From Sinomicrobium pectinilyticum (GTDB lineage Bacteria; Bacteroidota; Bacteroidia; Flavobacteriales; Flavobacteriaceae): a stretch of 64,000 nt of DNA. Position 1 is the first letter of the stretch, and every line of letters begins with the position of its first letter. This document shows, one piece after another, positions 1-64,000 of the stretch. The translations under genes were made by a program, and so were the position numbers. The stretch is taken from assembly GCF_003725735.1 (NCBI RefSeq), contig NZ_RJTM01000093.1, positions 1 to 64,000 of the forward strand, read 5' to 3'. A model generated the notes under the pieces. The model had not been told where the DNA came from, made no database searches, and saw only the letters and a list, made by a program, of their open reading frames with translations.

Positions 1-15
1 TTCCCTTAAATGGCC

Positions 16-207
16 CTATCTGGGCTTGCCCCGGAATAAAAATCTCAGCGGTTTCTGCCACCCGGAATGCTTCCGGATCACCAGAGTGAGGACGATAAAG
101 ACCGGGATCGCTACAGCGATCAACCTTTTCGGCTTGCCCTATAAAGTCCGAACCAGGAAGATACCTAAACCGGCTCATAGTATGAATAGCTTTAGTAGCG
201 CGTTCAT
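16..207 (-). pseudogene. Possible relic of a small membrane protein
   Basis: An ATG at 207 has a strong AAGGAG sequence 7 bases upstream, which is unusual in this phylum. The frame reads MNALLKLFIL, then TGA, AGLGIFLVRTL, then TAG, then 40 codons containing the hydrophobic stretch IAVAIPVFIVLTLVI flanked by basic residues, then TAG. Joined, it would be a membrane protein of about 60 residues broken by two stops. It may be a decayed gene or chance; no family is recognised. The opposite strand is also open here, but its product is low-complexity and looks like a shadow. Confidence 0.22.
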
Positions 208-374
208 GATTACTCCTTTGCCATTGCGCGCATCGAGGGCACGGGGCTCAAACGAACGCCGGCAGAGGATTAAACAATCGTTATTGAACTTGCTTCTATA
301 ACCTTCCCGATCTAAATCCGGGCCACCACACAACACATAAAAGCACAATCATATAATAATAACGAGCACATTTT

Positions 375-409
375 TACACTTTATCGATAAAATCATACAC
401 TTTATCGAT
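375..409. repeat. 14-base direct repeat pair, possible operator
   Basis: TACACTTTATCGAT occurs at 375-388 and again at 396-409. The copies start 21 bp apart, two helical turns, so a dimeric regulator could bind both on one DNA face. The first copy also contains the palindrome TTATCGATAA. The surroundings are AT-rich and non-coding. The regulated gene is not evident. Confidence 0.4.
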
Positions 410-564
410 TTCTTTAAATGAGATAATTTTTAAAATCCCGAAAAACCAAACTTGTCGGATATTTGAACCGTGATTCTCTGACACTGGTCAGGATGACCAA
501 TAAAACAGATTATACTTTAGGTTATATAAAGTTTCGGATTAGTTAGTTGTTTTAAGATTCATGG

Positions 565-596
565 TTGGTTTAGATTTTTACTGTTGTTTATTTTTG
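565..596 (+). promoter_or_regulatory. Predicted Bacteroidetes-type promoter
   Basis: TTG at 565-567 is followed 21 bases later by TATTTTTG at 589-596, an exact match to the -7 consensus TAnnTTTG with an acceptable spacer. Transcription should start near 603. No open frame follows before the terminator at 643-680, so it may drive a small RNA or the leader of the oligopeptidase gene. Confidence 0.45.
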
Positions 597-602
597 GGGT
601 AG

Positions 603-680
603 TTTAACATGTAAATGTTAATTTAATAAGCACAGTAATTCCAAGAAGCTGTCTGTAAAAAGGCAGCTTCTTTTTTTTTA
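603..680 (+). ncRNA. Candidate small RNA of about 75 nt
   Basis: The stretch lies between a good promoter (565-596) and a strong intrinsic terminator, with no open frame. It would fold into two hairpins: TTAACAT/ATGTTAA at 604-621 with a GTAA loop, then the terminator stem. This promoter-hairpin-terminator layout is typical of a free-standing small RNA. No known RNA family is recognised. It could instead be a terminated leader of the peptidase gene that starts at 767. Confidence 0.35.
643..680 (+). terminator. Intrinsic terminator
   Basis: A 12-bp stem (AAGAAGCTGTCT at 643-654 with AGGCAGCTTCTT at 661-672, one G-U pair) has a six-base loop and is followed by a run of T. It points rightward, so something upstream on the + strand is transcribed. 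Confidence 0.75.
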
Positions 681-766
681 TCCCCAACATATCCTCTCCG
701 GACGCATGCTAAACTTTTTCTTCTCCTGTGGATATCCTATATTCGTAAACAGAAAAAAAGATATCC

Positions 767-2818
767 ATGTACAACACCAAAGAATTATTTGATAACGCAT
801 ATGGTTTCGCACCATTCGGTAAAATACAACCGGCAGATTATCTCCCCTTGATAGAAAGGGAAATAGAGAATGCCAAACGGGAAATAGATGAAATCACTTC
901 AAATCCTGATATCCCGGATTTTAAAAACACCATAGAGGCCATGGAGTATTCCGGGGAATATCTGGACAGGATCACCAGTATGTTCTTCAACCTCAATAGT
1001 GCCGAGACCAATGATGAAATACAAAAACTGGCACAAAAAATCTCCCCCCTACTGGCAGAATTCGGCAATGACATCCGGCTCAACCAGGAGCTTTTTAAGC
1101 GCATTGAAGCCGTCTATCTCCAAAGAGAGAACCTGGAACTGAATACAGAACAACAAACATTGCTTGAAAAACGGTATAAAAGTTTTGCCCGGAATGGTGC
1201 AGGGCTTTCCGAAGCTAAAAAAAAGCAACTTAGGGACATCGACAAGGAACTCTCTTCGCTCAGCCTGAAGTTCGGAGAAAATGTCCTCGCGGAAACCAAC
1301 ACGTTCGAACTTCATCTAACTGAAGAAAAGGATATCTCCGGGATTCCCGAAGGAGCTCTGGAAGCTGCCGGAAATCTTGCGGAAAGCAAGGGTAAAGAGG
1401 GATGGATATTTAATCTTAACTATCCCAGTTTCATACCCTTCATGACCTACGCGGACAACCGGGAACTTCGCAAAAAAATGTTCCTCGCTTCTGGTAGTAA
1501 GGGATTTCACGGTGACGAACTGGACAACCGGGAAATTATCCTTAAAATCGCACGCCTTCGGTTTGAACGCGCCAATCTGCTCGGGTACAAAACGCACGCC
1601 CATTATGTTCTGGAGGAACGTATGGCCGAGACGCCCGAGAAGGTAAATGATTTCCTTAATGAGCTCCTGGAAAAGGCAAAACCCGCCGCGCAAAAGGAGT
1701 TCGGACAATTACAGGCATTCGCCCGCGAGCAGGACGGTATTGAGCAATTGCAGAAATGGGACGGCGCTTATTATACGGAGAAGCTCAAACAAAAATTATT
1801 TGATCTCGATGACGAAAAGCTGAAGCCGTATTTTAAACTGGAAAACGTGATTCACGGTGTATTTACCGTGGCCAACAAGCTATACGACCTCAACTTCGAA
1901 GAGGTTCATGACGTAGATAAATATCATGAGGATGTCAAAACGTACAGGGTAACCGACAACAATGACAAATTCATTTCCCTTTTATATGCCGACTTTTTCC
2001 CCAGGCCGGGAAAACGAAACGGTGCATGGATGACTTCCTATAAATCGCAATGCATTAAAAACGGAACGAACGATCGTCCGCACATATCCATCGTATGCAA
2101 TTTCACCAAGCCTACAAAAACGAAACCTTCGCTACTCGCTTTTAACGAGGTTACGACCCTTTTCCATGAATTCGGCCATGCCCTGCACGGCATGCTGGCA
2201 AATACCACATATCCGTCTTTGAGCGGGACCAGCGTATACTGGGATTTTGTGGAACTTCCCAGCCAGGTTCTGGAGAACTGGTGTTACGAAGAAGAGGCCT
2301 TACAACTTTTTGCCAGGCATTACGAAACCGGGGAAAACCTTCCTATTGAGTATATCAAAAAGATCAAAGACTCTTCGAACTTTATGGAAGGCATACAGAC
2401 CATGAGGCAACTCAGTTTCGGTCTCCTGGACATGAGTTGGCACGGTACGGACCCAACCCCGGTAACCGATGTAAAAGCCTACGAAGCAAAGGCTTTTGCC
2501 GCCACCAACCTCTATCCCGAAACTCCCGAAACCTGTATGAGCACGGCATTTTCTCATATATTCCAGGGTGGATATTCATCCGGGTATTACAGCTATAAAT
2601 GGGCAGAAGTGCTCGATGCCGACACCTTTGAATTATTCAAAGAAAAAGGGATTTTTAATAAAGAAGTTGCAAACAAATTCAAAGACAATGTACTTTCCAG
2701 AGGCGGAACGGAAAACCCGATGATCCTCTATAAACGCTTCAGGGGACAGGAACCCAAACCTGATGCACTGCTTCGCAGGGCCGGTTTACTGGAAGAAGTT
2801 TCCTTAAAAACCGAATAA
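767..2818 (+). CDS. dcp: M3 family metallopeptidase (peptidyl-dipeptidase Dcp-like)
   Basis: A zinc oligopeptidase of the thimet oligopeptidase family (M3A), 683 residues, the usual length. The zinc motif HEFGH is at 467-471 and the third ligand E496 lies in ELPSQVLENW, as the family requires. No signal peptide is seen, so it probably acts in the cytoplasm, degrading short peptides or removing C-terminal dipeptides. The ATG at 767 fits the usual N-terminus. TATATTCG about 35 bases upstream is a one-mismatch match to the -7 promoter box. It is monocistronic: a repeat element and an opposite-strand gene follow. Dcp and oligopeptidase A cannot be separated from sequence alone. Confidence 0.93.
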   Translation: MYNTKELFDNAYGFAPFGKIQPADYLPLIEREIENAKREIDEITSNPDIPDFKNTIEAMEYSGEYLDRITSMFFNLNSAETNDEIQKLAQKISPLLAEFGNDIRLNQELFKRIEAVYLQRENLELNTEQQTLLEKRYKSFARNGAGLSEAKKKQLRDIDKELSSLSLKFGENVLAETNTFELHLTEEKDISGIPEGALEAAGNLAESKGKEGWIFNLNYPSFIPFMTYADNRELRKKMFLASGSKGFHGDELDNREIILKIARLRFERANLLGYKTHAHYVLEERMAETPEKVNDFLNELLEKAKPAAQKEFGQLQAFAREQDGIEQLQKWDGAYYTEKLKQKLFDLDDEKLKPYFKLENVIHGVFTVANKLYDLNFEEVHDVDKYHEDVKTYRVTDNNDKFISLLYADFFPRPGKRNGAWMTSYKSQCIKNGTNDRPHISIVCNFTKPTKTKPSLLAFNEVTTLFHEFGHALHGMLANTTYPSLSGTSVYWDFVELPSQVLENWCYEEEALQLFARHYETGENLPIEYIKKIKDSSNFMEGIQTMRQLSFGLLDMSWHGTDPTPVTDVKAYEAKAFAATNLYPETPETCMSTAFSHIFQGGYSSGYYSYKWAEVLDADTFELFKEKGIFNKEVANKFKDNVLSRGGTENPMILYKRFRGQEPKPDALLRRAGLLEEVSLKTE

Positions 2819-2825
2819 AAGAAGT

Positions 2826-2970
2826 AAGGTGTCTGAAAAGATTTTTAACCACAAAGTCAGCAAAAAATACGCAAAGTTCACAAAGGAACAGGTACTTTAT
2901 TACAAGGTGTCTAACCTTTTTATTTCTTTGTGGTTTTAATAGAAGAAATTGAAGCCTTTTTAGACACCTT
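2826..2970. repeat. Nested palindromic intergenic element
   Basis: AAGGTGTCT at 2826-2834 is matched by its complement AGACACCTT at 2962-2970. Inside, AACCACAAAG (2847-2856) pairs with CTTTGTGGTT (2926-2935). A third AAGGTGTCT lies at 2904-2912. The element fills the whole gap between two convergent genes. The nested arms could act as a bidirectional terminator, but the ordered repeats also resemble a small non-autonomous mobile element. Confidence 0.5.
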
Positions 2971-2975
2971 CTTTT

Positions 2976-3335
2976 TTATTTTTTCCTTGCTTTTTCCAAG
3001 GCCTGGTACCCTCCTTTGAGGTTATAGACCTCTTTAAATCCAAGCGAATCTAATGTCTTTGAAGCCTTGGCACTTCGCTTTCCCGTCCTGCAATAGAGAT
3101 AAACCGGGGTTTCCTTATCGATCCCTTCCCATTGCCCGATAAAATCCGGATTGGAATAATCCAGGTTTAACGCTCCCTGAATATGCCCCTCTCCGTACTC
3201 TTCCGGAGTGCGTACATCCACCAGGAACTTCCCTGCCAATTCTTTTTCATCCATTTTTGTGATATCCACATCCTTGACCTGCCCCTGGGCAAACATCCCC
3301 GAAAGGCAACAAAAAATTACCAGAAAATACTTCAT
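2976..3335 (-). CDS. Secreted single-domain rhodanese-like protein
   Basis: This 119-residue protein has an N-terminal signal peptide (about residues 1-19, ending FAQGQ) followed by one rhodanese domain. The domain shows the VDVRTPEEY strand-turn, the GHIQGA segment and the active-site loop with C82 in CRTGKRS. An intact cysteine suggests sulfurtransferase or persulfide-carrier activity in the periplasm. The partner is unknown. The gene is convergent with dcp and shares its orientation with the membrane protein gene behind it. Confidence 0.85.
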   Translation of the reverse strand: MKYFLVIFCCLSGMFAQGQVKDVDITKMDEKELAGKFLVDVRTPEEYGEGHIQGALNLDYSNPDFIGQWEGIDKETPVYLYCRTGKRSAKASKTLDSLGFKEVYNLKGGYQALEKARKK

Positions 3336-3375
3336 GACCTACAAAATTTAATTCGAGATAAAATTAATGAATTAT

Positions 3376-4215
3376 TCATATTCCTTTCAAGAACAGTAAC
3401 AATGCGCCCCATAAAACCGGTATGCCCTCCACCCAGAAACTACTGTAATATTTATTCTGCTTTACTCCCGAGTAAAGAAGGGCTATACCCACCAGTGTAG
3501 CTATGACCAGCAAAGACAACCCGTCCGGCCACAATGTATTCCGCTTTAACAATTCCAGCACCAAAACCAGCAGCAACAGTGATATACCGAGCAATTTGGC
3601 ATTACGGATACCTATTTTTTGTGGTATAGTCCCAAGAGAAAGGTCATCCACCGCCATATCCCGGATTTCAAAAGGGATGGTCAGCACTACCACAAACAGA
3701 AAGCGTTGCAGCCATTCCAGGGCAACATCCCACACCAATCCGTCTCTTGCGGATATTATCCCGGAATTATTTATCAGGGGCAGCAAAACCGTTGTACTGC
3801 TCCACACCAGGGCCACAATAAAGATCTTTATCCCCGGGGAATTGCGGATATTGCGGAAAGACGTATAAAAAGGTACCGCATAAAAAAAGGAAAGCACCAT
3901 AAGGACCCCGAGTAGCAGGAGGGCATAAGGGCTCAGTTGAAACAGATAATATCCGCATAAAGCAAAACAGATAAAACTGAAATACTGTATACTCTTTACA
4001 TATTGTGTTTTTACAATGTAAAAATGCCTGGCCTCACTGCCGTACTTTATAAAATTATACCCTACGATCGTTCCGTAAAAAACAGCATAGCAAACATCCT
4101 CATCATACGGAACATCAAAGTTCAGCAAGGTAATAACCGTCAGTGAATAAACTGCCAGGGCAACATGTATACTTGCCTCAAGATAGAAGTTAAATACCTT
4201 TGTTAAAACGTTCAT
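3376..4215 (-). CDS. Multi-pass membrane protein, UbiA-like
   Basis: A 279-residue integral membrane protein with about eight hydrophobic segments. FEIRDMAVDDLSLGTIPQ resembles the second aspartate-rich motif of UbiA prenyltransferases. The first motif (NDxxDxxxD) is not recognisable; YNFIKYGSEARHF stands where it is expected. It may therefore be a divergent UbiA-fold protein without standard prenyl-diphosphate binding. Substrate unknown. It is transcribed divergently from gcvP with a gap of about 170 bases. Confidence 0.6.
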   Translation of the reverse strand: MNVLTKVFNFYLEASIHVALAVYSLTVITLLNFDVPYDEDVCYAVFYGTIVGYNFIKYGSEARHFYIVKTQYVKSIQYFSFICFALCGYYLFQLSPYALLLLGVLMVLSFFYAVPFYTSFRNIRNSPGIKIFIVALVWSSTTVLLPLINNSGIISARDGLVWDVALEWLQRFLFVVVLTIPFEIRDMAVDDLSLGTIPQKIGIRNAKLLGISLLLLVLVLELLKRNTLWPDGLSLLVIATLVGIALLYSGVKQNKYYSSFWVEGIPVLWGALLLFLKGI

Positions 4216-4337
4216 CAGACAAAAATAAAGAATACGCTTTATTTCCTTACAACACGCTCAAAATATTCCTCGATCCGGCCGTTAAAAACTTTGTGTACAA
4301 GAACATATAAAAGGTTATTTTTAACAAATATAATATG

Positions 4338-4345
4338 TACTTTTG
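4338..4345 (+). promoter_or_regulatory. gcvP promoter -7 box
   Basis: TACTTTTG matches TAnnTTTG exactly, 44 bases before the gcvP start. The upstream region is very AT-rich, with no clear TTG at the -33 position. No glycine riboswitch fold was noticed in the short leader. Confidence 0.45.
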
Positions 4346-4389
4346 CGCCGCAAACACGACTAATTTACACATACACTTAATTTTAGAGA

Positions 4390-7242
4390 ATGAGAACAGA
4401 TTCTTTTGCAGTACGCCACATTGGCCCGCGAGAGGGCGACCTTAATAAAATGCTGGGTGTCATAGGAGTGGAAAGCCTGGATCAACTGATCTATGAAACC
4501 ATTCCGGATGACATCCGATTAAAAGAAAGCCTGGATCTTCCCCGGGCCCTCAGTGAAAACGAGTTTCTTTACCACATCCAGAAACTCGCTGCCAAAAATA
4601 AAATGTTCAAATCATATATAGGGCTGGGATATCATGAAACCTTTACCCCCTCCGTTATTAAGAGAAACGTGCTGGAAAGCCCGGGCTGGTACACGGCTTA
4701 TACTCCCTATCAGGCAGAAATCGCACAGGGAAGGCTGGAAGCATTACTGAATTTCCAGACCATGGTCTGTGATCTTACCGGCATGCCGCTTGCCAATGCC
4801 TCTCTTCTGGACGAAGGTACCGCCGCCGCCGAAGCAATGGCCATGCTCTTCGAACTCCGTTCCAGAGATCAGAAAAAAGATGACGTTGTTAAATTTTTCG
4901 TGTCGGAAGAAATATTGCCACAGACTCTTTCTATCCTGAAAACCAGGGCAACTCCCCTTGGCGTGGAACTTGTAACCGGAGACCACAGGTCTTTTGGTTT
5001 TACTACGGATTTTTTCGGTGCAATTCTTCAATATCCCGGAAAATACGGAGAGGTTTACGATTACGGGGAATTTGTTACGAGGGCTAAAGAAAATAGCATT
5101 AAAGTAGCCGTGGCTGCCGATATCCTGAGTCTCGTACTGCTTACCCCTCCCGGTGAGTTCGGAGCGGATGTAGTGGTAGGGACCACCCAGCGTTTCGGGA
5201 TACCGATGGGATACGGAGGTCCCCACGCAGCCTATTTTGCCACAAAAGAAGAATACAAAAGAAACGTCCCCGGAAGGATTATCGGCGTTACGAAAGACGT
5301 TAACGGCAATCGTGCACTGCGAATGGCGCTACAAACCCGGGAACAACACATAAAAAGGGACAAGGCTACTTCCAACATCTGTACCGCACAGGTACTCCTG
5401 GCCGTCATGGCCGGAATGTACGCCGTTTACCACGGACCGGAAGGCCTGAAATATATTGGCAATAAAGTACACCGTTCCACTATTACACTTTCTGGCATAC
5501 TGGAGCAGCTCGGTTACGAACAGACCAACGCTTCGTATTTCGATACCCTTGTGATTAAAGCAGATGCCTCCAGGCTCCGTGAAGTAGCCGAAAGCCGGGA
5601 GATCAATTTCCTCTACATAGATGACAATACCGTCTCCGTAGCTATAAATGAAGCTACCTCCACAGACGACCTTAACGATATCATTGCTGTTTTTGCGGAA
5701 GCCGCCGGAAAAGAGACTATTCTTCTCGATGCTCTAGAAGAAACGACAGTGATCCCCGAAGCGCTGCAAAGGACTTCCGCTTTCCTCGAAAACGAAGTGT
5801 TTAATGCCTATCATTCCGAAACCGCATTGATGCGTTACCTGAGGAAACTGGAGCGAAAGGATCTTTCCCTTAACCACTCCATGATCTCTCTGGGTTCCTG
5901 TACCATGAAACTGAATGCAGCTTCCGAGATGTTGCCGGTAAGTATGGCGCAATGGGCTAACATTCACCCGTTTGTTCCCGTAGAGCAGGTAGAAGGTTAC
6001 CAGGAAGTACTTCGCGAACTCGAACAGCAACTCAATATTATTACCGGCTTTGCCGGAACATCCCTGCAACCGAATTCCGGGGCCCAGGGAGAGTTCGCCG
6101 GACTCATGGTTATCCGTGCCTATCACGAAGCCAACGGGGAGACGAACAGGAACATATGCCTCATTCCGGCCTCTGCCCACGGTACCAATCCCGCTTCGGC
6201 GGTAATGGCGGGGATGAAGGTGGTAGTGACCAAAACCGACGAAAAAGGAAATATTGATGTTGACGATCTGCGTGAAAAAGCAGAGAAACATAAAGATAAC
6301 CTGGCTGCCCTTATGGTAACCTATCCTTCTACACATGGGGTATTCGAATCCTCCATTAAGGAAATCACCAGGATCATCCACGACAATGGCGGACAGGTAT
6401 ATATGGACGGCGCCAATATGAACGCCCAGGTAGGCCTTACCAATCCGGCCACCATCGGAGCAGACGTATGTCACCTGAACCTCCATAAGACCTTTGCCAT
6501 TCCCCATGGCGGTGGCGGCCCCGGAGTAGGCCCTATATGTGTGGCAGAACATCTTGTGAAATTCTTACCGTCCAGTCCGGTAATAAAAACAGGAGGCGAC
6601 AATGCCATTACCGCGATTTCCGCAGCGCCCTGGGGAAGCGCCCTCGTATGCCTGATCTCCTATGGCTACATTAAAATGCTTGGCGTTAACGGCCTGACCA
6701 ATGCTACCAGACATGCCCTCCTCAATGCAAACTATATAAAGAACCGGCTTAGCGGGCACTTTGATGTGCTCTACACCGGGGAAAAAGGCAGGGCGGCCCA
6801 TGAGATGATCGTGGATTGCAGGCCTTTCAAGAAAAACGGTATTGAAGTAACCGATATAGCCAAACGTCTGATAGATTACGGGTTCCACTCGCCTACCGTG
6901 TCGTTCCCGGTAGCAGGCACATTAATGATCGAACCTACCGAAAGTGAAAACCTGGAGGAACTCGACCGTTTTTGTGATGCCATGATCTCCATCCGTACGG
7001 AAATAGATAAAGCCACGGCCGGGGATGTAAACAATGTACTGAAAAATGCCCCCCATACCCTGGAGATGCTCACAGCAGACGATTGGCACCTGCCATACAC
7101 CAGAAAGGAGGCAGCTTATCCGCTCGATTACATCGCTGAAAACAAGTTCTGGCCTTCCGTCAGACGGGTAGATGATGCCTATGGCGATCGTAATCTGATG
7201 TGTACCTGTGCCCCGATGGAAGCATATGCAGACGCAGAATAG
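4390..7242 (+). CDS. gcvP: Glycine dehydrogenase (decarboxylating), P protein
   Basis: The P protein of the glycine cleavage system decarboxylates glycine and passes the aminomethyl group to lipoyl-GcvH. At 950 residues it is the fused single-chain form, with both halves present. The PLP-binding lysine is K700 in [16 protein letters not shown]. The N-terminus has the family phrase FAVRHIGP. gcvH and gcvT are not in the window, so the system is dispersed. A strong terminator follows directly, so the gene is monocistronic. Confidence 0.97.
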
Positions 7243-7265
7243 AACTTATAAAATATATGATTTAC

Positions 7266-7304
7266 AAGGCTTTCGGGAAAATTTTCCCGAAAGCCTTTTT
7301 TATT
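7266..7304 (+). terminator. Strong intrinsic terminator after gcvP
   Basis: A perfect 16-base inverted repeat, AAGGCTTTCGGGAAAA at 7266-7281 with its complement at 7282-7297, is followed by a T-rich tract. Confidence 0.9.
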
Positions 7305-7425
7305 TTTCACCTGTGCCTGACAGTTTTCTCTGAATTATTGTTACTGTTGGACATCGTATTTTTTCCTATGCGCGCATAACAAAAATAAAAGCAATTTCCT
7401 ACCTTTAGAAAAAATCGTTCGTATA

Positions 7426-8484
7426 ATGAATATCAAAATCACCGGTACGGGATGCTATATTCCCTCCGAAGTAGAACTGAATTCCGGTTTTTCCGAACGC
7501 GAATTCCTAGATGCCAATGGTGTAAGGCTCGATCCTCCCAATGAGGTTATTATAGATAAGTTCAAAGCTATAACCGGTATTGCGGAAAGGCGTTATGCCA
7601 AAGAACATCTCAATACCTCAGACCTCGCCTTTTTTGCAGCGGAGAAAGCTATTGAGGATTCCGGCATCGACCCGGAAACACTGGATTATATTATTGTTGC
7701 CCATAATTTCGGTGATGTAAAGTACGGTTCTATCCAGGGCGATACGGTTCCCTGCCTTGCCTCCAGGGTAAAACACTCGCTTCAGATCAAAAACCCGAAA
7801 TGCGTTGCCTATGACCTTCTTTTCGGTTGTCCGGGTTGGGTAGAGGGGCTTATACAGGCACAAGCTTTCATCAAAGCAGGTATGGCCAAAAAATGCCTGG
7901 TTATCGGGGCAGAGACCTTGTCCAGGGTTATTGATAAACACGACAGGGATTCCATGATATTCTCCGATGGCGCCGGGGCCACGGTCATCGAAACTTCAGA
8001 AAAAGACGAAGGTATGCTGGCCTTTGAGTCCGCCAGCTACACTCATGACGAGGCCTATTACCTGTATTTCGGCAGCTCTTTTAACAAAAGTCTCTGCCCG
8101 AACACCCGCTACATAAAAATGCACGGGAGAAAGATATATGAATTTGCCTGTGTCCATGTCCCCCAGGCTATGAAAGACTGCCTGGACAAAAGCGGGGTAT
8201 CCATAGATGACGTTAAAAAAATATTTATCCATCAGGCCAATGAAAAAATGGACCAGGCCATTGTAAAGCGTTTCTTCCGGCTCTACAAAAAACCTGTTCC
8301 CGAAGACATCATGCCCATGAATATCCAGAAGATGGGAAACAGTTCCGTAGCCACTATTCCTACCTTACTGGATATGGTAAAAAAAGGAGAGATCGAACGG
8401 CAGTCCATACATAAAGGAGATGTTGTTATATTTGCAAGCGTCGGCGCCGGTATGAATATCAATGCCGTCGTGTATAAATGCTGA
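7426..8484 (+). CDS. 3-oxoacyl-ACP synthase III family protein
   Basis: A thiolase-fold condensing enzyme of the KAS III (FabH-like) family, 352 residues. The catalytic triad is complete: C135 in LLFGCPGW, H269 in IHQANEKMD and N305 in GNSSVATIP. It should condense an acyl-CoA or acyl-ACP with malonyl-ACP. It sits with a methyltransferase and a glycosyltransferase rather than with the usual fabH neighbours (plsX, rpmF), so it may be a specialised rather than the housekeeping enzyme. TACCTTTA about 20 bases upstream is a near match to the promoter box. Confidence 0.85.
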   Translation: MNIKITGTGCYIPSEVELNSGFSEREFLDANGVRLDPPNEVIIDKFKAITGIAERRYAKEHLNTSDLAFFAAEKAIEDSGIDPETLDYIIVAHNFGDVKYGSIQGDTVPCLASRVKHSLQIKNPKCVAYDLLFGCPGWVEGLIQAQAFIKAGMAKKCLVIGAETLSRVIDKHDRDSMIFSDGAGATVIETSEKDEGMLAFESASYTHDEAYYLYFGSSFNKSLCPNTRYIKMHGRKIYEFACVHVPQAMKDCLDKSGVSIDDVKKIFIHQANEKMDQAIVKRFFRLYKKPVPEDIMPMNIQKMGNSSVATIPTLLDMVKKGEIERQSIHKGDVVIFASVGAGMNINAVVYKC

Positions 8485-9011
8485 ATATGTACGAAAACAA
8501 CTTTCCACAGAAAAGGTACAACATAACATTGGATTTCCTCAGGGAACACGTTCCTGCCAATGCCAGGATACTGGACCTCGGCACTCCCAATCCTTTTTCA
8601 CAAGTCATGGAAAAAGAGGGTTTCAGGGTGACCAATACCCAAGGGGAAGACCTGGACACGGATGTCAGGGCCGTAACCGGAGAAGGATATGATGTAGTTA
8701 CCGCCTTCGAGATTTTTGAGCATCTCGTTGCACCGTATAACGTAATAAAAGCCATAAAAACGGATAAACTTGTGGCCTCCGTTCCGCTCCGGTTATGGTT
8801 TGCCCCCGCTTACCGAAGCAAAACAGATATGTGGGACAGGCATTACCACGAATTTGAAGACTGGCAGTTCGACTGGCTCCTGGAAAAAGCCGGGTGGGAA
8901 ATAAAAGCTAGGAAAAAATGGACCAATCCTGTGAAAAAAATAGGCCTTCGCCCTTTATTGCGCTATTTCACGCCAAGATATTATGCGGTTTATGCGGAAC
9001 GGAAGAGATAG
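8478..9011 (+). CDS. SAM-dependent methyltransferase (class I)
   Basis: A 177-residue class I methyltransferase. The SAM-binding strand is ARILDLGTP, with the acidic end of strand 2 at GEDLDTDV and the post-motif EIFEHL. The start ATGCTGA overlaps the stop of the KAS III gene by 7 bases, which indicates translational coupling; an ATG at 8487 is an alternative. The substrate is unknown. The neighbours suggest a lipid or glycan. Confidence 0.75.
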   Translation: MLNMYENNFPQKRYNITLDFLREHVPANARILDLGTPNPFSQVMEKEGFRVTNTQGEDLDTDVRAVTGEGYDVVTAFEIFEHLVAPYNVIKAIKTDKLVASVPLRLWFAPAYRSKTDMWDRHYHEFEDWQFDWLLEKAGWEIKARKKWTNPVKKIGLRPLLRYFTPRYYAVYAERKR

Positions 9012-9097
9012 TGATTAGTATACTCTCCTTAGCTTTTTAAAACAAACAACATTTCTTCTGCTCGTTCTGTTGTATGAAGGTCATGTGAGAATAAATA

Positions 9098-9952
9098 ATG
9101 AACTATTATATCGTCATACCTGCCCATAACGAAGCTCAGTTTATATACCGCACCCTCCGGTCAATAGCGGGACAGACACTTTTACCCAAGAAGCTTATTG
9201 TCGTCAATGATAATTCCTCAGACGACACTCCTGTTATCGTCTCCGAATTTACCGCAAAGCATTCCTGGGCGAAGATGATAACAAATACCGCTGCATTGCC
9301 GGAGCATCTGCCGGGAGGTAAAGTGGTACGCGCCTTTTATAAAGGCCTGGAAACCCTAGACAACAATTATGACTTTATCGTAAAAATGGATGCTGACGTT
9401 ATACTTCCCCCCGATTATTTTGCCACCATCGCCGATGTATTCCGGAAAGATAATTCCGTAGGCATCGCCGGCGGTCTAATTTACATCGCGCAGGACAACA
9501 GGTGGGTCTATGAAGCCATTGCCGACAAAAATCACGTTCGCGGCCCGGTAAAAGCGTATTCCAGAACCTGTTTTGAGAAAATAGGCGGGTTAAAACCGGC
9601 TATCGGATGGGACACTGTCGATACCCTTCTTGCCCGGTTTCACGGTTTTAAAATACACACCATCCCAAACCTGAAAATAAGGCATCTCCGTCCTACCGGG
9701 GGTTCTTATACCAAAAAAGCCAGGCTCTTACAGGGCCAGGCCATGTATACCATGCGCTATGGCTTTCTTATAACTTTTATAGCATCGGCCAAAACGGCAT
9801 GGCGGCAGAAAAACATAACTGTTTTGAAACATAACCTGCAGGGATACTTGAAAGGTAAAAGGCAAAAAAAACCTTTCCTGGTCACGGAAGAAGAAGGAAA
9901 ATTTATCCGTAATCACCGGTGGCGGGGCATTCGGAAAAAGCTGGGAATCTGA
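9098..9952 (+). CDS. Glycosyltransferase family 2
   Basis: A GT-A fold glycosyltransferase of 284 residues. It begins YIVIPAHNEAQFI, has the nucleotide-binding NDNSSDDT, and the metal-binding motif appears as KMDADVILPP. There is no obvious membrane span, so it is probably a cytoplasmic enzyme using a nucleotide sugar. It lies 86 bases after the methyltransferase in the same direction and probably belongs to the same unit. Donor and acceptor cannot be read from sequence. Confidence 0.85.
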   Translation: MNYYIVIPAHNEAQFIYRTLRSIAGQTLLPKKLIVVNDNSSDDTPVIVSEFTAKHSWAKMITNTAALPEHLPGGKVVRAFYKGLETLDNNYDFIVKMDADVILPPDYFATIADVFRKDNSVGIAGGLIYIAQDNRWVYEAIADKNHVRGPVKAYSRTCFEKIGGLKPAIGWDTVDTLLARFHGFKIHTIPNLKIRHLRPTGGSYTKKARLLQGQAMYTMRYGFLITFIASAKTAWRQKNITVLKHNLQGYLKGKRQKKPFLVTEEEGKFIRNHRWRGIRKKLGI

Positions 9953-9996
9953 CTACCATGAGATATTGAAAAATCCGTTTGCAGATCACTCCCTGT

Positions 9997-10620
9997 CTAC
10001 AAAGGTAAATGGACCACCTTTTTTGTGTCGAAAAAATCTTCCCTGAAGTAGTCAGAAAGCCGGTATTCCGTCGCTTTCGGGAATGGTTTTAATTCTTCAC
10101 TGAGATCACCGCCCTTCAGGTATAAAATGCCGTTTTTAAGATCGTGCCGGTGTTCGCGGGAAGTTTTATTGTTCACCCATTTGACGAAATCGGGCATATT
10201 GGTCACCGCACGGCTTACCACAAAATCAAACTGCTCCTTGACCTTTTCCGCGCGGGTGTGCCCGGCCGTTACATTATCCAGTTCCAAAGCTTCCGCAACA
10301 GCCTGTACCACTTTTATTTTTTTGCCGATTGCATCCACCATGTAAAATTCGGTTTCCGGAAAGAGTATGGCCAGCGGTATACCGGGAAAACCTCCTCCCG
10401 TACCCACATCCAGTATCCTGCTCCCCGGATTGAAGGGTTGTATCCTGGCAATCCCCAGGGAATGCAATACATGCCGGGTGTATAACGCTCCGATATCCTT
10501 CCTGGAGATCACATTTATTCTGGCATTCCACTCGCTGTATAACGGTCCCAGCTGTTTAAACCGGTCCGCCTGTTCTTCCGAAAGGGCGGGAAAATATTTA
10601 AGGATGAGTTCGAAAGACAT
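9997..10620 (-). CDS. rsmG: 16S rRNA (guanine-N7)-methyltransferase RsmG
   Basis: Methylates N7 of a guanine in the 530 loop of 16S rRNA. The SAM motif is DVGTGGGFPGIPLA, with the family phrases YTRHVLHSL and VSRAVTNM. I start at the ATG at 10620 (MSFELILKYFPAL, 207 residues), which matches the family N-terminus. The frame can extend upstream to a TTG, but that adds residues unlike the family. It is convergent with the glycosyltransferase gene and divergent from the desaturase. Confidence 0.93.
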   Translation of the reverse strand: MSFELILKYFPALSEEQADRFKQLGPLYSEWNARINVISRKDIGALYTRHVLHSLGIARIQPFNPGSRILDVGTGGGFPGIPLAILFPETEFYMVDAIGKKIKVVQAVAEALELDNVTAGHTRAEKVKEQFDFVVSRAVTNMPDFVKWVNNKTSREHRHDLKNGILYLKGGDLSEELKPFPKATEYRLSDYFREDFFDTKKVVHLPL

Positions 10621-10671
10621 GGATTGTATTTTGCGCAAAAATAAGCAAAACTAAAATTTATAGCCTACACA

Positions 10672-10704
10672 TTTGCATCATCTCTGACGAATTGGTTATT
10701 TTTG
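10672..10704 (+). promoter_or_regulatory. Predicted promoter of the desaturase gene
   Basis: TTTG at 10672-10675 and TATTTTTG at 10697-10704 are separated by 21 bases and match both halves of the Bacteroidetes consensus. The implied leader of about 160 nt is long and contains two very short open frames. Confidence 0.6.
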
Positions 10705-10868
10705 AAACTTTGTAACGGATTGTTTTTAACCGGGATGAATGGTCAGGACAATTCTTAAAAGAGGAGAATACCTTCAATGAAATGTAGGATAACACCATCA
10801 AAAAATGAAAATGATAAACATTCTCAGAAGGCAGCTCCGAAGAACACTATTAAGCACAGATTATTTTA

Positions 10869-11972
10869 ATGGAAAACGAGACGCTTAGATTTTCAAGAAA
10901 GGATACCCAGAATTTTTTCAGGACACTGAACAAACGGGTTAATACCTATTTTAAAGAAAACAACATAAAAAGAACGGGAAACTGGAAGCTTTACCTGAAG
11001 ACCATTATTATGTTCTCCATCTTTCTCACTCCCTATTTCCTTATCCTTACCCTCGACATCAACCAATGGTTGCAGTTATTACTAACCGTGATTATAGGTA
11101 TTGGAATGGCAGGAGTAGGAATGAATGTAATGCACGATGGCAACCACGGTTCTTACTCGTCCAAGCCCTGGATAAACAACCTTATGGGGGCCAGCATCTA
11201 TATCCTGGCAGGCAATGTGTACAACTGGAGGGTACAGCATAATGTGCTGCACCATACCTATACAAATATTCACGGGCATGATGAGGACCTGGATGCCGGC
11301 AGGATCATCCGGTTTTCCGAACATGCCAAATGGCGCAGGTTTCACAGGTTCCAGCACTATTATTCCATATTTCTGTACGGACTGCTTACCATCAACTGGG
11401 CAATAACCACCGATGTACGGCAAATGCGGCGGTATTTAAAACGGAAACTGTCTTACGGAAAGCTCCAGAGCCCTGTAAAACAGTGGAGTGCGCTCATTAT
11501 CAGCAAACTCATTTACATTTCGTTGTGGATCGTACTCCCCATGCTTGTACTGGATATTGCCTGGTGGAAGATCCTCCTCGGCTTTTTTACCATGCATTAC
11601 ACAGCCGGACTTATTTTGAGTATCGTATTTCAACTGGCCCATATTGTCGAAGATACGGAGACCCTGATGCCGGACGAAACGGGTACCATGAAAAACACCT
11701 GGGCCATTCACCAGTTGTTTACTACCGCAAACTTCTCTACGAAGAACAAGATCGTCAACTGGTTTACCGGGGGGCTCAACCACCAGGTCGAACATCATAT
11801 TTTTCCCAGTATCAGCCATATACATTACACAAATATTGCCAAAATTGTTAAACAGACTGCCAGGGAATTTAATTTGCCTTATTATGAGTACGAATCTACC
11901 AGAAAAGCTATAATTTCGCATTTTAAACACCTGAAAGCATTGGGTGAAAAACCCGCATATATTTACAATTAA
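10869..11972 (+). CDS. Membrane fatty acid desaturase
   Basis: A di-iron acyl-lipid or acyl-CoA desaturase of 367 residues. All three histidine boxes are present: HDGNH at 89-93, HNVLHH at 124-129 and HQVEHH at 305-310. The Q-containing third box HQVEHH resembles front-end (delta-6 type) desaturases, although no cytochrome b5 domain is fused. Four or so membrane spans surround the boxes. It introduces a double bond into membrane acyl chains using O2. The aminotransferase gene starts 16 bases later. Confidence 0.9.
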   Translation: MENETLRFSRKDTQNFFRTLNKRVNTYFKENNIKRTGNWKLYLKTIIMFSIFLTPYFLILTLDINQWLQLLLTVIIGIGMAGVGMNVMHDGNHGSYSSKPWINNLMGASIYILAGNVYNWRVQHNVLHHTYTNIHGHDEDLDAGRIIRFSEHAKWRRFHRFQHYYSIFLYGLLTINWAITTDVRQMRRYLKRKLSYGKLQSPVKQWSALIISKLIYISLWIVLPMLVLDIAWWKILLGFFTMHYTAGLILSIVFQLAHIVEDTETLMPDETGTMKNTWAIHQLFTTANFSTKNKIVNWFTGGLNHQVEHHIFPSISHIHYTNIAKIVKQTAREFNLPYYEYESTRKAIISHFKHLKALGEKPAYIYN

Positions 11973-11987
11973 GAACTCATACAACAG

Positions 11988-13190
11988 ATGGAACAACAAC
12001 TTATGGAACAAAAGCTATCTGAAAGGATCCTGAACATGTCTACTTCCGCGACACTGGCCATGGCAGCTAAAGCCCGGGAACTCAGAGCAGAAGGAAAGGA
12101 TATCATCGGACTGAGCCTGGGGGAACCCGACTTCAATACTCCCGATTTTATAAAGGAAGCCGCAATACAGGCCATTAACGATAACTACAACAGTTATTCG
12201 CCGGTGGACGGCTATGCCGATCTGAAGGATGCGATTATTACTAAATTCAAACGCGATAATAATCTTACGTATAAACCCGACCAGATCGTAGTTTCTACCG
12301 GGGCAAAACAATCGCTGGCCAATATAGCACTGGTAATGATCGACCCGGGCGACGAAGTTATACTTCCTGCTCCTTACTGGGTGAGTTATTCCGATATCGT
12401 AAAGATCGCAGAAGGTGTTCCGGTTGAAGTTCCTACTTCCATAGAGAACGATTTTAAAATGACCCCGGAACAGCTGGAAGCCGCCATTACACCGAAAACC
12501 AAAATGTTGTGGTACAGCTCTCCATGTAACCCTAGTGGTTCCGTGTACAGCCGGGAAGAACTGGAGGCACTGGCGGAAGTTCTGAGAAAGCACCCGCAGA
12601 TATATGTGGTATCTGATGAGATATACGAGCACATCAATTTTGCAGGTGGCCACATAAGCATGGCAGCCATAGAGGGTATGTACGACAGGACGGTTACCGT
12701 GAACGGTGTATCCAAAGCTTTCGCCATGACCGGGTGGCGTATCGGGTATATCGGGGCACCTTCGTGGATTGCCCGTGCCTGCAACAAAATGCAGGGACAG
12801 ATAACCAGCGGTGCCAACTGTATAGCACAGAGAGCCACCATTACCGCACTGGAAGCACCGGTAAGCAAGATACAGTACATGATCGATGAATTCCATAAGA
12901 GAAGGGACCTTGTACTGCAACTTCTCAGCGAGATTGACGGATTCCAGGTTAACGTACCCGAAGGAGCCTTCTATGTTTTCCCTAACATTTCCGCCTTCTT
13001 CGGAAAAACCTTGAAGGGAAAAAAGATAGAAAATGCTTCCGACTTCTCCCTCTACCTGCTGGAAGAAGCTAATGTTGCCACCGTAACGGGCGAAGCTTTC
13101 GGAAACCCCAACTGCATCCGTATATCCTACGCAGCTTCCGAAGAGGAACTCAAAGAAGCACTGAAGAGAATAAAAGAGGCCCTGGTATAA
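11988..13190 (+). CDS. PLP-dependent aminotransferase (aspartate aminotransferase type)
   Basis: A fold-type I, class I/II aminotransferase of 400 residues. The PLP lysine is K243 in NGVSKAFAMTGWRIGY. SSPCNPSG holds the pyridoxal-contacting asparagine and VSDEIYEHI the aspartate. It is most like the AspC subgroup found in Bacteroidetes and thermophiles and probably makes aspartate from oxaloacetate. A second ATG at 12003 (MEQKLSERIL) is as likely a start. It may be cotranscribed with the desaturase, and a terminator follows. Confidence 0.88.
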   Translation: MEQQLMEQKLSERILNMSTSATLAMAAKARELRAEGKDIIGLSLGEPDFNTPDFIKEAAIQAINDNYNSYSPVDGYADLKDAIITKFKRDNNLTYKPDQIVVSTGAKQSLANIALVMIDPGDEVILPAPYWVSYSDIVKIAEGVPVEVPTSIENDFKMTPEQLEAAITPKTKMLWYSSPCNPSGSVYSREELEALAEVLRKHPQIYVVSDEIYEHINFAGGHISMAAIEGMYDRTVTVNGVSKAFAMTGWRIGYIGAPSWIARACNKMQGQITSGANCIAQRATITALEAPVSKIQYMIDEFHKRRDLVLQLLSEIDGFQVNVPEGAFYVFPNISAFFGKTLKGKKIENASDFSLYLLEEANVATVTGEAFGNPNCIRISYAASEEELKEALKRIKEALV

Positions 13191-13214
13191 CTCCCGGGAC
13201 CTGACATTTTTATA

Positions 13215-13255
13215 AAAAAGCCACGGATCAATCGTTAGATTCGTGGCTTTTTTAT
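13215..13255 (+). terminator. Intrinsic terminator after the aminotransferase gene
   Basis: AAAAAGCCACG at 13215-13225 pairs with CGTGGCTTTTT at 13242-13252, followed by further T residues. The 16-base spacer may pair internally. Confidence 0.85.
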
Positions 13256-13334
13256 TTTCCGCCTGCAACCCGATATGATATTTCAGGCGAAAAATTGCGC
13301 TTCTGCTTCATATCCATCCTAACTCCGGGCCACA

Positions 13335-13376
13335 CTTCCAACTTCGTACTTCTAACTTCGTACTTCTAACTTTGAA
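13335..13376. repeat. Six-unit heptamer repeat
   Basis: Six consecutive 7-base units run CTTCCAA, CTTCGTA, CTTCTAA, CTTCGTA, CTTCTAA, CTTTGAA. The array ends four bases before the -7 box of ubiE, so it occupies the -33 region of that promoter. A second six-unit heptamer array lies at 15515-15556. Confidence 0.7.
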
Positions 13377-13379
13377 TCG

Positions 13380-13387
13380 TATCTTTG
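13380..13387 (+). promoter_or_regulatory. ubiE-porT promoter -7 box
   Basis: TATCTTTG fits TAnnTTTG exactly and lies 16 bases before the ubiE ATG, which would leave a leader of only about 10 nt. Confidence 0.5.
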
Positions 13388-13403
13388 TCAAAAATTTTTT
13401 TTG

Positions 13404-14132
13404 ATGTCAGAAAATGTTACCCCCTATAAAGATTCCAAACTGGGAAAAAAGGAGCAGGTTACTAAAATGTTCGATACTATTTCCGGGAAATATGACGGAC
13501 TGAACAGGGTTATTTCTTTCGGTATTGATATAAAATGGCGAAAAAAAGTAGTGCAGATCGTTAAAGATATCCGGCCGGAAACTGTTCTGGATATAGCGAC
13601 AGGAACGGGAGACCTTGCCATTAACCTTGCACAGACGGGGGCCGGGAAGATCGTGGGCCTGGATATATCTTCGGGCATGCTGGAAGTAGGGAAACGAAAA
13701 GTTGCGGAAAAAAAACTTGACGACACCATTGAAATGGTTCTTGGCGACAGCGAAAACCTTCCGTTTGAAGATAATTCATTTGATGCCGTAACCGTAGCCT
13801 TTGGCGTAAGGAATTTCGAAACCCTGGAAAAAGGCCTTGCTGAAATTTTAAGGGTGCTGAGGCCGGGTGGTTGTTTTGTGATCCTCGAAACCTCCGTCCC
13901 TACAAAAACTCCTTATAAACAGGGCTATAACCTCTACACCAGGCACATTCTGCCGCTTATCGGGAAGATCTTTTCCAAGGACCGCTCCGCCTATGCTTAC
14001 CTGTCCGAATCTGCCTCGGTTTTCCCTCATGGAGAAAAACTGAACAATATTTTGGCAAAAATCGGGTTTATAAAGGTAAAACACCATCCCCAAACGCTTG
14101 GGGTAGCTACCATATACGTAGCATCTAAATAA
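13404..14132 (+). CDS. ubiE: Demethylmenaquinone methyltransferase
   Basis: UbiE/MenG performs the last step of menaquinone synthesis, the C-methylation of demethylmenaquinone with SAM. The 242-residue protein has the family signature YDGLNRVISFGIDIKWR, motif I DIATGTGDLA and RVLRPGGCFVILE. ATG at 13404 is chosen; the TTG just before it only adds one codon. porT follows 41 bases later, a gene order common in Flavobacteriia. Confidence 0.95.
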   Translation: MSENVTPYKDSKLGKKEQVTKMFDTISGKYDGLNRVISFGIDIKWRKKVVQIVKDIRPETVLDIATGTGDLAINLAQTGAGKIVGLDISSGMLEVGKRKVAEKKLDDTIEMVLGDSENLPFEDNSFDAVTVAFGVRNFETLEKGLAEILRVLRPGGCFVILETSVPTKTPYKQGYNLYTRHILPLIGKIFSKDRSAYAYLSESASVFPHGEKLNNILAKIGFIKVKHHPQTLGVATIYVASK

Positions 14133-14173
14133 AAAGTCATGTTATACCATAGCAACCCGGAAACTTTAACCGT

Positions 14174-14902
14174 ATGAACAAGACTCTACTTTGTGCCCTG
14201 GCGCTGACCCTGTGCAGCTATAGTGCTTTTTCCCAGTTTAACGAAAACCCGATCATAAACCTGGAGAATTTCGATAAACAACCACTCCACTGGGGATATT
14301 TCCTGGGTGTTAATCAATACGATTTTAAATTCGATTATAACCGGTACGACTCACAGCAGGATCTCAGGGACGTACAGGTGAACAAGACCATAGGTTTCAA
14401 TGTAGGGCTCATAGGAGACCTTCGTATAAATGACTATATGAACCTCCGCCTGGAACCCGGATTGTACTACACCCAGAGGGACCTTTATTTTCCCGGGTTT
14501 TATAACACAGACGGCACTTTTAATGAAGCAGACGGCCTCCGGGAGGTAAAATCCACGTATATCCATGTCCCTTTACTCCTGAAAGTGGGTACCAAACGTA
14601 TGGGGAACATCAAGCCTTATATCGTCGGTGGGTTTTCCTCTTCCATGAACCTGGGGAGCAATGAAAGCAGCAGGGAAGATAACCGGGAGGGCAAGTTCCG
14701 GATGAAAAAGCAGGCATATTACTATGAAATAGGGTTCGGGGTTGATTTTTACCTGTATTACTTTAAATTCTCCCCTTCCATTCGCGGTGTTTTCGCCCTT
14801 AGTGATGAACTGAAACCTGACGACAACCCGGCAAGCCCCTGGACAGGAAATATTAACAATATGTACAGCCGCGCCATATTTATCAACCTTACTTTTGAGT
14901 AA
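14174..14902 (+). CDS. porT: PorT family outer-membrane beta-barrel protein
   Basis: A 242-residue protein with a signal peptide (cleavage likely after YSAFSQ) and alternating beta strands ending in an aromatic-rich C-terminus (NLTFE). N-terminal sequence, length and the position behind ubiE match PorT/SprT of the type IX secretion system, which exports proteins through the outer membrane and supports gliding in this phylum. Its stop overlaps the convergent RNA ligase-like gene by 14 bases. Confidence 0.88.
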   Translation: MNKTLLCALALTLCSYSAFSQFNENPIINLENFDKQPLHWGYFLGVNQYDFKFDYNRYDSQQDLRDVQVNKTIGFNVGLIGDLRINDYMNLRLEPGLYYTQRDLYFPGFYNTDGTFNEADGLREVKSTYIHVPLLLKVGTKRMGNIKPYIVGGFSSSMNLGSNESSREDNREGKFRMKKQAYYYEIGFGVDFYLYYFKFSPSIRGVFALSDELKPDDNPASPWTGNINNMYSRAIFINLTFE

Positions 14903-15437
14903 AGCCAAATTCCTTATAGATATCCCAGAACCTGCCATTGTGCTTTAACAGGCATATGCCCGAGGCAGTAAAAGAAGCTTTAAGTTCACGCGACTCATAT
15001 TCGGGCCATATCCGGTCATACAGATCCTCGGAAAGGTCGCGTGTGGCAATGGTCATATGCGGATGGAATTTATGCGATAGTTCCTTCTCCGTAAATTTCA
15101 GTCTGTCCGACAGTACAATCCGTAAGCTTTCGCAAAGCTGCTTTATCGGTTCATGGTTATTCACCTTTACAAAAATAACCCTTGGCGGAAAGCTGTCAAA
15201 TCCAGACAAATCCACCTGGAAAGATAATTGTTCCCGGGCGAATTCTTCCAGGACCTCCGATATGGCCGTTTCTTCGGCCTGATCTCTGCGAAATGGCATC
15301 TGTAGTGTAATATGCGCAGGAGATTTCAATGCGTGCTTCACTCCGAACCTCTCCTTCAGTTCTTCTTTCAGGTCCCTGACACGCTCACGGATATCCGATG
15401 AGGGAACCATAGCGATGAAATACAGTTTCTGGTCCAT
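14889..15437 (-). CDS. 2'-5' RNA ligase family protein
   Basis: A 2H phosphoesterase superfamily protein of 182 residues with both catalytic HxT motifs, HITL and HPHMTI, about 90 residues apart. Members act on 2'-5' or cyclic phosphodiesters of RNA; the physiological substrate is generally unknown. The start is the ATG at 15437 (MDQKLYFIAM). A longer TTG-initiated frame to 15488 lacks family likeness. Confidence 0.82.
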   Translation of the reverse strand: MDQKLYFIAMVPSSDIRERVRDLKEELKERFGVKHALKSPAHITLQMPFRRDQAEETAISEVLEEFAREQLSFQVDLSGFDSFPPRVIFVKVNNHEPIKQLCESLRIVLSDRLKFTEKELSHKFHPHMTIATRDLSEDLYDRIWPEYESRELKASFTASGICLLKHNGRFWDIYKEFGFTQK

Positions 15438-15514
15438 AGGATAAAAATACGTATTTATTATCGCCCTTTTTATTTCCTGCTCCCTCAAGGCGGATGAAAA
15501 GTTGGGGAATTGAG

Positions 15515-15556
15515 GGGTTCAGAGTTCAGGGTTCAGAGTCCGGGGTTCGGGGTTAA
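15515..15556. repeat. Six-unit heptamer repeat at the island edge
   Basis: Six consecutive 7-base units: GGGTTCA, GAGTTCA, GGGTTCA, GAGTCCG, GGGTTCG, GGGTTAA. It is non-coding and lies just left of the point where the sequence turns AT-rich. Confidence 0.7.
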
Positions 15557-15634
15557 AATGTGATTTGTGCCATTATTACCGTAATCCAGTCAACTTCATA
15601 ACCCCCAGTATTCGTCAATTTGCACCAAAAAAAT

Positions 15635-15934
15635 ATGGTGATACGTTTTATTTTTATTGCACTGTCTTTTCTAAGCTTTCATTCTTTATTAGCTCAACAA
15701 CTTGCCGGGAAAATTATTGATGCCGGTGGTCACCTGTGATTACTACTACTGTCCAGGTTGAGAATACCAATCGGGCAGCCGTAACTGATAAAAACGGTAA
15801 GTTCAAGAGTAGAAAAGGAAGTCTCAAAGCGAAGAGTAAATATATTCTTCAAACTAAGACAAGATGAGTTTATTGCTTTTGCAGATGGAAAAAACAAAGT
15901 TCAAGTTGCAAAAAATATTGAAGGCCAAGAATAA
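15635..15934 (+). pseudogene. Relic of a secreted carboxypeptidase-regulatory-domain protein
   Basis: ATG at 15635 opens a signal peptide (IALSFLSFHSLLAQQ) and the domain start LAGKIIDAGGH, then hits TGA at 15737. A one-base shift restores PVITTTVQVENTNRAAVTD followed by KNGKF, the expected continuation of a CarboxypepD_reg-like domain. That frame stops at about 15867, and another shift restores DEFIAFADGKNKV to a TAA at 15934. At least two frameshifts and a short length show that the gene is dead. Confidence 0.6.
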
Positions 15935-16122
15935 TCATTCGTCAAAATTTTCGTTATCTAATCCAAAAATGAATCTGAAAAATGTGTATAATAGTTCAGG
16001 AAAATGGATTGGCGATTAGGCTTGTGATGGAATGTTAAATTTTGATTTTTAAAAAAAATTCAATCGATTTTAGTTTCTCTTTGAATTATTTTAGCCACTT
16101 TAGAGAAAGTGTTCCGTTATTT

Positions 16123-17139
16123 ATGTTACAAATAATTCAAATAATCGCCCTTATTCAGGGCTTGTTTCTTTTAAGTGTTCTGCTCGTTAAACAAGAAAGT
16201 TACAAGCGGGTAAATTTCTTACTGCTTCTAGGGTCAATTATTGCATTGCTTTTGAACATTGTCGGAGATGATGATTTTAACCTGTTTTTTTCTAATGCTA
16301 ATTGGTATTTTTTCCAATCTCCATTAATCATTACACTGTTCTTTTTACTTATAAAGTATCACAATTCTAAACAAGATAAATTTCAATTTAGAGATCTTCT
16401 TTATTTTATTCCGTATTTGTTTTTTATTACGCTTCAAATCGTAGAAGACGTTAACGGCTTAGTGGAGAACATATGGTTAATAACAGGAGAAGTTCTGACA
16501 GGCGTAACGCTATTGGTTTATTTAGGTTATACCATCTATGATATCATCAAAAACAAAAAGGAAAGATGGATGCTGTTTTTTATAGTGCCTTATGCTTTAT
16601 TGAACTTAATAGACGAAATTTCATTTATTATAACAAATAACCATGATTATTTCCCCTTCCTGGAAACCTATGGCATTATTGGATTATCAGCAATACTTCT
16701 CTACATAATTTTATTTAAGCTTGTTGTATCACCAAAATCTATACTACCAAAGGCTGATACCAAGGCTTATAAAACTTCAAGTCTTAGTAAATCCAAAGCA
16801 GAGGTATATAAAAGGGAGTTTTTAAGGCTCATGGATAAAGAGAAGCTTTTTACTAATAGCAATATAACGGTTAACCAAGTAGCTCAAAAGATGGGTATTC
16901 CAAGACAGTACTTATCTGAAGTCTTGAATGTGTACTTAAAATCCAATTTTCAGGACTACATGAACAAGTACAGGGCTGAAGAATTTGTAGAATGTCTCAA
17001 GGATGACAAGTTCAAGAATTATTCTATTATGGGCATTGCCAACGAAGTTGGTTTCAAATCCAAGTCCTCTTTCAACACTACCTTTAAAAAAATATACGGG
17101 GTTACCCCTAGTGAGTTTAAAAAGGCTTACCTTCAGTAG
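16123..17139 (+). CDS. AraC-type regulator with membrane-spanning sensor half
   Basis: The N-terminal 210 or so residues contain six or seven hydrophobic segments with short loops. The C-terminal 100 residues are an AraC/XylS DNA-binding domain with two helix-turn-helix units, including VAQKMGIPRQYLSEVLN and IANEVGFKSKSSFNTTFKK, ending YGVTPSEFKKAY. This layout suggests a membrane-bound sensor that regulates directly. ATG at 16123 (MLQIIQIIALIQG) is chosen over an upstream TTG. The nearest downstream system is the ECF/FecR/TonB group, but the long gap leaves the target open. Confidence 0.8.
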   Translation: MLQIIQIIALIQGLFLLSVLLVKQESYKRVNFLLLLGSIIALLLNIVGDDDFNLFFSNANWYFFQSPLIITLFFLLIKYHNSKQDKFQFRDLLYFIPYLFFITLQIVEDVNGLVENIWLITGEVLTGVTLLVYLGYTIYDIIKNKKERWMLFFIVPYALLNLIDEISFIITNNHDYFPFLETYGIIGLSAILLYIILFKLVVSPKSILPKADTKAYKTSSLSKSKAEVYKREFLRLMDKEKLFTNSNITVNQVAQKMGIPRQYLSEVLNVYLKSNFQDYMNKYRAEEFVECLKDDKFKNYSIMGIANEVGFKSKSSFNTTFKKIYGVTPSEFKKAYLQ

Positions 17140-17186
17140 TTTAGAAATGACCTTTTCTCCTTATTCTTCATAGAAGAATTACGTTC

Positions 17187-17627
17187 CAAATCCGCTTTCA
17201 GAAAACCTCTTAGAAATTAAGGAAGCCTTCACTTTTCTGATGAAAACCGGATTATTTCCTTAAATACAATTGCCAAATATTGATATTATGGCAGTATTTA
17301 TTAGGGCTATTTGGAATCGATAGCCTCAAATAGTATTGCCCAATCTGCAACGGTTTTTTTGGATTACCAGAGTTTTTAAGCTTAAACTGACAAATCCTCA
17401 CACCTCTAAAAACGAAAAAAAAGCCACAAATTCTACAGTTGGCGGCTTTCTAAGTTGCATATTCCGCTGAAAACGGACAGGTGTTCCGTTTTCAGCGGAA
17501 TATGCATTCTAAGTGCGAGAAGCGCATTTAGAACCTTTGAAAACTATACAATCAATATAATTTAACGATCTAATATTCAGAATATTAAAATCACTCTTGC
17601 AACAAACAGGTACTGAAAGCGGATTTG
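17187..17627. repeat. 441-base element with 15-bp terminal inverted repeats
   Basis: CAAATCCGCTTTCAG at 17187-17201 is exactly matched by CTGAAAGCGGATTTG at 17613-17627. The interior has no open frame and includes a perfect 22-bp hairpin at 17456-17506. Non-coding, AT-rich, bounded by inverted repeats and located in an island, it resembles a miniature inverted-repeat element. A clear target-site duplication is not seen. Confidence 0.45.
17456..17506. repeat. Perfect 22-bp hairpin with 7-base loop
   Basis: TGCATATTCCGCTGAAAACG plus GA (17456-17477) is perfectly complementary to 17485-17506 around the loop CAGGTGT. The 8-base direct repeat TTCTAAGT flanks it at 17448-17455 and 17507-17514. There is no T-run, so a simple terminator is unlikely. 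It could be two insertion-sequence ends fused head to head, or a structured recombination or processing site. Confidence 0.7.
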
Positions 17628-17790
17628 AAACCTACTTCATTCTGATCTCAATGGAGGCAAGTCTAATTTTACCCCGGTTGAATGAAACAATTAAGAATTT
17701 CTAGTAATTATGACAAAATCGGATGGTGAATGAAGACAAGTTATATATTCAAAATATTAAATAGGAGTCTAAGCGTTCACCTCTAAAAAC

Positions 17791-18309
17791 TTGAATAAAA
17801 AACCCACATTCAGTTTAGATCAAGAGGCGCAGTTCTCCATTCTGTTTGATAAGCACTATCAAAGGTTATACAACTATGCGTATAAACTATTAAATGACAT
17901 CTTTACTTCTGAGGAACTTGTTCAAGAAACATTTATAAAGCTTTGGGAACATTACCATAAAATAGATAAATCACATCGTGCTATCGAATCGTTTTTAATT
18001 GTAACACTCAAAAATAAGATAATTGACCATTTTCGAAAAGATCAAACTAGAGAAAAGCATAATAATTTATATAGTTTATATTCAGATATGCTCTCAGAAA
18101 TTAATACACAATGGGATTTGTTACAACAAATTGATATTATCTATGAGAATCTTGAACAAAAAACAAGAGATATTTTTCAACTATCCAGAAATGAAGGATT
18201 GACTTATAAAGAGATTTCCATAAAAAAAAATATTTCCATAAAGACCGTAGAGCTTCATATTTCGACGGCCCTAATAGCTTTCCGAAAAGGTTTAAAGAAT
18301 TATTTATAA
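17791..18309 (+). CDS. ECF RNA polymerase sigma factor
   Basis: An extracytoplasmic-function sigma factor of 172 residues. Region 2 includes LYNYAYKLLND and EELVQETFIKLWE. Region 4 includes GLTYKEISIKKNISIKTVE. It belongs with the FecR anti-sigma and TonB transducer that follow. The frame has no usable ATG and is closed by a stop at 17770, so TTG at 17791 is the likely start. That start directly follows a 13-base sequence also present at 17401, so the 5' end may have been rearranged. Confidence 0.88.
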   Translation: MNKKPTFSLDQEAQFSILFDKHYQRLYNYAYKLLNDIFTSEELVQETFIKLWEHYHKIDKSHRAIESFLIVTLKNKIIDHFRKDQTREKHNNLYSLYSDMLSEINTQWDLLQQIDIIYENLEQKTRDIFQLSRNEGLTYKEISIKKNISIKTVELHISTALIAFRKGLKNYL

Positions 18310-18383
18310 AGAAAATCCAATTTAAAATAGGGTGTCGCTACTTGGTATACGTCATATAAGTAGTAAAAGCAGTAAACCCCTTA

Positions 18384-19358
18384 ATGATGGATAAATCTCA
18401 TATTTCAAAAGCAGAGCTTTGGGCATACATTTCCAAAACTGCTGATCCAGACACTATTCGGAAAGTAGAATTATGGAAGGACTCTTCAGAATACGACAAA
18501 GAGTTGTTTTCCCAAATCACCGCAATCTATCTAAATACCAAGGAATATCCTGTATCTGTTGAAGATGCGAAAAATCGCTTTCTACGTTACCCAAGAAATA
18601 CTAAACAAAAAACAGTATCCAAAGTTTATAAGCTATTAAAATATGCTGCAATGATCGCTATAATTGTTACAGCCGCATATACCTACCAACAGTTTTCAGA
18701 GAGCACTAGTCAATTAATTTCAGAGGAAACTTCTTTTGGAGAAAACAAACAGCTTAAACTCCCCGATGGCTCAGTAGTCTGGTTAAACGCTTCCACTCTG
18801 CTCACCTACAAGGGCAACACACCTCGCACCATAAGTTTGGAAGGAGAAGCATTTTTTGAAGTGGCCAAAGATACAGCACATCCATTCACTGTAACCACTT
18901 CCGATGGCTTGAAAATAGAAGCCCTGGGAACAAGCTTCAATGTCAAATCATATTCAAATACCTCCATTGTAGAAACAAAATTACTTACAGGCAAAGTTGC
19001 AATTACTTCTGATAAATATTTGAAAGAAAGGGTTTTACTGGCACCTGATGAAAAGGTGATTTTTGATAGAAATAGTAAACAGTTTTTTAAGCAGGATATG
19101 GTTAAAAGAGAAGGGAGAATCGCCTGGAGAGAAGGAAAAATTGAATTTGAAAATCAGTCATTTAGGGAAATTGCCAATGACCTATATGTACAATATCAAG
19201 TAAAGCTGGTATTTAAAAATGATGAAGTAGCAAATTCAAAATTCACTGGTGTATTTGATAAAAATACACCAATAAGGGAAATTTTAGAAATCCTTAAAAC
19301 CTCCAAAGAGTTCGATTATCATCTAATTACAGCGACTGATGAGTGGGTGATAAAATAA
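18384..19358 (+). CDS. FecR family anti-sigma factor
   Basis: A 324-residue transmembrane regulator. The cytoplasmic N-terminus (about 1-85) should bind the sigma factor. One membrane span lies at about 88-105. The periplasmic FecR domain shows LPDGSVVWLNASTLLTY, LEGEAFFEVA and ALGTSFNV, followed by a C-terminal DUF4974-like segment. It relays the occupancy of the TonB receptor downstream. Two adjacent ATG codons (18384, 18387) are equally good starts. Confidence 0.92.
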   Translation: MMDKSHISKAELWAYISKTADPDTIRKVELWKDSSEYDKELFSQITAIYLNTKEYPVSVEDAKNRFLRYPRNTKQKTVSKVYKLLKYAAMIAIIVTAAYTYQQFSESTSQLISEETSFGENKQLKLPDGSVVWLNASTLLTYKGNTPRTISLEGEAFFEVAKDTAHPFTVTTSDGLKIEALGTSFNVKSYSNTSIVETKLLTGKVAITSDKYLKERVLLAPDEKVIFDRNSKQFFKQDMVKREGRIAWREGKIEFENQSFREIANDLYVQYQVKLVFKNDEVANSKFTGVFDKNTPIREILEILKTSKEFDYHLITATDEWVIK

Positions 19359-19362
19359 AAAA

Positions 19363-19388
19363 AGTGGGAAAATTCCAGTTTTCCCACT
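19363..19388 (+). promoter_or_regulatory. Intercistronic hairpin between fecR and the TonB gene
   Basis: AGTGGGAAAA at 19363-19372 pairs with TTTTCCCACT at 19379-19388 around a six-base loop. No T-run follows, so it is more likely a leaky terminator or an mRNA-stability hairpin than a full stop. Confidence 0.55.
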
Positions 19389-19445
19389 ATAAAATGTTAA
19401 AGAATTCTAATCGCAAAAATCAGTATTAATTAACACATCAAATTT

Positions 19446-22130
19446 ATGAAATCAAAACATTTCACAGGCATATTATGGCCAAAAAGTTTATCCAAACCAT
19501 CTTTTTTAATGAAACTATCTTTCTTTTTTTTTGTTTTCAGTAGCTTTCATCTCTTTGCTATCAATAGTTTTTCCCAAAATAAAGTAACCTTAAATATCCA
19601 GAAGGGTTCACTGGAGTCCATCATGTCAAATATTGAAGGACAGACACCATACAACTTTGTATTCAATAATGATGAGTTAAACATTAAAGATAAGTTTGAT
19701 ATCAACGTAATAGACGAAAACATTGATAGAACATTGAAATTACTTTTTCACTCTACTCATATTACATATACCATTAAGAATAAATATATAGTTCTTTCCA
19801 AGGCTAAAAATCAGAATGCAAAATATACAATTAGTGGTGTAGTCAAGGATGTTGCCAATGGTGAAACACTCTTGGGGGCAACTGTCCTTTTAAAAGGCAC
19901 TTCCATTGGAAGCACGACCAACGAATATGGTTTTTATTCTATCACAGCACCTGAAGGTAATTATACCTTAATCATTTCCTATTTAGGATTTACAACTTTT
20001 GAAAGGGCTATAAACCTTAGCTCTGATCAAAGGTTAGACATTGAGCTCAAAGAGGATGCCGCTCAATTAGATGAAGTAGTCATCACAGCTGAAGAATCAA
20101 AGAAAGTTGACCTTAGCACACCACAAATGAGTGTGGCAAAACTTTCAACTAAGGATATCAAACAGATACCTGTTGTTTTGGGTGAGGTAGATTTGATCAA
20201 GTCCATTCAATTACTGCCAGGTGTTACCAACGCCGGCGAAGGTGCATCGGGCTTCAATGTACGCGGTGGTGCAGAAGACCAAAACCTAATTCTTTTGGAT
20301 GAAGCAATTATTTACAACGCTTCCCATTTGTTTGGTTTCTTCTCAATATTCAATGCCGATGCCATTAAGGATGTTAAACTTTACAAAGGAGGCATTCCTG
20401 CACGTTTTGGAGGGCGAGCTTCTTCGGTACTGGATATACGTCAAAAAGACGGAAATAGTAAAGAATTTGGACTCACTGGCGGTATTGGTGCCATTTCCAG
20501 TCGTTTGGCGGCAGAAGGGCCAATGTTTAAAGACAAAGGTTCGTTTCTGATTGCTGGCAGGGCTTCTTATGTAGATATATTTTTAGCCTTAGCTGACGAA
20601 AGCAGTAGAGCCGGATTTTACGATTTGAATCTGAAAACAAATTATGAAATTGATGGAAAGAACAAACTATATCTATCTGGTTATTTAGGCAATGATAACT
20701 TTAACCTGGGAGGACTTTTCACCAATTCATACGGAAACCTCTCAGGAAACTTACGATGGAATCATATTTTTAATAACAAGTTATTCTCCAATGTATCCTT
20801 AATATACAGTCGATATAATTACAACCTGGAAATTCCTACTGAAGGAATTGATTGGACCTCAGATATCAGCAATTACAATATACGCTATGACGTAGGGTAT
20901 TATGCAAGCGATAAATTAAAATTTGATTTTGGAGTAAATGGTATTTACTACAACTTTAATCCAGGCAAACTCAACCCTTTAGATGCAAATTCGGGCGTTA
21001 ATCCAGAGAAATTAGATGACAAATTTGCTTTAGAAGCTGGAGTATATGCAGGTTTAGAGCATAAAATTTCTGATAAGCTCACCGCTCAATATGGCTTGCG
21101 TTTTAGTTACTTCAATCGACTAGGAGAGCAAACCTTAAACAATTACACCAATAAGTTACCAGTAGTTTACAACGAAGAATTAGGCATTTATGAGCGTGCA
21201 GACCCTATTTCCGATACAAATTACGGTAAGGGAAAAAGCATAGCTACCTTCAATAATTTAGAACCTCGGTTTGCACTTTCATATCAGCTTAACGAGAAGT
21301 CTTCTTTTAAAGCAAGTTATAACCGAATGGCTCAATACCTGCATTTAATTTCCAACACCACATCAGCCACGCCATTAGATGTTTGGGCACCTAGCGGAAA
21401 GTTTATTAAACCACAAATTGCAGACCAATATGCTGTAGGCTACTTCAGAAATTTCAGGGAAAATATGTTTTCTATTGAAACCGAAGCCTATTACAAAACA
21501 ATCGATAATAGGGTAGATTATATCAATGGCGCAGAACTTGTAGCACAAAACACCATTGAAACCGAAATTTTAATTGGTGAGGCCCGTGCATATGGATTAG
21601 AATTTTTACTGCGAAAAAACAAAGGCGATTTTACAGGTTGGGTGTCGTATACATTGTCAAAATCGCAACAGCGCACACCCGGCGGAGCAGCAGGCGGATT
21701 GGGCATTAACAACGGGAAATGGTATAACTCTAACTGGGACAGAACCCACGACTTTTCGTTTACCGGAAGTTACAAACTCAACGAAAAATGGCGATTTGGG
21801 GCTAGTATGGTATTCCAAACAGGACGACCTGTTACCTATCCTAACGGACAGTTTATATACAACGGATTATCCGTAGCGACTTATTCTGAAAGGAATGCAG
21901 ACCGATTGCCGGCCTACCACAGACTAGACCTTTCTGCAACCTTAACACCTCGAAAAAATAAAAATAGAAAATGGCAAGGCGAATGGGTATTTGGCATTTA
22001 CAACGCTTATAGCAGAAGTAATGCAGCCTCTATTTCTTTTGGTCAAAATCAAGAGACAGGCGTAACTGAGGCCACTCGTACTGCTATATTTGGTATTGTT
22101 CCTTCAGTAACCTACAACTTTAAATTTTAG
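19446..22130 (+). CDS. TonB-dependent transducer with STN domain
   Basis: An 894-residue outer-membrane receptor. A signal peptide ends near residue 44 (INSFSQ). An STN (secretin/TonB N-terminal) domain covers about 45-118; this is the signalling domain that contacts FecR. Next come a CarboxypepD_reg-like domain (about 127-205; ISGVVKDVANGETLLGATV), a plug with GFNVRGGAEDQNLILLDE, and a 22-strand barrel. The ligand is unknown. This class more often imports non-carbohydrate ligands than SusC does, and the DUF4249 lipoprotein starts 4 bases later. Confidence 0.92.
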   Translation: MKSKHFTGILWPKSLSKPSFLMKLSFFFFVFSSFHLFAINSFSQNKVTLNIQKGSLESIMSNIEGQTPYNFVFNNDELNIKDKFDINVIDENIDRTLKLLFHSTHITYTIKNKYIVLSKAKNQNAKYTISGVVKDVANGETLLGATVLLKGTSIGSTTNEYGFYSITAPEGNYTLIISYLGFTTFERAINLSSDQRLDIELKEDAAQLDEVVITAEESKKVDLSTPQMSVAKLSTKDIKQIPVVLGEVDLIKSIQLLPGVTNAGEGASGFNVRGGAEDQNLILLDEAIIYNASHLFGFFSIFNADAIKDVKLYKGGIPARFGGRASSVLDIRQKDGNSKEFGLTGGIGAISSRLAAEGPMFKDKGSFLIAGRASYVDIFLALADESSRAGFYDLNLKTNYEIDGKNKLYLSGYLGNDNFNLGGLFTNSYGNLSGNLRWNHIFNNKLFSNVSLIYSRYNYNLEIPTEGIDWTSDISNYNIRYDVGYYASDKLKFDFGVNGIYYNFNPGKLNPLDANSGVNPEKLDDKFALEAGVYAGLEHKISDKLTAQYGLRFSYFNRLGEQTLNNYTNKLPVVYNEELGIYERADPISDTNYGKGKSIATFNNLEPRFALSYQLNEKSSFKASYNRMAQYLHLISNTTSATPLDVWAPSGKFIKPQIADQYAVGYFRNFRENMFSIETEAYYKTIDNRVDYINGAELVAQNTIETEILIGEARAYGLEFLLRKNKGDFTGWVSYTLSKSQQRTPGGAAGGLGINNGKWYNSNWDRTHDFSFTGSYKLNEKWRFGASMVFQTGRPVTYPNGQFIYNGLSVATYSERNADRLPAYHRLDLSATLTPRKNKNRKWQGEWVFGIYNAYSRSNAASISFGQNQETGVTEATRTAIFGIVPSVTYNFKF

Positions 22131-22134
22131 AACA

Positions 22135-22971
22135 ATGAAAAATATAAATATATCTAACAAATTAGGGGTACTCCTCATACTAATAGGATTATTAAACTCG
22201 TGTACAGATGTCATAGATGTTAATGTCCCAAACGGCGGCGAACGATTGGTGGTTGATGCGTCCGTTAAGTGGCAAAAAGGTACTTTGGGAGAAATACAAA
22301 CCATTCATCTAAGAGAATCAACCGGTTTTTTTGATAACAATCCAGATGTCCCTGTTACGGGTGCTTCAGTAACAGTAACCAAAGAAAACGACGGGTCAAT
22401 ATTTGTGTTTGCCGACCAGAATGATGGCAGTTACACGGCAACCGATTTTGTTCCGGAATTAAACGCATCGTACACTTTGGAAATCTTTTACAACGGCAAC
22501 TCCTACACAGCAACAGAAACCTTAATTGCAGCACCTGTTATTAATCGAATTGAGCAAACCATTGAAGAAGATTTTGATGATGACGAAATTCAGCTTCAAG
22601 TATTTTTTGACGACCCCGTAGATGTTAAAAATTATTATTTGGGCGAATTTATTCCGTCCAATTTACCACTGCCGTCCCTTGCAGTTATCAGCGATGAATT
22701 TACAGATGGCAACGAAAATTTTATTGAGAACGATAATGAAAACTATGTTGCAGGAGTAACTGTAGATATTAATGTGTATGGCATTTCACAACGATATTAT
22801 GACTATTTGAACATATTGATCCAACAATCTGGAAGTGATGAAGAAGGGCCTTTTCCAACTACCCCGGTACAGTTAAAAGGAAACGTTACTAATGTCAATG
22901 ATTCCAACGAAGAAGTATTGGGATATTTTAGGCTAGGCGAATTTGACACTACACCATATACGATTGAATAG
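22135..22971 (+). CDS. DUF4249 family lipoprotein
   Basis: A 278-residue protein with a lipoprotein signal (C23 in LIGLLNSCTD) and a beta-rich body typical of DUF4249, which regularly accompanies TonB receptors in Bacteroidetes. Only 4 bases separate it from the receptor gene, so the two are cotranscribed. A surface lipoprotein acting as a SusD-like partner is a reasonable inference. It is rich in D and E near residues 140-150 and 200-215. Confidence 0.85.
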   Translation: MKNINISNKLGVLLILIGLLNSCTDVIDVNVPNGGERLVVDASVKWQKGTLGEIQTIHLRESTGFFDNNPDVPVTGASVTVTKENDGSIFVFADQNDGSYTATDFVPELNASYTLEIFYNGNSYTATETLIAAPVINRIEQTIEEDFDDDEIQLQVFFDDPVDVKNYYLGEFIPSNLPLPSLAVISDEFTDGNENFIENDNENYVAGVTVDINVYGISQRYYDYLNILIQQSGSDEEGPFPTTPVQLKGNVTNVNDSNEEVLGYFRLGEFDTTPYTIE

Positions 22972-23086
22972 CAACAGGATACGAGGGTAGAGTTGCCATA
23001 AAAACCAATGAGGTGGAAATCGATGAGTTGATAGTACTTGTTGAAAATGCTCTCTACCCAGATCTAAATACTTCAGCTTGAAACTT

Positions 23087-23680
23087 ATGAGTAACATCAC
23101 AATTGTACAAAGAAGTATGTACGGTTTTAAAGCTCTAGTTGCGCTTTTATTTTTGAGTTCGTCACTAACGTATGGGCAGGTGGAGCCTCTGACCTCATCC
23201 CAAAAGACCCATAAGATTGCAGGAGATGTTTTGCTTGGTGCAATGCCAGCTTTGGCTTTGAGTTCTACATTCATTTGGAAAGATGGTCAAAAAGGAACCT
23301 ATCAATTTTCCAAAGCCTTAACTGGCACTATTGCATTAACGTATGGTTTAAAACTAGCTATAAATAAAGAGCGGCCGAATAGAGAAAACAACAATAGTTT
23401 TCCATCTGGCCATACTTCTGTTGCATTTGCCAGTGCTGCATTTGTGCAAAAGAGATACGGTTGGGAATATGGTATTCCTGCCTACCTCTTGGCAGGATAT
23501 GTTGGGTATACAAGAATCGAAGCAAACAAGCACGATGGTGTGGATGTGCTAGCAGGTGCTGCGATAGGTATTGGAATGAGTTATTTGTTCACCAAACGGT
23601 ATGATGATAAAAAGAAGTTGGGAATTTCTTCAGGCTTTATTGAAAACACCCCTACAATAGGTTTAACCTACAAATTTTAA
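23087..23680 (+). CDS. PAP2 superfamily phosphatase
   Basis: A 197-residue membrane-associated acid phosphatase. All three motifs are present: KLAINKERP, FPSGHTS and YTRIEANKHDGVD. A signal sequence (about residues 5-25, ending SLTYGQ) leads in, and three hydrophobic segments follow. The substrate is probably a lipid phosphate or pyrophosphate. ATG at 23087 is preferred to the TTG at 23078. A broken relative lies 1 kb downstream. Confidence 0.87.
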   Translation: MSNITIVQRSMYGFKALVALLFLSSSLTYGQVEPLTSSQKTHKIAGDVLLGAMPALALSSTFIWKDGQKGTYQFSKALTGTIALTYGLKLAINKERPNRENNNSFPSGHTSVAFASAAFVQKRYGWEYGIPAYLLAGYVGYTRIEANKHDGVDVLAGAAIGIGMSYLFTKRYDDKKKLGISSGFIENTPTIGLTYKF

Positions 23681-23707
23681 TGTCCATTGAGAAAAATTAC
23701 TTAAAAA

Positions 23708-24619
23708 ATGAATAAACAAATGACAAAAAAAGATAAAATAATAGTGACGGGAGCTACTGGTCATTATGGGTATTCAGTTATTGAATCATTGATCGAAAAT
23801 GGGGTGAATGAAAGGTTGATTTATGCCATGGTAAGGGATTATACAAAAGTAGAGAAATTAAAGTCTTTGAATGTAAATATTGTATTCGGCGATTATAATA
23901 ATTACGATTCAATGTTGAAGGCATTTTCTGGTATTGACAAACTTCTTTTTGTTTCAAGTAATGAACTGGAAAACCGTAGTGAGCAGCATATTCAAGTAGT
24001 GAATGCGGCTGTAAAATCTGGGGTTAAGTATATTCTTTACACGAGCCAAGAGCATAAAGAAGTTAATTTTTCCCTTATCGAGTTTATATTAAGTTCACAT
24101 CTAGCAACAGAAAATGCCATTAAAGGAAGTGGGATGAATTATACCATATTGCGAAATGGGCTATATATGGACATATTGCCTTCATTTTTGGGTGAGAACA
24201 TTTTTAAATATGGTATTTACCTGCCAGCCGGTAATGGGAAAATAGGATTTGCATTACGAAGTGAAATGGCGGAAACGGCGGCCAAGGTTTTAATTTCAAC
24301 GGGGCATAAAAATAAGACGTATAGTATATCTGGAGATAGTTATTCATTTTCAGAAATCGCAGAGTATATTTCTCAAATCACAGGTAAAAACATCACTTAT
24401 TTAAGCCCTAGTCTAGATGCTTTTCTCAATACCGTGATTGATCAAGGGATGTCTAAAAGATGTGCCAAAATGATTGGTGGGTTCTCCGCAGCTATAGGAC
24501 AGGGAGAATTGGAAAGTGACAGTTTACAAATGGAAAAACTATTGGGTCGAAAGCCCCTATCTGTGAAACAATATCTGGAGGAAACTTTTATTTGGAATTT
24601 TTTGAGCAGTGTTGGGTAA
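23708..24619 (+). CDS. NAD(P)-binding reductase, QorB/NmrA type
   Basis: An atypical short-chain dehydrogenase of 303 residues. The nucleotide loop is IVTGATGHYGYSVIESL. LLFVSSNELENRSEQH, TILRNGLYMD and the C-terminal LLGRKPLSVKQYL match the NAD(P)H:quinone oxidoreductase QorB group. It probably reduces a quinone or aldehyde, although NmrA relatives are redox sensors. It starts 28 bases after the PAP2 gene, perhaps in one unit. Confidence 0.8.
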   Translation: MNKQMTKKDKIIVTGATGHYGYSVIESLIENGVNERLIYAMVRDYTKVEKLKSLNVNIVFGDYNNYDSMLKAFSGIDKLLFVSSNELENRSEQHIQVVNAAVKSGVKYILYTSQEHKEVNFSLIEFILSSHLATENAIKGSGMNYTILRNGLYMDILPSFLGENIFKYGIYLPAGNGKIGFALRSEMAETAAKVLISTGHKNKTYSISGDSYSFSEIAEYISQITGKNITYLSPSLDAFLNTVIDQGMSKRCAKMIGGFSAAIGQGELESDSLQMEKLLGRKPLSVKQYLEETFIWNFLSSVG

Positions 24620-24721
24620 AGAACTGATTTAGACGAGACCACTTAAAATGTATGTGCAAAATCACTCCCTAGCTTGGTTAATTGCCATCAATCAAGCCAC
24701 TGCCTAGCCTATCCTTTATTG

Positions 24722-25066
24722 GCAGATGGCTCATCCACAAACTCGTTTCCTTCGGGGCATACGGCTACGGCTTTTATGGGTGCCGAATTTTTATATCAAG
24801 AATATAAGGATGTATCAGTTTGGTATGGCATTACCTACCGGTTATGTGGTCGCTGCTGGCACAGGTCTTTTTAGAATATACAACAAAAAGCATTGGCTTA
24901 CCGATGTTGCTATAGGTGCGGGGATCGGAATTTTAAGTACCAAAATTGCTTATTGGATTCATTAATTAAGAAAACATTTTTCAAAGACAAGGAAAAAACA
25001 ACCGGAATTGTTATGCCTCTTTATAATGGAAGATAATACGGATTGGGATTATCATTGAAATTCTGA
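24722..25066 (+). pseudogene. Broken PAP2 phosphatase gene
   Basis: The reading frame starts inside the PAP2 domain at ADGSSTNSFPSGHTATAF. After VSVWYG it must shift frame to continue as GYVVAAGTGLFRIYNKKH and WLTDVAIGAGIG (the third motif with its histidine and aspartate). It then breaks again, passing a stop, before KKTFFKDKEKTTGIV and the barrel-like end YGLGLSLKF. The 5' half is missing and at least two frameshifts and a stop intervene. It resembles the intact PAP2 gene at 23087 but is not a close copy. Confidence 0.8.
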
Positions 25067-25140
25067 TGTATTTATTATCCAATAACTATAAGTGAACAAA
25101 TCCCGTTTAATTGTGCAAATGAAAACAATCCTTTAGTTTT

Positions 25141-25350
25141 CTAAGGCGCCCAATAAATGTTCAATAAGTTATAGATTTTTTTTTCAATCAGACTCCACCC
25201 TTTGATTTTGCGACTATAGACATCTAACACCAAAGTCAGGTAAAAAGGCCGGTTAACATCGCTAACGCGAAGTTCCCCTTGCTCTATCTGCCTTACCAAT
25301 TGCAATTTAAGATCTAAATCAAACTCCCGATGGTTTTGACCTTTGTTCAT
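25141..25350 (-). pseudogene. Internally deleted IS3-type transposase relic
   Basis: From ATG at 25350 the frame encodes an OrfA-like start (MNKGQNHREFDLDLKLQL, then VRQIEQGELRVSDV), and without a stop jumps to PFYLTLVLDVYSRKIKGWSL, the first catalytic-aspartate strand of an rve/DDE integrase core as in IS3-family OrfB. Several hundred codons between the two are missing, and the frame ends 15 residues later. No intact terminal repeats were found. Confidence 0.65.
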
Positions 25351-25509
25351 GACTGATAGCTTTGTAAAAAAAGGCAACCGATGTTAGGCTTAGTCCGTTT
25401 TTTCGGTTTCTGATTACTTCGTTAAGTTTTACATCTCCCTTGCCCCTCAAGGGAAAAGTTATTCATCTTTTATTTAAAAACCGTTACAGCGCCCCTTTTA
25501 AGAGGGGTT

Positions 25510-25518
25510 GGGGGGGGG
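25510..25518. repeat. Nine-base G tract
   Basis: A run of nine G follows AAGAGGGGTT, 48 bases before the xerD start. Such a tract is prone to slippage. It lies in a G-rich intergenic piece at the right edge of the island. Confidence 0.5.
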
Positions 25519-25566
25519 TATAGAAGGTTCGAATTTTAAAGTGCTGCCCCGCATACTTCCTCAACC

Positions 25567-26511
25567 ATGTCCCCATATTCCAAAAACCGCTATATTTACA
25601 AAGTGAACTGGGAACAAGCACTGAAAGATTACGGTCATTACCTGCGCATCGAAAGGGGGCTGTCGGCCAACTCCCTGGAAAACTATTCGCTGGACGTAAA
25701 GAAGCTTATCCTCTTCCTGGACTCCCACGATATAAAACAATCTCCCCTCACCATTACGGCAGAAATCGTTCAGCAATTCGTCTACGAGATAGCCAAAGAT
25801 GTCAATGCACGGTCCCAGGCGAGGATACTTTCGGGACTGCGCGGATTTTTCAATTACCTCATCTTTGAAGATTACCGCAAGGACAACCCGATGGAGCTTA
25901 TAGAATCGCCAAAGATCGGCCGGAAATTACCCGATACTCTTTCACAGGAAGACATAGACCATCTCATCGCTGCCATAGACCTCAGCACTCCGGAAGGGGA
26001 ACGTAACCGGGCCATGGTGGAAACGCTGTACAGCTGTGGTCTCCGGGTATCGGAGCTGACCGCATTAAAAATATCCGACCTGTTCTTTGAGGAAGGTTTT
26101 ATAAAAGTCACCGGTAAAGGGGACAAGCAGCGTTTTGTGCCTATAGCCCCGGTAACACAAAAACTCATCAACATATACAGGAAGGAAATAAGGGTGCATA
26201 TCAAGGCGCAAAAGGGACATGAGGATATCTTATTCCTGAACCGAAGGGGAAAACAACTTACACGTGCCATGATATTTACCATCATCAAGCGCCTGGCGGA
26301 AACAACCGGCCTGAAGAAAAATATCAGTCCCCATACCTTCCGGCATTCCTTTGCTACCCATTTACTGCAAAACGGGGCCGACCTCCGGGCCATTCAGCAG
26401 ATGCTGGGGCATGAAAGCATTACCACTACCGAAGTGTATATGCATGTAGACAGGTCCCAACTGGCAGAAATAGTTCATAAATACCATCCCAGGAATCCGG
26501 AGAAACAGTAA
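25567..26511 (+). CDS. xerD: Tyrosine recombinase XerD
   Basis: A site-specific recombinase that resolves chromosome dimers at dif. Of 314 residues, the N-terminal core-binding domain covers about 10-105 (LRIERGLSANSLENYSLD). The catalytic domain has all active residues: R160, K184, H256, R259, H282 and the nucleophile Y291. Its base composition matches the housekeeping flank, not the island beside it, so I read it as the chromosomal Xer enzyme and not as the island integrase. It converges on ndh. Confidence 0.92.
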   Translation: MSPYSKNRYIYKVNWEQALKDYGHYLRIERGLSANSLENYSLDVKKLILFLDSHDIKQSPLTITAEIVQQFVYEIAKDVNARSQARILSGLRGFFNYLIFEDYRKDNPMELIESPKIGRKLPDTLSQEDIDHLIAAIDLSTPEGERNRAMVETLYSCGLRVSELTALKISDLFFEEGFIKVTGKGDKQRFVPIAPVTQKLINIYRKEIRVHIKAQKGHEDILFLNRRGKQLTRAMIFTIIKRLAETTGLKKNISPHTFRHSFATHLLQNGADLRAIQQMLGHESITTTEVYMHVDRSQLAEIVHKYHPRNPEKQ

Positions 26512-26525
26512 CACGGAAATAACGG

Positions 26526-27821
26526 TTACTTGATTGCCGCTTCCCTTCCCTTCTTTTTATAGGGCCGGATAATAAGCCTTGCTTCCCGGTCAAAACGGAT
26601 GTAGTTGTATAACCAGTTTACAAATACGACCATTTTATTTTTAAAACCTATCAGTGCAAAGAGGTGCACAAATATCCATACGAACCAGGCAAAAACACCC
26701 TGGAATTTCCATCGCGGAAGATCCACAACCGCTTTATTCCTGCCCACGGTAGCCATGGAACCTTTATCGAAATAACGAAAAGGCTTCATGGGCTTGCCCA
26801 GTATGTATTTAACCAGGTTACTTCCCAGTAATTTTCCCTGCTGTATCGCAGGCTGGGCCATCATGGGATGTCCCTGCGGATATTTCTCGGTAGGCATATA
26901 AGCCACATCTCCGATAGCAAAAACATCTTCATATCCCTGTACCTGGCTGAATTCGTTCACCATTATACGATTGCCCCGGGCAATTAATTCCTTTCCGTCC
27001 ACACCTTTCAGTGTTGCCCCCTCCACACCTGCAGTCCATATCAGGGTTTCCGTTTCAAAGGACAGCCCGGTATTGGTAGCTACCGTATAGCCATCATAGT
27101 CCGTAACAAAGGCACTTTTCCAAATATTAACCCCAAGTTTTTCCAGAAATTCTTCGGCTTTTTTGGAAGCTTTCGGGCTCATGGCGTCCAGGACCCGGTC
27201 CGTTCCCTGGATAAGGTTTATTTGCATCTGTCGTATATCCAGGTCTGGATAATCTTTAGGCAGAATTCCTTTCTTGATCTCTGCCAGCGCACCGGCCAGT
27301 TCTACACCGGTAGGGCCTGCCCCTACTATGACAAAGTTCATCAGGGCATTTCGCTTGTCAAGGTTGTTGGTAAGCAGCGCCTGCTCAAAATTTTCGAGAA
27401 TAAGGCTGCGAAGGTTCAATGACTGTGGGATGGTCTTCATGGCCATTCCGTTTTCCTTTATATTGTTATTCCCAAAATAATTGGTCCTGGAACCCGTGGC
27501 AATAACCAGGTAATCATACGTTATAACGCCTATATCCGTTCGGATGGTTTTCTTCTCCGGCTCTATACACTCTACATGGGCCAGCCTGAAATAAGAATTC
27601 GGGTAATTTTTCAACACTTTCCGGATGGGATAAGCTATGGAATCGGGCTCAAGGCCTCCGGTAGTTACCTGGTACAACAACGGCTGAAATGTGTGGTAAT
27701 TGTGTTTATCAAGCATGACCACCTGGACGTCCTGTTTTCCTAAGCGCTTTGCCAATTCAAGGCCGGCAAAACCTCCGCCTATGATTACTATCCTGGGAGA
27801 ACTGGTCTTTGGAATATTCAT
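26526..27821 (-). CDS. ndh: NDH-2-like NAD(P)/FAD-dependent oxidoreductase
   Basis: A type II NADH:quinone dehydrogenase-like flavoprotein, 431 residues from ATG at 27821 (a TTG-initiated extension is ignored). The FAD-binding motif is VIIGGGFAGLELAKRL, the second nucleotide site IVGAGPTGVELAGALAE, and FAIGDVAYMP is the second FAD contact. It passes electrons from NADH to menaquinone at the inner membrane face without pumping protons. The C-terminal region (about 355-410, hydrophobic and aromatic) probably anchors it. Confidence 0.88.
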   Translation of the reverse strand: MNIPKTSSPRIVIIGGGFAGLELAKRLGKQDVQVVMLDKHNYHTFQPLLYQVTTGGLEPDSIAYPIRKVLKNYPNSYFRLAHVECIEPEKKTIRTDIGVITYDYLVIATGSRTNYFGNNNIKENGMAMKTIPQSLNLRSLILENFEQALLTNNLDKRNALMNFVIVGAGPTGVELAGALAEIKKGILPKDYPDLDIRQMQINLIQGTDRVLDAMSPKASKKAEEFLEKLGVNIWKSAFVTDYDGYTVATNTGLSFETETLIWTAGVEGATLKGVDGKELIARGNRIMVNEFSQVQGYEDVFAIGDVAYMPTEKYPQGHPMMAQPAIQQGKLLGSNLVKYILGKPMKPFRYFDKGSMATVGRNKAVVDLPRWKFQGVFAWFVWIFVHLFALIGFKNKMVVFVNWLYNYIRFDREARLIIRPYKKKGREAAIK

Positions 27822-28172
27822 TATGAAGAATTGAGATTTATAATACAAAGGTAAGTGTTATCTATCTTTTTACTATTGAAGAGAGCTGATTTATTCCGTC
27901 AAAAAGATTACAGAATCAACATATTTTTAAAAATGCGTGATACCTCTCTTGAGAATGCTGTTTTTCATATTAAATTCACATCAAAGATCACCTCTGAAAA
28001 AATACCGGGCACCACTATATTAATATTTCTGCAAAAGAGGCGGTAATTCCAAACATATTGTCTTTATATCGATAGCAAGAGGGCCTGTGCCGGCCGTTAG
28101 TTATATCTCCCCAATTCCGGTCGCCTGTGATTACTGTATTCCCCCGGTATGCGGAATTCATATTATTCCTTC
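27822..28172. other. Intergenic region between ndh and the ECF sigma gene
   Basis: About 350 AT-rich bases between divergent genes. A 63-codon open frame at 27855-28046 has no family likeness and no promoter. I see no RNA gene or repeat here. Confidence 0.5.
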
Positions 28173-28180
28173 TATTTTTG
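28173..28180 (+). promoter_or_regulatory. Promoter -7 box of the second ECF operon
   Basis: TATTTTTG matches TAnnTTTG. It runs directly into GTAACA, which resembles the -35 element used by many ECF sigma factors, so the gene may have both a housekeeping and an autoregulated promoter. Confidence 0.45.
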
Positions 28181-28227
28181 TAACAATCTTTATAAATGTA
28201 CTACTAATCATAAAACAATTTTAATTA

Positions 28228-28722
28228 GTGGACAAAGAACTGGAACATAGTTTCGTTACTGAGCTGGAAAGAAACCAAAATATAGTACACAAGGTATGCA
28301 GGTTATATACCTCCATGCCGGATGAACACAATGATTTGTTCCAGGAAATAACCATACAACTCTGGAAAGCCTATCCCAAATTCAGAGGAGAAGCAAAATT
28401 CAGCACCTGGATGTACCGGGTTGCCCTGAACACTGCTATTACCCTGTATCGGAAATCAAAGAGAAAAGTGCCTACACAAAGTTATGAGAACATACTCATT
28501 AACCTTAAGGCAAGCGAATATAATGATGACGAGGAACAACAACTAAAATTAATGTACGATGCTATAAAACAATTGAGTGATGTGGAAAAAGCCTTGATAT
28601 TTCTATACCTGGAGGATAAAAATTACAAGGAAATATCCGAGACCCTCGGTATAACGGAAATAAATGCCAGGGTAAAAATGAACCGGATAAAGTCGAAGTT
28701 ACGAACTATTTTGAACCCGTAG
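28228..28722 (+). CDS. ECF RNA polymerase sigma factor
   Basis: A 164-residue ECF sigma factor. Region 2 contains DLFQEITIQLWKAYPKFRGE and FSTWMYRVALNTAI. Region 4 contains KNYKEISETLGITEINARVK. The start is GTG at 28228, since a stop lies two codons upstream and no ATG is available. The next gene follows after 2 bases and encodes a membrane protein without a FecR domain, so this is a different class from the island sigma factor. Confidence 0.9.
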   Translation: MDKELEHSFVTELERNQNIVHKVCRLYTSMPDEHNDLFQEITIQLWKAYPKFRGEAKFSTWMYRVALNTAITLYRKSKRKVPTQSYENILINLKASEYNDDEEQQLKLMYDAIKQLSDVEKALIFLYLEDKNYKEISETLGITEINARVKMNRIKSKLRTILNP

Positions 28723-28724
28723 TT

Positions 28725-29336
28725 ATGGATGAGTTAGAGCTGTTAAAAAAGGATTGGAAAAAGAAAGAGGCCTCATTCCCGAAGTTATCTTATGAAGATA
28801 TTTACAAAATGATCTGGAAAAGGTCCTCTTCGAATGTGAAATGGATATTCATCATAAGTATGCTGGAACTCTCGTTCGGGCTCATATTCCTGTTTTATAC
28901 CCCTTCCTATATGGAAGAGATGAATTATGTTTTCATAGATGTCCTGTTGTACATGACTTACCCGGTTATCATTTTCTTTGTATACCGGTTTTACATGAAT
29001 TACAAAAAAATATCCGCTACTTCTTCCGTAAAAGGACTCATGGACTCTATCCTGAAAGCGAGAAAGACAGTCAAGCATTACATTATTTTTAACCTTGCTG
29101 TCATTTCCGTAAGCTCTATAAGTACTTCCATCCTGGCTTATGTCAAAGGACATGGGGGATGGGATGTTTACAAACAGAATTCCCAGCTCAGCGACCATCT
29201 TATTCTGATCTTCTTTGTTATACTCGTCACTGTGCTTATCATAGGAATATGCCTTGGCATTTACCTGCTTCTTTACGGCTTTTTACTCCGGCGCCTTAAC
29301 CGGAACTACAGGGAACTCAGACAACTGGAAGTTTAA
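28725..29336 (+). CDS. Membrane protein, likely partner of the ECF sigma factor
   Basis: A 203-residue protein with a charged N-terminus (ELLKKDWKKKEASFPKLSY) of about 38 residues and four hydrophobic segments. It starts 2 bases after the sigma gene, so the two are coupled. Membrane proteins in this position commonly act as anti-sigma factors, holding sigma by the N-terminal segment. That function is inferred from position only; no named domain is recognised. Confidence 0.7.
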   Translation: MDELELLKKDWKKKEASFPKLSYEDIYKMIWKRSSSNVKWIFIISMLELSFGLIFLFYTPSYMEEMNYVFIDVLLYMTYPVIIFFVYRFYMNYKKISATSSVKGLMDSILKARKTVKHYIIFNLAVISVSSISTSILAYVKGHGGWDVYKQNSQLSDHLILIFFVILVTVLIIGICLGIYLLLYGFLLRRLNRNYRELRQLEV

Positions 29337-29424
29337 GGGGAATGGTCCCGAAAAAATAATGGCTATTGCTTACAGAACCAGTAGCTCCGCATTCAATAAT
29401 CCAATAATACATTATTCAGGAATA

Positions 29425-32190
29425 TTAATACGCCTTATCAGATTCCTTTTGCAGGGCAGGGCGTCCTTTTTCCATCCATTGCGGTATTTTTTCACCTTTC
29501 AGATAGTGGTCGAAAAACTGCATCATACGAATGGAAAGATCTTTGCGGTTACCCCAGCTACTCCCCTTTAGGTTATGGGGTTCTCCGTTATAGGTAAGCA
29601 TCCATACCGGTTTGTCCAGTCTCCGTAAAGCCACAAAAAACTCTATCCCCTGGTACCACGGCACAGCGCCATCATTATCATTATGCATCATCAGCAACGG
29701 CGTGTTTATCTTATCGGCATAAAACAGGGGGGAATTTTCCATGTAGAGATCCAGTTTGTCCCACAGCGTTCCGCCTATACGGCTTTGTGTATGCTCGTAC
29801 TGAAACATCCTGCTCATACCGGTCTGCCAGCGAATGCCTCCATAGGCGCTGGTCATGTTACTCACCGGGGCCCCTGCCATGGCAGCAGCAAACATATTGG
29901 TCCTGGTGATGAGGTAAGCAGTCTGGTACCCTCCCCAGCTTTGTCCCTGAAGGGCGATATGAGAAGCATCTATATAAGGATGGTCCGCTATAAGTTTTTC
30001 CACTCCGCTTACGATACAGTCATAGGCACTTTGCCCGGGATATCCTTCTTTATACACGATGTCCGGTACAAACACCAGGTAATCGTTACTGGTATAAAAG
30101 GTTTTGTTTATCGTGGACCTGCTGGGGGCCGGAATATAATGCCTGTGATATGTATCCGAGCTCAGTTCGTAAAAGTATACCACCATGGGATATTTTTTGC
30201 CGGGCTGCATGTTTTCGGGTTTGTACAGCAAGCCCTGCAGCGGCACATTGTCATAATTTTCCCATTCTACCAGCGAAACACTCCCCCATTTAAACTCTTT
30301 TTGCTGCGGATTGGCTTCGGTAAGCTTCTTCGGGGTATCTAACGTTGTTGTTGTTATCCAGGTATCGGGATAATCCGTAAAGCTTTGCCTTGTAAAAAAT
30401 ACTTTATCGGCATCTTTGGCTTTTCGGGGAGTTCCGAACATATAATCTCCTTCCAGGGCCTTACGGGGAGCTTTTTCTCGGTTTATATCGGCAAGGGCAT
30501 ACCCGGCTTTTTTTGTCACTTCTTCAAAAGAGGACAACCATACTTCTTTCCCGGTATTTATAAACTTTTCTTCCGGGTCCAGTTGCAGGTACCTGTATAC
30601 CGTTTTGTTCTCCCTGCCGTTTTTGGTAACTCTTACAGGCCTGCCTTTTCCCGCCGGGTCCAGCTTCCAGATATCATAACGATCGTATACGAAAACAGCT
30701 TTGTCGCCTTCGGACCAGCCTGCTACTCCATACGGGCGAGGCTCACTCGGGGTATCGTGCCTTTCGTCGTAAAAAGGAGTATCAATCCCCTGGGTAAGTG
30801 CTACGGTGGCGTTGTTCTCAAGGTTTACGGAATAATAAATGCTGTCCTTCCTGTTGTAATACACTGCATATTTCTGCGAAGGCCCAACCCACATGTGGCC
30901 CTGTTCTTTTACCAAAAGCTTTTTTGCTCCCGTTCGCAAATCTATCGTATAAAAGTCCCTGACCCATAATCCTGTCCAGGACAAAGCTCTCTGGTAAGAG
31001 TCTCCGTCTTCGGCCAGCACATATTTTCCGTCACCATGGTCCAGCACAGTGACATCGGCCAGCGTACTGTCGGACAATTGCATCGCCTTTCCGGAATCAA
31101 AATCGTATACCGCGAGATAATTTTTCTTTCTGTCTTTTGCCAGGTTTACTTTTTGTTGCGGTTGCAGCCGTTTATCCGTCCACGACCAGATATCCACGGA
31201 AGACCGCTCGTTATTAAGGAGGGTATCTTTCCGGTTCTCATCTTCCCGGAAAGCAGTCCCGAAAAACAGTCGTTTCCCGTTTTTCGAGAAAAATACATTT
31301 CCGTTTTGTGAGGGAACCCAGTTGGCCGGGATGTTACGGATATTTCCGGTTTCAATTGCGGAAATCTTTTTCTTGTTCCCCGTATAAAGGCTGTATGTCT
31401 TGATTTTGGTCGTGTCCGGCGAATACAGGAACCCTACTTTCTCTCCCACGGGCCCGAGGGTGATTTTCTCTACCGAGCCTTCCTTATGGAACAGGGTATC
31501 GGCCCTGCGGGCCTCCGCATCAAAATATACCACGGTTGCCCTGGTCACCGTACTGTCTTTTTCTTCTGTTCCCAATAATAATTTATTCTCCTTAAGGGCC
31601 CAGGCAAAGGATTTGACATGGTGAAATACCATACTGTCCTTTTTGAACGGGTTCCGAACAATCAGCAGCGTGTCTTTTTCTTTCTTTTTGGAAGTTGTAG
31701 CCGTATCGCCTTCTTTCCTGTCCGCGGATACCGCTATAGTTTTATAAGCCAGCCAGTCCCCTCCTTCCGCCGGGATGCTAAAACTCTTCACGTTCGGGTA
31801 TTTTCGTATTTCCCCGGTCTTTAAAATATAAACGCCAAGGGAATCTACCGGGAGTTTATATTTTTTCCACTTTGCGGTTTCTGCCTTTCTTCGAAGGGCT
31901 ATCGGCGGTTTTATACTGAAAGAGACGAATGAACTGTTGCTGCTGATATGGGCATCCGCCCCCCTGGTAATAGTATCGGATACACCGGTACCGGTATGGG
32001 TTATAACAAGGGCCCCGTCCCCGTTACCTGCGTTGTATTCATAGACGAGATAGTTCCCGTTATTGGACAATTGTTTTTTTTCAATAGATTTCCAATTGTC
32101 GAAATCGTCTGTAGAAAGAGATTTTTTCTGTGCAAAAAGTATTCCTGCCGAGAAGAGCAGGAACACAGAGACACGTAGTTTTCGCTTCAT
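29425..32190 (-). CDS. Secreted S9 family prolyl oligopeptidase-like peptidase
   Basis: A serine peptidase of 921 residues with a signal peptide (cleavage near LFAQ, residue 21). A long N-terminal beta-propeller region is followed by an alpha/beta-hydrolase domain from about residue 650. The catalytic triad is S751 in GQSWGGYQ, D840 in NDNDGAVPW and H872 in GEPHNLKG. It should cleave short peptides in the periplasm. It is longer than dipeptidyl peptidase IV types, and specificity cannot be told. Transcribed alone, with its own start near 32190. Confidence 0.9.
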   Translation of the reverse strand: MKRKLRVSVFLLFSAGILFAQKKSLSTDDFDNWKSIEKKQLSNNGNYLVYEYNAGNGDGALVITHTGTGVSDTITRGADAHISSNSSFVSFSIKPPIALRRKAETAKWKKYKLPVDSLGVYILKTGEIRKYPNVKSFSIPAEGGDWLAYKTIAVSADRKEGDTATTSKKKEKDTLLIVRNPFKKDSMVFHHVKSFAWALKENKLLLGTEEKDSTVTRATVVYFDAEARRADTLFHKEGSVEKITLGPVGEKVGFLYSPDTTKIKTYSLYTGNKKKISAIETGNIRNIPANWVPSQNGNVFFSKNGKRLFFGTAFREDENRKDTLLNNERSSVDIWSWTDKRLQPQQKVNLAKDRKKNYLAVYDFDSGKAMQLSDSTLADVTVLDHGDGKYVLAEDGDSYQRALSWTGLWVRDFYTIDLRTGAKKLLVKEQGHMWVGPSQKYAVYYNRKDSIYYSVNLENNATVALTQGIDTPFYDERHDTPSEPRPYGVAGWSEGDKAVFVYDRYDIWKLDPAGKGRPVRVTKNGRENKTVYRYLQLDPEEKFINTGKEVWLSSFEEVTKKAGYALADINREKAPRKALEGDYMFGTPRKAKDADKVFFTRQSFTDYPDTWITTTTLDTPKKLTEANPQQKEFKWGSVSLVEWENYDNVPLQGLLYKPENMQPGKKYPMVVYFYELSSDTYHRHYIPAPSRSTINKTFYTSNDYLVFVPDIVYKEGYPGQSAYDCIVSGVEKLIADHPYIDASHIALQGQSWGGYQTAYLITRTNMFAAAMAGAPVSNMTSAYGGIRWQTGMSRMFQYEHTQSRIGGTLWDKLDLYMENSPLFYADKINTPLLMMHNDNDGAVPWYQGIEFFVALRRLDKPVWMLTYNGEPHNLKGSSWGNRKDLSIRMMQFFDHYLKGEKIPQWMEKGRPALQKESDKAY

Positions 32191-32290
32191 GTTAGTTCGT
32201 GTTTAATTTTACGGAATTGAGTTAGTCAGCCAGACTTACGGCCATTATATTTCTTTTTCTTTTTTCAATTATTCCGTCCGCACACTATGC

Positions 32291-33106
32291 TTAATCCTCC
32301 TCTTTATAACTCCACCGGCGCTTTTGGTTCAGGGCCTCTTCTATTTCCAGTGCTTCTTCCGGTATCACTTTAAGGAAAGACGGATGCTGCTCAATGGCAT
32401 ATTCCAGTTGCTCCACAATTTGCTCCACACTATCATTTTCGTAGTCTATTTCCAGCGGTTCCTTTATAACCATAGACTGTAATATCCCTTTCTTTTTCAC
32501 CCATATGCCCTTTTTGTCAAAAGACCTTCGGAAACCATCTATAACCACGGGGATCACTATAGGTTTGTATTGTTTAATAATATGTGCTGTCCCTTTTCGT
32601 ATGGGTTTCCAGGGTTTTGTGGTTCCCTGGGGGAAGGTAATTACCCAACCGTCTTCCAGTGCTTTGCCTATATTTTCCGTATCCTGCGGATTTACACCGC
32701 GCTGTATTTCCTTCCCTTTCTCTCTCCATGTACGTTCTACGGTAATGGCCCCCGCATAGGCCATGATCCTGGCCAGGAGCCCGGCGCGCATGGTTTCCTT
32801 CGCAGCTACATAATAGATATTCAGCTTTGGCCTCCAGATATATCCTACATTTTTTATGGAATCCACCCTGTGGGTAAGGCTTGCGTTAAATACATGGAAC
32901 ATGGCTACGACATCGGCAAAATAGGTCTGGTGATTGGATACGAACAACACACCGGTACCCGGCAGTTCTTTAATGATCTCCGATCCTTCGATCTGGAGTT
33001 CATTAAATCCGCGGTACCTGCGATGCGTAAGCACACCGAATATCCTGATCAGCCATTTTTTCAGGAACAGAATATGTCCGAAAGGATTTTTTTTGAAGAA
33101 TCCCAT
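32291..33106 (-). CDS. Lysophospholipid acyltransferase family protein (PlsC-like)
   Basis: A 1-acyl-glycerol-3-phosphate acyltransferase-like protein of 271 residues with an N-terminal amphipathic or membrane segment. Motif I reads NHQTYFAD, with five residues between H59 and D65 rather than the usual four. Motif III reads FPQGTTKPW, with Q where most members have E. These changes suggest a distinct subgroup, not inactivation, since the surrounding fold is intact. Probable role: acylation of lysophospholipid or a related acceptor at the inner membrane. Confidence 0.8.
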   Translation of the reverse strand: MGFFKKNPFGHILFLKKWLIRIFGVLTHRRYRGFNELQIEGSEIIKELPGTGVLFVSNHQTYFADVVAMFHVFNASLTHRVDSIKNVGYIWRPKLNIYYVAAKETMRAGLLARIMAYAGAITVERTWREKGKEIQRGVNPQDTENIGKALEDGWVITFPQGTTKPWKPIRKGTAHIIKQYKPIVIPVVIDGFRRSFDKKGIWVKKKGILQSMVIKEPLEIDYENDSVEQIVEQLEYAIEQHPSFLKVIPEEALEIEEALNQKRRWSYKEED

Positions 33107-33201
33107 TTACAGGTCATTAGGTTTTAAAGGGCACGACAACAGCCGGGCCTACAAAAATATATAATTTATATCATTAGCTCTTCCCGGGGCAGTAGCTGCA
33201 C

Positions 33202-33843
33202 TTAAATAAGTGCCATGCCCAAAAGGTCCTTTACTTCACTCAACATGGCGGCAGTAGCACCCCAAACGGTATATCCATTAAAATTAAAATACGGTACATC
33301 CGCATTTGCGGAATACGAGGTTACAATGGTTTTCCGCGCTACCAGGTTATCATCCAGTACATTCTCCAGCGGCACCTCTATAAGTAACTCCACTTCTTCT
33401 TCCTGGGGCAGAAATGACGGGGTTTCTTCCGATATACCCAGAAAAGGATGTACCAGGAAATTACTCGGCGGCACATACAGTGTTGTCAGCGCCCGGACAA
33501 TCTTTATTTTTTCCGGCGGAATCCCCACCTCCTCCTGTGTTTCCCTGAGGGCCGTTATCCGGATATCGGCGTCTTCCCTCTCCATTTTCCCCCCGGGAAA
33601 ACCTACTTGGTTAGAATGTATGCCCTCGTATTTCTTGCGCAACAGCAGGACAATATTCGTTTTGTAACTGTTATCGGGATAAAACAGGGCCATAACTCCG
33701 GCTTTCCGGGGATTTTTCAGGGAAAGATCCACTTCACGTAATTCTTTTGCCGGAACGGAAGCCATTTTATACTGGGATTCCTGCCCCGGTAATGGCAGAT
33801 TTTTTATTTTTGGAACTAACTCTAAAAATTCATCAAAATTCAT
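33202..33843 (-). CDS. Nudix hydrolase, CoA pyrophosphatase type
   Basis: A 213-residue Nudix enzyme. NQVGFPGGKM is the signature of the CoA/acyl-CoA pyrophosphatase subgroup, followed by the catalytic helix ALRETQEEVGI. It should split CoA to 4'-phosphopantetheine and 3',5'-ADP. I start at ATG 33843 (MNFDEFLEL). The frame stays open further but would then overlap the next gene by 300 bases with sequence that has no family likeness. The start codon shares two bases with the divergent PPIase start. Confidence 0.85.
   Translation of the reverse strand: MNFDEFLELVPKIKNLPLPGQESQYKMASVPAKELREVDLSLKNPRKAGVMALFYPDNSYKTNIVLLLRKKYEGIHSNQVGFPGGKMEREDADIRITALRETQEEVGIPPEKIKIVRALTTLYVPPSNFLVHPFLGISEETPSFLPQEEEVELLIEVPLENVLDDNLVARKTIVTSYSANADVPYFNFNGYTVWGATAAMLSEVKDLLGMALI
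33805..33812 (+). promoter_or_regulatory. PPIase promoter -7 box inside the Nudix gene
   Basis: TATTTTTG lies 29 bases before the PPIase ATG, inside the first codons of the opposite-strand Nudix gene. No clear -33 TTG is seen. Confidence 0.4.
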
Positions 33844-34597
33844 GTTACGCAATACTCTGAGTCTTTTTACAATAATACTACTTATATTTTTAACCGGATG
33901 CCAAGAAAAAGCTAAAAAATCTGCCGGAGAACTCCCCCCGGCTACGGAACAAAATGAAGCGGACACTGTGGCAGACCGGGAGGCCGGGACGGACACTGTT
34001 CCCAAAAAAGACAGCATCCCCCGAAATATCAAAACGGAAGATACCATCGTTCTCAATGATGACAATGCCATCCCCTTCTTTTTTGAATACAACAAAAAAC
34101 ACAAGGAGAACAAAGTAAAAATATCAACAAAATACGGCGATATTATCATAGAACTTTTCCGGGAAACTCCCTATCACCGTTCCAATTTTATTTATCTGAC
34201 CAAAAAAGGATATTTTGACGGTACCTATTTTCACCGGGTGGTGAAAAATTTCATCATCCAGGGAGGGAATTCCGATAGCCGTATCACGGCGAGAAAGCGC
34301 ACGGATATAGGGAGGTACCTTCTCCCTCCCGATACGAGAAAAGGGTTCAAGCACCACCGTGGTGTGGTATCCATGCCCAGCAGTGACGAGGTGGACAACC
34401 CGCACAAACTGGCCTCACCTTTCGAGTTTTTCATTGTGGTACAAAGTCCCGGGGCGTATCACCTGGACGGAAATTACACCGCCTTCGGCCGGGTGATTCA
34501 GGGTATGGACGTAGTGGACAAGATATGCGACCTGCCCACGGACGACCGCGAATGGCCTTATGAAAGCGTAAGGATGAAGGTGGAAATTATAGAATAA
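33842..34597 (+). CDS. Lipoprotein peptidyl-prolyl isomerase (cyclophilin type)
   Basis: A 251-residue lipoprotein (C20 in IFLTGCQEK) with a low-complexity charged linker (about 25-65) and a cyclophilin-like domain from about residue 88: KISTKYGDIIIELF, YFDGTYFHRVVKNFIIQGG and a final DREWPYESVRMKVEI. It should catalyse proline isomerisation in folding envelope proteins. The domain has a long insertion around SDSRITARKRTDIG, as in many Bacteroidetes homologues. It is divergent from the Nudix gene, with start codons overlapping in one CATG. Confidence 0.87.
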   Translation: MLRNTLSLFTIILLIFLTGCQEKAKKSAGELPPATEQNEADTVADREAGTDTVPKKDSIPRNIKTEDTIVLNDDNAIPFFFEYNKKHKENKVKISTKYGDIIIELFRETPYHRSNFIYLTKKGYFDGTYFHRVVKNFIIQGGNSDSRITARKRTDIGRYLLPPDTRKGFKHHRGVVSMPSSDEVDNPHKLASPFEFFIVVQSPGAYHLDGNYTAFGRVIQGMDVVDKICDLPTDDREWPYESVRMKVEIIE

Positions 34598-34602
34598 AAG
34601 AA

Positions 34603-34653
34603 GAGCCCCACGGGCGTGGGGCTCAACCGGAAAAGAGGTCATAGGCCTCTTTT
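34603..34653. terminator. Two tandem hairpins between convergent genes
   Basis: GAGCCCCAC/GTGGGGCTC (34603-34624, loop GGGC) is followed by AAAAGAGG/CCTCTTTT (34631-34653). The second has A and T runs on both sides and can stop transcription from either direction, ending the PPIase gene and the xylose transporter operon. Confidence 0.8.
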
Positions 34654-34676
34654 ATAAATTATATAAGGTTAAATCA

Positions 34677-36299
34677 TTACCCCGTAAAATACAGCATAAT
34701 CGCTGTAATAATCACTACGATAAGTACGGAAGTAACTATATCCACCCAGCTGTAACTGTTTTTCACTTCTGCTTTCTGCTCTGCCGTCAATGTGCCCAGG
34801 GCGAGCCCTTCGACCTGTTGGGCAGAAGGTTTTGCCGAAGATAGGCTTACCCCCACGAGGATACAAAGGGAGATCACGAATATGACGATAGCGAAATGAG
34901 AAAACGGGATAGCTATGATATCGCCCAATACACCGGAAAATTCGTATCCGGGATTAAAGGTCACTATGGTATCCAGGATTAACCGGAAAAGCCCGATCCC
35001 GAACCCTATGTAAAGGGTTGCCATAGCTCCTTTTGCATTAATCCTTTTGGAAAGTATCCCGAGAAGGAACACTGCCGTAATCGGCGGTGCGATATAAGAC
35101 TGAACGGATTGCAGGTAATCATATAATGTTCCCGGGGCATTTTTCATTACGGGTATCCAGGCAAATCCGAGGATAACAATAACGCCTGTTGCTATTTTTC
35201 CTATGCGGAGCAACTTGGTCTCGCTTTCATTCGGCCTTAATTTTTTGTAAATGTCTATGGTAAACAATGTAGAGCAGGAATTAAATACCGAAGCCAGGGA
35301 ACTCATAAGTGCTGCCAGTAATCCTGCAGCGACAAGCCCCCGTATTCCTGCCGGGAGCAGGGTTTTTACCATTGTCGGCAGTACTTCGTTGGCATCGTTA
35401 TACTGTAATACTCCCTGTTTGCTGAGTGCAAAAGCCACCATTCCCGGAACCAGGAAAAGGAAAACGGGAAGAATTTTTAAAAACCCGCCCCATATGGCAC
35501 CTCTTCTGCCTTCTTTGACATTTTTTGCGGTCAATACCCGTTGCACAATATACTGGTCCGTGCACCAATACCATATCCCTACGATGGCACCTCCGAATAC
35601 CATTCCTGTCCACGGGTACCGCGGGTCATCGGCAGGGCGCCACATGTTGAAGTGTTCACTCCCGACGATCTCCTTAAGTCCGGACCATCCTCCGATGGCT
35701 TCGTGATTAAGCCCTATAAAGGTTACGGCCAGCGCTCCGCCTATAAGGATAAAAGTCTGGAGAGTTTCCGTATAGACCACGGCACTCATTCCCCCCACAA
35801 CGGTATATACCCCGGTGATGACAAGGGTAAGTATGGCTCCCGTCCAGAAATCTATTCCCAGCAAAGACTGGAATACGATCCCTCCTGCATAAATCGATAC
35901 GGAAACCTTGGTAAGTATGTACCCTACCAGGGAGAGTATGGATAAAAACCACCTCGCTTTGGGGCTATATCTCCGTTCCAGGAATTCGGGCATGGTAAAT
36001 ACCCCGCTCCTGGCATAAAAGGGTAAAAATACCCAACCGAGGAGCAATACGATCCAGGCGTGTAATTCGTAATGCGCCAGGGGCATACCGCTATCGGCAC
36101 CCGCCCCGGCAAGGCCCACCAGGTGTTCCGAGCCTATATTGGACGCAAAAATAGACGCCCCGACGACGAACCATCCTACATTCCGGCCGGCCAGAAAATA
36201 ATCTTTTGTGTCTTTTTGCTTTTTGCTCATCACCCAGGCAGCAATACCCAGGAGGAGTACAAAGTACATCCCTATGACAATCCAGTCCAGTTGTTCCAT
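34677..36299 (-). CDS. Sodium/sugar symporter (SSS family)
   Basis: A solute:sodium symporter of 540 residues with about 14 membrane spans, most similar to SGLT-type sugar carriers. KDYFLAGRNVGWFVVGASIF and FASNIGSEH form the characteristic N-terminal signature. Third gene of a minus-strand unit after xylB and xylA, so its substrate is most likely xylose or a xylose-containing oligosaccharide taken across the inner membrane. Confidence 0.88.
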   Translation of the reverse strand: MEQLDWIVIGMYFVLLLGIAAWVMSKKQKDTKDYFLAGRNVGWFVVGASIFASNIGSEHLVGLAGAGADSGMPLAHYELHAWIVLLLGWVFLPFYARSGVFTMPEFLERRYSPKARWFLSILSLVGYILTKVSVSIYAGGIVFQSLLGIDFWTGAILTLVITGVYTVVGGMSAVVYTETLQTFILIGGALAVTFIGLNHEAIGGWSGLKEIVGSEHFNMWRPADDPRYPWTGMVFGGAIVGIWYWCTDQYIVQRVLTAKNVKEGRRGAIWGGFLKILPVFLFLVPGMVAFALSKQGVLQYNDANEVLPTMVKTLLPAGIRGLVAAGLLAALMSSLASVFNSCSTLFTIDIYKKLRPNESETKLLRIGKIATGVIVILGFAWIPVMKNAPGTLYDYLQSVQSYIAPPITAVFLLGILSKRINAKGAMATLYIGFGIGLFRLILDTIVTFNPGYEFSGVLGDIIAIPFSHFAIVIFVISLCILVGVSLSSAKPSAQQVEGLALGTLTAEQKAEVKNSYSWVDIVTSVLIVVIITAIMLYFTG

Positions 36300-36322
36300 A
36301 ATTCCGGTTTTTGGTTAGTCAT

Positions 36323-36358
36323 TCCGGTACGGGGCAGTGGGTTTGTCCCCGTACCGGA
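36323..36358 (-). promoter_or_regulatory. Intercistronic hairpin between xylA and the symporter
   Basis: A 12-bp inverted repeat (TCCGGTACGGGG at 36323-36334 with its complement at 36347-36358) with a 12-base loop and no T-run. It probably stabilises the upstream xylBA message or reduces symporter expression. Confidence 0.6.
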
Positions 36359-36367
36359 TATACTGAC

Positions 36368-37693
36368 TTAAATATATTGATTGATCAGATTCTCAAATAA
36401 TTCCTGTTTCCCGCTTTTTTGCTTAACATCCTGGTTGTCTTCGGCATACCGGTATAATTCTTCCAGAGAAGTCATTCCGTCGGCAAAGACCTTACCGTCG
36501 CCCGAGTCAAAAGAGCTGTAGCGTTCTTTGCGCAATGCCAGGTATTCCGACTCGTCGAGGATTCTCTGCGCTGCAACCAGGGCACGTGCAAACGTATCCA
36601 TTCCCCCGATGTGTGCATAGAAGATATCTTCGAGATCCGTAGAATTCCTCCTGGTCTTGGCATCGAAATTAACGCCTCCGCCCTGGAAACCTCCGGCCTG
36701 CAGGATAACCAGCATAGCCTGGGTAAGCTCAAATACATCTACCGGGAACTGATCGGTATCCCAGCCGTTCTGATAGTCTCCGCGGTTAGCGTCTATGCTG
36801 CCGAGAAGATTGTTATCTGCCGCAACCTGTAATTCGTGCTCAAAAGTGTGTTGTGCCAGGGTAGCGTGGTTTACTTCCACGTTCAGTTTAAAATCGTCGA
36901 GCAGGTCGTATTTGGTGAGGAAACCGAGTACGGTAGCCGCATCAAAATCGTATTGATGTTTGGTGGGCTCCATGGGTTTGGGCTCGATGAAGAACTTACC
37001 TTTAAACCCTTGTTTACGGGCGTAATCCCTGGCCATATGCAGAAAAGTGGCAAAATGTTCCTGCTCCCGCTTCATATCGGTATTCAGAAGGGACATATAC
37101 CCTTCTCTGCCCCCCCAGAAGACGTAATTTTCACCTCCGAGCTTAATGGTTATATCCAAAGCGTTTTTAACCTGGGCCCCGGCTTGTGCCAGCACATTGA
37201 AATCCGGATTGGTTATCGCCCCGTTCATATACTTCGGGTGACTGAAGCAGTTTGCGGTACCCCAGAGCAACTTTACACCTGATGCTTTCTGCTTTTCCAG
37301 TGCGTAGTCGGATATGAACTGCAGTCTCTTTTCGGATTCTGCCAGGCTGCTTCCTTCTTCAATCAGGTCAAAATCGTGAAAACAATAGTAAGGTACTCCG
37401 AGTTTAGTTATAAATTCAAAGGCGGCATCCATTTTATCTTTAGCCTGTTGTTTCACATCCGACGCCTCCAGCCACGGAAATTTTTTGGTGGGCATCCCGA
37501 AGGGGTCTCCCCCGGTTCCGGTAAAGGTATGCCAGTAGGCTACGGCAAAACGGAAATGTTCTTTCATGGTCTTTCCCCCCACGAGTTTATTCTCATCATA
37601 GTATTTGAATGCCAGTGGATTCCGGGAAGAAGCTCCTTCGAACTTTATCTGCCCTATTCCCTTAAAATACTCTTTCTCTCCTAATGTGATCAT
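36368..37693 (-). CDS. xylA: Xylose isomerase
   Basis: Converts D-xylose to D-xylulose in the cytoplasm with two divalent metal ions. The length, 441 residues, is that of the long class II enzymes. The catalytic base is H106 with D109 in YYCFHDFDL. Metal-site segments are [19 protein letters not shown] and [10 protein letters not shown]. It lies between xylB (upstream, 68 bases) and the symporter gene, forming the xylose branch of the hemicellulose locus. Confidence 0.97.
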
Positions 37694-37761
37694 TTTTTTC
37701 TTGCATTAATTATGTTATACTTCGGTGTCAGGTGTTAGTAATTTTGTGCTGTTTACGCTAT

Positions 37762-39258
37762 TCATGCCCGGAACTGTTGCTGAGCCTTTAACAAGGCTTC
37801 TTTCCAGCTCTCATAAGCTTGCCGGTAGGCCCCCTTATCTTTAAGAGGAGTATGGGTTGCTATATATTCATCGCCCGAGAAAGTATCTCCGAAACTATCA
37901 AAGTCGCCATAACTATAGCCCGCTGCACGTGCGGCGCCTACGGCCCCGGTGGTGTCTACAATATGTATCTCCCTGTCTGTCAATGTAGCTATGGTTCGTG
38001 AAAACAGTCCGGACCGGAACAGGTTATCCCCCCCGGCTTTAATGGCAGTCAGTTCTACTCCGTCATTCTCCAGTACTCCTATACCGTAGACAAAGGAAAA
38101 AGCAATCCCTTCCAGGGCTGCACGATACAGATGGTGCTGTCCGTGGATATTAAAGTTCAGGTTTTGTATCCCCGCTCCTATGTTTGCATTGTTCAGCATC
38201 CGTTCGGAACCGTTCCCGAAAGGCAATATCCGGAGCCCGGCAGCCCCGACAGGGACCGTTGCCGCCATTTGGTTCATTTCGTTATAGGAAAGTGTTCCGC
38301 CGGATATCTGTTCTTTCATCCAGCGGTACAGTATCCCGGCTCCGTTAATGTTCAGTAGTTTACCGATGCGCGGAAGCTCCGGTTTATGGTTGACATGTGC
38401 AAAGTTATTGATGCGGGTCCCTTCTGTAGTATGGGTTACATCGCTTATGGCATACACTACCCCGGATGTCCCCCCGGTAGCTGCTATTTCCCCGGGATTA
38501 AAAACATTGAGAGACAATGCGTTATTCGGCTGGTCGCCTGCCCGGTATAACAAAGGGATTCCGGTTTTCAACCCCAGTTCTTCCGAAGCCTGCCCGGTAA
38601 GCCTTCCCTGTTCGGAAAAAGTGGGTACTACTTCGGGTAACACGGAAGTGTCTATTCCCGCTTCCTCGAGCAGCCACAGGGCCGGTTTATTGTCTTTGAA
38701 ATCCCAGGTGATCCCTTCGGAAAGCCCCGAAGGTGTTGTAGTACATTTTCCCGTAATTTTCAGGGCTATATAATCTCCCGGAAGCAGGAACTTGTATATT
38801 TTTTCATATATGTGCGGTTCGTTTTCTTTCACCCATTTCAGTTTGGACAGGGTAAAATTTCCCGGGGAATTCAACAACCGGTCCAGGCATTTATCTTCAC
38901 CCGCTTTTTCCAGAAGCCGGTTTCCTGCATCTACCGCCCGGCTATCGCACCAGATTATGGAATCACGAAGAACTTCTAATTCTTTATCTACAAGGACCAG
39001 TCCGTGCATCTGATAAGATATACCTATCCCCGCAATCTTTAACGGATCTGTTTTGGTCTGCTTTATCAGCTTTGCAGTGGCCTTGCACAAATTATCCCAC
39101 CACATTTCCGGATTTTGCTCTCCCCAGCCCGGTTCAATAGAAGTTATGGGCATTTCCTTATCGGGCTGTTGTGTTATTCCAACCACCCTGCCGCTCCCGG
39201 CCTCGACGAGAGAAGCCTTTATCGAAGAACTTCCCACATCATATCCTATCCAATACAT
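37762..39258 (-). CDS. xylB: Xylulokinase
   Basis: A FGGY-family kinase of 498 residues that phosphorylates D-xylulose to xylulose 5-phosphate. The nucleotide-binding start is YDVGSSSIKASL. YQMHGLVLVD carries the substrate-contact histidine, and YRAGDQPNNAL the catalytic aspartate. ATG at 39258 is used; a TTG-initiated frame reaches 39312, but its extra residues are unlike the family. First gene of the unit, 144 bases from a perfect LacI-type operator. Confidence 0.93.
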   Translation of the reverse strand: MYWIGYDVGSSSIKASLVEAGSGRVVGITQQPDKEMPITSIEPGWGEQNPEMWWDNLCKATAKLIKQTKTDPLKIAGIGISYQMHGLVLVDKELEVLRDSIIWCDSRAVDAGNRLLEKAGEDKCLDRLLNSPGNFTLSKLKWVKENEPHIYEKIYKFLLPGDYIALKITGKCTTTPSGLSEGITWDFKDNKPALWLLEEAGIDTSVLPEVVPTFSEQGRLTGQASEELGLKTGIPLLYRAGDQPNNALSLNVFNPGEIAATGGTSGVVYAISDVTHTTEGTRINNFAHVNHKPELPRIGKLLNINGAGILYRWMKEQISGGTLSYNEMNQMAATVPVGAAGLRILPFGNGSERMLNNANIGAGIQNLNFNIHGQHHLYRAALEGIAFSFVYGIGVLENDGVELTAIKAGGDNLFRSGLFSRTIATLTDREIHIVDTTGAVGAARAAGYSYGDFDSFGDTFSGDEYIATHTPLKDKGAYRQAYESWKEALLKAQQQFRA

Positions 39259-39318
39259 ATTTAAGACGGGTTTACTGTATATTATTGTATTATTAGCATT
39301 GTAAATCTGCAAAAAAGA

Positions 39319-39341
39319 CTTATAGTTTATTTAACTATAAG
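39319..39341. promoter_or_regulatory. Palindrome before xylB
   Basis: CTTATAGTT and AACTATAAG flank TATTT as a perfect 9-bp inverted repeat. The half CTTATAGT also begins the conserved modules before the glycosidase operon (47884) and susC (52780), so it may be a shared promoter or regulator element. Confidence 0.45.
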
Positions 39342-39402
39342 ATATGGTAAAAATAACCATAAGTTTTGATGTAGCAAATTTTTTATTACAAAATCGTTTT
39401 TT

Positions 39403-39414
39403 GCAACCGGTTGC
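39403..39414. promoter_or_regulatory. LacI-family operator before xylB
   Basis: GCAACCGGTTGC is a perfect 12-base palindrome of the kind bound by LacI/GalR regulators with a central CpG. It lies between xylB and the lacI-type gene. Related sites occur at 40829 and 47935, and degenerate ones at 39639 and 52832. Confidence 0.7.
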
Positions 39415-39567
39415 GGCTCAAATATACATTTTTCCGCTAAAAAAATAAATATATCTTCGTGCTAAAAGGAACCCGCCCGATTTCCAAAGCCGTACCATTC
39501 GCCGGTTACATAACACCACGCCCTTTCCGCTTTATCCGTTTTTATTATACAATTAGGTGTAATTCCG

Positions 39568-39575
39568 TATATTTG
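39568..39575 (+). promoter_or_regulatory. Promoter -7 box of the LacI-family gene
   Basis: TATATTTG fits TAnnTTTG, 97 bases before the regulator start. The -33 element is unclear. Confidence 0.35.
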
Positions 39576-39638
39576 ATGGCTTTGAACCCACTTCTTTTCA
39601 GGTGATCCTATCCGGAAAACAGGTAAAACCGGTAAACG

Positions 39639-39650
39639 GAAACCGGTTGA
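39639..39650. promoter_or_regulatory. Degenerate operator-like site before the LacI-family gene
   Basis: GAAACCGGTTGA matches the perfect operator at 10 of 12 positions and lies 22 bases before the regulator's ATG, downstream of its predicted promoter. It could allow autorepression by blocking elongation. Confidence 0.4.
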
Positions 39651-39672
39651 CACTACAGATTAAACAACAAAC

Positions 39673-40704
39673 ATGAAAGCGAAAAAGGAAATCACCATTT
39701 ACGACATAGCCAAAAAACTTAAGTATTCTCCTTCTACTATATCGCGGGCTTTGAACGACCATGAAAGTATCAGCAAAAACACCACCCTGTTAATCAAGAA
39801 AGTGGCCAAAGAAATGGGATACCGTCCCAATTCCCTGGCCGCAAGCCTTAGGAATAACAAAAGCAAGACTATTGGCATTATGATATCCCGCATAAACAGG
39901 CCTTTTGTTTCGTCACTGATAAGCGGCATTGAAGAAACGGCAAGAAAGGCCGGGTACAACGTTATCATAAGCCAGTCCAACGACAAGTATGAAAATGAAG
40001 TCATAAATGCGGAAACTCTATACAACAGCAGGATCAGCGGCCTTATTGTCTCTCTTTCGATGGAAACACGCAAACTGGAACACCTGCGCCGGTTCATGGA
40101 CCAGGGGATACCTATTGTGTTTGTAGATCGCGTTCCTGATGAACTGGATATACACAAGGTCATTATAGATAATTACACCGCAGGGTACAAGGCAACACAA
40201 CATCTTATAGAGCAGGGATGCAGCCGTATTGCCCATTTTGCGGGAGCACAGCACCGGAACGTGTACCGGGAACGGAAAAAAGGATATCTGGATGCCCTGA
40301 AGGACCATCACCTCCCGGTAGACAATGACCTCATCGTAAGTTTCAAATCCCTGAGTTTCGGTGAAGGAGAAAAGGCAACACGTAACCTGCTGGACCTCCC
40401 CCAACCTCCCGATGCCATTTTCTCTGCCAACGACACGGCTGCGGTCAGCGCCATTATGTACGCCAAAAAAAGAGGGATAAAAATCCCGGAAGAGCTGGCG
40501 GTTATCGGCTTCAACGACGACCCCATAGCTTCTATAGTAGAACCCGCCCTTTCTACCGTAATCCATCCCGCTATTAAAATGGGACAGATCTCGGCACAAC
40601 GAATTTTGCAACACGCGGCGGAAGAAGATGAAAACAATAGCCCGGAGGTCACCGTACTTCCCACGGAACTTCTCATCCGGGATTCCTCTAAAAAGAAGGC
40701 ATAG
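39673..40704 (+). CDS. LacI-family transcriptional regulator
   Basis: A 343-residue LacI/GalR regulator. The N-terminal helix-turn-helix is ITIYDIAKKLKYSPSTISRA with the hinge helix YRPNSLAASLRNNKS. A periplasmic-binding-protein-like sensor domain follows from about residue 60 (TIGIMISRI to TELLIRDS). It is transcribed divergently from xylBA and next to the glucuronate genes, so a xylan-derived sugar or uronate intermediate is a likely effector. LacI-type control of a SusC/D locus is less usual than hybrid two-component or SusR-type control. Confidence 0.92.
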   Translation: MKAKKEITIYDIAKKLKYSPSTISRALNDHESISKNTTLLIKKVAKEMGYRPNSLAASLRNNKSKTIGIMISRINRPFVSSLISGIEETARKAGYNVIISQSNDKYENEVINAETLYNSRISGLIVSLSMETRKLEHLRRFMDQGIPIVFVDRVPDELDIHKVIIDNYTAGYKATQHLIEQGCSRIAHFAGAQHRNVYRERKKGYLDALKDHHLPVDNDLIVSFKSLSFGEGEKATRNLLDLPQPPDAIFSANDTAAVSAIMYAKKRGIKIPEELAVIGFNDDPIASIVEPALSTVIHPAIKMGQISAQRILQHAAEEDENNSPEVTVLPTELLIRDSSKKKA

Positions 40705-40828
40705 AAAAACAACCATATTAAAATCGGTTCTGCCCGGAAAAGATGCGAAAAACGGTGATTTACCCTGTTTCATCTTTTTACCGCAGAGCCTTTATTTGTT
40801 AATATCCCGGTCTTTTCCGGATAAAAAC

Positions 40829-40840
40829 GCAACCGATTGC
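40829..40840. promoter_or_regulatory. LacI-family operator before the SDR-uxuA unit
   Basis: GCAACCGATTGC matches the xylB operator at 11 of 12 positions and lies 147 bases before the SDR start, between the regulator gene and the uronate genes. Confidence 0.65.
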
Positions 40841-40907
40841 ATAAAATATTTTGAAAAGGTACTTTTTTTCGTTTATTTTACAATTCCAATGCATTCCGGA
40901 ATACTGT

Positions 40908-40933
40908 AAAAGCCTCTAAACAAGGCCTTTTTT
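40908..40933 (+). terminator. Terminator-like hairpin in the SDR leader
   Basis: AAAAGCCT at 40908-40915 pairs with AGGCCTTTT (one bulged base), followed by six T. It lies after the operator and 54 bases before the SDR gene, so it is either the delayed end of the regulator transcript or an attenuator of the SDR-uxuA unit. Confidence 0.45.
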
Positions 40934-40986
40934 ACGTAAAACAGCCACCGGAAATGCCGGATAAACCATAAAAAATATCGGAAAAT

Positions 40987-41721
40987 ATGAGTAAAACTGC
41001 TATTGTAACCGGGGGAAATTCCGGGTTGGGTTATGCTACGGCAAAAAAATTATGCGACAACGGCATCAAGACATATATCATTGGCAGAAGCCGTGAAAAA
41101 ACCGAAGCGGCCTGCAAAGAGATCGGGGAACTTGCCGTACCGGTCATATTTGACCTGAATAACCTGGAAGGGCTTCCGGAACTTATAAGGGACATCGCCA
41201 AAGATTCTCCCATAGATATATTGGTGAACAATGCGGGAATTAACATGAAAAAGGAATTTCTCGATGTTACCGATGAGGATTTTCAGTCCATTATTCACAC
41301 AAATGTGTTCAGTGTTTTTTCCGTAAGCCGGGAAGTTGTAAAAGTAATGAAGGAAAACGGAGGGGGAAGTATTGTGAACATCAGTTCCATGACCTCCCAA
41401 TACGGTATACCGAAAGTAATAGCCTATTCCGCCAGTAAATCCGCCATAGAGGGTATGACCAGGGCTATGGCCGTAGAACTGGCACCATTTGGTGTTCGGG
41501 TTAATTGTGTAGCCCCCGGCTTCATAAAAACCAAAATGTCTTCCAAAGCCCTGGACAATGACCCGGAACGAAAAAACAAAGTGCTGTCCCGCACGCCCAT
41601 GGGAAAACTGGGCGAGCCTTCGGATATTGCCGATGCCGTTTTCTATTACGCCACTTCCGAATCCAAATTCACTACGGGAACCATATTACCGGTAGACGGC
41701 GGAAACAGCATAGGTTTTTAA
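40987..41721 (+). CDS. SDR oxidoreductase, probable D-mannonate oxidoreductase
   Basis: A classical short-chain dehydrogenase of 244 residues. The cofactor loop is VTGGNSGLGYATAKKL with NNAG at 81-84. The catalytic S134, Y147 and K151 are intact. A uxuA gene follows 108 bases later, so the enzyme probably reduces D-fructuronate to D-mannonate, the step before mannonate dehydratase, replacing the unrelated long-chain UxuB. Gluconate 5-dehydrogenase and KduD activities are alternatives from sequence alone. Confidence 0.82.
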   Translation: MSKTAIVTGGNSGLGYATAKKLCDNGIKTYIIGRSREKTEAACKEIGELAVPVIFDLNNLEGLPELIRDIAKDSPIDILVNNAGINMKKEFLDVTDEDFQSIIHTNVFSVFSVSREVVKVMKENGGGSIVNISSMTSQYGIPKVIAYSASKSAIEGMTRAMAVELAPFGVRVNCVAPGFIKTKMSSKALDNDPERKNKVLSRTPMGKLGEPSDIADAVFYYATSESKFTTGTILPVDGGNSIGF

Positions 41722-41829
41722 GAACCGGCCGGTACATAAATAACAGGATAAAGAAAAATTAAAGGGATACCGAACCGGGGATATTACCACCAATCCGGAT
41801 TCCACTCAGATAATATCAAGCTACAATAT

Positions 41830-43008
41830 ATGATACGAATGCAGCAAACCATGCGATGGTACGGGCCACACGACGGTGTTAGCCTGCAGGAGATAAAACA
41901 GGCAGGTGCCAGTGGAGTCGTAACTGCATTGCATGAAATTCCCGTTGGGGATGTATGGACCGTAGAGGCCATAAAAGAAAGACTTTCCGCAATACATGCC
42001 GAGGGGCTGGAATGGACGGTTATAGAAAGTCTTCCCGTCCATGAAGATATCAAGAGACGAAGCGGCAAATACGATCTGTATATTGACAACTATAAAAAGA
42101 GCCTGAAAAATATTGCTACCTGCGGGCTTAAGGTTATCACCTATAATTTTATGCCCGTACTGGACTGGGTAAGGACCAATACCATGTTTGTCAACCGGGA
42201 CGGTACGAAGACCCTCCGGTTCGAGAAGGATGCTTTCGTATTTTTCGATCTTTTTCTCCTGCAAAGACCCGGCGCGGAAAACGACTATACGGATGAAGAA
42301 AGGGAAAGTGCCACAGCTTATGGAAACCAATTGTCCGATGAAGAAAAACAATCTCTTTTCAATACGGTTTTACTGGGGCTTCCCGGCAGTAAAGAGAATT
42401 TCACCCCGCAAAAAGTTCTGGACCTGCTCAAACAATATGAGGGTATCGATGAGCGTAAATTAAGGGAAAACCTCCGTTATTTTTTAAATGAAGTTGCCCC
42501 GATAGCTGAAAAACTTGACCTGAAACTGGCCATACACCCGGACGATCCGCCCTTTTCCGTACTCGGACTCCCGCGCATCGTATGTTCCGGGGAGGACATA
42601 GATAAAATACTGGAAGCTGTTCCGCTCAATGCCAACGGCTTGTGTTACTGCACCGGGTCTTTAGGGGCCAACCCGGACAACGACCTGGTAAGTATCCTGG
42701 AAAAGCACGGAGATCGTATTCATTTTCTCCATCTGCGAAGTGTGGAAAAGGAAAGGAACGGCGTATTTAAAGAGGCCGAACACCTGGGTGGAGATGCACC
42801 TATGGAAACCATTGTGTACAAAATACTCCAACTGATGAACAAAAGGAATATTTCCCTGCCCATGCGACCGGACCACGGCGCTCTTTTTTCCCTCGAAGAA
42901 AGAAGAGAGCATTACTCCGGGTATTCCCTGATAGGCCGGCTTAAAGGACTGGCAGAAATACGCGGACTGGAACACGGGATGGTATATGCCATGAGCAATA
43001 AGATCTGA
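41830..43008 (+). CDS. uxuA: Mannonate dehydratase
   Basis: Dehydrates D-mannonate to 2-keto-3-deoxy-D-gluconate in glucuronate breakdown. The 392-residue protein begins with the family phrase MRWYGPHD and contains LAIHPDDPPFSVLGLPRIV, CYCTGSLGANPDND, HFLHLRSV and the C-terminal MRPDHGALF with metal-binding histidines and aspartate. ATG at 41839 is an equally good start. Uronate isomerase (uxaC) and KDG kinase and aldolase genes are not in the window. Confidence 0.95.
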   Translation: MIRMQQTMRWYGPHDGVSLQEIKQAGASGVVTALHEIPVGDVWTVEAIKERLSAIHAEGLEWTVIESLPVHEDIKRRSGKYDLYIDNYKKSLKNIATCGLKVITYNFMPVLDWVRTNTMFVNRDGTKTLRFEKDAFVFFDLFLLQRPGAENDYTDEERESATAYGNQLSDEEKQSLFNTVLLGLPGSKENFTPQKVLDLLKQYEGIDERKLRENLRYFLNEVAPIAEKLDLKLAIHPDDPPFSVLGLPRIVCSGEDIDKILEAVPLNANGLCYCTGSLGANPDNDLVSILEKHGDRIHFLHLRSVEKERNGVFKEAEHLGGDAPMETIVYKILQLMNKRNISLPMRPDHGALFSLEERREHYSGYSLIGRLKGLAEIRGLEHGMVYAMSNKI

Positions 43009-43028
43009 CCGGTCCCATGACTATAATC

Positions 43029-43073
43029 AAATACGCCCCGGCCTGTTCTCAAAACAAACCGGGGCGTATTTTT
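43029..43073. terminator. Bidirectional terminator between uxuA and the GH43 gene
   Basis: A 13-bp stem, AAATACGCCCCGG at 43029-43041 with its complement at 43059-43071, has a 17-base loop and T residues following. Both flanking genes end here. Confidence 0.85.
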
Positions 43074-43094
43074 ATGTCCCTGTTTTCAGAAAGA

Positions 43095-44216
43095 CTATTC
43101 CGTCACCGTATTTATAGTCTCTATTGTACCGTCTTCACGGTGCCTGAGTTTACTGACCTTTATATTGCGCAGATGCGTTTTTCCGGACAACTCGGTGTCG
43201 TGATAAAAAATATACCACTGCCCTTTGAATTCCACAATGGAATGATGATTGGTCCACCCTTCAACCGGGTTAAGGATATTCCCCTGGTACACGAAAGGTC
43301 CGTATGGACTGTCTCCTGTTGCATAAGCTATAAAGTGTGTGTCTCCCGTAGAATAGGAGAAATAATACTTACCGTTGTACTTGTGTACCCATGCCGCCTC
43401 AAAAAACCGCCTGTCGTGATCCCCGGCTAAAATAGGATCTCCCTTTTTGTCCACAATTTCGATCTCTTTCAGTTCCTCCCCGAATTGCAGCATATCATTG
43501 CTCAGGCGGGCGACTCTCGGGCCAATGGCCGGTTCGTCATCGGCAGGTTCATTGTCATAGGGAGTTTTTGTGTCGTGATCGTACTTTCCGGTTCTCCAGT
43601 TTTGCAATTGACCTCCCCATATTCCTCCGATGTACATATAGTATTCACCGTCATCATCCCGAAATACGGCCGGATCAATACTCAGGCTTCCTTTCATCGG
43701 TTCGTTTTCAGCTTTAAAAGGTCCGGAAGGAGAATCAGAAACCGCAACACCGATACGGAACACCCCTTCTTTATCCTTTGCGGGAAAATACAGGTAATAG
43801 GAATCTCCTTTCCTGGCAGCATCCGGGGCCCATAATTGCCTTTCCGCCCAGGGCACATCTTCTACACTCAGGGCGACGCCATGATCTGTTATCTTTCCCC
43901 CTGCGGAGTCCATAGAAAACACGTGATAATCCCGCATATCAAAATGCCCCCCGAAATCATCTTCTTCCTTCCCCGCATCAATATCATGGGACGGGTAGAT
44001 GTACAATTTTTCTTCAAAAACATGTGCGGAAGGGTCCGCCGTATATATATCCGTCACAAGAGGCTGATTGCGGAACTTCGTTTTTTTCCCCTCTTTTTCC
44101 TCCTTAACCTGCAAAGTTTCTCCATGCTGTTGCTTTTTGTTTCCTTCGCCGCAGGAAGCGAATAACAGACCGGCGAATAATACTGATGCTGTTTTTTTTC
44201 TATACCCGTTTTTCAT
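43095..44216 (-). CDS. Glycoside hydrolase family 43 lipoprotein
   Basis: A five-bladed propeller glycosidase of 373 residues with a lipoprotein signal (C22 in FASCGEG). The GH43 triad is visible: D61 in YTADPSAH as general base, D181 in SIDPAVFRDDDG as pKa modulator and E273 in FFEAAWVHK as general acid. Expected activity is beta-xylosidase or alpha-L-arabinofuranosidase on xylo-oligosaccharides in the periplasm or at the cell surface. Last gene of the minus-strand glycosidase unit. Confidence 0.88.
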   Translation of the reverse strand: MKNGYRKKTASVLFAGLLFASCGEGNKKQQHGETLQVKEEKEGKKTKFRNQPLVTDIYTADPSAHVFEEKLYIYPSHDIDAGKEEDDFGGHFDMRDYHVFSMDSAGGKITDHGVALSVEDVPWAERQLWAPDAARKGDSYYLYFPAKDKEGVFRIGVAVSDSPSGPFKAENEPMKGSLSIDPAVFRDDDGEYYMYIGGIWGGQLQNWRTGKYDHDTKTPYDNEPADDEPAIGPRVARLSNDMLQFGEELKEIEIVDKKGDPILAGDHDRRFFEAAWVHKYNGKYYFSYSTGDTHFIAYATGDSPYGPFVYQGNILNPVEGWTNHHSIVEFKGQWYIFYHDTELSGKTHLRNIKVSKLRHREDGTIETINTVTE

Positions 44217-44384
44217 GTGTTTGTTTTTATCATTTCGACTTAGTTCAATACAAGTGTTGTTTAATGGCCCGATTACACCGGTTGGTCTCGGGAAAACCGG
44301 TTACGGGCATTTCACCTGTGTTTTTCTACTGATATTGTTATGTTTAATTACTGCATTCTCTTATAATCAAAGCACTTCCATGAC

Positions 44385-47279
44385 TTATTTCTGTGTGTTG
44401 CCTGTTATATATTTACTTTCTTCCGGGCCCAGATAACTAGGTTGAAGTCCCCCGGTATCTATAATGATCTTTTGCAAAACAATCCCCGGGTCCAGCATGC
44501 GTATATGAAGCAGGTGTTCTCCCGGCCCATCCACCTGATGTGTACTCACCAGGTCATTGATATTGTTTTCCACCCATTTTCCCCACGACTTCTTATCTTC
44601 CCCGGAGTGCATACGGACAATTTCGGGAGTATTGCCATCTATGGAAACTGCAAGGCGTTTCCCTTCCTGCGAATTTTCATAATTCAAGGTCGGGGAAACG
44701 AGGGTGTGTACCTTTATTTCACCGGGTGTATCCAGGTATATTTTGTATTCCAGATAATGTTCTTCGTTCTTCAATACGTTTTTATCCAAAGTAACCGGGA
44801 AAAGCGTTACTGCCGAACCGGTCCTGCCCAGATCGGGTATGATACCGTATTTAATCCCCGTAAGTTCCTTTTTATCCGAAAAATTCGTTGCTTCCATAGC
44901 TACGTAACCGTTTTGTTCTGTAAAGCCTTTTACTTCTTTTCCGGAGAACATATTCACCCTGGCATAAACTACAACCTCATCTTCACCCGCACGTATGGTT
45001 ACGGGCACTTCCTCAACTCCGGCCGGTACCCTGGCCCAGTCAATGTCTATCCATATCCTGTCTTCTTCGCTGATCTCTCCCCCGACTGAGGAAAACAATA
45101 ACCAGGGAGCCGGACTGCTGATTTTGTAGTGTAAAGAGCTCTGTCCCCTGTTAAACACCTCTATATATCTCTTACTTGTCTGATAAGGGGTTATTTCCGG
45201 GAGCACCGGTTTTTCCCCGGCATGCGGCCACCATGCTGCGGAACCTTCTATTGCTACTCCCAAAGCGGCTTTATCCGGCACCTCGATCTCTATTACCTCC
45301 GGCATGGTTTGTTCTTCGGGCTGCTGCCAGTAGGTATATCCTATGTGAGTCTGGCTCATCATATGGTTCCATTTCCCTCCTGCAAGGCTATCGTGGTAAC
45401 AGGCCGTGAGCTCTGCATCTTTCCGGTATAATTCCCTTGCTCTTTCAGCCATTTTATTGGTACTGGCCCTGCCCTGTACGGCATAAAGACGGTTTTTGGC
45501 AACTGTTACATACAACGCATTGAGGTTGGCACAGGCTTTTATCGGAAAAAGTACCACCTGGTAGAAAGCATCCCTGTGTTCTCCCGGTATTTTGTTATAA
45601 ATATCTTCCGCTTTTTCAACCAGCTCATTATAATCCTTCACTACTCTTTCCGCTTCCCGGTAATGGACGAGACTGTAGGTATCCGCATCGAGCAGTTCCG
45701 GTTTCCTCCTGCCGTTGTACTTGGTATAGAGGGAGAGTAACTCTGCTATTTCCCGTGCATACGTTGTCCCGAATTGTTTTGCACTCCATTCTTCTACATA
45801 TCCGGAAATCCGGTCTGCAGGCCATTTTTCAGGAGACCAGGCATAGTCGAGAAAAAAGGAGATGGGGAGTTCCATGGGTTTGATATCTCCTACATTCACT
45901 ACCCATATGCGATCTACCCCGTGACGATATGTAAGGTGCATCTGTTCCCATATCCTGGGAAGCGGGTTGGTGTTTAACCATTTATAGTTCCTCGGGCCTC
46001 CCACATAATCGAAATGATAGTACATTCCGTACCCGCCTTTACGCGGCGGGGCATAGGGTTCCGGGAGCTTTCGCACGTTACCCCAGTTATCATCACATAA
46101 AAAAAGCGTAACATCGTCCGGTACACGCATCCCCTTATCGTAATACTCCTGTACTTCTTTGTACAGGGTCCACACCTGCAATGTTTCTTCTGCAGGTTTG
46201 CCGGTCACTTCACTGATAATATTCCGCTGGTCTTTTATGATCCTTTCAAGAAGGGCTATGTTATTCTCTTCACTCATGGGCTCATCACCGTCTCCACGCA
46301 TGCCCAGGGTAACTATACTTTCATTGTTTCCCATTCTTTCTATACCTTTCCTCCAGAAATCCCGCAGTTCTTCTTTGTTGGTTTCGTAGTTCCATGCTCC
46401 CTCGCCATACCTGCTCCATTCCACATGGGCCCGCATCAGGGGTTCATGGTGCGAGGTGCTGATCACCACACCGTATTCATCTGCCAGGGAAGCATTTAAA
46501 GGATCATCATCATAAAAAGCCCTTCCCCACATGGCAGGCCAAAGGAAATTTCCTTTGAGCCGGAGAATGAGCTCAAAGACATTTTCGTAAAACTTATGAT
46601 TAAATCCGCCGAATTTTTCGTGGGCCCAGCCGGACAGTGCCGGAGCTTCATCATTGATAAAGATCCCCCTGTATCTGACTGCGGGGGTCCCTGTGCTGTA
46701 CCTTCCTTTCCGTATGTATAATTTTTCTTTGCGTTTAACCGGGACATCGGCCCACCAGTACCAGGGAGACACTCCTATTTGTTCAGAGAGCTCGTAGATA
46801 CCAAAAATTGTCCCTCTTTTATCACTTCCGACAATTACCAGCGCCTGTTCTACGCCTTCGAAAGGGTGGTCTACTACTTGTATAAAGGAAGTTTCCCATT
46901 TTCCCGCGATATCATTTACCCGAAGTTTCCCTTCGTTGACCAACTTGTCGATCCAGGGATTTCTTCCAAGAGTTCCGGCAAGGACAACATAGGGAGATAA
47001 CGGCTTTTCACCTGTAATCACTTCCAGGAACTTTCCCGATACTTCTCTTACATCTTTCGCAAAATTCCCGGCTGCCCTCACTACACCGGCATATTCCCCT
47101 TCTCCCAGGTAGATAGGCACAGCTTTTCCGTCTACCAGAGGAAATCTTTCACTATCTTTTTCTCCGGAAACAAGGGGTTGTGCATATAGGAGACTGCTTA
47201 GCAGCAGGTAAATGCTCACCGTAAAAACAACTCGCATTCTACTGCCTTTATCCGGTTTTTGGTTATTATTGTCATACAT
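44385..47279 (-). CDS. GH115 xylan alpha-1,2-glucuronidase
   Basis: A GH115 family enzyme of 964 residues with a signal peptide (MRVVFTVSIYLLLSSLLYAQ). Segments ending in the TIM-barrel hallmarks include YRGIFINDEAPALSGW, LKGNFLWPAMWG and LGMRGDGDEPM, with a C-terminal beta-rich domain from about 790. It removes (4-O-methyl)glucuronic acid from xylan, including internal residues. ATG at 47279 is used, but the ATG at 47237, which begins directly with the signal peptide, may be the real start. It supplies the uronate used by the SDR/UxuA branch. Confidence 0.93.
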   Translation of the reverse strand: MYDNNNQKPDKGSRMRVVFTVSIYLLLSSLLYAQPLVSGEKDSERFPLVDGKAVPIYLGEGEYAGVVRAAGNFAKDVREVSGKFLEVITGEKPLSPYVVLAGTLGRNPWIDKLVNEGKLRVNDIAGKWETSFIQVVDHPFEGVEQALVIVGSDKRGTIFGIYELSEQIGVSPWYWWADVPVKRKEKLYIRKGRYSTGTPAVRYRGIFINDEAPALSGWAHEKFGGFNHKFYENVFELILRLKGNFLWPAMWGRAFYDDDPLNASLADEYGVVISTSHHEPLMRAHVEWSRYGEGAWNYETNKEELRDFWRKGIERMGNNESIVTLGMRGDGDEPMSEENNIALLERIIKDQRNIISEVTGKPAEETLQVWTLYKEVQEYYDKGMRVPDDVTLFLCDDNWGNVRKLPEPYAPPRKGGYGMYYHFDYVGGPRNYKWLNTNPLPRIWEQMHLTYRHGVDRIWVVNVGDIKPMELPISFFLDYAWSPEKWPADRISGYVEEWSAKQFGTTYAREIAELLSLYTKYNGRRKPELLDADTYSLVHYREAERVVKDYNELVEKAEDIYNKIPGEHRDAFYQVVLFPIKACANLNALYVTVAKNRLYAVQGRASTNKMAERARELYRKDAELTACYHDSLAGGKWNHMMSQTHIGYTYWQQPEEQTMPEVIEIEVPDKAALGVAIEGSAAWWPHAGEKPVLPEITPYQTSKRYIEVFNRGQSSLHYKISSPAPWLLFSSVGGEISEEDRIWIDIDWARVPAGVEEVPVTIRAGEDEVVVYARVNMFSGKEVKGFTEQNGYVAMEATNFSDKKELTGIKYGIIPDLGRTGSAVTLFPVTLDKNVLKNEEHYLEYKIYLDTPGEIKVHTLVSPTLNYENSQEGKRLAVSIDGNTPEIVRMHSGEDKKSWGKWVENNINDLVSTHQVDGPGEHLLHIRMLDPGIVLQKIIIDTGGLQPSYLGPEESKYITGNTQK

Positions 47280-47318
47280 GGTTATACTGGCTGGTTTGTT
47301 TTAGAATTTTCCCAGAGT

Positions 47319-47840
47319 TTATTTATAGGTATACAACTTTACTTTTTGAATACCGTATCTGTCCGCCGGAATCCGTAAATGTCTTCCCTGGTGGCTTTGG
47401 TCGCCGTTCATCCTTCTGCCGGGTTTCCATTCCCCGTTTTCGTACCTCCCTTCCTCTATCCTTGCTATCCCCGCCTTCGGGTTTCTCTTGTCATCCGAGA
47501 AAAAAGTGATCACTACCCCGGTACCGGCAACAGTAAACTCGCCCGTAGCGGTTTCGATACATAATGCTCCGCTTTCCGGCCATACTTCTTCTTCAGCCCC
47601 GGAGGACCATCCAAGGGTATGGTCGTGTTTTACCACCAATGTATATCCTTCAACATGCAGGGTATCGGTCGTATTTTTTTTGTCGAGCCACACTCCTTTC
47701 ATGTTCTCACTTCCCGCATTTTCCAGGGTCAGGGGAGATAACTGTTCCAGAATTGCATAACTTTTCCCTATATTTTCTTCTTCCGGCTTATCCGTCTGAA
47801 TTAAAAGTGTTATCAGAAGAAAAAAATGCCTGTTATTCAT
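47319..47840 (-). CDS. Orphan C-terminal DUF5597-like domain of a GH35-type protein
   Basis: A 173-residue protein that begins as a secreted protein (MNNRHFFLLITLLIQ) and then goes directly into what normally is the end of much longer GH35-like enzymes in Bacteroidetes: YAILEQLSPLTLENAG, TLVVKHDHTLGWSSG, GRRMNGDQSHQGRHLRIP. The whole catalytic barrel is missing while the frame stays open, as if by an in-frame internal deletion. It still lies first in the operon and behind an operator. Function is doubtful; a carbohydrate-binding remnant is possible. Confidence 0.65.
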   Translation of the reverse strand: MNNRHFFLLITLLIQTDKPEEENIGKSYAILEQLSPLTLENAGSENMKGVWLDKKNTTDTLHVEGYTLVVKHDHTLGWSSGAEEEVWPESGALCIETATGEFTVAGTGVVITFFSDDKRNPKAGIARIEEGRYENGEWKPGRRMNGDQSHQGRHLRIPADRYGIQKVKLYTYK

Positions 47841-47883
47841 TTTTTAAAACTTTTCTGTGTAGTAGTGATCAAATACCCCCTAT

Positions 47884-47946
47884 CTTATAGTCAAAAAGAA
47901 TATATGTTGTAAATATACATAAATATTCTTTTTCGCAATCGGTTGC
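47884..47946 (-). promoter_or_regulatory. Promoter/operator module of the glycosidase operon
   Basis: GCAATCGGTTGC at 47935-47946 is a LacI-type operator. Next to it (47884-47927) lies a 44-base AT-rich block identical at 40 positions to the block before susC at 52780. The gene start is at 47840. The shared block should contain the promoter, although an exact TAnnTTTG is not seen in both copies. Confidence 0.65.
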
Positions 47947-48086
47947 ATTTTGTTTTTTGTTAAAAAGGATTATTATTCTCAAACATGATAGCACTCATTT
48001 TGTATATCAACAAAACCTAAGTTTTTTATGGAAATATGTAGTTTTCGTTCCAAAACTACGCCATGCAACACACTTCTTTGTAAAAT

Positions 48087-48130
48087 ACAATGCCCCGAAG
48101 GCAACAGATATCTGCTTTCAGGGCAATTGT
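48087..48130 (-). terminator. Terminator-like hairpin after susD
   Basis: On the minus strand the arms ACAAT-TGCCCTGAA and TTCGGGGCATTGT pair with one G-U and one extra base, enclosing the inner palindrome CAGATATCTG. The following T-tract (ATTTTAC) is short. It ends the susCD unit before the glycosidase promoter. Confidence 0.55.
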
Positions 48131-48147
48131 ACGAACGGGGCTGAAAT

Positions 48148-49659
48148 TTAATACCCGTTATTCTGATCGGCCTGGGATATGCTGTTATTGGCTGCTATCT
48201 CCGCCAGTGGTATGGGAAACACCTCGTTTTTCCCTACGACAAAATTAGGTATCTGGCCACCCATTCCCCATCTTACAAGATCCGGGAAACGCACCTGTTC
48301 TCCGGCCAGTTCCACTTTTCGTTCATGTACTATTGCGGCAAATACCTCTCCGGGTGTAGATACGGGGTAGAGGGCATCCATTTCGGGAGTACCGTAATTC
48401 GGCATATCTACCCTGTCCCGCACCTGGTTCAGGTAATCAATCGCTGCATCCGAATTACCGAGGGCGTTTTCGGCTTCGGCCATCATCAGCAGAACATCGG
48501 CATAGCGTATCACCCTGAAATTAATACTGGAATTGATATTCTCATTTGCCCGCTTGTAGTAATTCTGGTATTTTTTCCACGCTGCCTTTCTTTCCAGGGG
48601 TATGTTAACCACCCCTTCCCCGTTATTGAACGAGTCGCCATTAAAATAAAAGCTGGCGGTATAGCGGGGATCACCGTCTTCATACTCTTCCAGGAGATCG
48701 TCGGAGGGATAGACGTTAAACCAGTCGTTCCATCCGTATTCCTGTCCGCGCAGTGTAGCTTCGTTCTGTCCGGCACCGGTAACATCAGAATCCCACAGGT
48801 TGCCCGCTCCAAGGCTTTCGTCATATTCAATTTCAAATATGGACTCTTCATTATGTTCCGTCTCTTCGAGAAAGTTATCTGCGAAATTTTCCGACAGCGA
48901 GAAATCATTTATAATTTCGCTGAATGCATCACGGGCAAGCCCATAATCTTCTCTGTACAGATGTACTTTTCCCAAAAGGGCATAAGCCGATTCGTAAGTG
49001 GCTCTTCCCCACTCATGCCTTTCGCTGAAGTTGCTGTAAAGATTTGCTGCAGCGTATTCCAGGTCGGGTATAATCACCTCATCGTATATCTGGTCTAGGG
49101 ATGTCCTCGGAAAACCTTCCTGGTCTTCCACAATGACATCCGTTATCATAGGAACATCGCCATACCGGGTTACCAGGAGGAAATAATAGTATGCCCTGAG
49201 GAACCTTGCTTCGCCGATAGACTTGTTTTTGGCTTCCTGGGACATTCCCAGAATATCCTGAATCTTCTGCTCATTAGAGATTATATAATTTGCTTTGTTT
49301 ATACCGCGGAAACAACTTTCCCAATAGGCCCGGATGGCTCCGTGGCTGGCATCGAAACTGAAAGCGAGATATTGTTGTTTATCTGCTTCTAACTGCGGGT
49401 TCCCGCTGTTCTCATGCGAGAGGTTATCCATCATAAAGAACATATGCCGCCCCCACAGGCCCTGGGTCTGCAGATTTGCATAAATAGCATTTACTGCCGA
49501 TATTACCTGGGTTTCGCTCTCCAGGAAAGTTTCCGGATTAGCCCCGTTAGGATCACTTAATTCCAGGTCGTCCGTATTACACCCCGCTGCTACCAGAACC
49601 GTGATTACGGTGTAAAAGAGGACTACTGTATAATTTTTATATTTTTTCACAATTTCCAT
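48148..49659 (-). CDS. SusD/RagB family outer-membrane lipoprotein
   Basis: A 503-residue surface glycan-binding lipoprotein (lipobox cysteine C27 in VAAGCNTDD). SusD features include LRAYYYFLLVTRYGDVPM, RATYESAYALLGKVHLY and the C-terminal FRVIRYADVLLMMAEAEN. It forms the lid of the SusC channel and delivers oligosaccharides to it. It begins 18 bases after susC ends. The neighbouring enzymes suggest decorated xylo-oligosaccharides as ligand. Confidence 0.93.
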   Translation of the reverse strand: MEIVKKYKNYTVVLFYTVITVLVAAGCNTDDLELSDPNGANPETFLESETQVISAVNAIYANLQTQGLWGRHMFFMMDNLSHENSGNPQLEADKQQYLAFSFDASHGAIRAYWESCFRGINKANYIISNEQKIQDILGMSQEAKNKSIGEARFLRAYYYFLLVTRYGDVPMITDVIVEDQEGFPRTSLDQIYDEVIIPDLEYAAANLYSNFSERHEWGRATYESAYALLGKVHLYREDYGLARDAFSEIINDFSLSENFADNFLEETEHNEESIFEIEYDESLGAGNLWDSDVTGAGQNEATLRGQEYGWNDWFNVYPSDDLLEEYEDGDPRYTASFYFNGDSFNNGEGVVNIPLERKAAWKKYQNYYKRANENINSSINFRVIRYADVLLMMAEAENALGNSDAAIDYLNQVRDRVDMPNYGTPEMDALYPVSTPGEVFAAIVHERKVELAGEQVRFPDLVRWGMGGQIPNFVVGKNEVFPIPLAEIAANNSISQADQNNGY

Positions 49660-49677
49660 GATACTTTTCTTTTTCTG

Positions 49678-52600
49678 TTAAAAGGATACTTGTAAACCAA
49701 GGAAAAGGGATTTAGGCTGCGGATAGTTACCGCGGTCTATTCCCACTTCAAAATTGGAAACTTCATTGGTTACCGTATAAGCACCGACTTCGGGGTCATA
49801 ACCGGAATAGCCGGCAAGGGTTATCAGGTTTTGTCCGCTCAGGTACACCCTGAACCTGGAAAAAGTACCGTTGAATACCTCCTCCGGCAACGTATACCCT
49901 ACGGTTAAATTTCTCAGCCTCGCATATGATCCGTCTTCGATAAAACGATCGGACGCCCTTGTATTCAAGGTAGCTCCCTGGGCACGCGGAATACTGTTGG
50001 AAGTACCTTCTCCCGTCCAGCGGTCCAATACCCCGGTACCCGCATTAAAAAGTCTCTGCATACCTTCGGTATCAAAAAGAAGCGTGTTAAAGACATCATT
50101 GCCTGCCGTTCCACTGATAAAAACATTAAAATCAAAGTTTTTGTAGGCCGCATTCATGTTTAAACCAAAGGTAACATCCGGAAACGGGTTCCCTATTTTC
50201 ACCCTGTCTTCATCATTAATGATACCGTCACCATTCTGATCTACCACCCGGATATCACCGGGCTGGGCTCCTACCTGTGTGGCATGGGCATCAACTTCTG
50301 CCGCATTCTGAAAGATTCCGTCCGTCTCAAAACCGTAAAAGTGGAATAATGATTCTCCCGGGGCTACACGTGTCAGGTTATCTTCCACTCCCGCCACGAA
50401 ACTGGCACCGGTAATTTCCCCGACAGTCCCGAGAGAAAGGGCTTTATTGGTGTTGGTCCCGAGATTGAGATTTGCTGACCAAGTAAAGTCGCCATCATAA
50501 TCGTTATAACCGAGATTAAATTCGAAACCTTTGGTTTCCACAGAACCTACATTCTCCGTAATAATCCCGGAATGTGTACCGAATGAAGGAGGAAGCGGCC
50601 TGTCCATTAACAGGTCATCACTCTTGTTCTTGTAATATTCGGCGGAAAGGGTAACTTTATTCTCCCACAGCCCCAGGTCGATACCTATGTTGGTCATTGT
50701 TGTCTCTTCCCATTTTACATCGGGATTGGCCACTCCGGAAGGGGAAGCCCCTATACCTGCCGAACCGTTTATGGGATAAATAAAATTGTCTATTATGGTG
50801 AAATTATAAACATAGTCGGCTATGTTATCATTTCCGGTAGTACCCCAGCTTCCCCGTAATTTAAGGTTATTGACGGCGGGAATATCGAAGAAGTTCTCTT
50901 CACTGATCAACCATCCCCCCGCAAGGGAGTAGAAATTCCCCCATCGGTTATTCGGCCCGAAACGGGAAGACCCGTCACGACGGATAGAAGCGGCAAGGAT
51001 GTACTTTTCATCGTAGTTATAGTTGACACGCCCCAGATACCCTATCCGTGTATATTCGGAAGAAGTGGACCTGAGATTGGACTCCGTATTTGTCAGTTCA
51101 TTGACGTCGTTACTGATATAGTTCCTGCTATAGGCATTGGTATTTGTAGACTTCATCTTCTGTTTTTCCGCCAGTACCAGTACCTCGAGATTGTGTTTCT
51201 CGGCAAAAGTGGCTGTATAATTCAGACTATTGGTATAGATCAGGGATTTGAATGTTCCCGAATTTTTTTCGATGGAAGCAAAAATCTGGGTGTGAGTAGC
51301 TCCCATGCTGTCGTCATTAAAAGAAGGTACGAAGGTATTATTGTTAAAGGTCCTGTAATCGAGACCTGCCTGTGTTTTGAATACCAATCCGTCCAGTATC
51401 TCATACTGTGCATACAGCCCTCCGATAATATTAACGGACCTGTTACGCCGTTGCGGTAATTCCAGTACTCTCACCGGATTTTCCGCATCCTGTCCGTCCA
51501 CTGACGAATTGGGTCCCTGAAATCCCCCGGGATTATCCGGGTTATATATAGGGAGATACGGTGCCATACGTATGGCATGACGAATAACGGAGCGTCCGCC
51601 GCTGTCGCTTTCCGGGTTCTGGTTATTGAACACGATCTGGGCTGTTTCACCTATTTTAAACTTTCCGAAAGTAAAATTACTGTTAGCCCTGAAATTATGC
51701 CTTTTGAAACCGGTATTGCGCAGAATACCTTCCTGATCGATAAGCCCTCCGGATACACGGAAATCGCTGTTCTCATTCCCTCCGGAAATGGCAAAATTGT
51801 GCTTTTGCATAAGACCTGATTGGAATATGGCATCCTGCCAGTCGGTGTTCCTGTTCAACATATCCGCATATTGGGGATCTGTAAGCCGCTGCGGAAGACC
51901 GAAAGCTTCGGCAAACTGAATGTACTCGTTCGTATTCATAAGATCGAGCTTTTTTGTAACGAACTGGGTACCTACATAGCTATCGAGTGAAAGGGATATC
52001 TTTCCGGGTCTTCCTTTTTTTGTGGTTATCATCACAACTCCGTTAGATCCTTTGGATCCGTAAATAGCCGTGGTAGATGCATCTTTCAACACTTCTATGG
52101 ACTCGATATCCTGGGGGTCCACATCTGCCAGTCGCCCTCCGATAACCCCGTCTATCACATACAGGGGATCGTTATTGTTCATTGTCCCCAGTCCCCGTAT
52201 CCGCACTACCGGCGGCTGGCCGGGAGAACCGCTGTTTATCACCGAAACCCCGGAAGCCCTTCCCTGCAGGGCCTGTTCTGATGTAGTGACGGGTACGCTA
52301 GCCATGGCCTCGGCATCTATGGACTCGATGGCCCCGGTAACAACCCGTCTGGACTGTGTACCGTATCCTACTACAACTACCTCATCCAGCTGGGCCAGAT
52401 CTTCTTCAAGAGTAACATTAATAGTGCTGCGGTTGTTAACGGCCACTTCTGCTTTCTTATATCCGATAAAACTAACTTCCAGGACGGCATCCGGGGGCAC
52501 ATTGCCAAGCGAATAGTTTCCGTCGAAATCTGTAGTAGTTCCGTTTGAAGTTCCCCGTACTATGATACTTGCCCCGGGCAAAGGACCATTGATATCAGAG

Positions 52601-52719
52601 ACCGTTCCTGACACGGTGATGTTCTGCCCGTACATCATAATGCCCCCCGAAAGGAACAGTATACAGCAAAACACCGCCTGCCACACTTTACGCTGATTTT
52701 GTAAAATTTGTAAGTACAT
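49678..52719 (-). CDS. SusC/RagA family TonB-dependent transporter
   Basis: A 1013-residue outer-membrane transporter. After a signal peptide (ending near MMYGQ) come a CarboxypepD_reg-like domain (about 35-110; VSGTVSDINGPLPGASI), the SusC signature DEVVVVGYGTQSRR, a plug with VRIRGLGTMNNNDPLYVIDG, and a 22-strand barrel ending GLQVSF. There is no STN domain, so it transports rather than signals. It is paired with susD and imports oligosaccharides using TonB energy. Confidence 0.95.
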   Translation of the reverse strand: MYLQILQNQRKVWQAVFCCILFLSGGIMMYGQNITVSGTVSDINGPLPGASIIVRGTSNGTTTDFDGNYSLGNVPPDAVLEVSFIGYKKAEVAVNNRSTINVTLEEDLAQLDEVVVVGYGTQSRRVVTGAIESIDAEAMASVPVTTSEQALQGRASGVSVINSGSPGQPPVVRIRGLGTMNNNDPLYVIDGVIGGRLADVDPQDIESIEVLKDASTTAIYGSKGSNGVVMITTKKGRPGKISLSLDSYVGTQFVTKKLDLMNTNEYIQFAEAFGLPQRLTDPQYADMLNRNTDWQDAIFQSGLMQKHNFAISGGNENSDFRVSGGLIDQEGILRNTGFKRHNFRANSNFTFGKFKIGETAQIVFNNQNPESDSGGRSVIRHAIRMAPYLPIYNPDNPGGFQGPNSSVDGQDAENPVRVLELPQRRNRSVNIIGGLYAQYEILDGLVFKTQAGLDYRTFNNNTFVPSFNDDSMGATHTQIFASIEKNSGTFKSLIYTNSLNYTATFAEKHNLEVLVLAEKQKMKSTNTNAYSRNYISNDVNELTNTESNLRSTSSEYTRIGYLGRVNYNYDEKYILAASIRRDGSSRFGPNNRWGNFYSLAGGWLISEENFFDIPAVNNLKLRGSWGTTGNDNIADYVYNFTIIDNFIYPINGSAGIGASPSGVANPDVKWEETTMTNIGIDLGLWENKVTLSAEYYKNKSDDLLMDRPLPPSFGTHSGIITENVGSVETKGFEFNLGYNDYDGDFTWSANLNLGTNTNKALSLGTVGEITGASFVAGVEDNLTRVAPGESLFHFYGFETDGIFQNAAEVDAHATQVGAQPGDIRVVDQNGDGIINDEDRVKIGNPFPDVTFGLNMNAAYKNFDFNVFISGTAGNDVFNTLLFDTEGMQRLFNAGTGVLDRWTGEGTSNSIPRAQGATLNTRASDRFIEDGSYARLRNLTVGYTLPEEVFNGTFSRFRVYLSGQNLITLAGYSGYDPEVGAYTVTNEVSNFEVGIDRGNYPQPKSLFLGLQVSF

Positions 52720-52779
52720 AATGAAATGATTTGGTTTTAAAAAGTAACGTACACGAGAAGTGCTTTTAACACTCTTTTA

Positions 52780-52843
52780 CTTATAGTCAATATGAATATA
52801 TGATGTAAATATACAGAAATATTTCATCCATACAATCGATTCC
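52780..52843 (-). promoter_or_regulatory. Promoter/operator module of susCD
   Basis: The 44-base block 52780-52823 matches that before the glycosidase operon at 40 of 44 positions. At nearly the same offset lies ACAATCGATTCC (52832-52843), a degenerate form of the operator (10 of 12 to GCAATCGATTGC). The susC start is 61 bases downstream at 52719. Confidence 0.55.
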
Positions 52844-53017
52844 GGAAGATTTTATGCAATAAAAAGCCTAAACAATTATCATAATCCTATTTGTGCACGA
52901 AAACTTTAAGGAAAAATGAGATATCTAAAAAATCAGATTATCTCCGGATAAAAATATATTCACTCATCCTGAATGTTAAAAAAATACCAATATTCAAGTC
53001 CGGAATATCTCTAAAAC

Positions 53018-53049
53018 AAAAAAGCGACCCTAAGGAGGATCGCTTTTTT
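53018..53049 (-). terminator. Intrinsic terminator after the nitronate monooxygenase gene
   Basis: AAAAAAGCGA at 53018-53027 pairs with TCGCTTTTTT at 53040-53049. Read on the minus strand it gives a stem with a T-run just after the stop at 53073. Confidence 0.8.
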
Positions 53050-53072
53050 TTAAATCTTATGTCAGGTTGTTC

Positions 53073-54014
53073 TCAGGTGCTGGTCAGTTCTTGTTTGACT
53101 TTCCGGAATTCCCGTATGATATCCTCTACTATTTCCGATACCGATTTTATATCATGGATCAGTCCTGATACCTGCCCTATTTCCAGTTCTCCTTCGTCCA
53201 GGTCCCCTTCAAACATTCCTTTTTTGGCGCGGCCCCTGCCTAAAAGTCCTTTCAGTTCCTCCACAGAAGGGGATCTGCTGTAGAGCTCCTGCACATCCGT
53301 ATAAAACTTGTTTTTCAGCAATCTTACCGGGGCGAGTTCTTTCAGGGTGAGGTGGGTATCACCTTCCCGGGCTTCCACTACCTTCTGCTTGAAATTCGCA
53401 TGGGAAGAAGCCTCTTCACTGGCAACAAAACGGCTGCCAATCTGTACACCATCTGCCCCCAGCACCATGGCGGCCAGCATTCCTCTTCCGGTGGCAATAC
53501 CACCGGCTGCTATAAGCGGAACGGAGATCTTTTCCCGGACCATAGGAATAAGCGTAAAAGTGGTGCTTTCTTCCCTGCCATTATGCCCTCCGGCCTCAAA
53601 ACCTTCGGCAACCACGGCGTCTACTCCCGCCTCCTGTGCCTTCAGGGCAAATTTTACACTACTCACTACATGGACAACAGTGATCCCGTGATTTTTTAAA
53701 AACGGGGTCCAGGTTTTGGGATTTCCTGCAGAAGTAAATACGATCTTCACCCCTTCTTCCACTATAATATCCATAATCTTTTCGATATCCGGATACAACA
53801 TAGGTACATTGACACCGAAAGGATTATCAGTGGCCTTCTTACATTTTCTGATGTGCTCCCGTAATACTTCGGGGTACATAGATCCGGCTCCGAGAAGGCC
53901 CAGGATACCGGCATTACTGGATGCAGAAGCCAGTCTCCATCCACTGGCCCACACCATCCCGGCCTGTATGACAGGGTATTTTATATTGAACAGTTGCGTA
54001 ATCCTGTTTTCCAT
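53073..54014 (-). CDS. Nitronate monooxygenase family flavoprotein
   Basis: An FMN-binding TIM-barrel protein of 313 residues of the nitronate monooxygenase (2-nitropropane dioxygenase) family. NIKYPVIQAGMVWASG is the N-terminal signature, AEGFEAGGHNGREE carries the catalytic histidine region, and LIAAGGIATGRG and LGADGVQIGSRF bind the FMN phosphate. Oxidation of alkyl nitronates is the family reaction, but enoyl-ACP reductase FabK is a close relative and cannot be ruled out. Monocistronic. Confidence 0.85.
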   Translation of the reverse strand: MENRITQLFNIKYPVIQAGMVWASGWRLASASSNAGILGLLGAGSMYPEVLREHIRKCKKATDNPFGVNVPMLYPDIEKIMDIIVEEGVKIVFTSAGNPKTWTPFLKNHGITVVHVVSSVKFALKAQEAGVDAVVAEGFEAGGHNGREESTTFTLIPMVREKISVPLIAAGGIATGRGMLAAMVLGADGVQIGSRFVASEEASSHANFKQKVVEAREGDTHLTLKELAPVRLLKNKFYTDVQELYSRSPSVEELKGLLGRGRAKKGMFEGDLDEGELEIGQVSGLIHDIKSVSEIVEDIIREFRKVKQELTST

Positions 54015-54082
54015 ATATACGAAAAGCTAATGCATTATAAGACCGGTAGCGGCACGGGACAGTAAACCACCGTATTTTTAAA

Positions 54083-55270
54083 TTATGATATAACGCCGGA
54101 ACCTACGAGTTCGTCATTGATGTACCACGCGACGAACTGGCCTTCCGTAATGGCACTCTGCGGGGTTTCGAAATCTACATACAATCCGCCGTCTACCCGG
54201 TAAAGGGTCGCTTCCTGAAGGGGTTGCCTGTAACGTATCCTTGCCTTCACCTTCATGCTTCCGTCCAATGGCAGTGCAAGATCTTCGCGGACCCAGTGTG
54301 CTTCATCATTCGTAACAAAAAGTGTCCTGCGGAAAAGCCCGGGGTGATCTTTACCCTGTCCGGTATATATGATATTTTCCTCCACATCGGTATCAATAAC
54401 AAACAAAGGCTCTGCGGTTCCCCCCACATTAAGTCCTTTCCGCTGTCCTTTGGTAAAATAATGTGCCCCCTGGTGTTTCCCCACAACTTTACCGTCCGTT
54501 TTTTCATAACGGACCTTACGGGCGTGGTAAGCCAGCTCCTCTTCTTTATTTTCAAAGTGCCGTACTTCTTTTTTATAACTCTCACTGGAAGCAGGTACTT
54601 CTACGATGACCCCGTCTTTGGGCTTTAATTTTTGCTGTAAAAATTCGGGCAGGCGGACCTTTCCCACAAAACAGAGGCCCTGCGAGTCCTTTTTCCCGGC
54701 AGTGACCAGCTCTTCCCTTGCCGCTATCTCACGGACTTCCGGTTTGGTAAGTTCTCCGATAGGGAACAATATCCTGGAAAGCTGGTCCTGGGAAAGCTGG
54801 CAGAGAAAATAAGACTGGTCTTTGTTACTGTCTTTTCCGGCCAGTAAACGGTATGTTTCCTTTTCTTCACGGGCTATCACATCTTTACGGCAATAATGTC
54901 CCGTAGCAACATAATCCGCCCCGAGACCGAGAGCGATCTTCAGAAATACATCAAACTTTATTTCACGGTTACACAGTACATCCGGGTTGGGCGTACGTCC
55001 TCTTTCATACTCCCCGAACATGTAATCGACAATACGTTCTTTGTATTCGGCACTAAGGTCTACGGTCTGAAAGGGTATGCCCAGTTTCTCCGCCACCATC
55101 ATGGCATCATTACTGTCTTCCACCCATTCGCATTCCCTGGAAATGGTCACGGAATCATCGTGCCAGTTCTTCATGAAAAGGCCTATTACCTCATATCCCT
55201 GTTCTTTAAGCAGGTATGCGGCCACGCTGGAATCTACTCCCCCGGATAGGCCTACGACTACTCGTTTCAT
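54083..55270 (-). CDS. mnmA: tRNA-specific 2-thiouridylase MnmA
   Basis: Adds sulfur to C2 of uridine 34 in glutamate, lysine and glutamine tRNAs. The 395-residue protein has the PP-loop [15 protein letters not shown], the catalytic cysteines C100 ([12 protein letters not shown]) and C200 ([10 protein letters not shown]), and TGHYCRKD. The length is slightly above that of the E. coli enzyme owing to an insertion around residues 225-245. It is in the same direction as yidC and pyrG but separated from yidC by a terminator. Confidence 0.96.
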
Positions 55271-55334
55271 CTGTCTTTACTCCTTTCTCTCTTGGCAGAG
55301 CATTTATTTTACCCTGCAAAATTACAAAAAACAA

Positions 55335-55360
55335 AGAGACGCAGTTGATGCTGCGCCTCT
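55335..55360 (-). terminator. Intrinsic terminator after yidC
   Basis: AGAGACGCAG (55335-55344) pairs with CTGCGCCTCT (55351-55360) with one G-U. On the minus strand it is followed by TTGTTTTTTG. Confidence 0.75.
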
Positions 55361-55388
55361 CCGGTTAAAAATCAGGAATCTATTACTG

Positions 55389-57257
55389 TTATTTCCCTTT
55401 ACCTTTTTGCTGCGCCTGCGCTTCATCCATCATTTCCTGCATCTTACGCTGGAAACGGTTCATCTTTTTCGGCTTTTTCTTCTGCTCCTGTATTTTAGCG
55501 TGAATCTTCTGCTCATCTATAATAAAGTGCTTAATAGCCAGCATAATGAATATGGTGATGAGATTGGATACAAAATAATATAAACTCAATCCGCTCGCAT
55601 AGTTATTAAAGAAGATCAACATGAACAAAGGCGACAGGTACATAATAAATTTCATGTTGGGCATGCCCGGCTGCTGTTGCATCTGCATGCTCTGCCCTGT
55701 GGTCATCATCATATAGATAAGTATGGCTATGGATGCCAGTATAGGGAACAAACTTACGTGATCTCCGTAAAAAGGGATCTTGAAAGGAAGTTCCGCTATG
55801 GTGTCGTATGACGAAAGGTCGTCCGCCCAGAGGAAACTTTTCTGCCGCAGTGCAAAAGCCGTGGGGAAGAACATAAACAATGCGTAAAAAATAGGTAACT
55901 GCAACAATGCCGGTATACATCCGCTAAGCGGACTCACGCCGGCCTTGTTGTATATCTTCATCGTCTCCTGTTGTTTTTTCATGGCATCGTCCTTGTACTT
56001 CTCGTTCACTTCGCTGATTTCCGGACGAAGCACCTTCATTTTGGCCTGAGATAAATAGGATTTATAGGTTACCGGCGAGAGCAACAGCCTTACCAAGATA
56101 GTCATTACAATAATAGCCACTCCATAAGGCAGGAAAGAACTCAGGAAAGTATACAGCGGCGTAAAAACATATTTGTTTATCCATCCGAATATCCCCCACC
56201 CGAAAGGAATGGAGTCGTCCAGGTTCAGCCCTTCATATTGGCTCAGTATCTTAACATCGGTCGGCCCGAAATACCACGACATGTTCCGGTTGATCTCCCC
56301 CCCGGCCAGTTGCAGATCGGCAGTCATTTCATATGCTTTTGTCCATCTGGCTTCCTTACTTTCCTCTTCTACAAGATCTTTGGAAGAAAGGTCTGCTTTT
56401 TCAAAAGGTTTATCAGCAATGAGTATGGAACTGAAAAAATGTTGCCGGAAGGATACCCAGGTCACATTTTCCTCCACATCGCTATCATCGCTTCCCGGGC
56501 TCAGTTTGGAAATTTTATCCCCGTTATTGTACTGATAGGTAAGCCTGGTATACCTGTTTTCATAGGTAATACTTTTAGAATGACGTATCCCCTTGAGTTT
56601 CCAGTCCAGTTTTACAGGCTGCGTACCGTTGAGCACCCCGTTCAGTCCCTGCGAACGTATGGTGAAATCCACCATGTAATCTTCCGGTTTCAGTTCGTAT
56701 CGATATTCCAGGAACTGATTGGCCGAAGCCTTCAGTTTCATGGACAGGATCTTCCCGTCTGCAGAGAGGGAAGGTTCAAAATACATATCTTTTGTATTCA
56801 GTGTCCTGTTATCTGATGTACTCAACGCAAGGTTAAAGGCTGCATTACCATCCTTTACCAGATAGACCGGAACCGAATCGTAAGTGTGAAAATCTTTCAG
56901 TCTGGCCTCTACTATCTGTCCTCCTCTGTTACTGATCTCAAAGTAAGCCAGGTCATTTTCCAGTACCGTTACCCCGTCTTTTGCAGATGGCAGGGTAGCG
57001 GAATATCCGAAAGCACCAAGAGTTTTGGTATAATTGGCCAGTGCCGTAGAGTCCGTAAGTTTTTGTGCTTCTGTTCCGTAGTCGGCAAGCGTATCTTCCT
57101 GTTCTTTCTGTTTCGCCTTTTGGACCTGTTCCTTCCGGGCTTTCTGGGCTTCTATCTCTTCTTCCGAAGGACGGTTGTTATACATTACCCAGATTAAAAT
57201 AGCTCCTATCAGAACAAAACCGATAATGGAACTGGTATCCAATTTCTTCTCTTCCAT
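55389..57257 (-). CDS. yidC: Membrane protein insertase YidC
   Basis: Inserts and folds inner-membrane proteins, with or without SecYEG. The 622-residue chain has a first transmembrane segment at about 11-27 (IIGFVLIGAILIWVMYN), a coiled charged stretch, a large periplasmic domain to about 355, then the conserved five-helix core (FLPYGVAIIVMTILVRLLL, LSGCIPALLQLPIFYALFM) and a basic lysine-rich tail that can contact ribosomes. It follows pyrG by 110 bases, a common order in Flavobacteriia. Confidence 0.95.
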   Translation of the reverse strand: MEEKKLDTSSIIGFVLIGAILIWVMYNNRPSEEEIEAQKARKEQVQKAKQKEQEDTLADYGTEAQKLTDSTALANYTKTLGAFGYSATLPSAKDGVTVLENDLAYFEISNRGGQIVEARLKDFHTYDSVPVYLVKDGNAAFNLALSTSDNRTLNTKDMYFEPSLSADGKILSMKLKASANQFLEYRYELKPEDYMVDFTIRSQGLNGVLNGTQPVKLDWKLKGIRHSKSITYENRYTRLTYQYNNGDKISKLSPGSDDSDVEENVTWVSFRQHFFSSILIADKPFEKADLSSKDLVEEESKEARWTKAYEMTADLQLAGGEINRNMSWYFGPTDVKILSQYEGLNLDDSIPFGWGIFGWINKYVFTPLYTFLSSFLPYGVAIIVMTILVRLLLSPVTYKSYLSQAKMKVLRPEISEVNEKYKDDAMKKQQETMKIYNKAGVSPLSGCIPALLQLPIFYALFMFFPTAFALRQKSFLWADDLSSYDTIAELPFKIPFYGDHVSLFPILASIAILIYMMMTTGQSMQMQQQPGMPNMKFIMYLSPLFMLIFFNNYASGLSLYYFVSNLITIFIMLAIKHFIIDEQKIHAKIQEQKKKPKKMNRFQRKMQEMMDEAQAQQKGKGK

Positions 57258-57367
57258 TTACTCTTTTATAAATTAATATTACACAGCAGCCCTCATAAAA
57301 CAATGCCTTTCAACAGGTTCGGGCCGGCTTCCCGGTACGGATGCAAAAATACCCCCAAATAGCATTG

Positions 57368-59485
<2,118 letters not shown>

Positions 59486-60808
59486 ATGAAAAAAACTCCT
59501 ATTGACAAGATACTAATTGACCCCATGAGCAGGTTTATTAACAAATCCACTACCGGAGGTGTGGTTTTGTTTTTATCTGCAGTTGTTGCATTGATACTTG
59601 CCAACTCTCCTTTAAAAGAAGCTTACCATCATTTCTGGGAACATGAATTTGCTATCAAATTTGACGCCTTTGAAGTCAGCAATAACCTTCACCACTGGGT
59701 AAATGACGGCCTTATGGCCATTTTCTTTTTTGTAGTAGGACTGGAGTTAAAGCGTGAAATGATAGCCGGGGAACTATCCAGGCCCAAAAAAGCCATCCTG
59801 CCTTTAATGGCTGCCCTCGGGGGAATGGTTTTTCCCGCGGCCATATATCTTATATTCAATCACGATTCGAACGCTGTTGGCGGATGGGGAATTCCCATGG
59901 CCACAGATATCGCCTTTGCCCTGGGTATTCTGTACCTGTTGGGGGACCGGGTCCCGGTATCTTTAAAGGTATTCCTAACGGCGCTTGCCATAGCCGATGA
60001 CCTCGGGGCAGTACTGGTTATTGCCTTATTCTATACTTCTAACATCGACACCAACAGCCTGATTGTAGGTGGTGTGTTTTTACTGGTTCTCCTGGCAGCT
60101 AACCGCCTGGGGGTAAGGGCTCCGGTATTCTATGGCATCATAGGTATAGGCGGGTTGTGGATGGCCTTCCTGTTTTCCGGGGTGCATGCCACCATTGCCG
60201 GGGTATTGGCGGCATTTACCATTCCTGCGAGTTCTAAGGTAAAAGATAAAAAATATGTGGAAAAACTGAGAAACCTTATCGATGAGTACGACAACCTGGA
60301 AGGACGCACCAAAAGACTAAAAACGCCTCAACAGCAGCATGTACTGGAACAGGTAAGGATTTACTCCAAAGCTGCCCTTACTCCTTTACAGCGCCTGGAA
60401 CACTCCATGCATTCGCTGGTGAGTTTTGTAGTAATGCCGGTATTTGCCCTCGCCAATGCAGGAGTTACTTTCTCAGGAGATTTCTGGCATAATATTACCA
60501 GCAATGTAAGTATAGGTATCATTCTCGGGTTGGTCGTAGGTAAGTTCATAGGAGTGGTCGGCTTTACGAAACTCATGACCTGGCTCAAGATCGCAGCACT
60601 TCCTTCCGATCTTACCTGGAAACATATCTATGGTGTGGCGTTACTGGCCAGTATCGGTTTCACCATGTCATTATTCATAACGGAACTGGCTTTTAAAACA
60701 AATGCGGAGGAATATATCCTCGAAGCTAAGATGGGGATTTTTGCCGCATCGATGATAGGGGGCACCATCGGTTATTTCCTGTTGAAAAGTATCAAACAGC
60801 CCGCATAA
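59486..60808 (+). CDS. nhaA: Na+/H+ antiporter NhaA
   Basis: An inner-membrane antiporter of 440 residues that exports sodium in exchange for protons. The sequence WGIPMATDIAFALGILYLLG and ALAIADDLGAVLVIALF carries the paired aspartates of the transport site, and VGLELKREMIAGEL is the early cytoplasmic signature. A 40-residue charged loop (about 250-295) is longer than in E. coli. It fits a saline habitat and a sodium-driven sugar symporter in the same window. Confidence 0.95.
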   Translation: MKKTPIDKILIDPMSRFINKSTTGGVVLFLSAVVALILANSPLKEAYHHFWEHEFAIKFDAFEVSNNLHHWVNDGLMAIFFFVVGLELKREMIAGELSRPKKAILPLMAALGGMVFPAAIYLIFNHDSNAVGGWGIPMATDIAFALGILYLLGDRVPVSLKVFLTALAIADDLGAVLVIALFYTSNIDTNSLIVGGVFLLVLLAANRLGVRAPVFYGIIGIGGLWMAFLFSGVHATIAGVLAAFTIPASSKVKDKKYVEKLRNLIDEYDNLEGRTKRLKTPQQQHVLEQVRIYSKAALTPLQRLEHSMHSLVSFVVMPVFALANAGVTFSGDFWHNITSNVSIGIILGLVVGKFIGVVGFTKLMTWLKIAALPSDLTWKHIYGVALLASIGFTMSLFITELAFKTNAEEYILEAKMGIFAASMIGGTIGYFLLKSIKQPA

Positions 60809-60834
60809 ACCAGTTCCGGAAAACCATTAGAAAC

Positions 60835-60870
60835 AAAAAAAGCGGGAGATTATATTCCCCCGCTTTTTTA
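60835..60870. terminator. Bidirectional terminator between nhaA and rocD
   Basis: AAAAAAGCGGG (60835-60845) pairs with CCCGCTTTTTT (60859-60869) with a 13-base loop, with A and T runs on both sides, between converging genes. Confidence 0.85.
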
Positions 60871-60891
60871 TTTCCTATCCCCTGGTCGCTG

Positions 60892-62133
60892 TTACTCGAA
60901 TTCCTTCAGGGTTTCCGTAATAATACGTATACAGTCCTTCAATTGTTCCTTATTCATTACCAGAGGAGGTGCAAAACGAATAATATTACCGTGCGTAGGT
61001 TTTGCAAGGAGCCCGTTTTCTTTCAGGGCCACACATATATTCCAGGCTGTATCCCCGTCTTCGGCATCGTTAATGACAATGGCATTCAGCAATCCTTTTC
61101 CCCTTACCAGCTTAACTATACCCGAACCGGCGATATATTTGTTGAGTTCTTCCCGGAAGAAGCTTCCTAATTCCGCCGCGTTATCGGCGAGTCTCTCATC
61201 TTTCACCACCTCAAGACTAGCTATGGCAACAGCGGCAGCTACCGGGTTTCCTCCGAAAGTAGATCCGTGCTGGCCGGGCTTTATCACATCCATAACCGCA
61301 TCATCGGCCAGAACTGCCGACACAGGATAAGTGCCCCCGGAAAGGGCTTTTCCCAAAATAAGGACATCGGGCCTTACTTCCTCGTAATGCACAGCAAGTA
61401 ATTTCCCCGTCCTGGCTATCCCGGTCTGGATCTCATCGGCAATAAAAAGTACATTATGCGCCTTGCAAAGCTCTGCAGCTTTTTTAAGGTACCCTTCAGA
61501 CGGCACATAGACCCCGGCCTCTCCCTGGATCGGCTCTACAAGGAATCCCGCTATATTCTTTTCCGTCCTGAGCACCTTTTCCAAAGCATCCGTATCATCG
61601 TAAGGGATTTTCAGAAAACCCGGTGTATACGGGCCGAAATTTTTACGTGCGGCCTCATCATTCGAAAAAGATATGATGGTTGTGGTCCTCCCGTGAAAAT
61701 TGTTTTCACATACGATTATCCTGGCTTCCTCTTCAGCTACTCCTTTTCTTTCATAAGCCCATTTCCTGCAAATTTTTATAGCGGTCTCCACAGCTTCGGC
61801 ACCGGTGTTCATAGGCAGTACTTTGTCGTAACCAAAATACGCTGTGATGTATTTTTCAAATCTCCCGAGCATATCGTTATAGAACGCCCTCGATGTCAGC
61901 GCTATCCTCTGTGCCTGCTCTGCCAGGGCGTTTACGATCCTGGGATGGCAGTGCCCCTGATTTACCGCCGAATAGGCCGATAAAAAGTCGTAATACCTCT
62001 TGCCTTCCACATCCCAGACATATACTCCTTCTCCTTTACTTAGAACAACCGGTAAAGGGTGATAATTATGTGCTCCGTGATCATTCTCCAGTTTAATAGC
62101 ATCCTGTGAGCTGAGTTGTTCTGCAATATTCAT
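60892..62133 (-). CDS. rocD: Ornithine--oxo-acid transaminase
   Basis: A class III PLP aminotransferase of 413 residues converting ornithine and 2-oxoglutarate to glutamate semialdehyde and glutamate. K262 in [13 protein letters not shown] binds [21 protein letters not shown] and [14 protein letters not shown] are typical, and [19 protein letters not shown] matches RocD more than acetylornithine transaminase. It converges on nhaA and is apparently monocistronic. Confidence 0.92.
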
Positions 62134-62294
62134 TCTTAACTGATTTAATTAAAGTAAAACTTTGCCATTCCTTCTTTAAAGGAGAGAAATCATCCAATTA
62201 TGATGCAAATTAGGAAAAGTTAAACGATTTCACCAATATATGTTCTTTAAAATACAGGGAACAGTACGGCCTTTATTACGCTCCCGGCCAGGGT

Positions 62295-62444
62295 TCAGCC
62301 CCATAACAGGCTGAACACGGACAGTTCTGAAATCCGGGAAGCCAGGTAATGGGAGGTTTCGGGCTTTTCATTAGAGGTGTTCGCTGTTGAACTACCGGCT
62401 AAAGCTTTCTTTTCGTGTTGGGGAATACGGACTGACGCTTTCAT
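62295..62444 (-). CDS. Possible 49-residue small protein
   Basis: ATG at 62444 opens a frame of 49 codons, MKASVRIPQHEKKALAG to LASRISELSVFSLLWG, ending TGA at 62295-62297. TACCTTTG, an exact -7 promoter box, lies 27 bases upstream. The product is hydrophilic, rich in S, T and K in the middle and hydrophobic at the end. No family is recognised and no modifying enzymes are nearby. It could be a real small protein or the end of a small RNA. Confidence 0.35.
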   Translation of the reverse strand: MKASVRIPQHEKKALAGSSTANTSNEKPETSHYLASRISELSVFSLLWG

Positions 62445-62470
62445 TTTTTTATCGGTTTACAAATACAGTT

Positions 62471-62478
62471 CAAAGGTA
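62471..62478 (-). promoter_or_regulatory. Promoter -7 box before the small frame
   Basis: On the minus strand the bases read TACCTTTG, an exact TAnnTTTG match. A TTG occurs only 14 bases upstream, shorter than the usual spacing. Confidence 0.35.
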
Positions 62479-62641
62479 GGACCGCATTATGACAACCCTT
62501 TGTCAGCAGTATTTCCGCAAATGAAAAATTTATCCTGAACTTTGACAGGATTTAACCGCTACAGGTGAAAAATCCGGGATTTGCGGCAGGTTGGAAGTCT
62601 ATATGATATGTCCCAAAAGACAGTAATCAGGATGTATTACC

Positions 62642-63595
62642 CTATAATTTTTTGGAAATATCGTTCAGTATCTCCCGGACCCTTTCTTTCAGAAGGACGG
62701 GCTCTACGATCTCGGCATAATCAGCGAACATCAGGAACCACCGGGCAAAACCATCCAGGAGATGCGAAGTAAGAAAGGTCATTTCTATCTTCCCGTCCTT
62801 TTCCGTTTCGGACACAAACCCCAGGTAACTTTTCCGTTCCTGCATATACATCGCCACTTTTCTTTCCACGCGGATCACTACCTTCTGAGGGGTGGCGGAC
62901 TCTCTGCTCTTTTCCCACTGTTCCTGATATTCCTGTAGTGTAGCTCTCTCGGAAAGCCTGTCCTTATCCGTCAGTTCTATACTGTAAATACGATCGGCCC
63001 TGAAGTGCCTGTAATCTCCCCGCAAATGACAATATCCGATGGTATACCAATGATTATGCTCGTGGTATACTCCTATGGGTTCAATAAACCGCTCGGTCTT
63101 TTCCTCACGCCCAAGGGCCCTGTATATGATTTTCACTACTTTTTTATCGGATATGGCACGGAAAAGAACATCCAGAATGTTATCGGGAATCGATTTTGAA
63201 GGTACTTGCCTGTCCCTTACGTGAATATGCGATGCGAGGTCCTCCACAAAATCTTTTTCGGCACCCCTCAGCACCGCTTTGATCTTGAACATGGCCGATT
63301 CGAAATGCTTGCGGATAACGGTGTCCGTCAATCTTTCCATCAATTTTTCGGCGGTCACAAACGCCATAGCTTCTTCCTTGCTGAACATCACCGGAGGCAG
63401 GCGATACCCGTCCACAATAGAATACCCTACCCCCGCTTCACCATAAAGGGGCACCCCAGCTTCTTCGAGGGTGCGTATATCCCGGTAAATGGTCCGGAGG
63501 CTGACCTCAAAGCGGTCCGCAAGGTCCTGGGCTTTTACTACCCTTTTGGATTGCAATTGAATAAGTATAGCGGTTATACGGTCGAAACGGTTCAT
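62642..63595 (-). CDS. WYL-domain transcriptional regulator (YafY type)
   Basis: A 317-residue regulator. The N-terminal winged helix-turn-helix of the DeoR/HTH_11 type (MNRFDRITAILIQLQSKR, VSLRTIYRDIRTLEEAGVPL) is followed by a WYL domain at about 140-225 (KVVKIIYRALG, HNHWYTIGYCHLRGDYRHF) and a C-terminal WCX-like extension. WYL domains bind small ligands or nucleic acid. The target is unknown, and it has no obvious operon partner. Confidence 0.87.
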   Translation of the reverse strand: MNRFDRITAILIQLQSKRVVKAQDLADRFEVSLRTIYRDIRTLEEAGVPLYGEAGVGYSIVDGYRLPPVMFSKEEAMAFVTAEKLMERLTDTVIRKHFESAMFKIKAVLRGAEKDFVEDLASHIHVRDRQVPSKSIPDNILDVLFRAISDKKVVKIIYRALGREEKTERFIEPIGVYHEHNHWYTIGYCHLRGDYRHFRADRIYSIELTDKDRLSERATLQEYQEQWEKSRESATPQKVVIRVERKVAMYMQERKSYLGFVSETEKDGKIEMTFLTSHLLDGFARWFLMFADYAEIVEPVLLKERVREILNDISKKL

Positions 63596-63763
63596 GGCAA
63601 TGGAAAGATAATTTTTCTCAAATGTAATTATTTATTCCCTTTTCTTCCCTGATATTTCCAAACTGCTTGCATTACCACATTACTTCAGCGGGAACACCCA
63701 GCCTTCTTTTTCACAGATTCAAACTTAATGTCCCGGAGATGAGTGGAAATCATCAATAAACCT

Positions 63764-63771
63764 TATTTTTG
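63764..63771 (+). promoter_or_regulatory. rlmD promoter -7 box
   Basis: TATTTTTG ends only 4 bases before the rlmD ATG. Transcription starting at the usual distance would begin at or just after the start codon, suggesting a leaderless message or a start slightly downstream. Confidence 0.45.
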
Positions 63772-63775
63772 CCCC

Positions 63776-64000
63776 ATGTCAAGAAAGAGCAGAAAACAGT
63801 TTTTTGAGCATGTAGAGGTAACGGATGCCGGCGCCAGGGGTAAAGGCATAGCGAAGGCTCCCGATGGCCGGGTTATTTTTCTTTCCAACGCCATCCCCGG
63901 AGATGTCATCGATGTTCAGACCACCAGGAAGAGAAAAGCATATTTTGAAGGGAAAGCTACAAAATTCCACAAATATTCCGAAAAAAGACAGGAACCGGAA
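63776..64000 (+). CDS. rlmD: 23S rRNA (uracil-5-)-methyltransferase RlmD, N-terminal part
   Basis: The first 75 codons of a gene running off the right edge. FEHVEVTDAGARGKGIAKAP and VIFLSNAIPGDVIDVQ form a TRAM RNA-binding domain at the start of RlmD/TrmA-type uracil methyltransferases, which methylate C5 of U1939 in 23S rRNA. The methyltransferase domain is outside the window, so RumB-like or other TRAM enzymes remain possible. Confidence 0.8.
   Translation, partial: MSRKSRKQFFEHVEVTDAGARGKGIAKAPDGRVIFLSNAIPGDVIDVQTTRKRKAYFEGKATKFHKYSEKRQEPE

Follow-up and report, generated by a model that had tools for sequence, protein, structure and literature searches.

The intergenic region upstream of the dcp gene in Sinomicrobium pectinilyticum very likely holds a real structured RNA. 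The window analyzed here is the 64,000-nucleotide stretch of contig NZ_RJTM01000093.1 from position 1 to position 64,000 of the forward strand, and coordinates refer to it unless another contig is named. As a whole statement, we consider it probable, and the most likely reading, that the locus is a genuine structured RNA gene that is genus specific, multicopy, and independent and that acts as a regulator in trans. An RNA of about 135 to 140 nt, running from ~537 to about 675, best explains the data. Our verdict is that this is an ordinary kind of RNA but a new family, and that its design is unusual, with a 3′ part shared among the copies and a variable 5′ part.

A first-pass annotation made from the letters alone had placed a small-RNA gene at 565 to 680. 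The annotation was right that a gene is present there, although it misplaced the ends and probably misidentified the promoter. Conservation, covariation, the sister copies, and the terminator-like hairpin that follows each copy lend strong support to the broader proposal, a small RNA that stands alone upstream of dcp. The case for an RNA is built on compensatory changes and on the sister copies, not on a guess at a promoter and a terminator. The features discussed below are as follows.

380 to 408, no strand assigned: conserved upstream box, TTTATCGATAAA (380 to 391) and a second TTTATCGA (401 to 408), 21 bp apart
457 to 465, + strand: GGATATTTG, invariant at 6/6 dcp loci, which might serve the RNA as a weak −7 promoter box
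537 to 577, + strand: 5′ block conserved among the dcp copies, most of it unpaired
561 to 602, + strand: 13-codon frame, MVGLDFYCCLFLG and a stop, possibly coding
578 to 592, + strand: 5′ arm of the outer helix, with a bulge at 584, pairing with 625 to 638 with compensatory changes
593 to 601, + strand: unpaired loop TTTGGGGTA, TTTGGGGYA in 12/12 copies
604 to 621, + strand: inner hairpin of 7 bp, 604 to 610 with 615 to 621
625 to 638, + strand: 3′ arm of the outer helix, pairing with 578 to 592
643 to 679, + strand: intrinsic terminator, a hairpin (643 to 672) followed by a T run
738 to 745, + strand: TATATTCG, 3′ of the terminator, probably the −7 box of a separate promoter for dcp
767 to 2818, + strand: dcp-like M3 family metallopeptidase (Peptidase_M3, E 2.4e-146), a neighbor that lies outside the RNA

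A conserved unit upstream of dcp

We compared six Sinomicrobium genomes (labeled G000 to G005), that of the window and five congeners. The element lies upstream of dcp in all six, at 88 to 92% identity in the congeners. Across these genomes, 93 of the 104 positions between 537 and 640 are invariant, compared with 20 of 129 in the flanks (471 to 536 and 673 to 735), a contrast whose Fisher p of 8e-32 is descriptive rather than a strict test since the species are related. Counted by stretch, the positions identical in all six number 1/70 at 300 to 369, 23/43 at 370 to 412, 12/21 at 450 to 470, and 13/66 at 471 to 536; from there on they number 38/41 at 537 to 577, 55/63 at 578 to 640, 13/32 at 641 to 672, and 7/63 at 673 to 735. 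These counts place the beginning of the conserved unit near 537, and the start near 603 that had been proposed for the RNA is probably wrong.

RNAalifold gives the block at 537 to 577 only four pairs. We prefer to read it as the 5′ part of the RNA, the other choice being that it is the promoter. The block is not seen before the six copies of the hairpin found away from dcp (described below), except for its last few bases in the extra copy of G005. On the downstream side, the product of 767 to 2818 scores below the NCBIfam cutoffs for both Dcp and oligopeptidase A. Positions 1 to 300 are the start of the contig and contain no convincing gene, only one open-ended frame of 99 codons.

Base pairing and the terminator

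The outer helix (578 to 592 with 625 to 638) encloses the unpaired UUUGGGGYA and the inner hairpin at 604 to 621, which the first-pass annotation had correctly recognized as a first hairpin. Given the six dcp orthologues alone, in an alignment that was not fitted to our model and with no structure supplied, RNAalifold recovered the outer helix with 14 pairs, and all 14 are intact in all six species. Among these dcp copies, one pair of the outer helix has been swapped on both sides (U-A to A-U in S. oceani), and two further pairs have changed on one side only. The inner hairpin is invariant among the dcp copies and is rebuilt in the sister copies, with two-sided changes at 6 of its 7 pairs across 11 distinct copies. 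In the alignment of those 11 copies, which was fitted to the model and so favors structure, 96.8% of cells pair, versus 91.1% in shuffles and 32 to 42% in slid controls; 7 pairs changed on both sides, and at most 1 in 500 shuffles matched the observed value for each covariation measure. Seven of the 13 outer-helix pairs never vary in this alignment. When sequences are folded singly, the best fold of the extra copy in G002 keeps the outer helix and loses the inner hairpin, its centroid fold lacks the outer helix, and two longer stretches refold.

The strong terminator that had been called at the first pass is borne out: the stem at 643 to 672 has 12 pairs, is followed by a T run, and is kept with compensatory changes in the six species. 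Positions 601 to 680 fold at −23 kcal/mol, where shuffles average −11.0 (z −5.0, 0/200 shuffles as low), and 574 to 676 also fold better than shuffles (z −5.45, 0/200). The terminator had further been said to separate the RNA from dcp, a claim that gains support from a TATNTTCG box lying between the two at 6/6 dcp loci. The window's version of this box, TATATTCG, is probably the −7 box of a promoter for dcp itself.

Is the conserved block a promoter?

TTG at 565 and TATTTTTG at 589 to 596, 21 bases apart, form a match to the Bacteroidota-type promoter consensus, TTG/TAnnTTTG (as given in the passages cited from PMC7366714, PMC11697453, and PMC9723704). The first-pass annotation was right that such a match is present, but it is probably not a promoter. 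In the reading built on it, a sigma-A promoter would start transcription at about 603 and yield an RNA of ~75 nt made up of the inner hairpin and the terminator only, and the conservation of 537 to 602 would be that of promoter DNA. The −33 element of the Bacteroidota promoter consensus occurs over a range of spacings. With a spacer of 19 to 21 bases, this TTG/TAnnTTTG match is the only one on the + strand of 301 to 766, only 6 of 500 shuffles of this intergenic stretch contain one, and the match is kept in all six dcp copies.

We nevertheless consider the promoter reading unlikely. The presumed −7 box straddles the outer-helix arm (to 592) and the loop, and the helix that it overlaps remains intact in each of the six dcp copies and also in the sister copies, a pairing with 625 to 638 that promoter DNA would not need. 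Moreover, none of the six non-dcp copies has the TTG/TAnnTTTG pair (the extra copy in G005 alone has TAnnTTTG, without the TTG), and the run from TTTA to TTTGGGG measures 1, 2, 3, or 4 bases, varying between copies. A generic sigma-70 scan did not list the match. Because the promoter box lies in the conserved hairpin, the promoter, start, and length of ~75 nt first proposed are probably all wrong. The box would seem to be primarily part of the RNA hairpin, possibly doubling as a promoter in the dcp copies.

If the RNA begins near 537, its promoter would lie further upstream. There are two candidates there, neither of them convincing: GGATATTTG at 457 to 465, possibly a weak −7 box, and AT-rich sequence immediately 5′ of 537. 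Upstream of the RNA in all six species are also the two TTTATCGA boxes of 380 to 408, one of them inside a palindrome, which may be sites for a regulator.

The non-dcp copies carry a different pair of motifs, RGGACY and TATAA, 17 bases apart in five copies and 21 in one, a pair absent from all six dcp copies. The end of TATAAN lies 30 to 132 bases before the hairpin. These pairs amount to about three independent cases because the four copies at one site, kbl, share one origin. Across the six genomes, GGGACY-N14..19-TATAANTAA shows no general enrichment (7 matches versus 14 for a backwards control). Elsewhere in G000 (contig C133, 81931 to 81969), GGGACC-N-GTGTATAATTAA resembles the motif of the kbl copies; the shared hairpin was not seen in the ~400 bases after it, and the motif possibly belongs to another gene with a kbl-type promoter.

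Sister copies of the hairpin

We count 12 copies of the hairpin across the six Sinomicrobium genomes, 1 to 3 per genome. Besides the dcp site (6/6 genomes), copies lie at the kbl site in 4/6 (G000, G001, G003, and G005), between a gene for a RecB-like helicase and that for glycine C-acetyltransferase. One extra copy in G005 lies upstream of a gene with an Hcp/TssD domain, and one in G002 follows a gene for a type IX secreted protein and faces a convergent transporter gene. Two of the kbl copies were unseen by a model built from 10 copies and were recovered by it, on contig C67 of G000 (E 5.4e-6) and contig C13 of G001 (E 3.1e-5), and both sit at the same place upstream of kbl. What the sister copies have in common is the hairpin; their 5′ parts vary. 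This count omits six weaker matches (E 0.025 to 8.9), of which four were inspected (L073, L075, L078, and L079; the others are L076 and L077) and which we take to be chance. One of them, L073 in G004, was part of alignment A4 but, as it lacks both the loop and the inner hairpin, was not carried over to A5.

Each of the 12 copies sits between open reading frames and is followed by a terminator-like hairpin, which suggests that they are transcribed independently. The gene next to the G005 extra copy, in S. weinanense (L033 303 to 1445, contig C28), encodes Hcp/TssD and JAB-like toxin domains, and its product is likely, from its domains, to be type VI secretion cargo.

The terminator-like hairpin after each copy would also suit a cis-acting leader or attenuator of the next gene (dcp or kbl), in which hairpin and terminator switch read-through. 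A same-strand gene does follow 11 of the 12 copies, in 10 cases dcp or kbl, and the 13-codon frame of the dcp copies could be a leader peptide. We still regard a leader as very improbable because the next genes differ and are unrelated, one of them is convergent, and dcp and kbl have promoter-like boxes of their own after the terminator (TAnnTTTG at 4/4 kbl loci and the TATNTTCG box at 6/6 dcp loci). At the G002 extra copy, a leader role is excluded because the next gene is convergent. Antiterminator pairing, for its part, was not seen in the best folds.

An imperfect palindrome with a bulged base, found at unrelated sites, might also be a DNA element, such as a recombination or transposon-end hairpin, that has spread to several places and stands before terminators by coincidence. 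This seems to us extremely unlikely. The six genomes yielded only 12 copies, and 10 of these occupy two sites that are conserved from species to species; a terminator-like hairpin follows every copy on the same strand; and searches of phages and plasmids, and of viral contigs by pattern only, gave no match.

Origin as the 3′ UTR of an upstream gene is likewise unlikely at the dcp site, where a SusD-like gene upstream is separated from the conserved block by 311 bases in G002, 468 in G005, and 1386 in G003. The opposite-strand frame upstream of the dcp site in G001, which looks like a transposase, also counts against it. With leader and 3′ UTR both judged unlikely, a trans-acting RNA is therefore what remains.

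A short frame through the hairpin

The statement that the unit has no open frame holds for 603 to 672 as regards frames of at least 60 codons, but a 13-codon frame, 561 to 602, runs within the conserved block. The locus could accordingly be read as a short translated gene, or as an RNA that both codes and regulates. The frame is led by ATG and stops inside the loop in 6/6 dcp copies, with start and stop both kept; of its two changes, one is synonymous (GAT/GAC) and the other replaces Cys with Ser. A frame with the same end occurs in the G005 extra copy (MYFYCCLFLG from the last ATG, 24 codons from the first), a 35-codon frame passes through the hairpin of the G003 kbl copy, and an ATG-led frame enters the hairpin in 8 of the 12 copies.

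The remaining four copies (the kbl copies of G000, G001, and G005 and the extra copy of G002) have no in-frame ATG, however, and the end of the frame varies between copies while the RNA fold stays. Conservation also extends past the stop, through 603 to 640, and two changes are too few for a coding test. We read the frame as secondary because the fold is kept in all copies, and a coding role appears quite improbable.

Distribution and relation to known RNAs

The first-pass annotation had asked that the hairpins be conserved in relatives. They are within the genus, and outside it we found nothing. Model R1, with 17 first-look candidates scored in each of 299 genomes of the family, gave a match in three genomes, all Sinomicrobium. 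In 40 genomes searched with model R2, the six Sinomicrobium genomes yielded the full set of 12 copies, none with an E above 3.7e-10; the 34 other genomes of the order gave weak matches in nine (best E 0.012), and TTTGGGGYA was absent from the best match in the seven of these nine that were inspected. R2 was also applied to dcp loci, with ~1.5 kb of flank on either side, from 29 other genera; the best E beyond the window's own match was 0.12, and the search covered 30 loci out of the 36 matching genomes. Scanning named genome contigs for the pattern returned 12 matches, of which 7 are in Sinomicrobium and the other 5 lack the second arm. The best reading is that the RNA is specific to the genus Sinomicrobium, with the caveat that fast-changing relatives could be missed.

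Rfam 15 gave no match at gathering score anywhere in the window, and the window contains no tRNA or tmRNA with which the element could be identified. 6S-Flavo (RF01685) is a flavobacterial structured RNA of similar size. It is ruled out as the identity of the element: its covariance model finds nothing at E up to 1 in positions 1 to 1000 of the window or in 11 loci, and it scores above cutoff elsewhere, at a separate locus, in 6/6 Sinomicrobium genomes. Our literature search for Sinomicrobium together with small RNA found no reports.

In the passages cited here, the only Bacteroidota small RNAs with tested functions are GibS, FopS, and Rfp18, and our comparisons with all three are by description only. 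GibS of Bacteroides thetaiotaomicron is described there as intergenic and ~145 nt long, with a highly conserved, mainly single-stranded 5′ part (1 to 38), hairpins, and a terminator; it is conserved in its genus and has a noncanonical promoter motif, PM2 (PMC7366714). The Sinomicrobium RNA resembles it as an intergenic small RNA of Bacteroidota with an unpaired, conserved 5′ part followed by hairpins and a terminator, and differs in having a long bulged hairpin and an invariant GGGG loop. FopS, also of B. thetaiotaomicron, is reported as a paralogous family of 14 small RNAs, 9 of them intergenic and one derived from a 3′ UTR, with a common 5′ seed and lengths of about 65 to 70 nt (PMC11697453). 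The likeness lies in a multicopy, mostly intergenic Bacteroidota family; the difference is that the Sinomicrobium copies, 1 to 3 per genome, share the 3′ hairpin and vary 5′, which reverses the FopS pattern of a shared 5′ seed as published in the passages cited. Rfp18 of Flavobacterium psychrophilum, a member of the same family, Flavobacteriaceae, is described as a structured small RNA widely conserved in its genus whose deletion lowers the mRNA of two metalloproteases (PMC9723704). The Sinomicrobium RNA is likewise structured and genus-wide, and by analogy it may plausibly act like these three.

A possible mode of action

Read as a trans-acting regulator, the RNA would consist of a mostly unpaired 5′ stretch (537 to 577), a bulged hairpin (578 to 638) with the UUUGGGGYA loop, and the intrinsic terminator. 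The segments left unpaired (the 5′ block, the GGGG loop, or both) would base-pair with mRNAs in trans, and the shared hairpin would serve stability or protein binding. The data show conservation, covarying pairs, sister copies, and terminator-like hairpins, and from these we infer transcription, the start, action in trans, and mRNA pairing. Contact would most likely be made through the 5′ block, which is unpaired, and through the invariant UUUGGGGYA, and the loop at 593 to 601 is a candidate seed or protein site.

It is also possible, and we suggest it only tentatively, that this is a modular small-RNA family that arose within a single genus. Its 3′ module, which stays fixed (bulged hairpin, UUUGGGGYA, and terminator), would dock an RNA-binding protein, and exchangeable 5′ modules would set the target. 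The dcp version would then carry a frozen, unpaired seed of 40 nt, and the kbl and extra versions would carry other 5′ structures and share a promoter-like GGGACY-N17-TATAA, unlike the TTG/TAnnTTTG consensus of Bacteroidota. The sister set would test the origin of new regulatory RNAs within one genus.

Searches for complements of the two unpaired segments did not single out conserved targets. For the loop, there were 22 nonself sites versus 20 in the backwards control in the six genomes, and pairing of the loop with mRNAs for proteins with CHU_C (type IX secretion) domains was not supported. For the 5′ block, there were 22 sites versus 7 in the control, an excess that may reflect only that the control lacks a start-like word. 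Only 6 of these 22 sites are at starts of long open reading frames; by their first residues, no two look like the same gene and none recurs between species, and pairing of the 5′ block over start codons gains no convincing support.

The idea about the loop and CHU_C mRNAs arose from a single match: a coding sequence for a CHU_C type IX sorting domain in G000 (contig C31, 7737 to 7756; L125) is perfectly antisense to window positions 586 to 605 over 20 bases.
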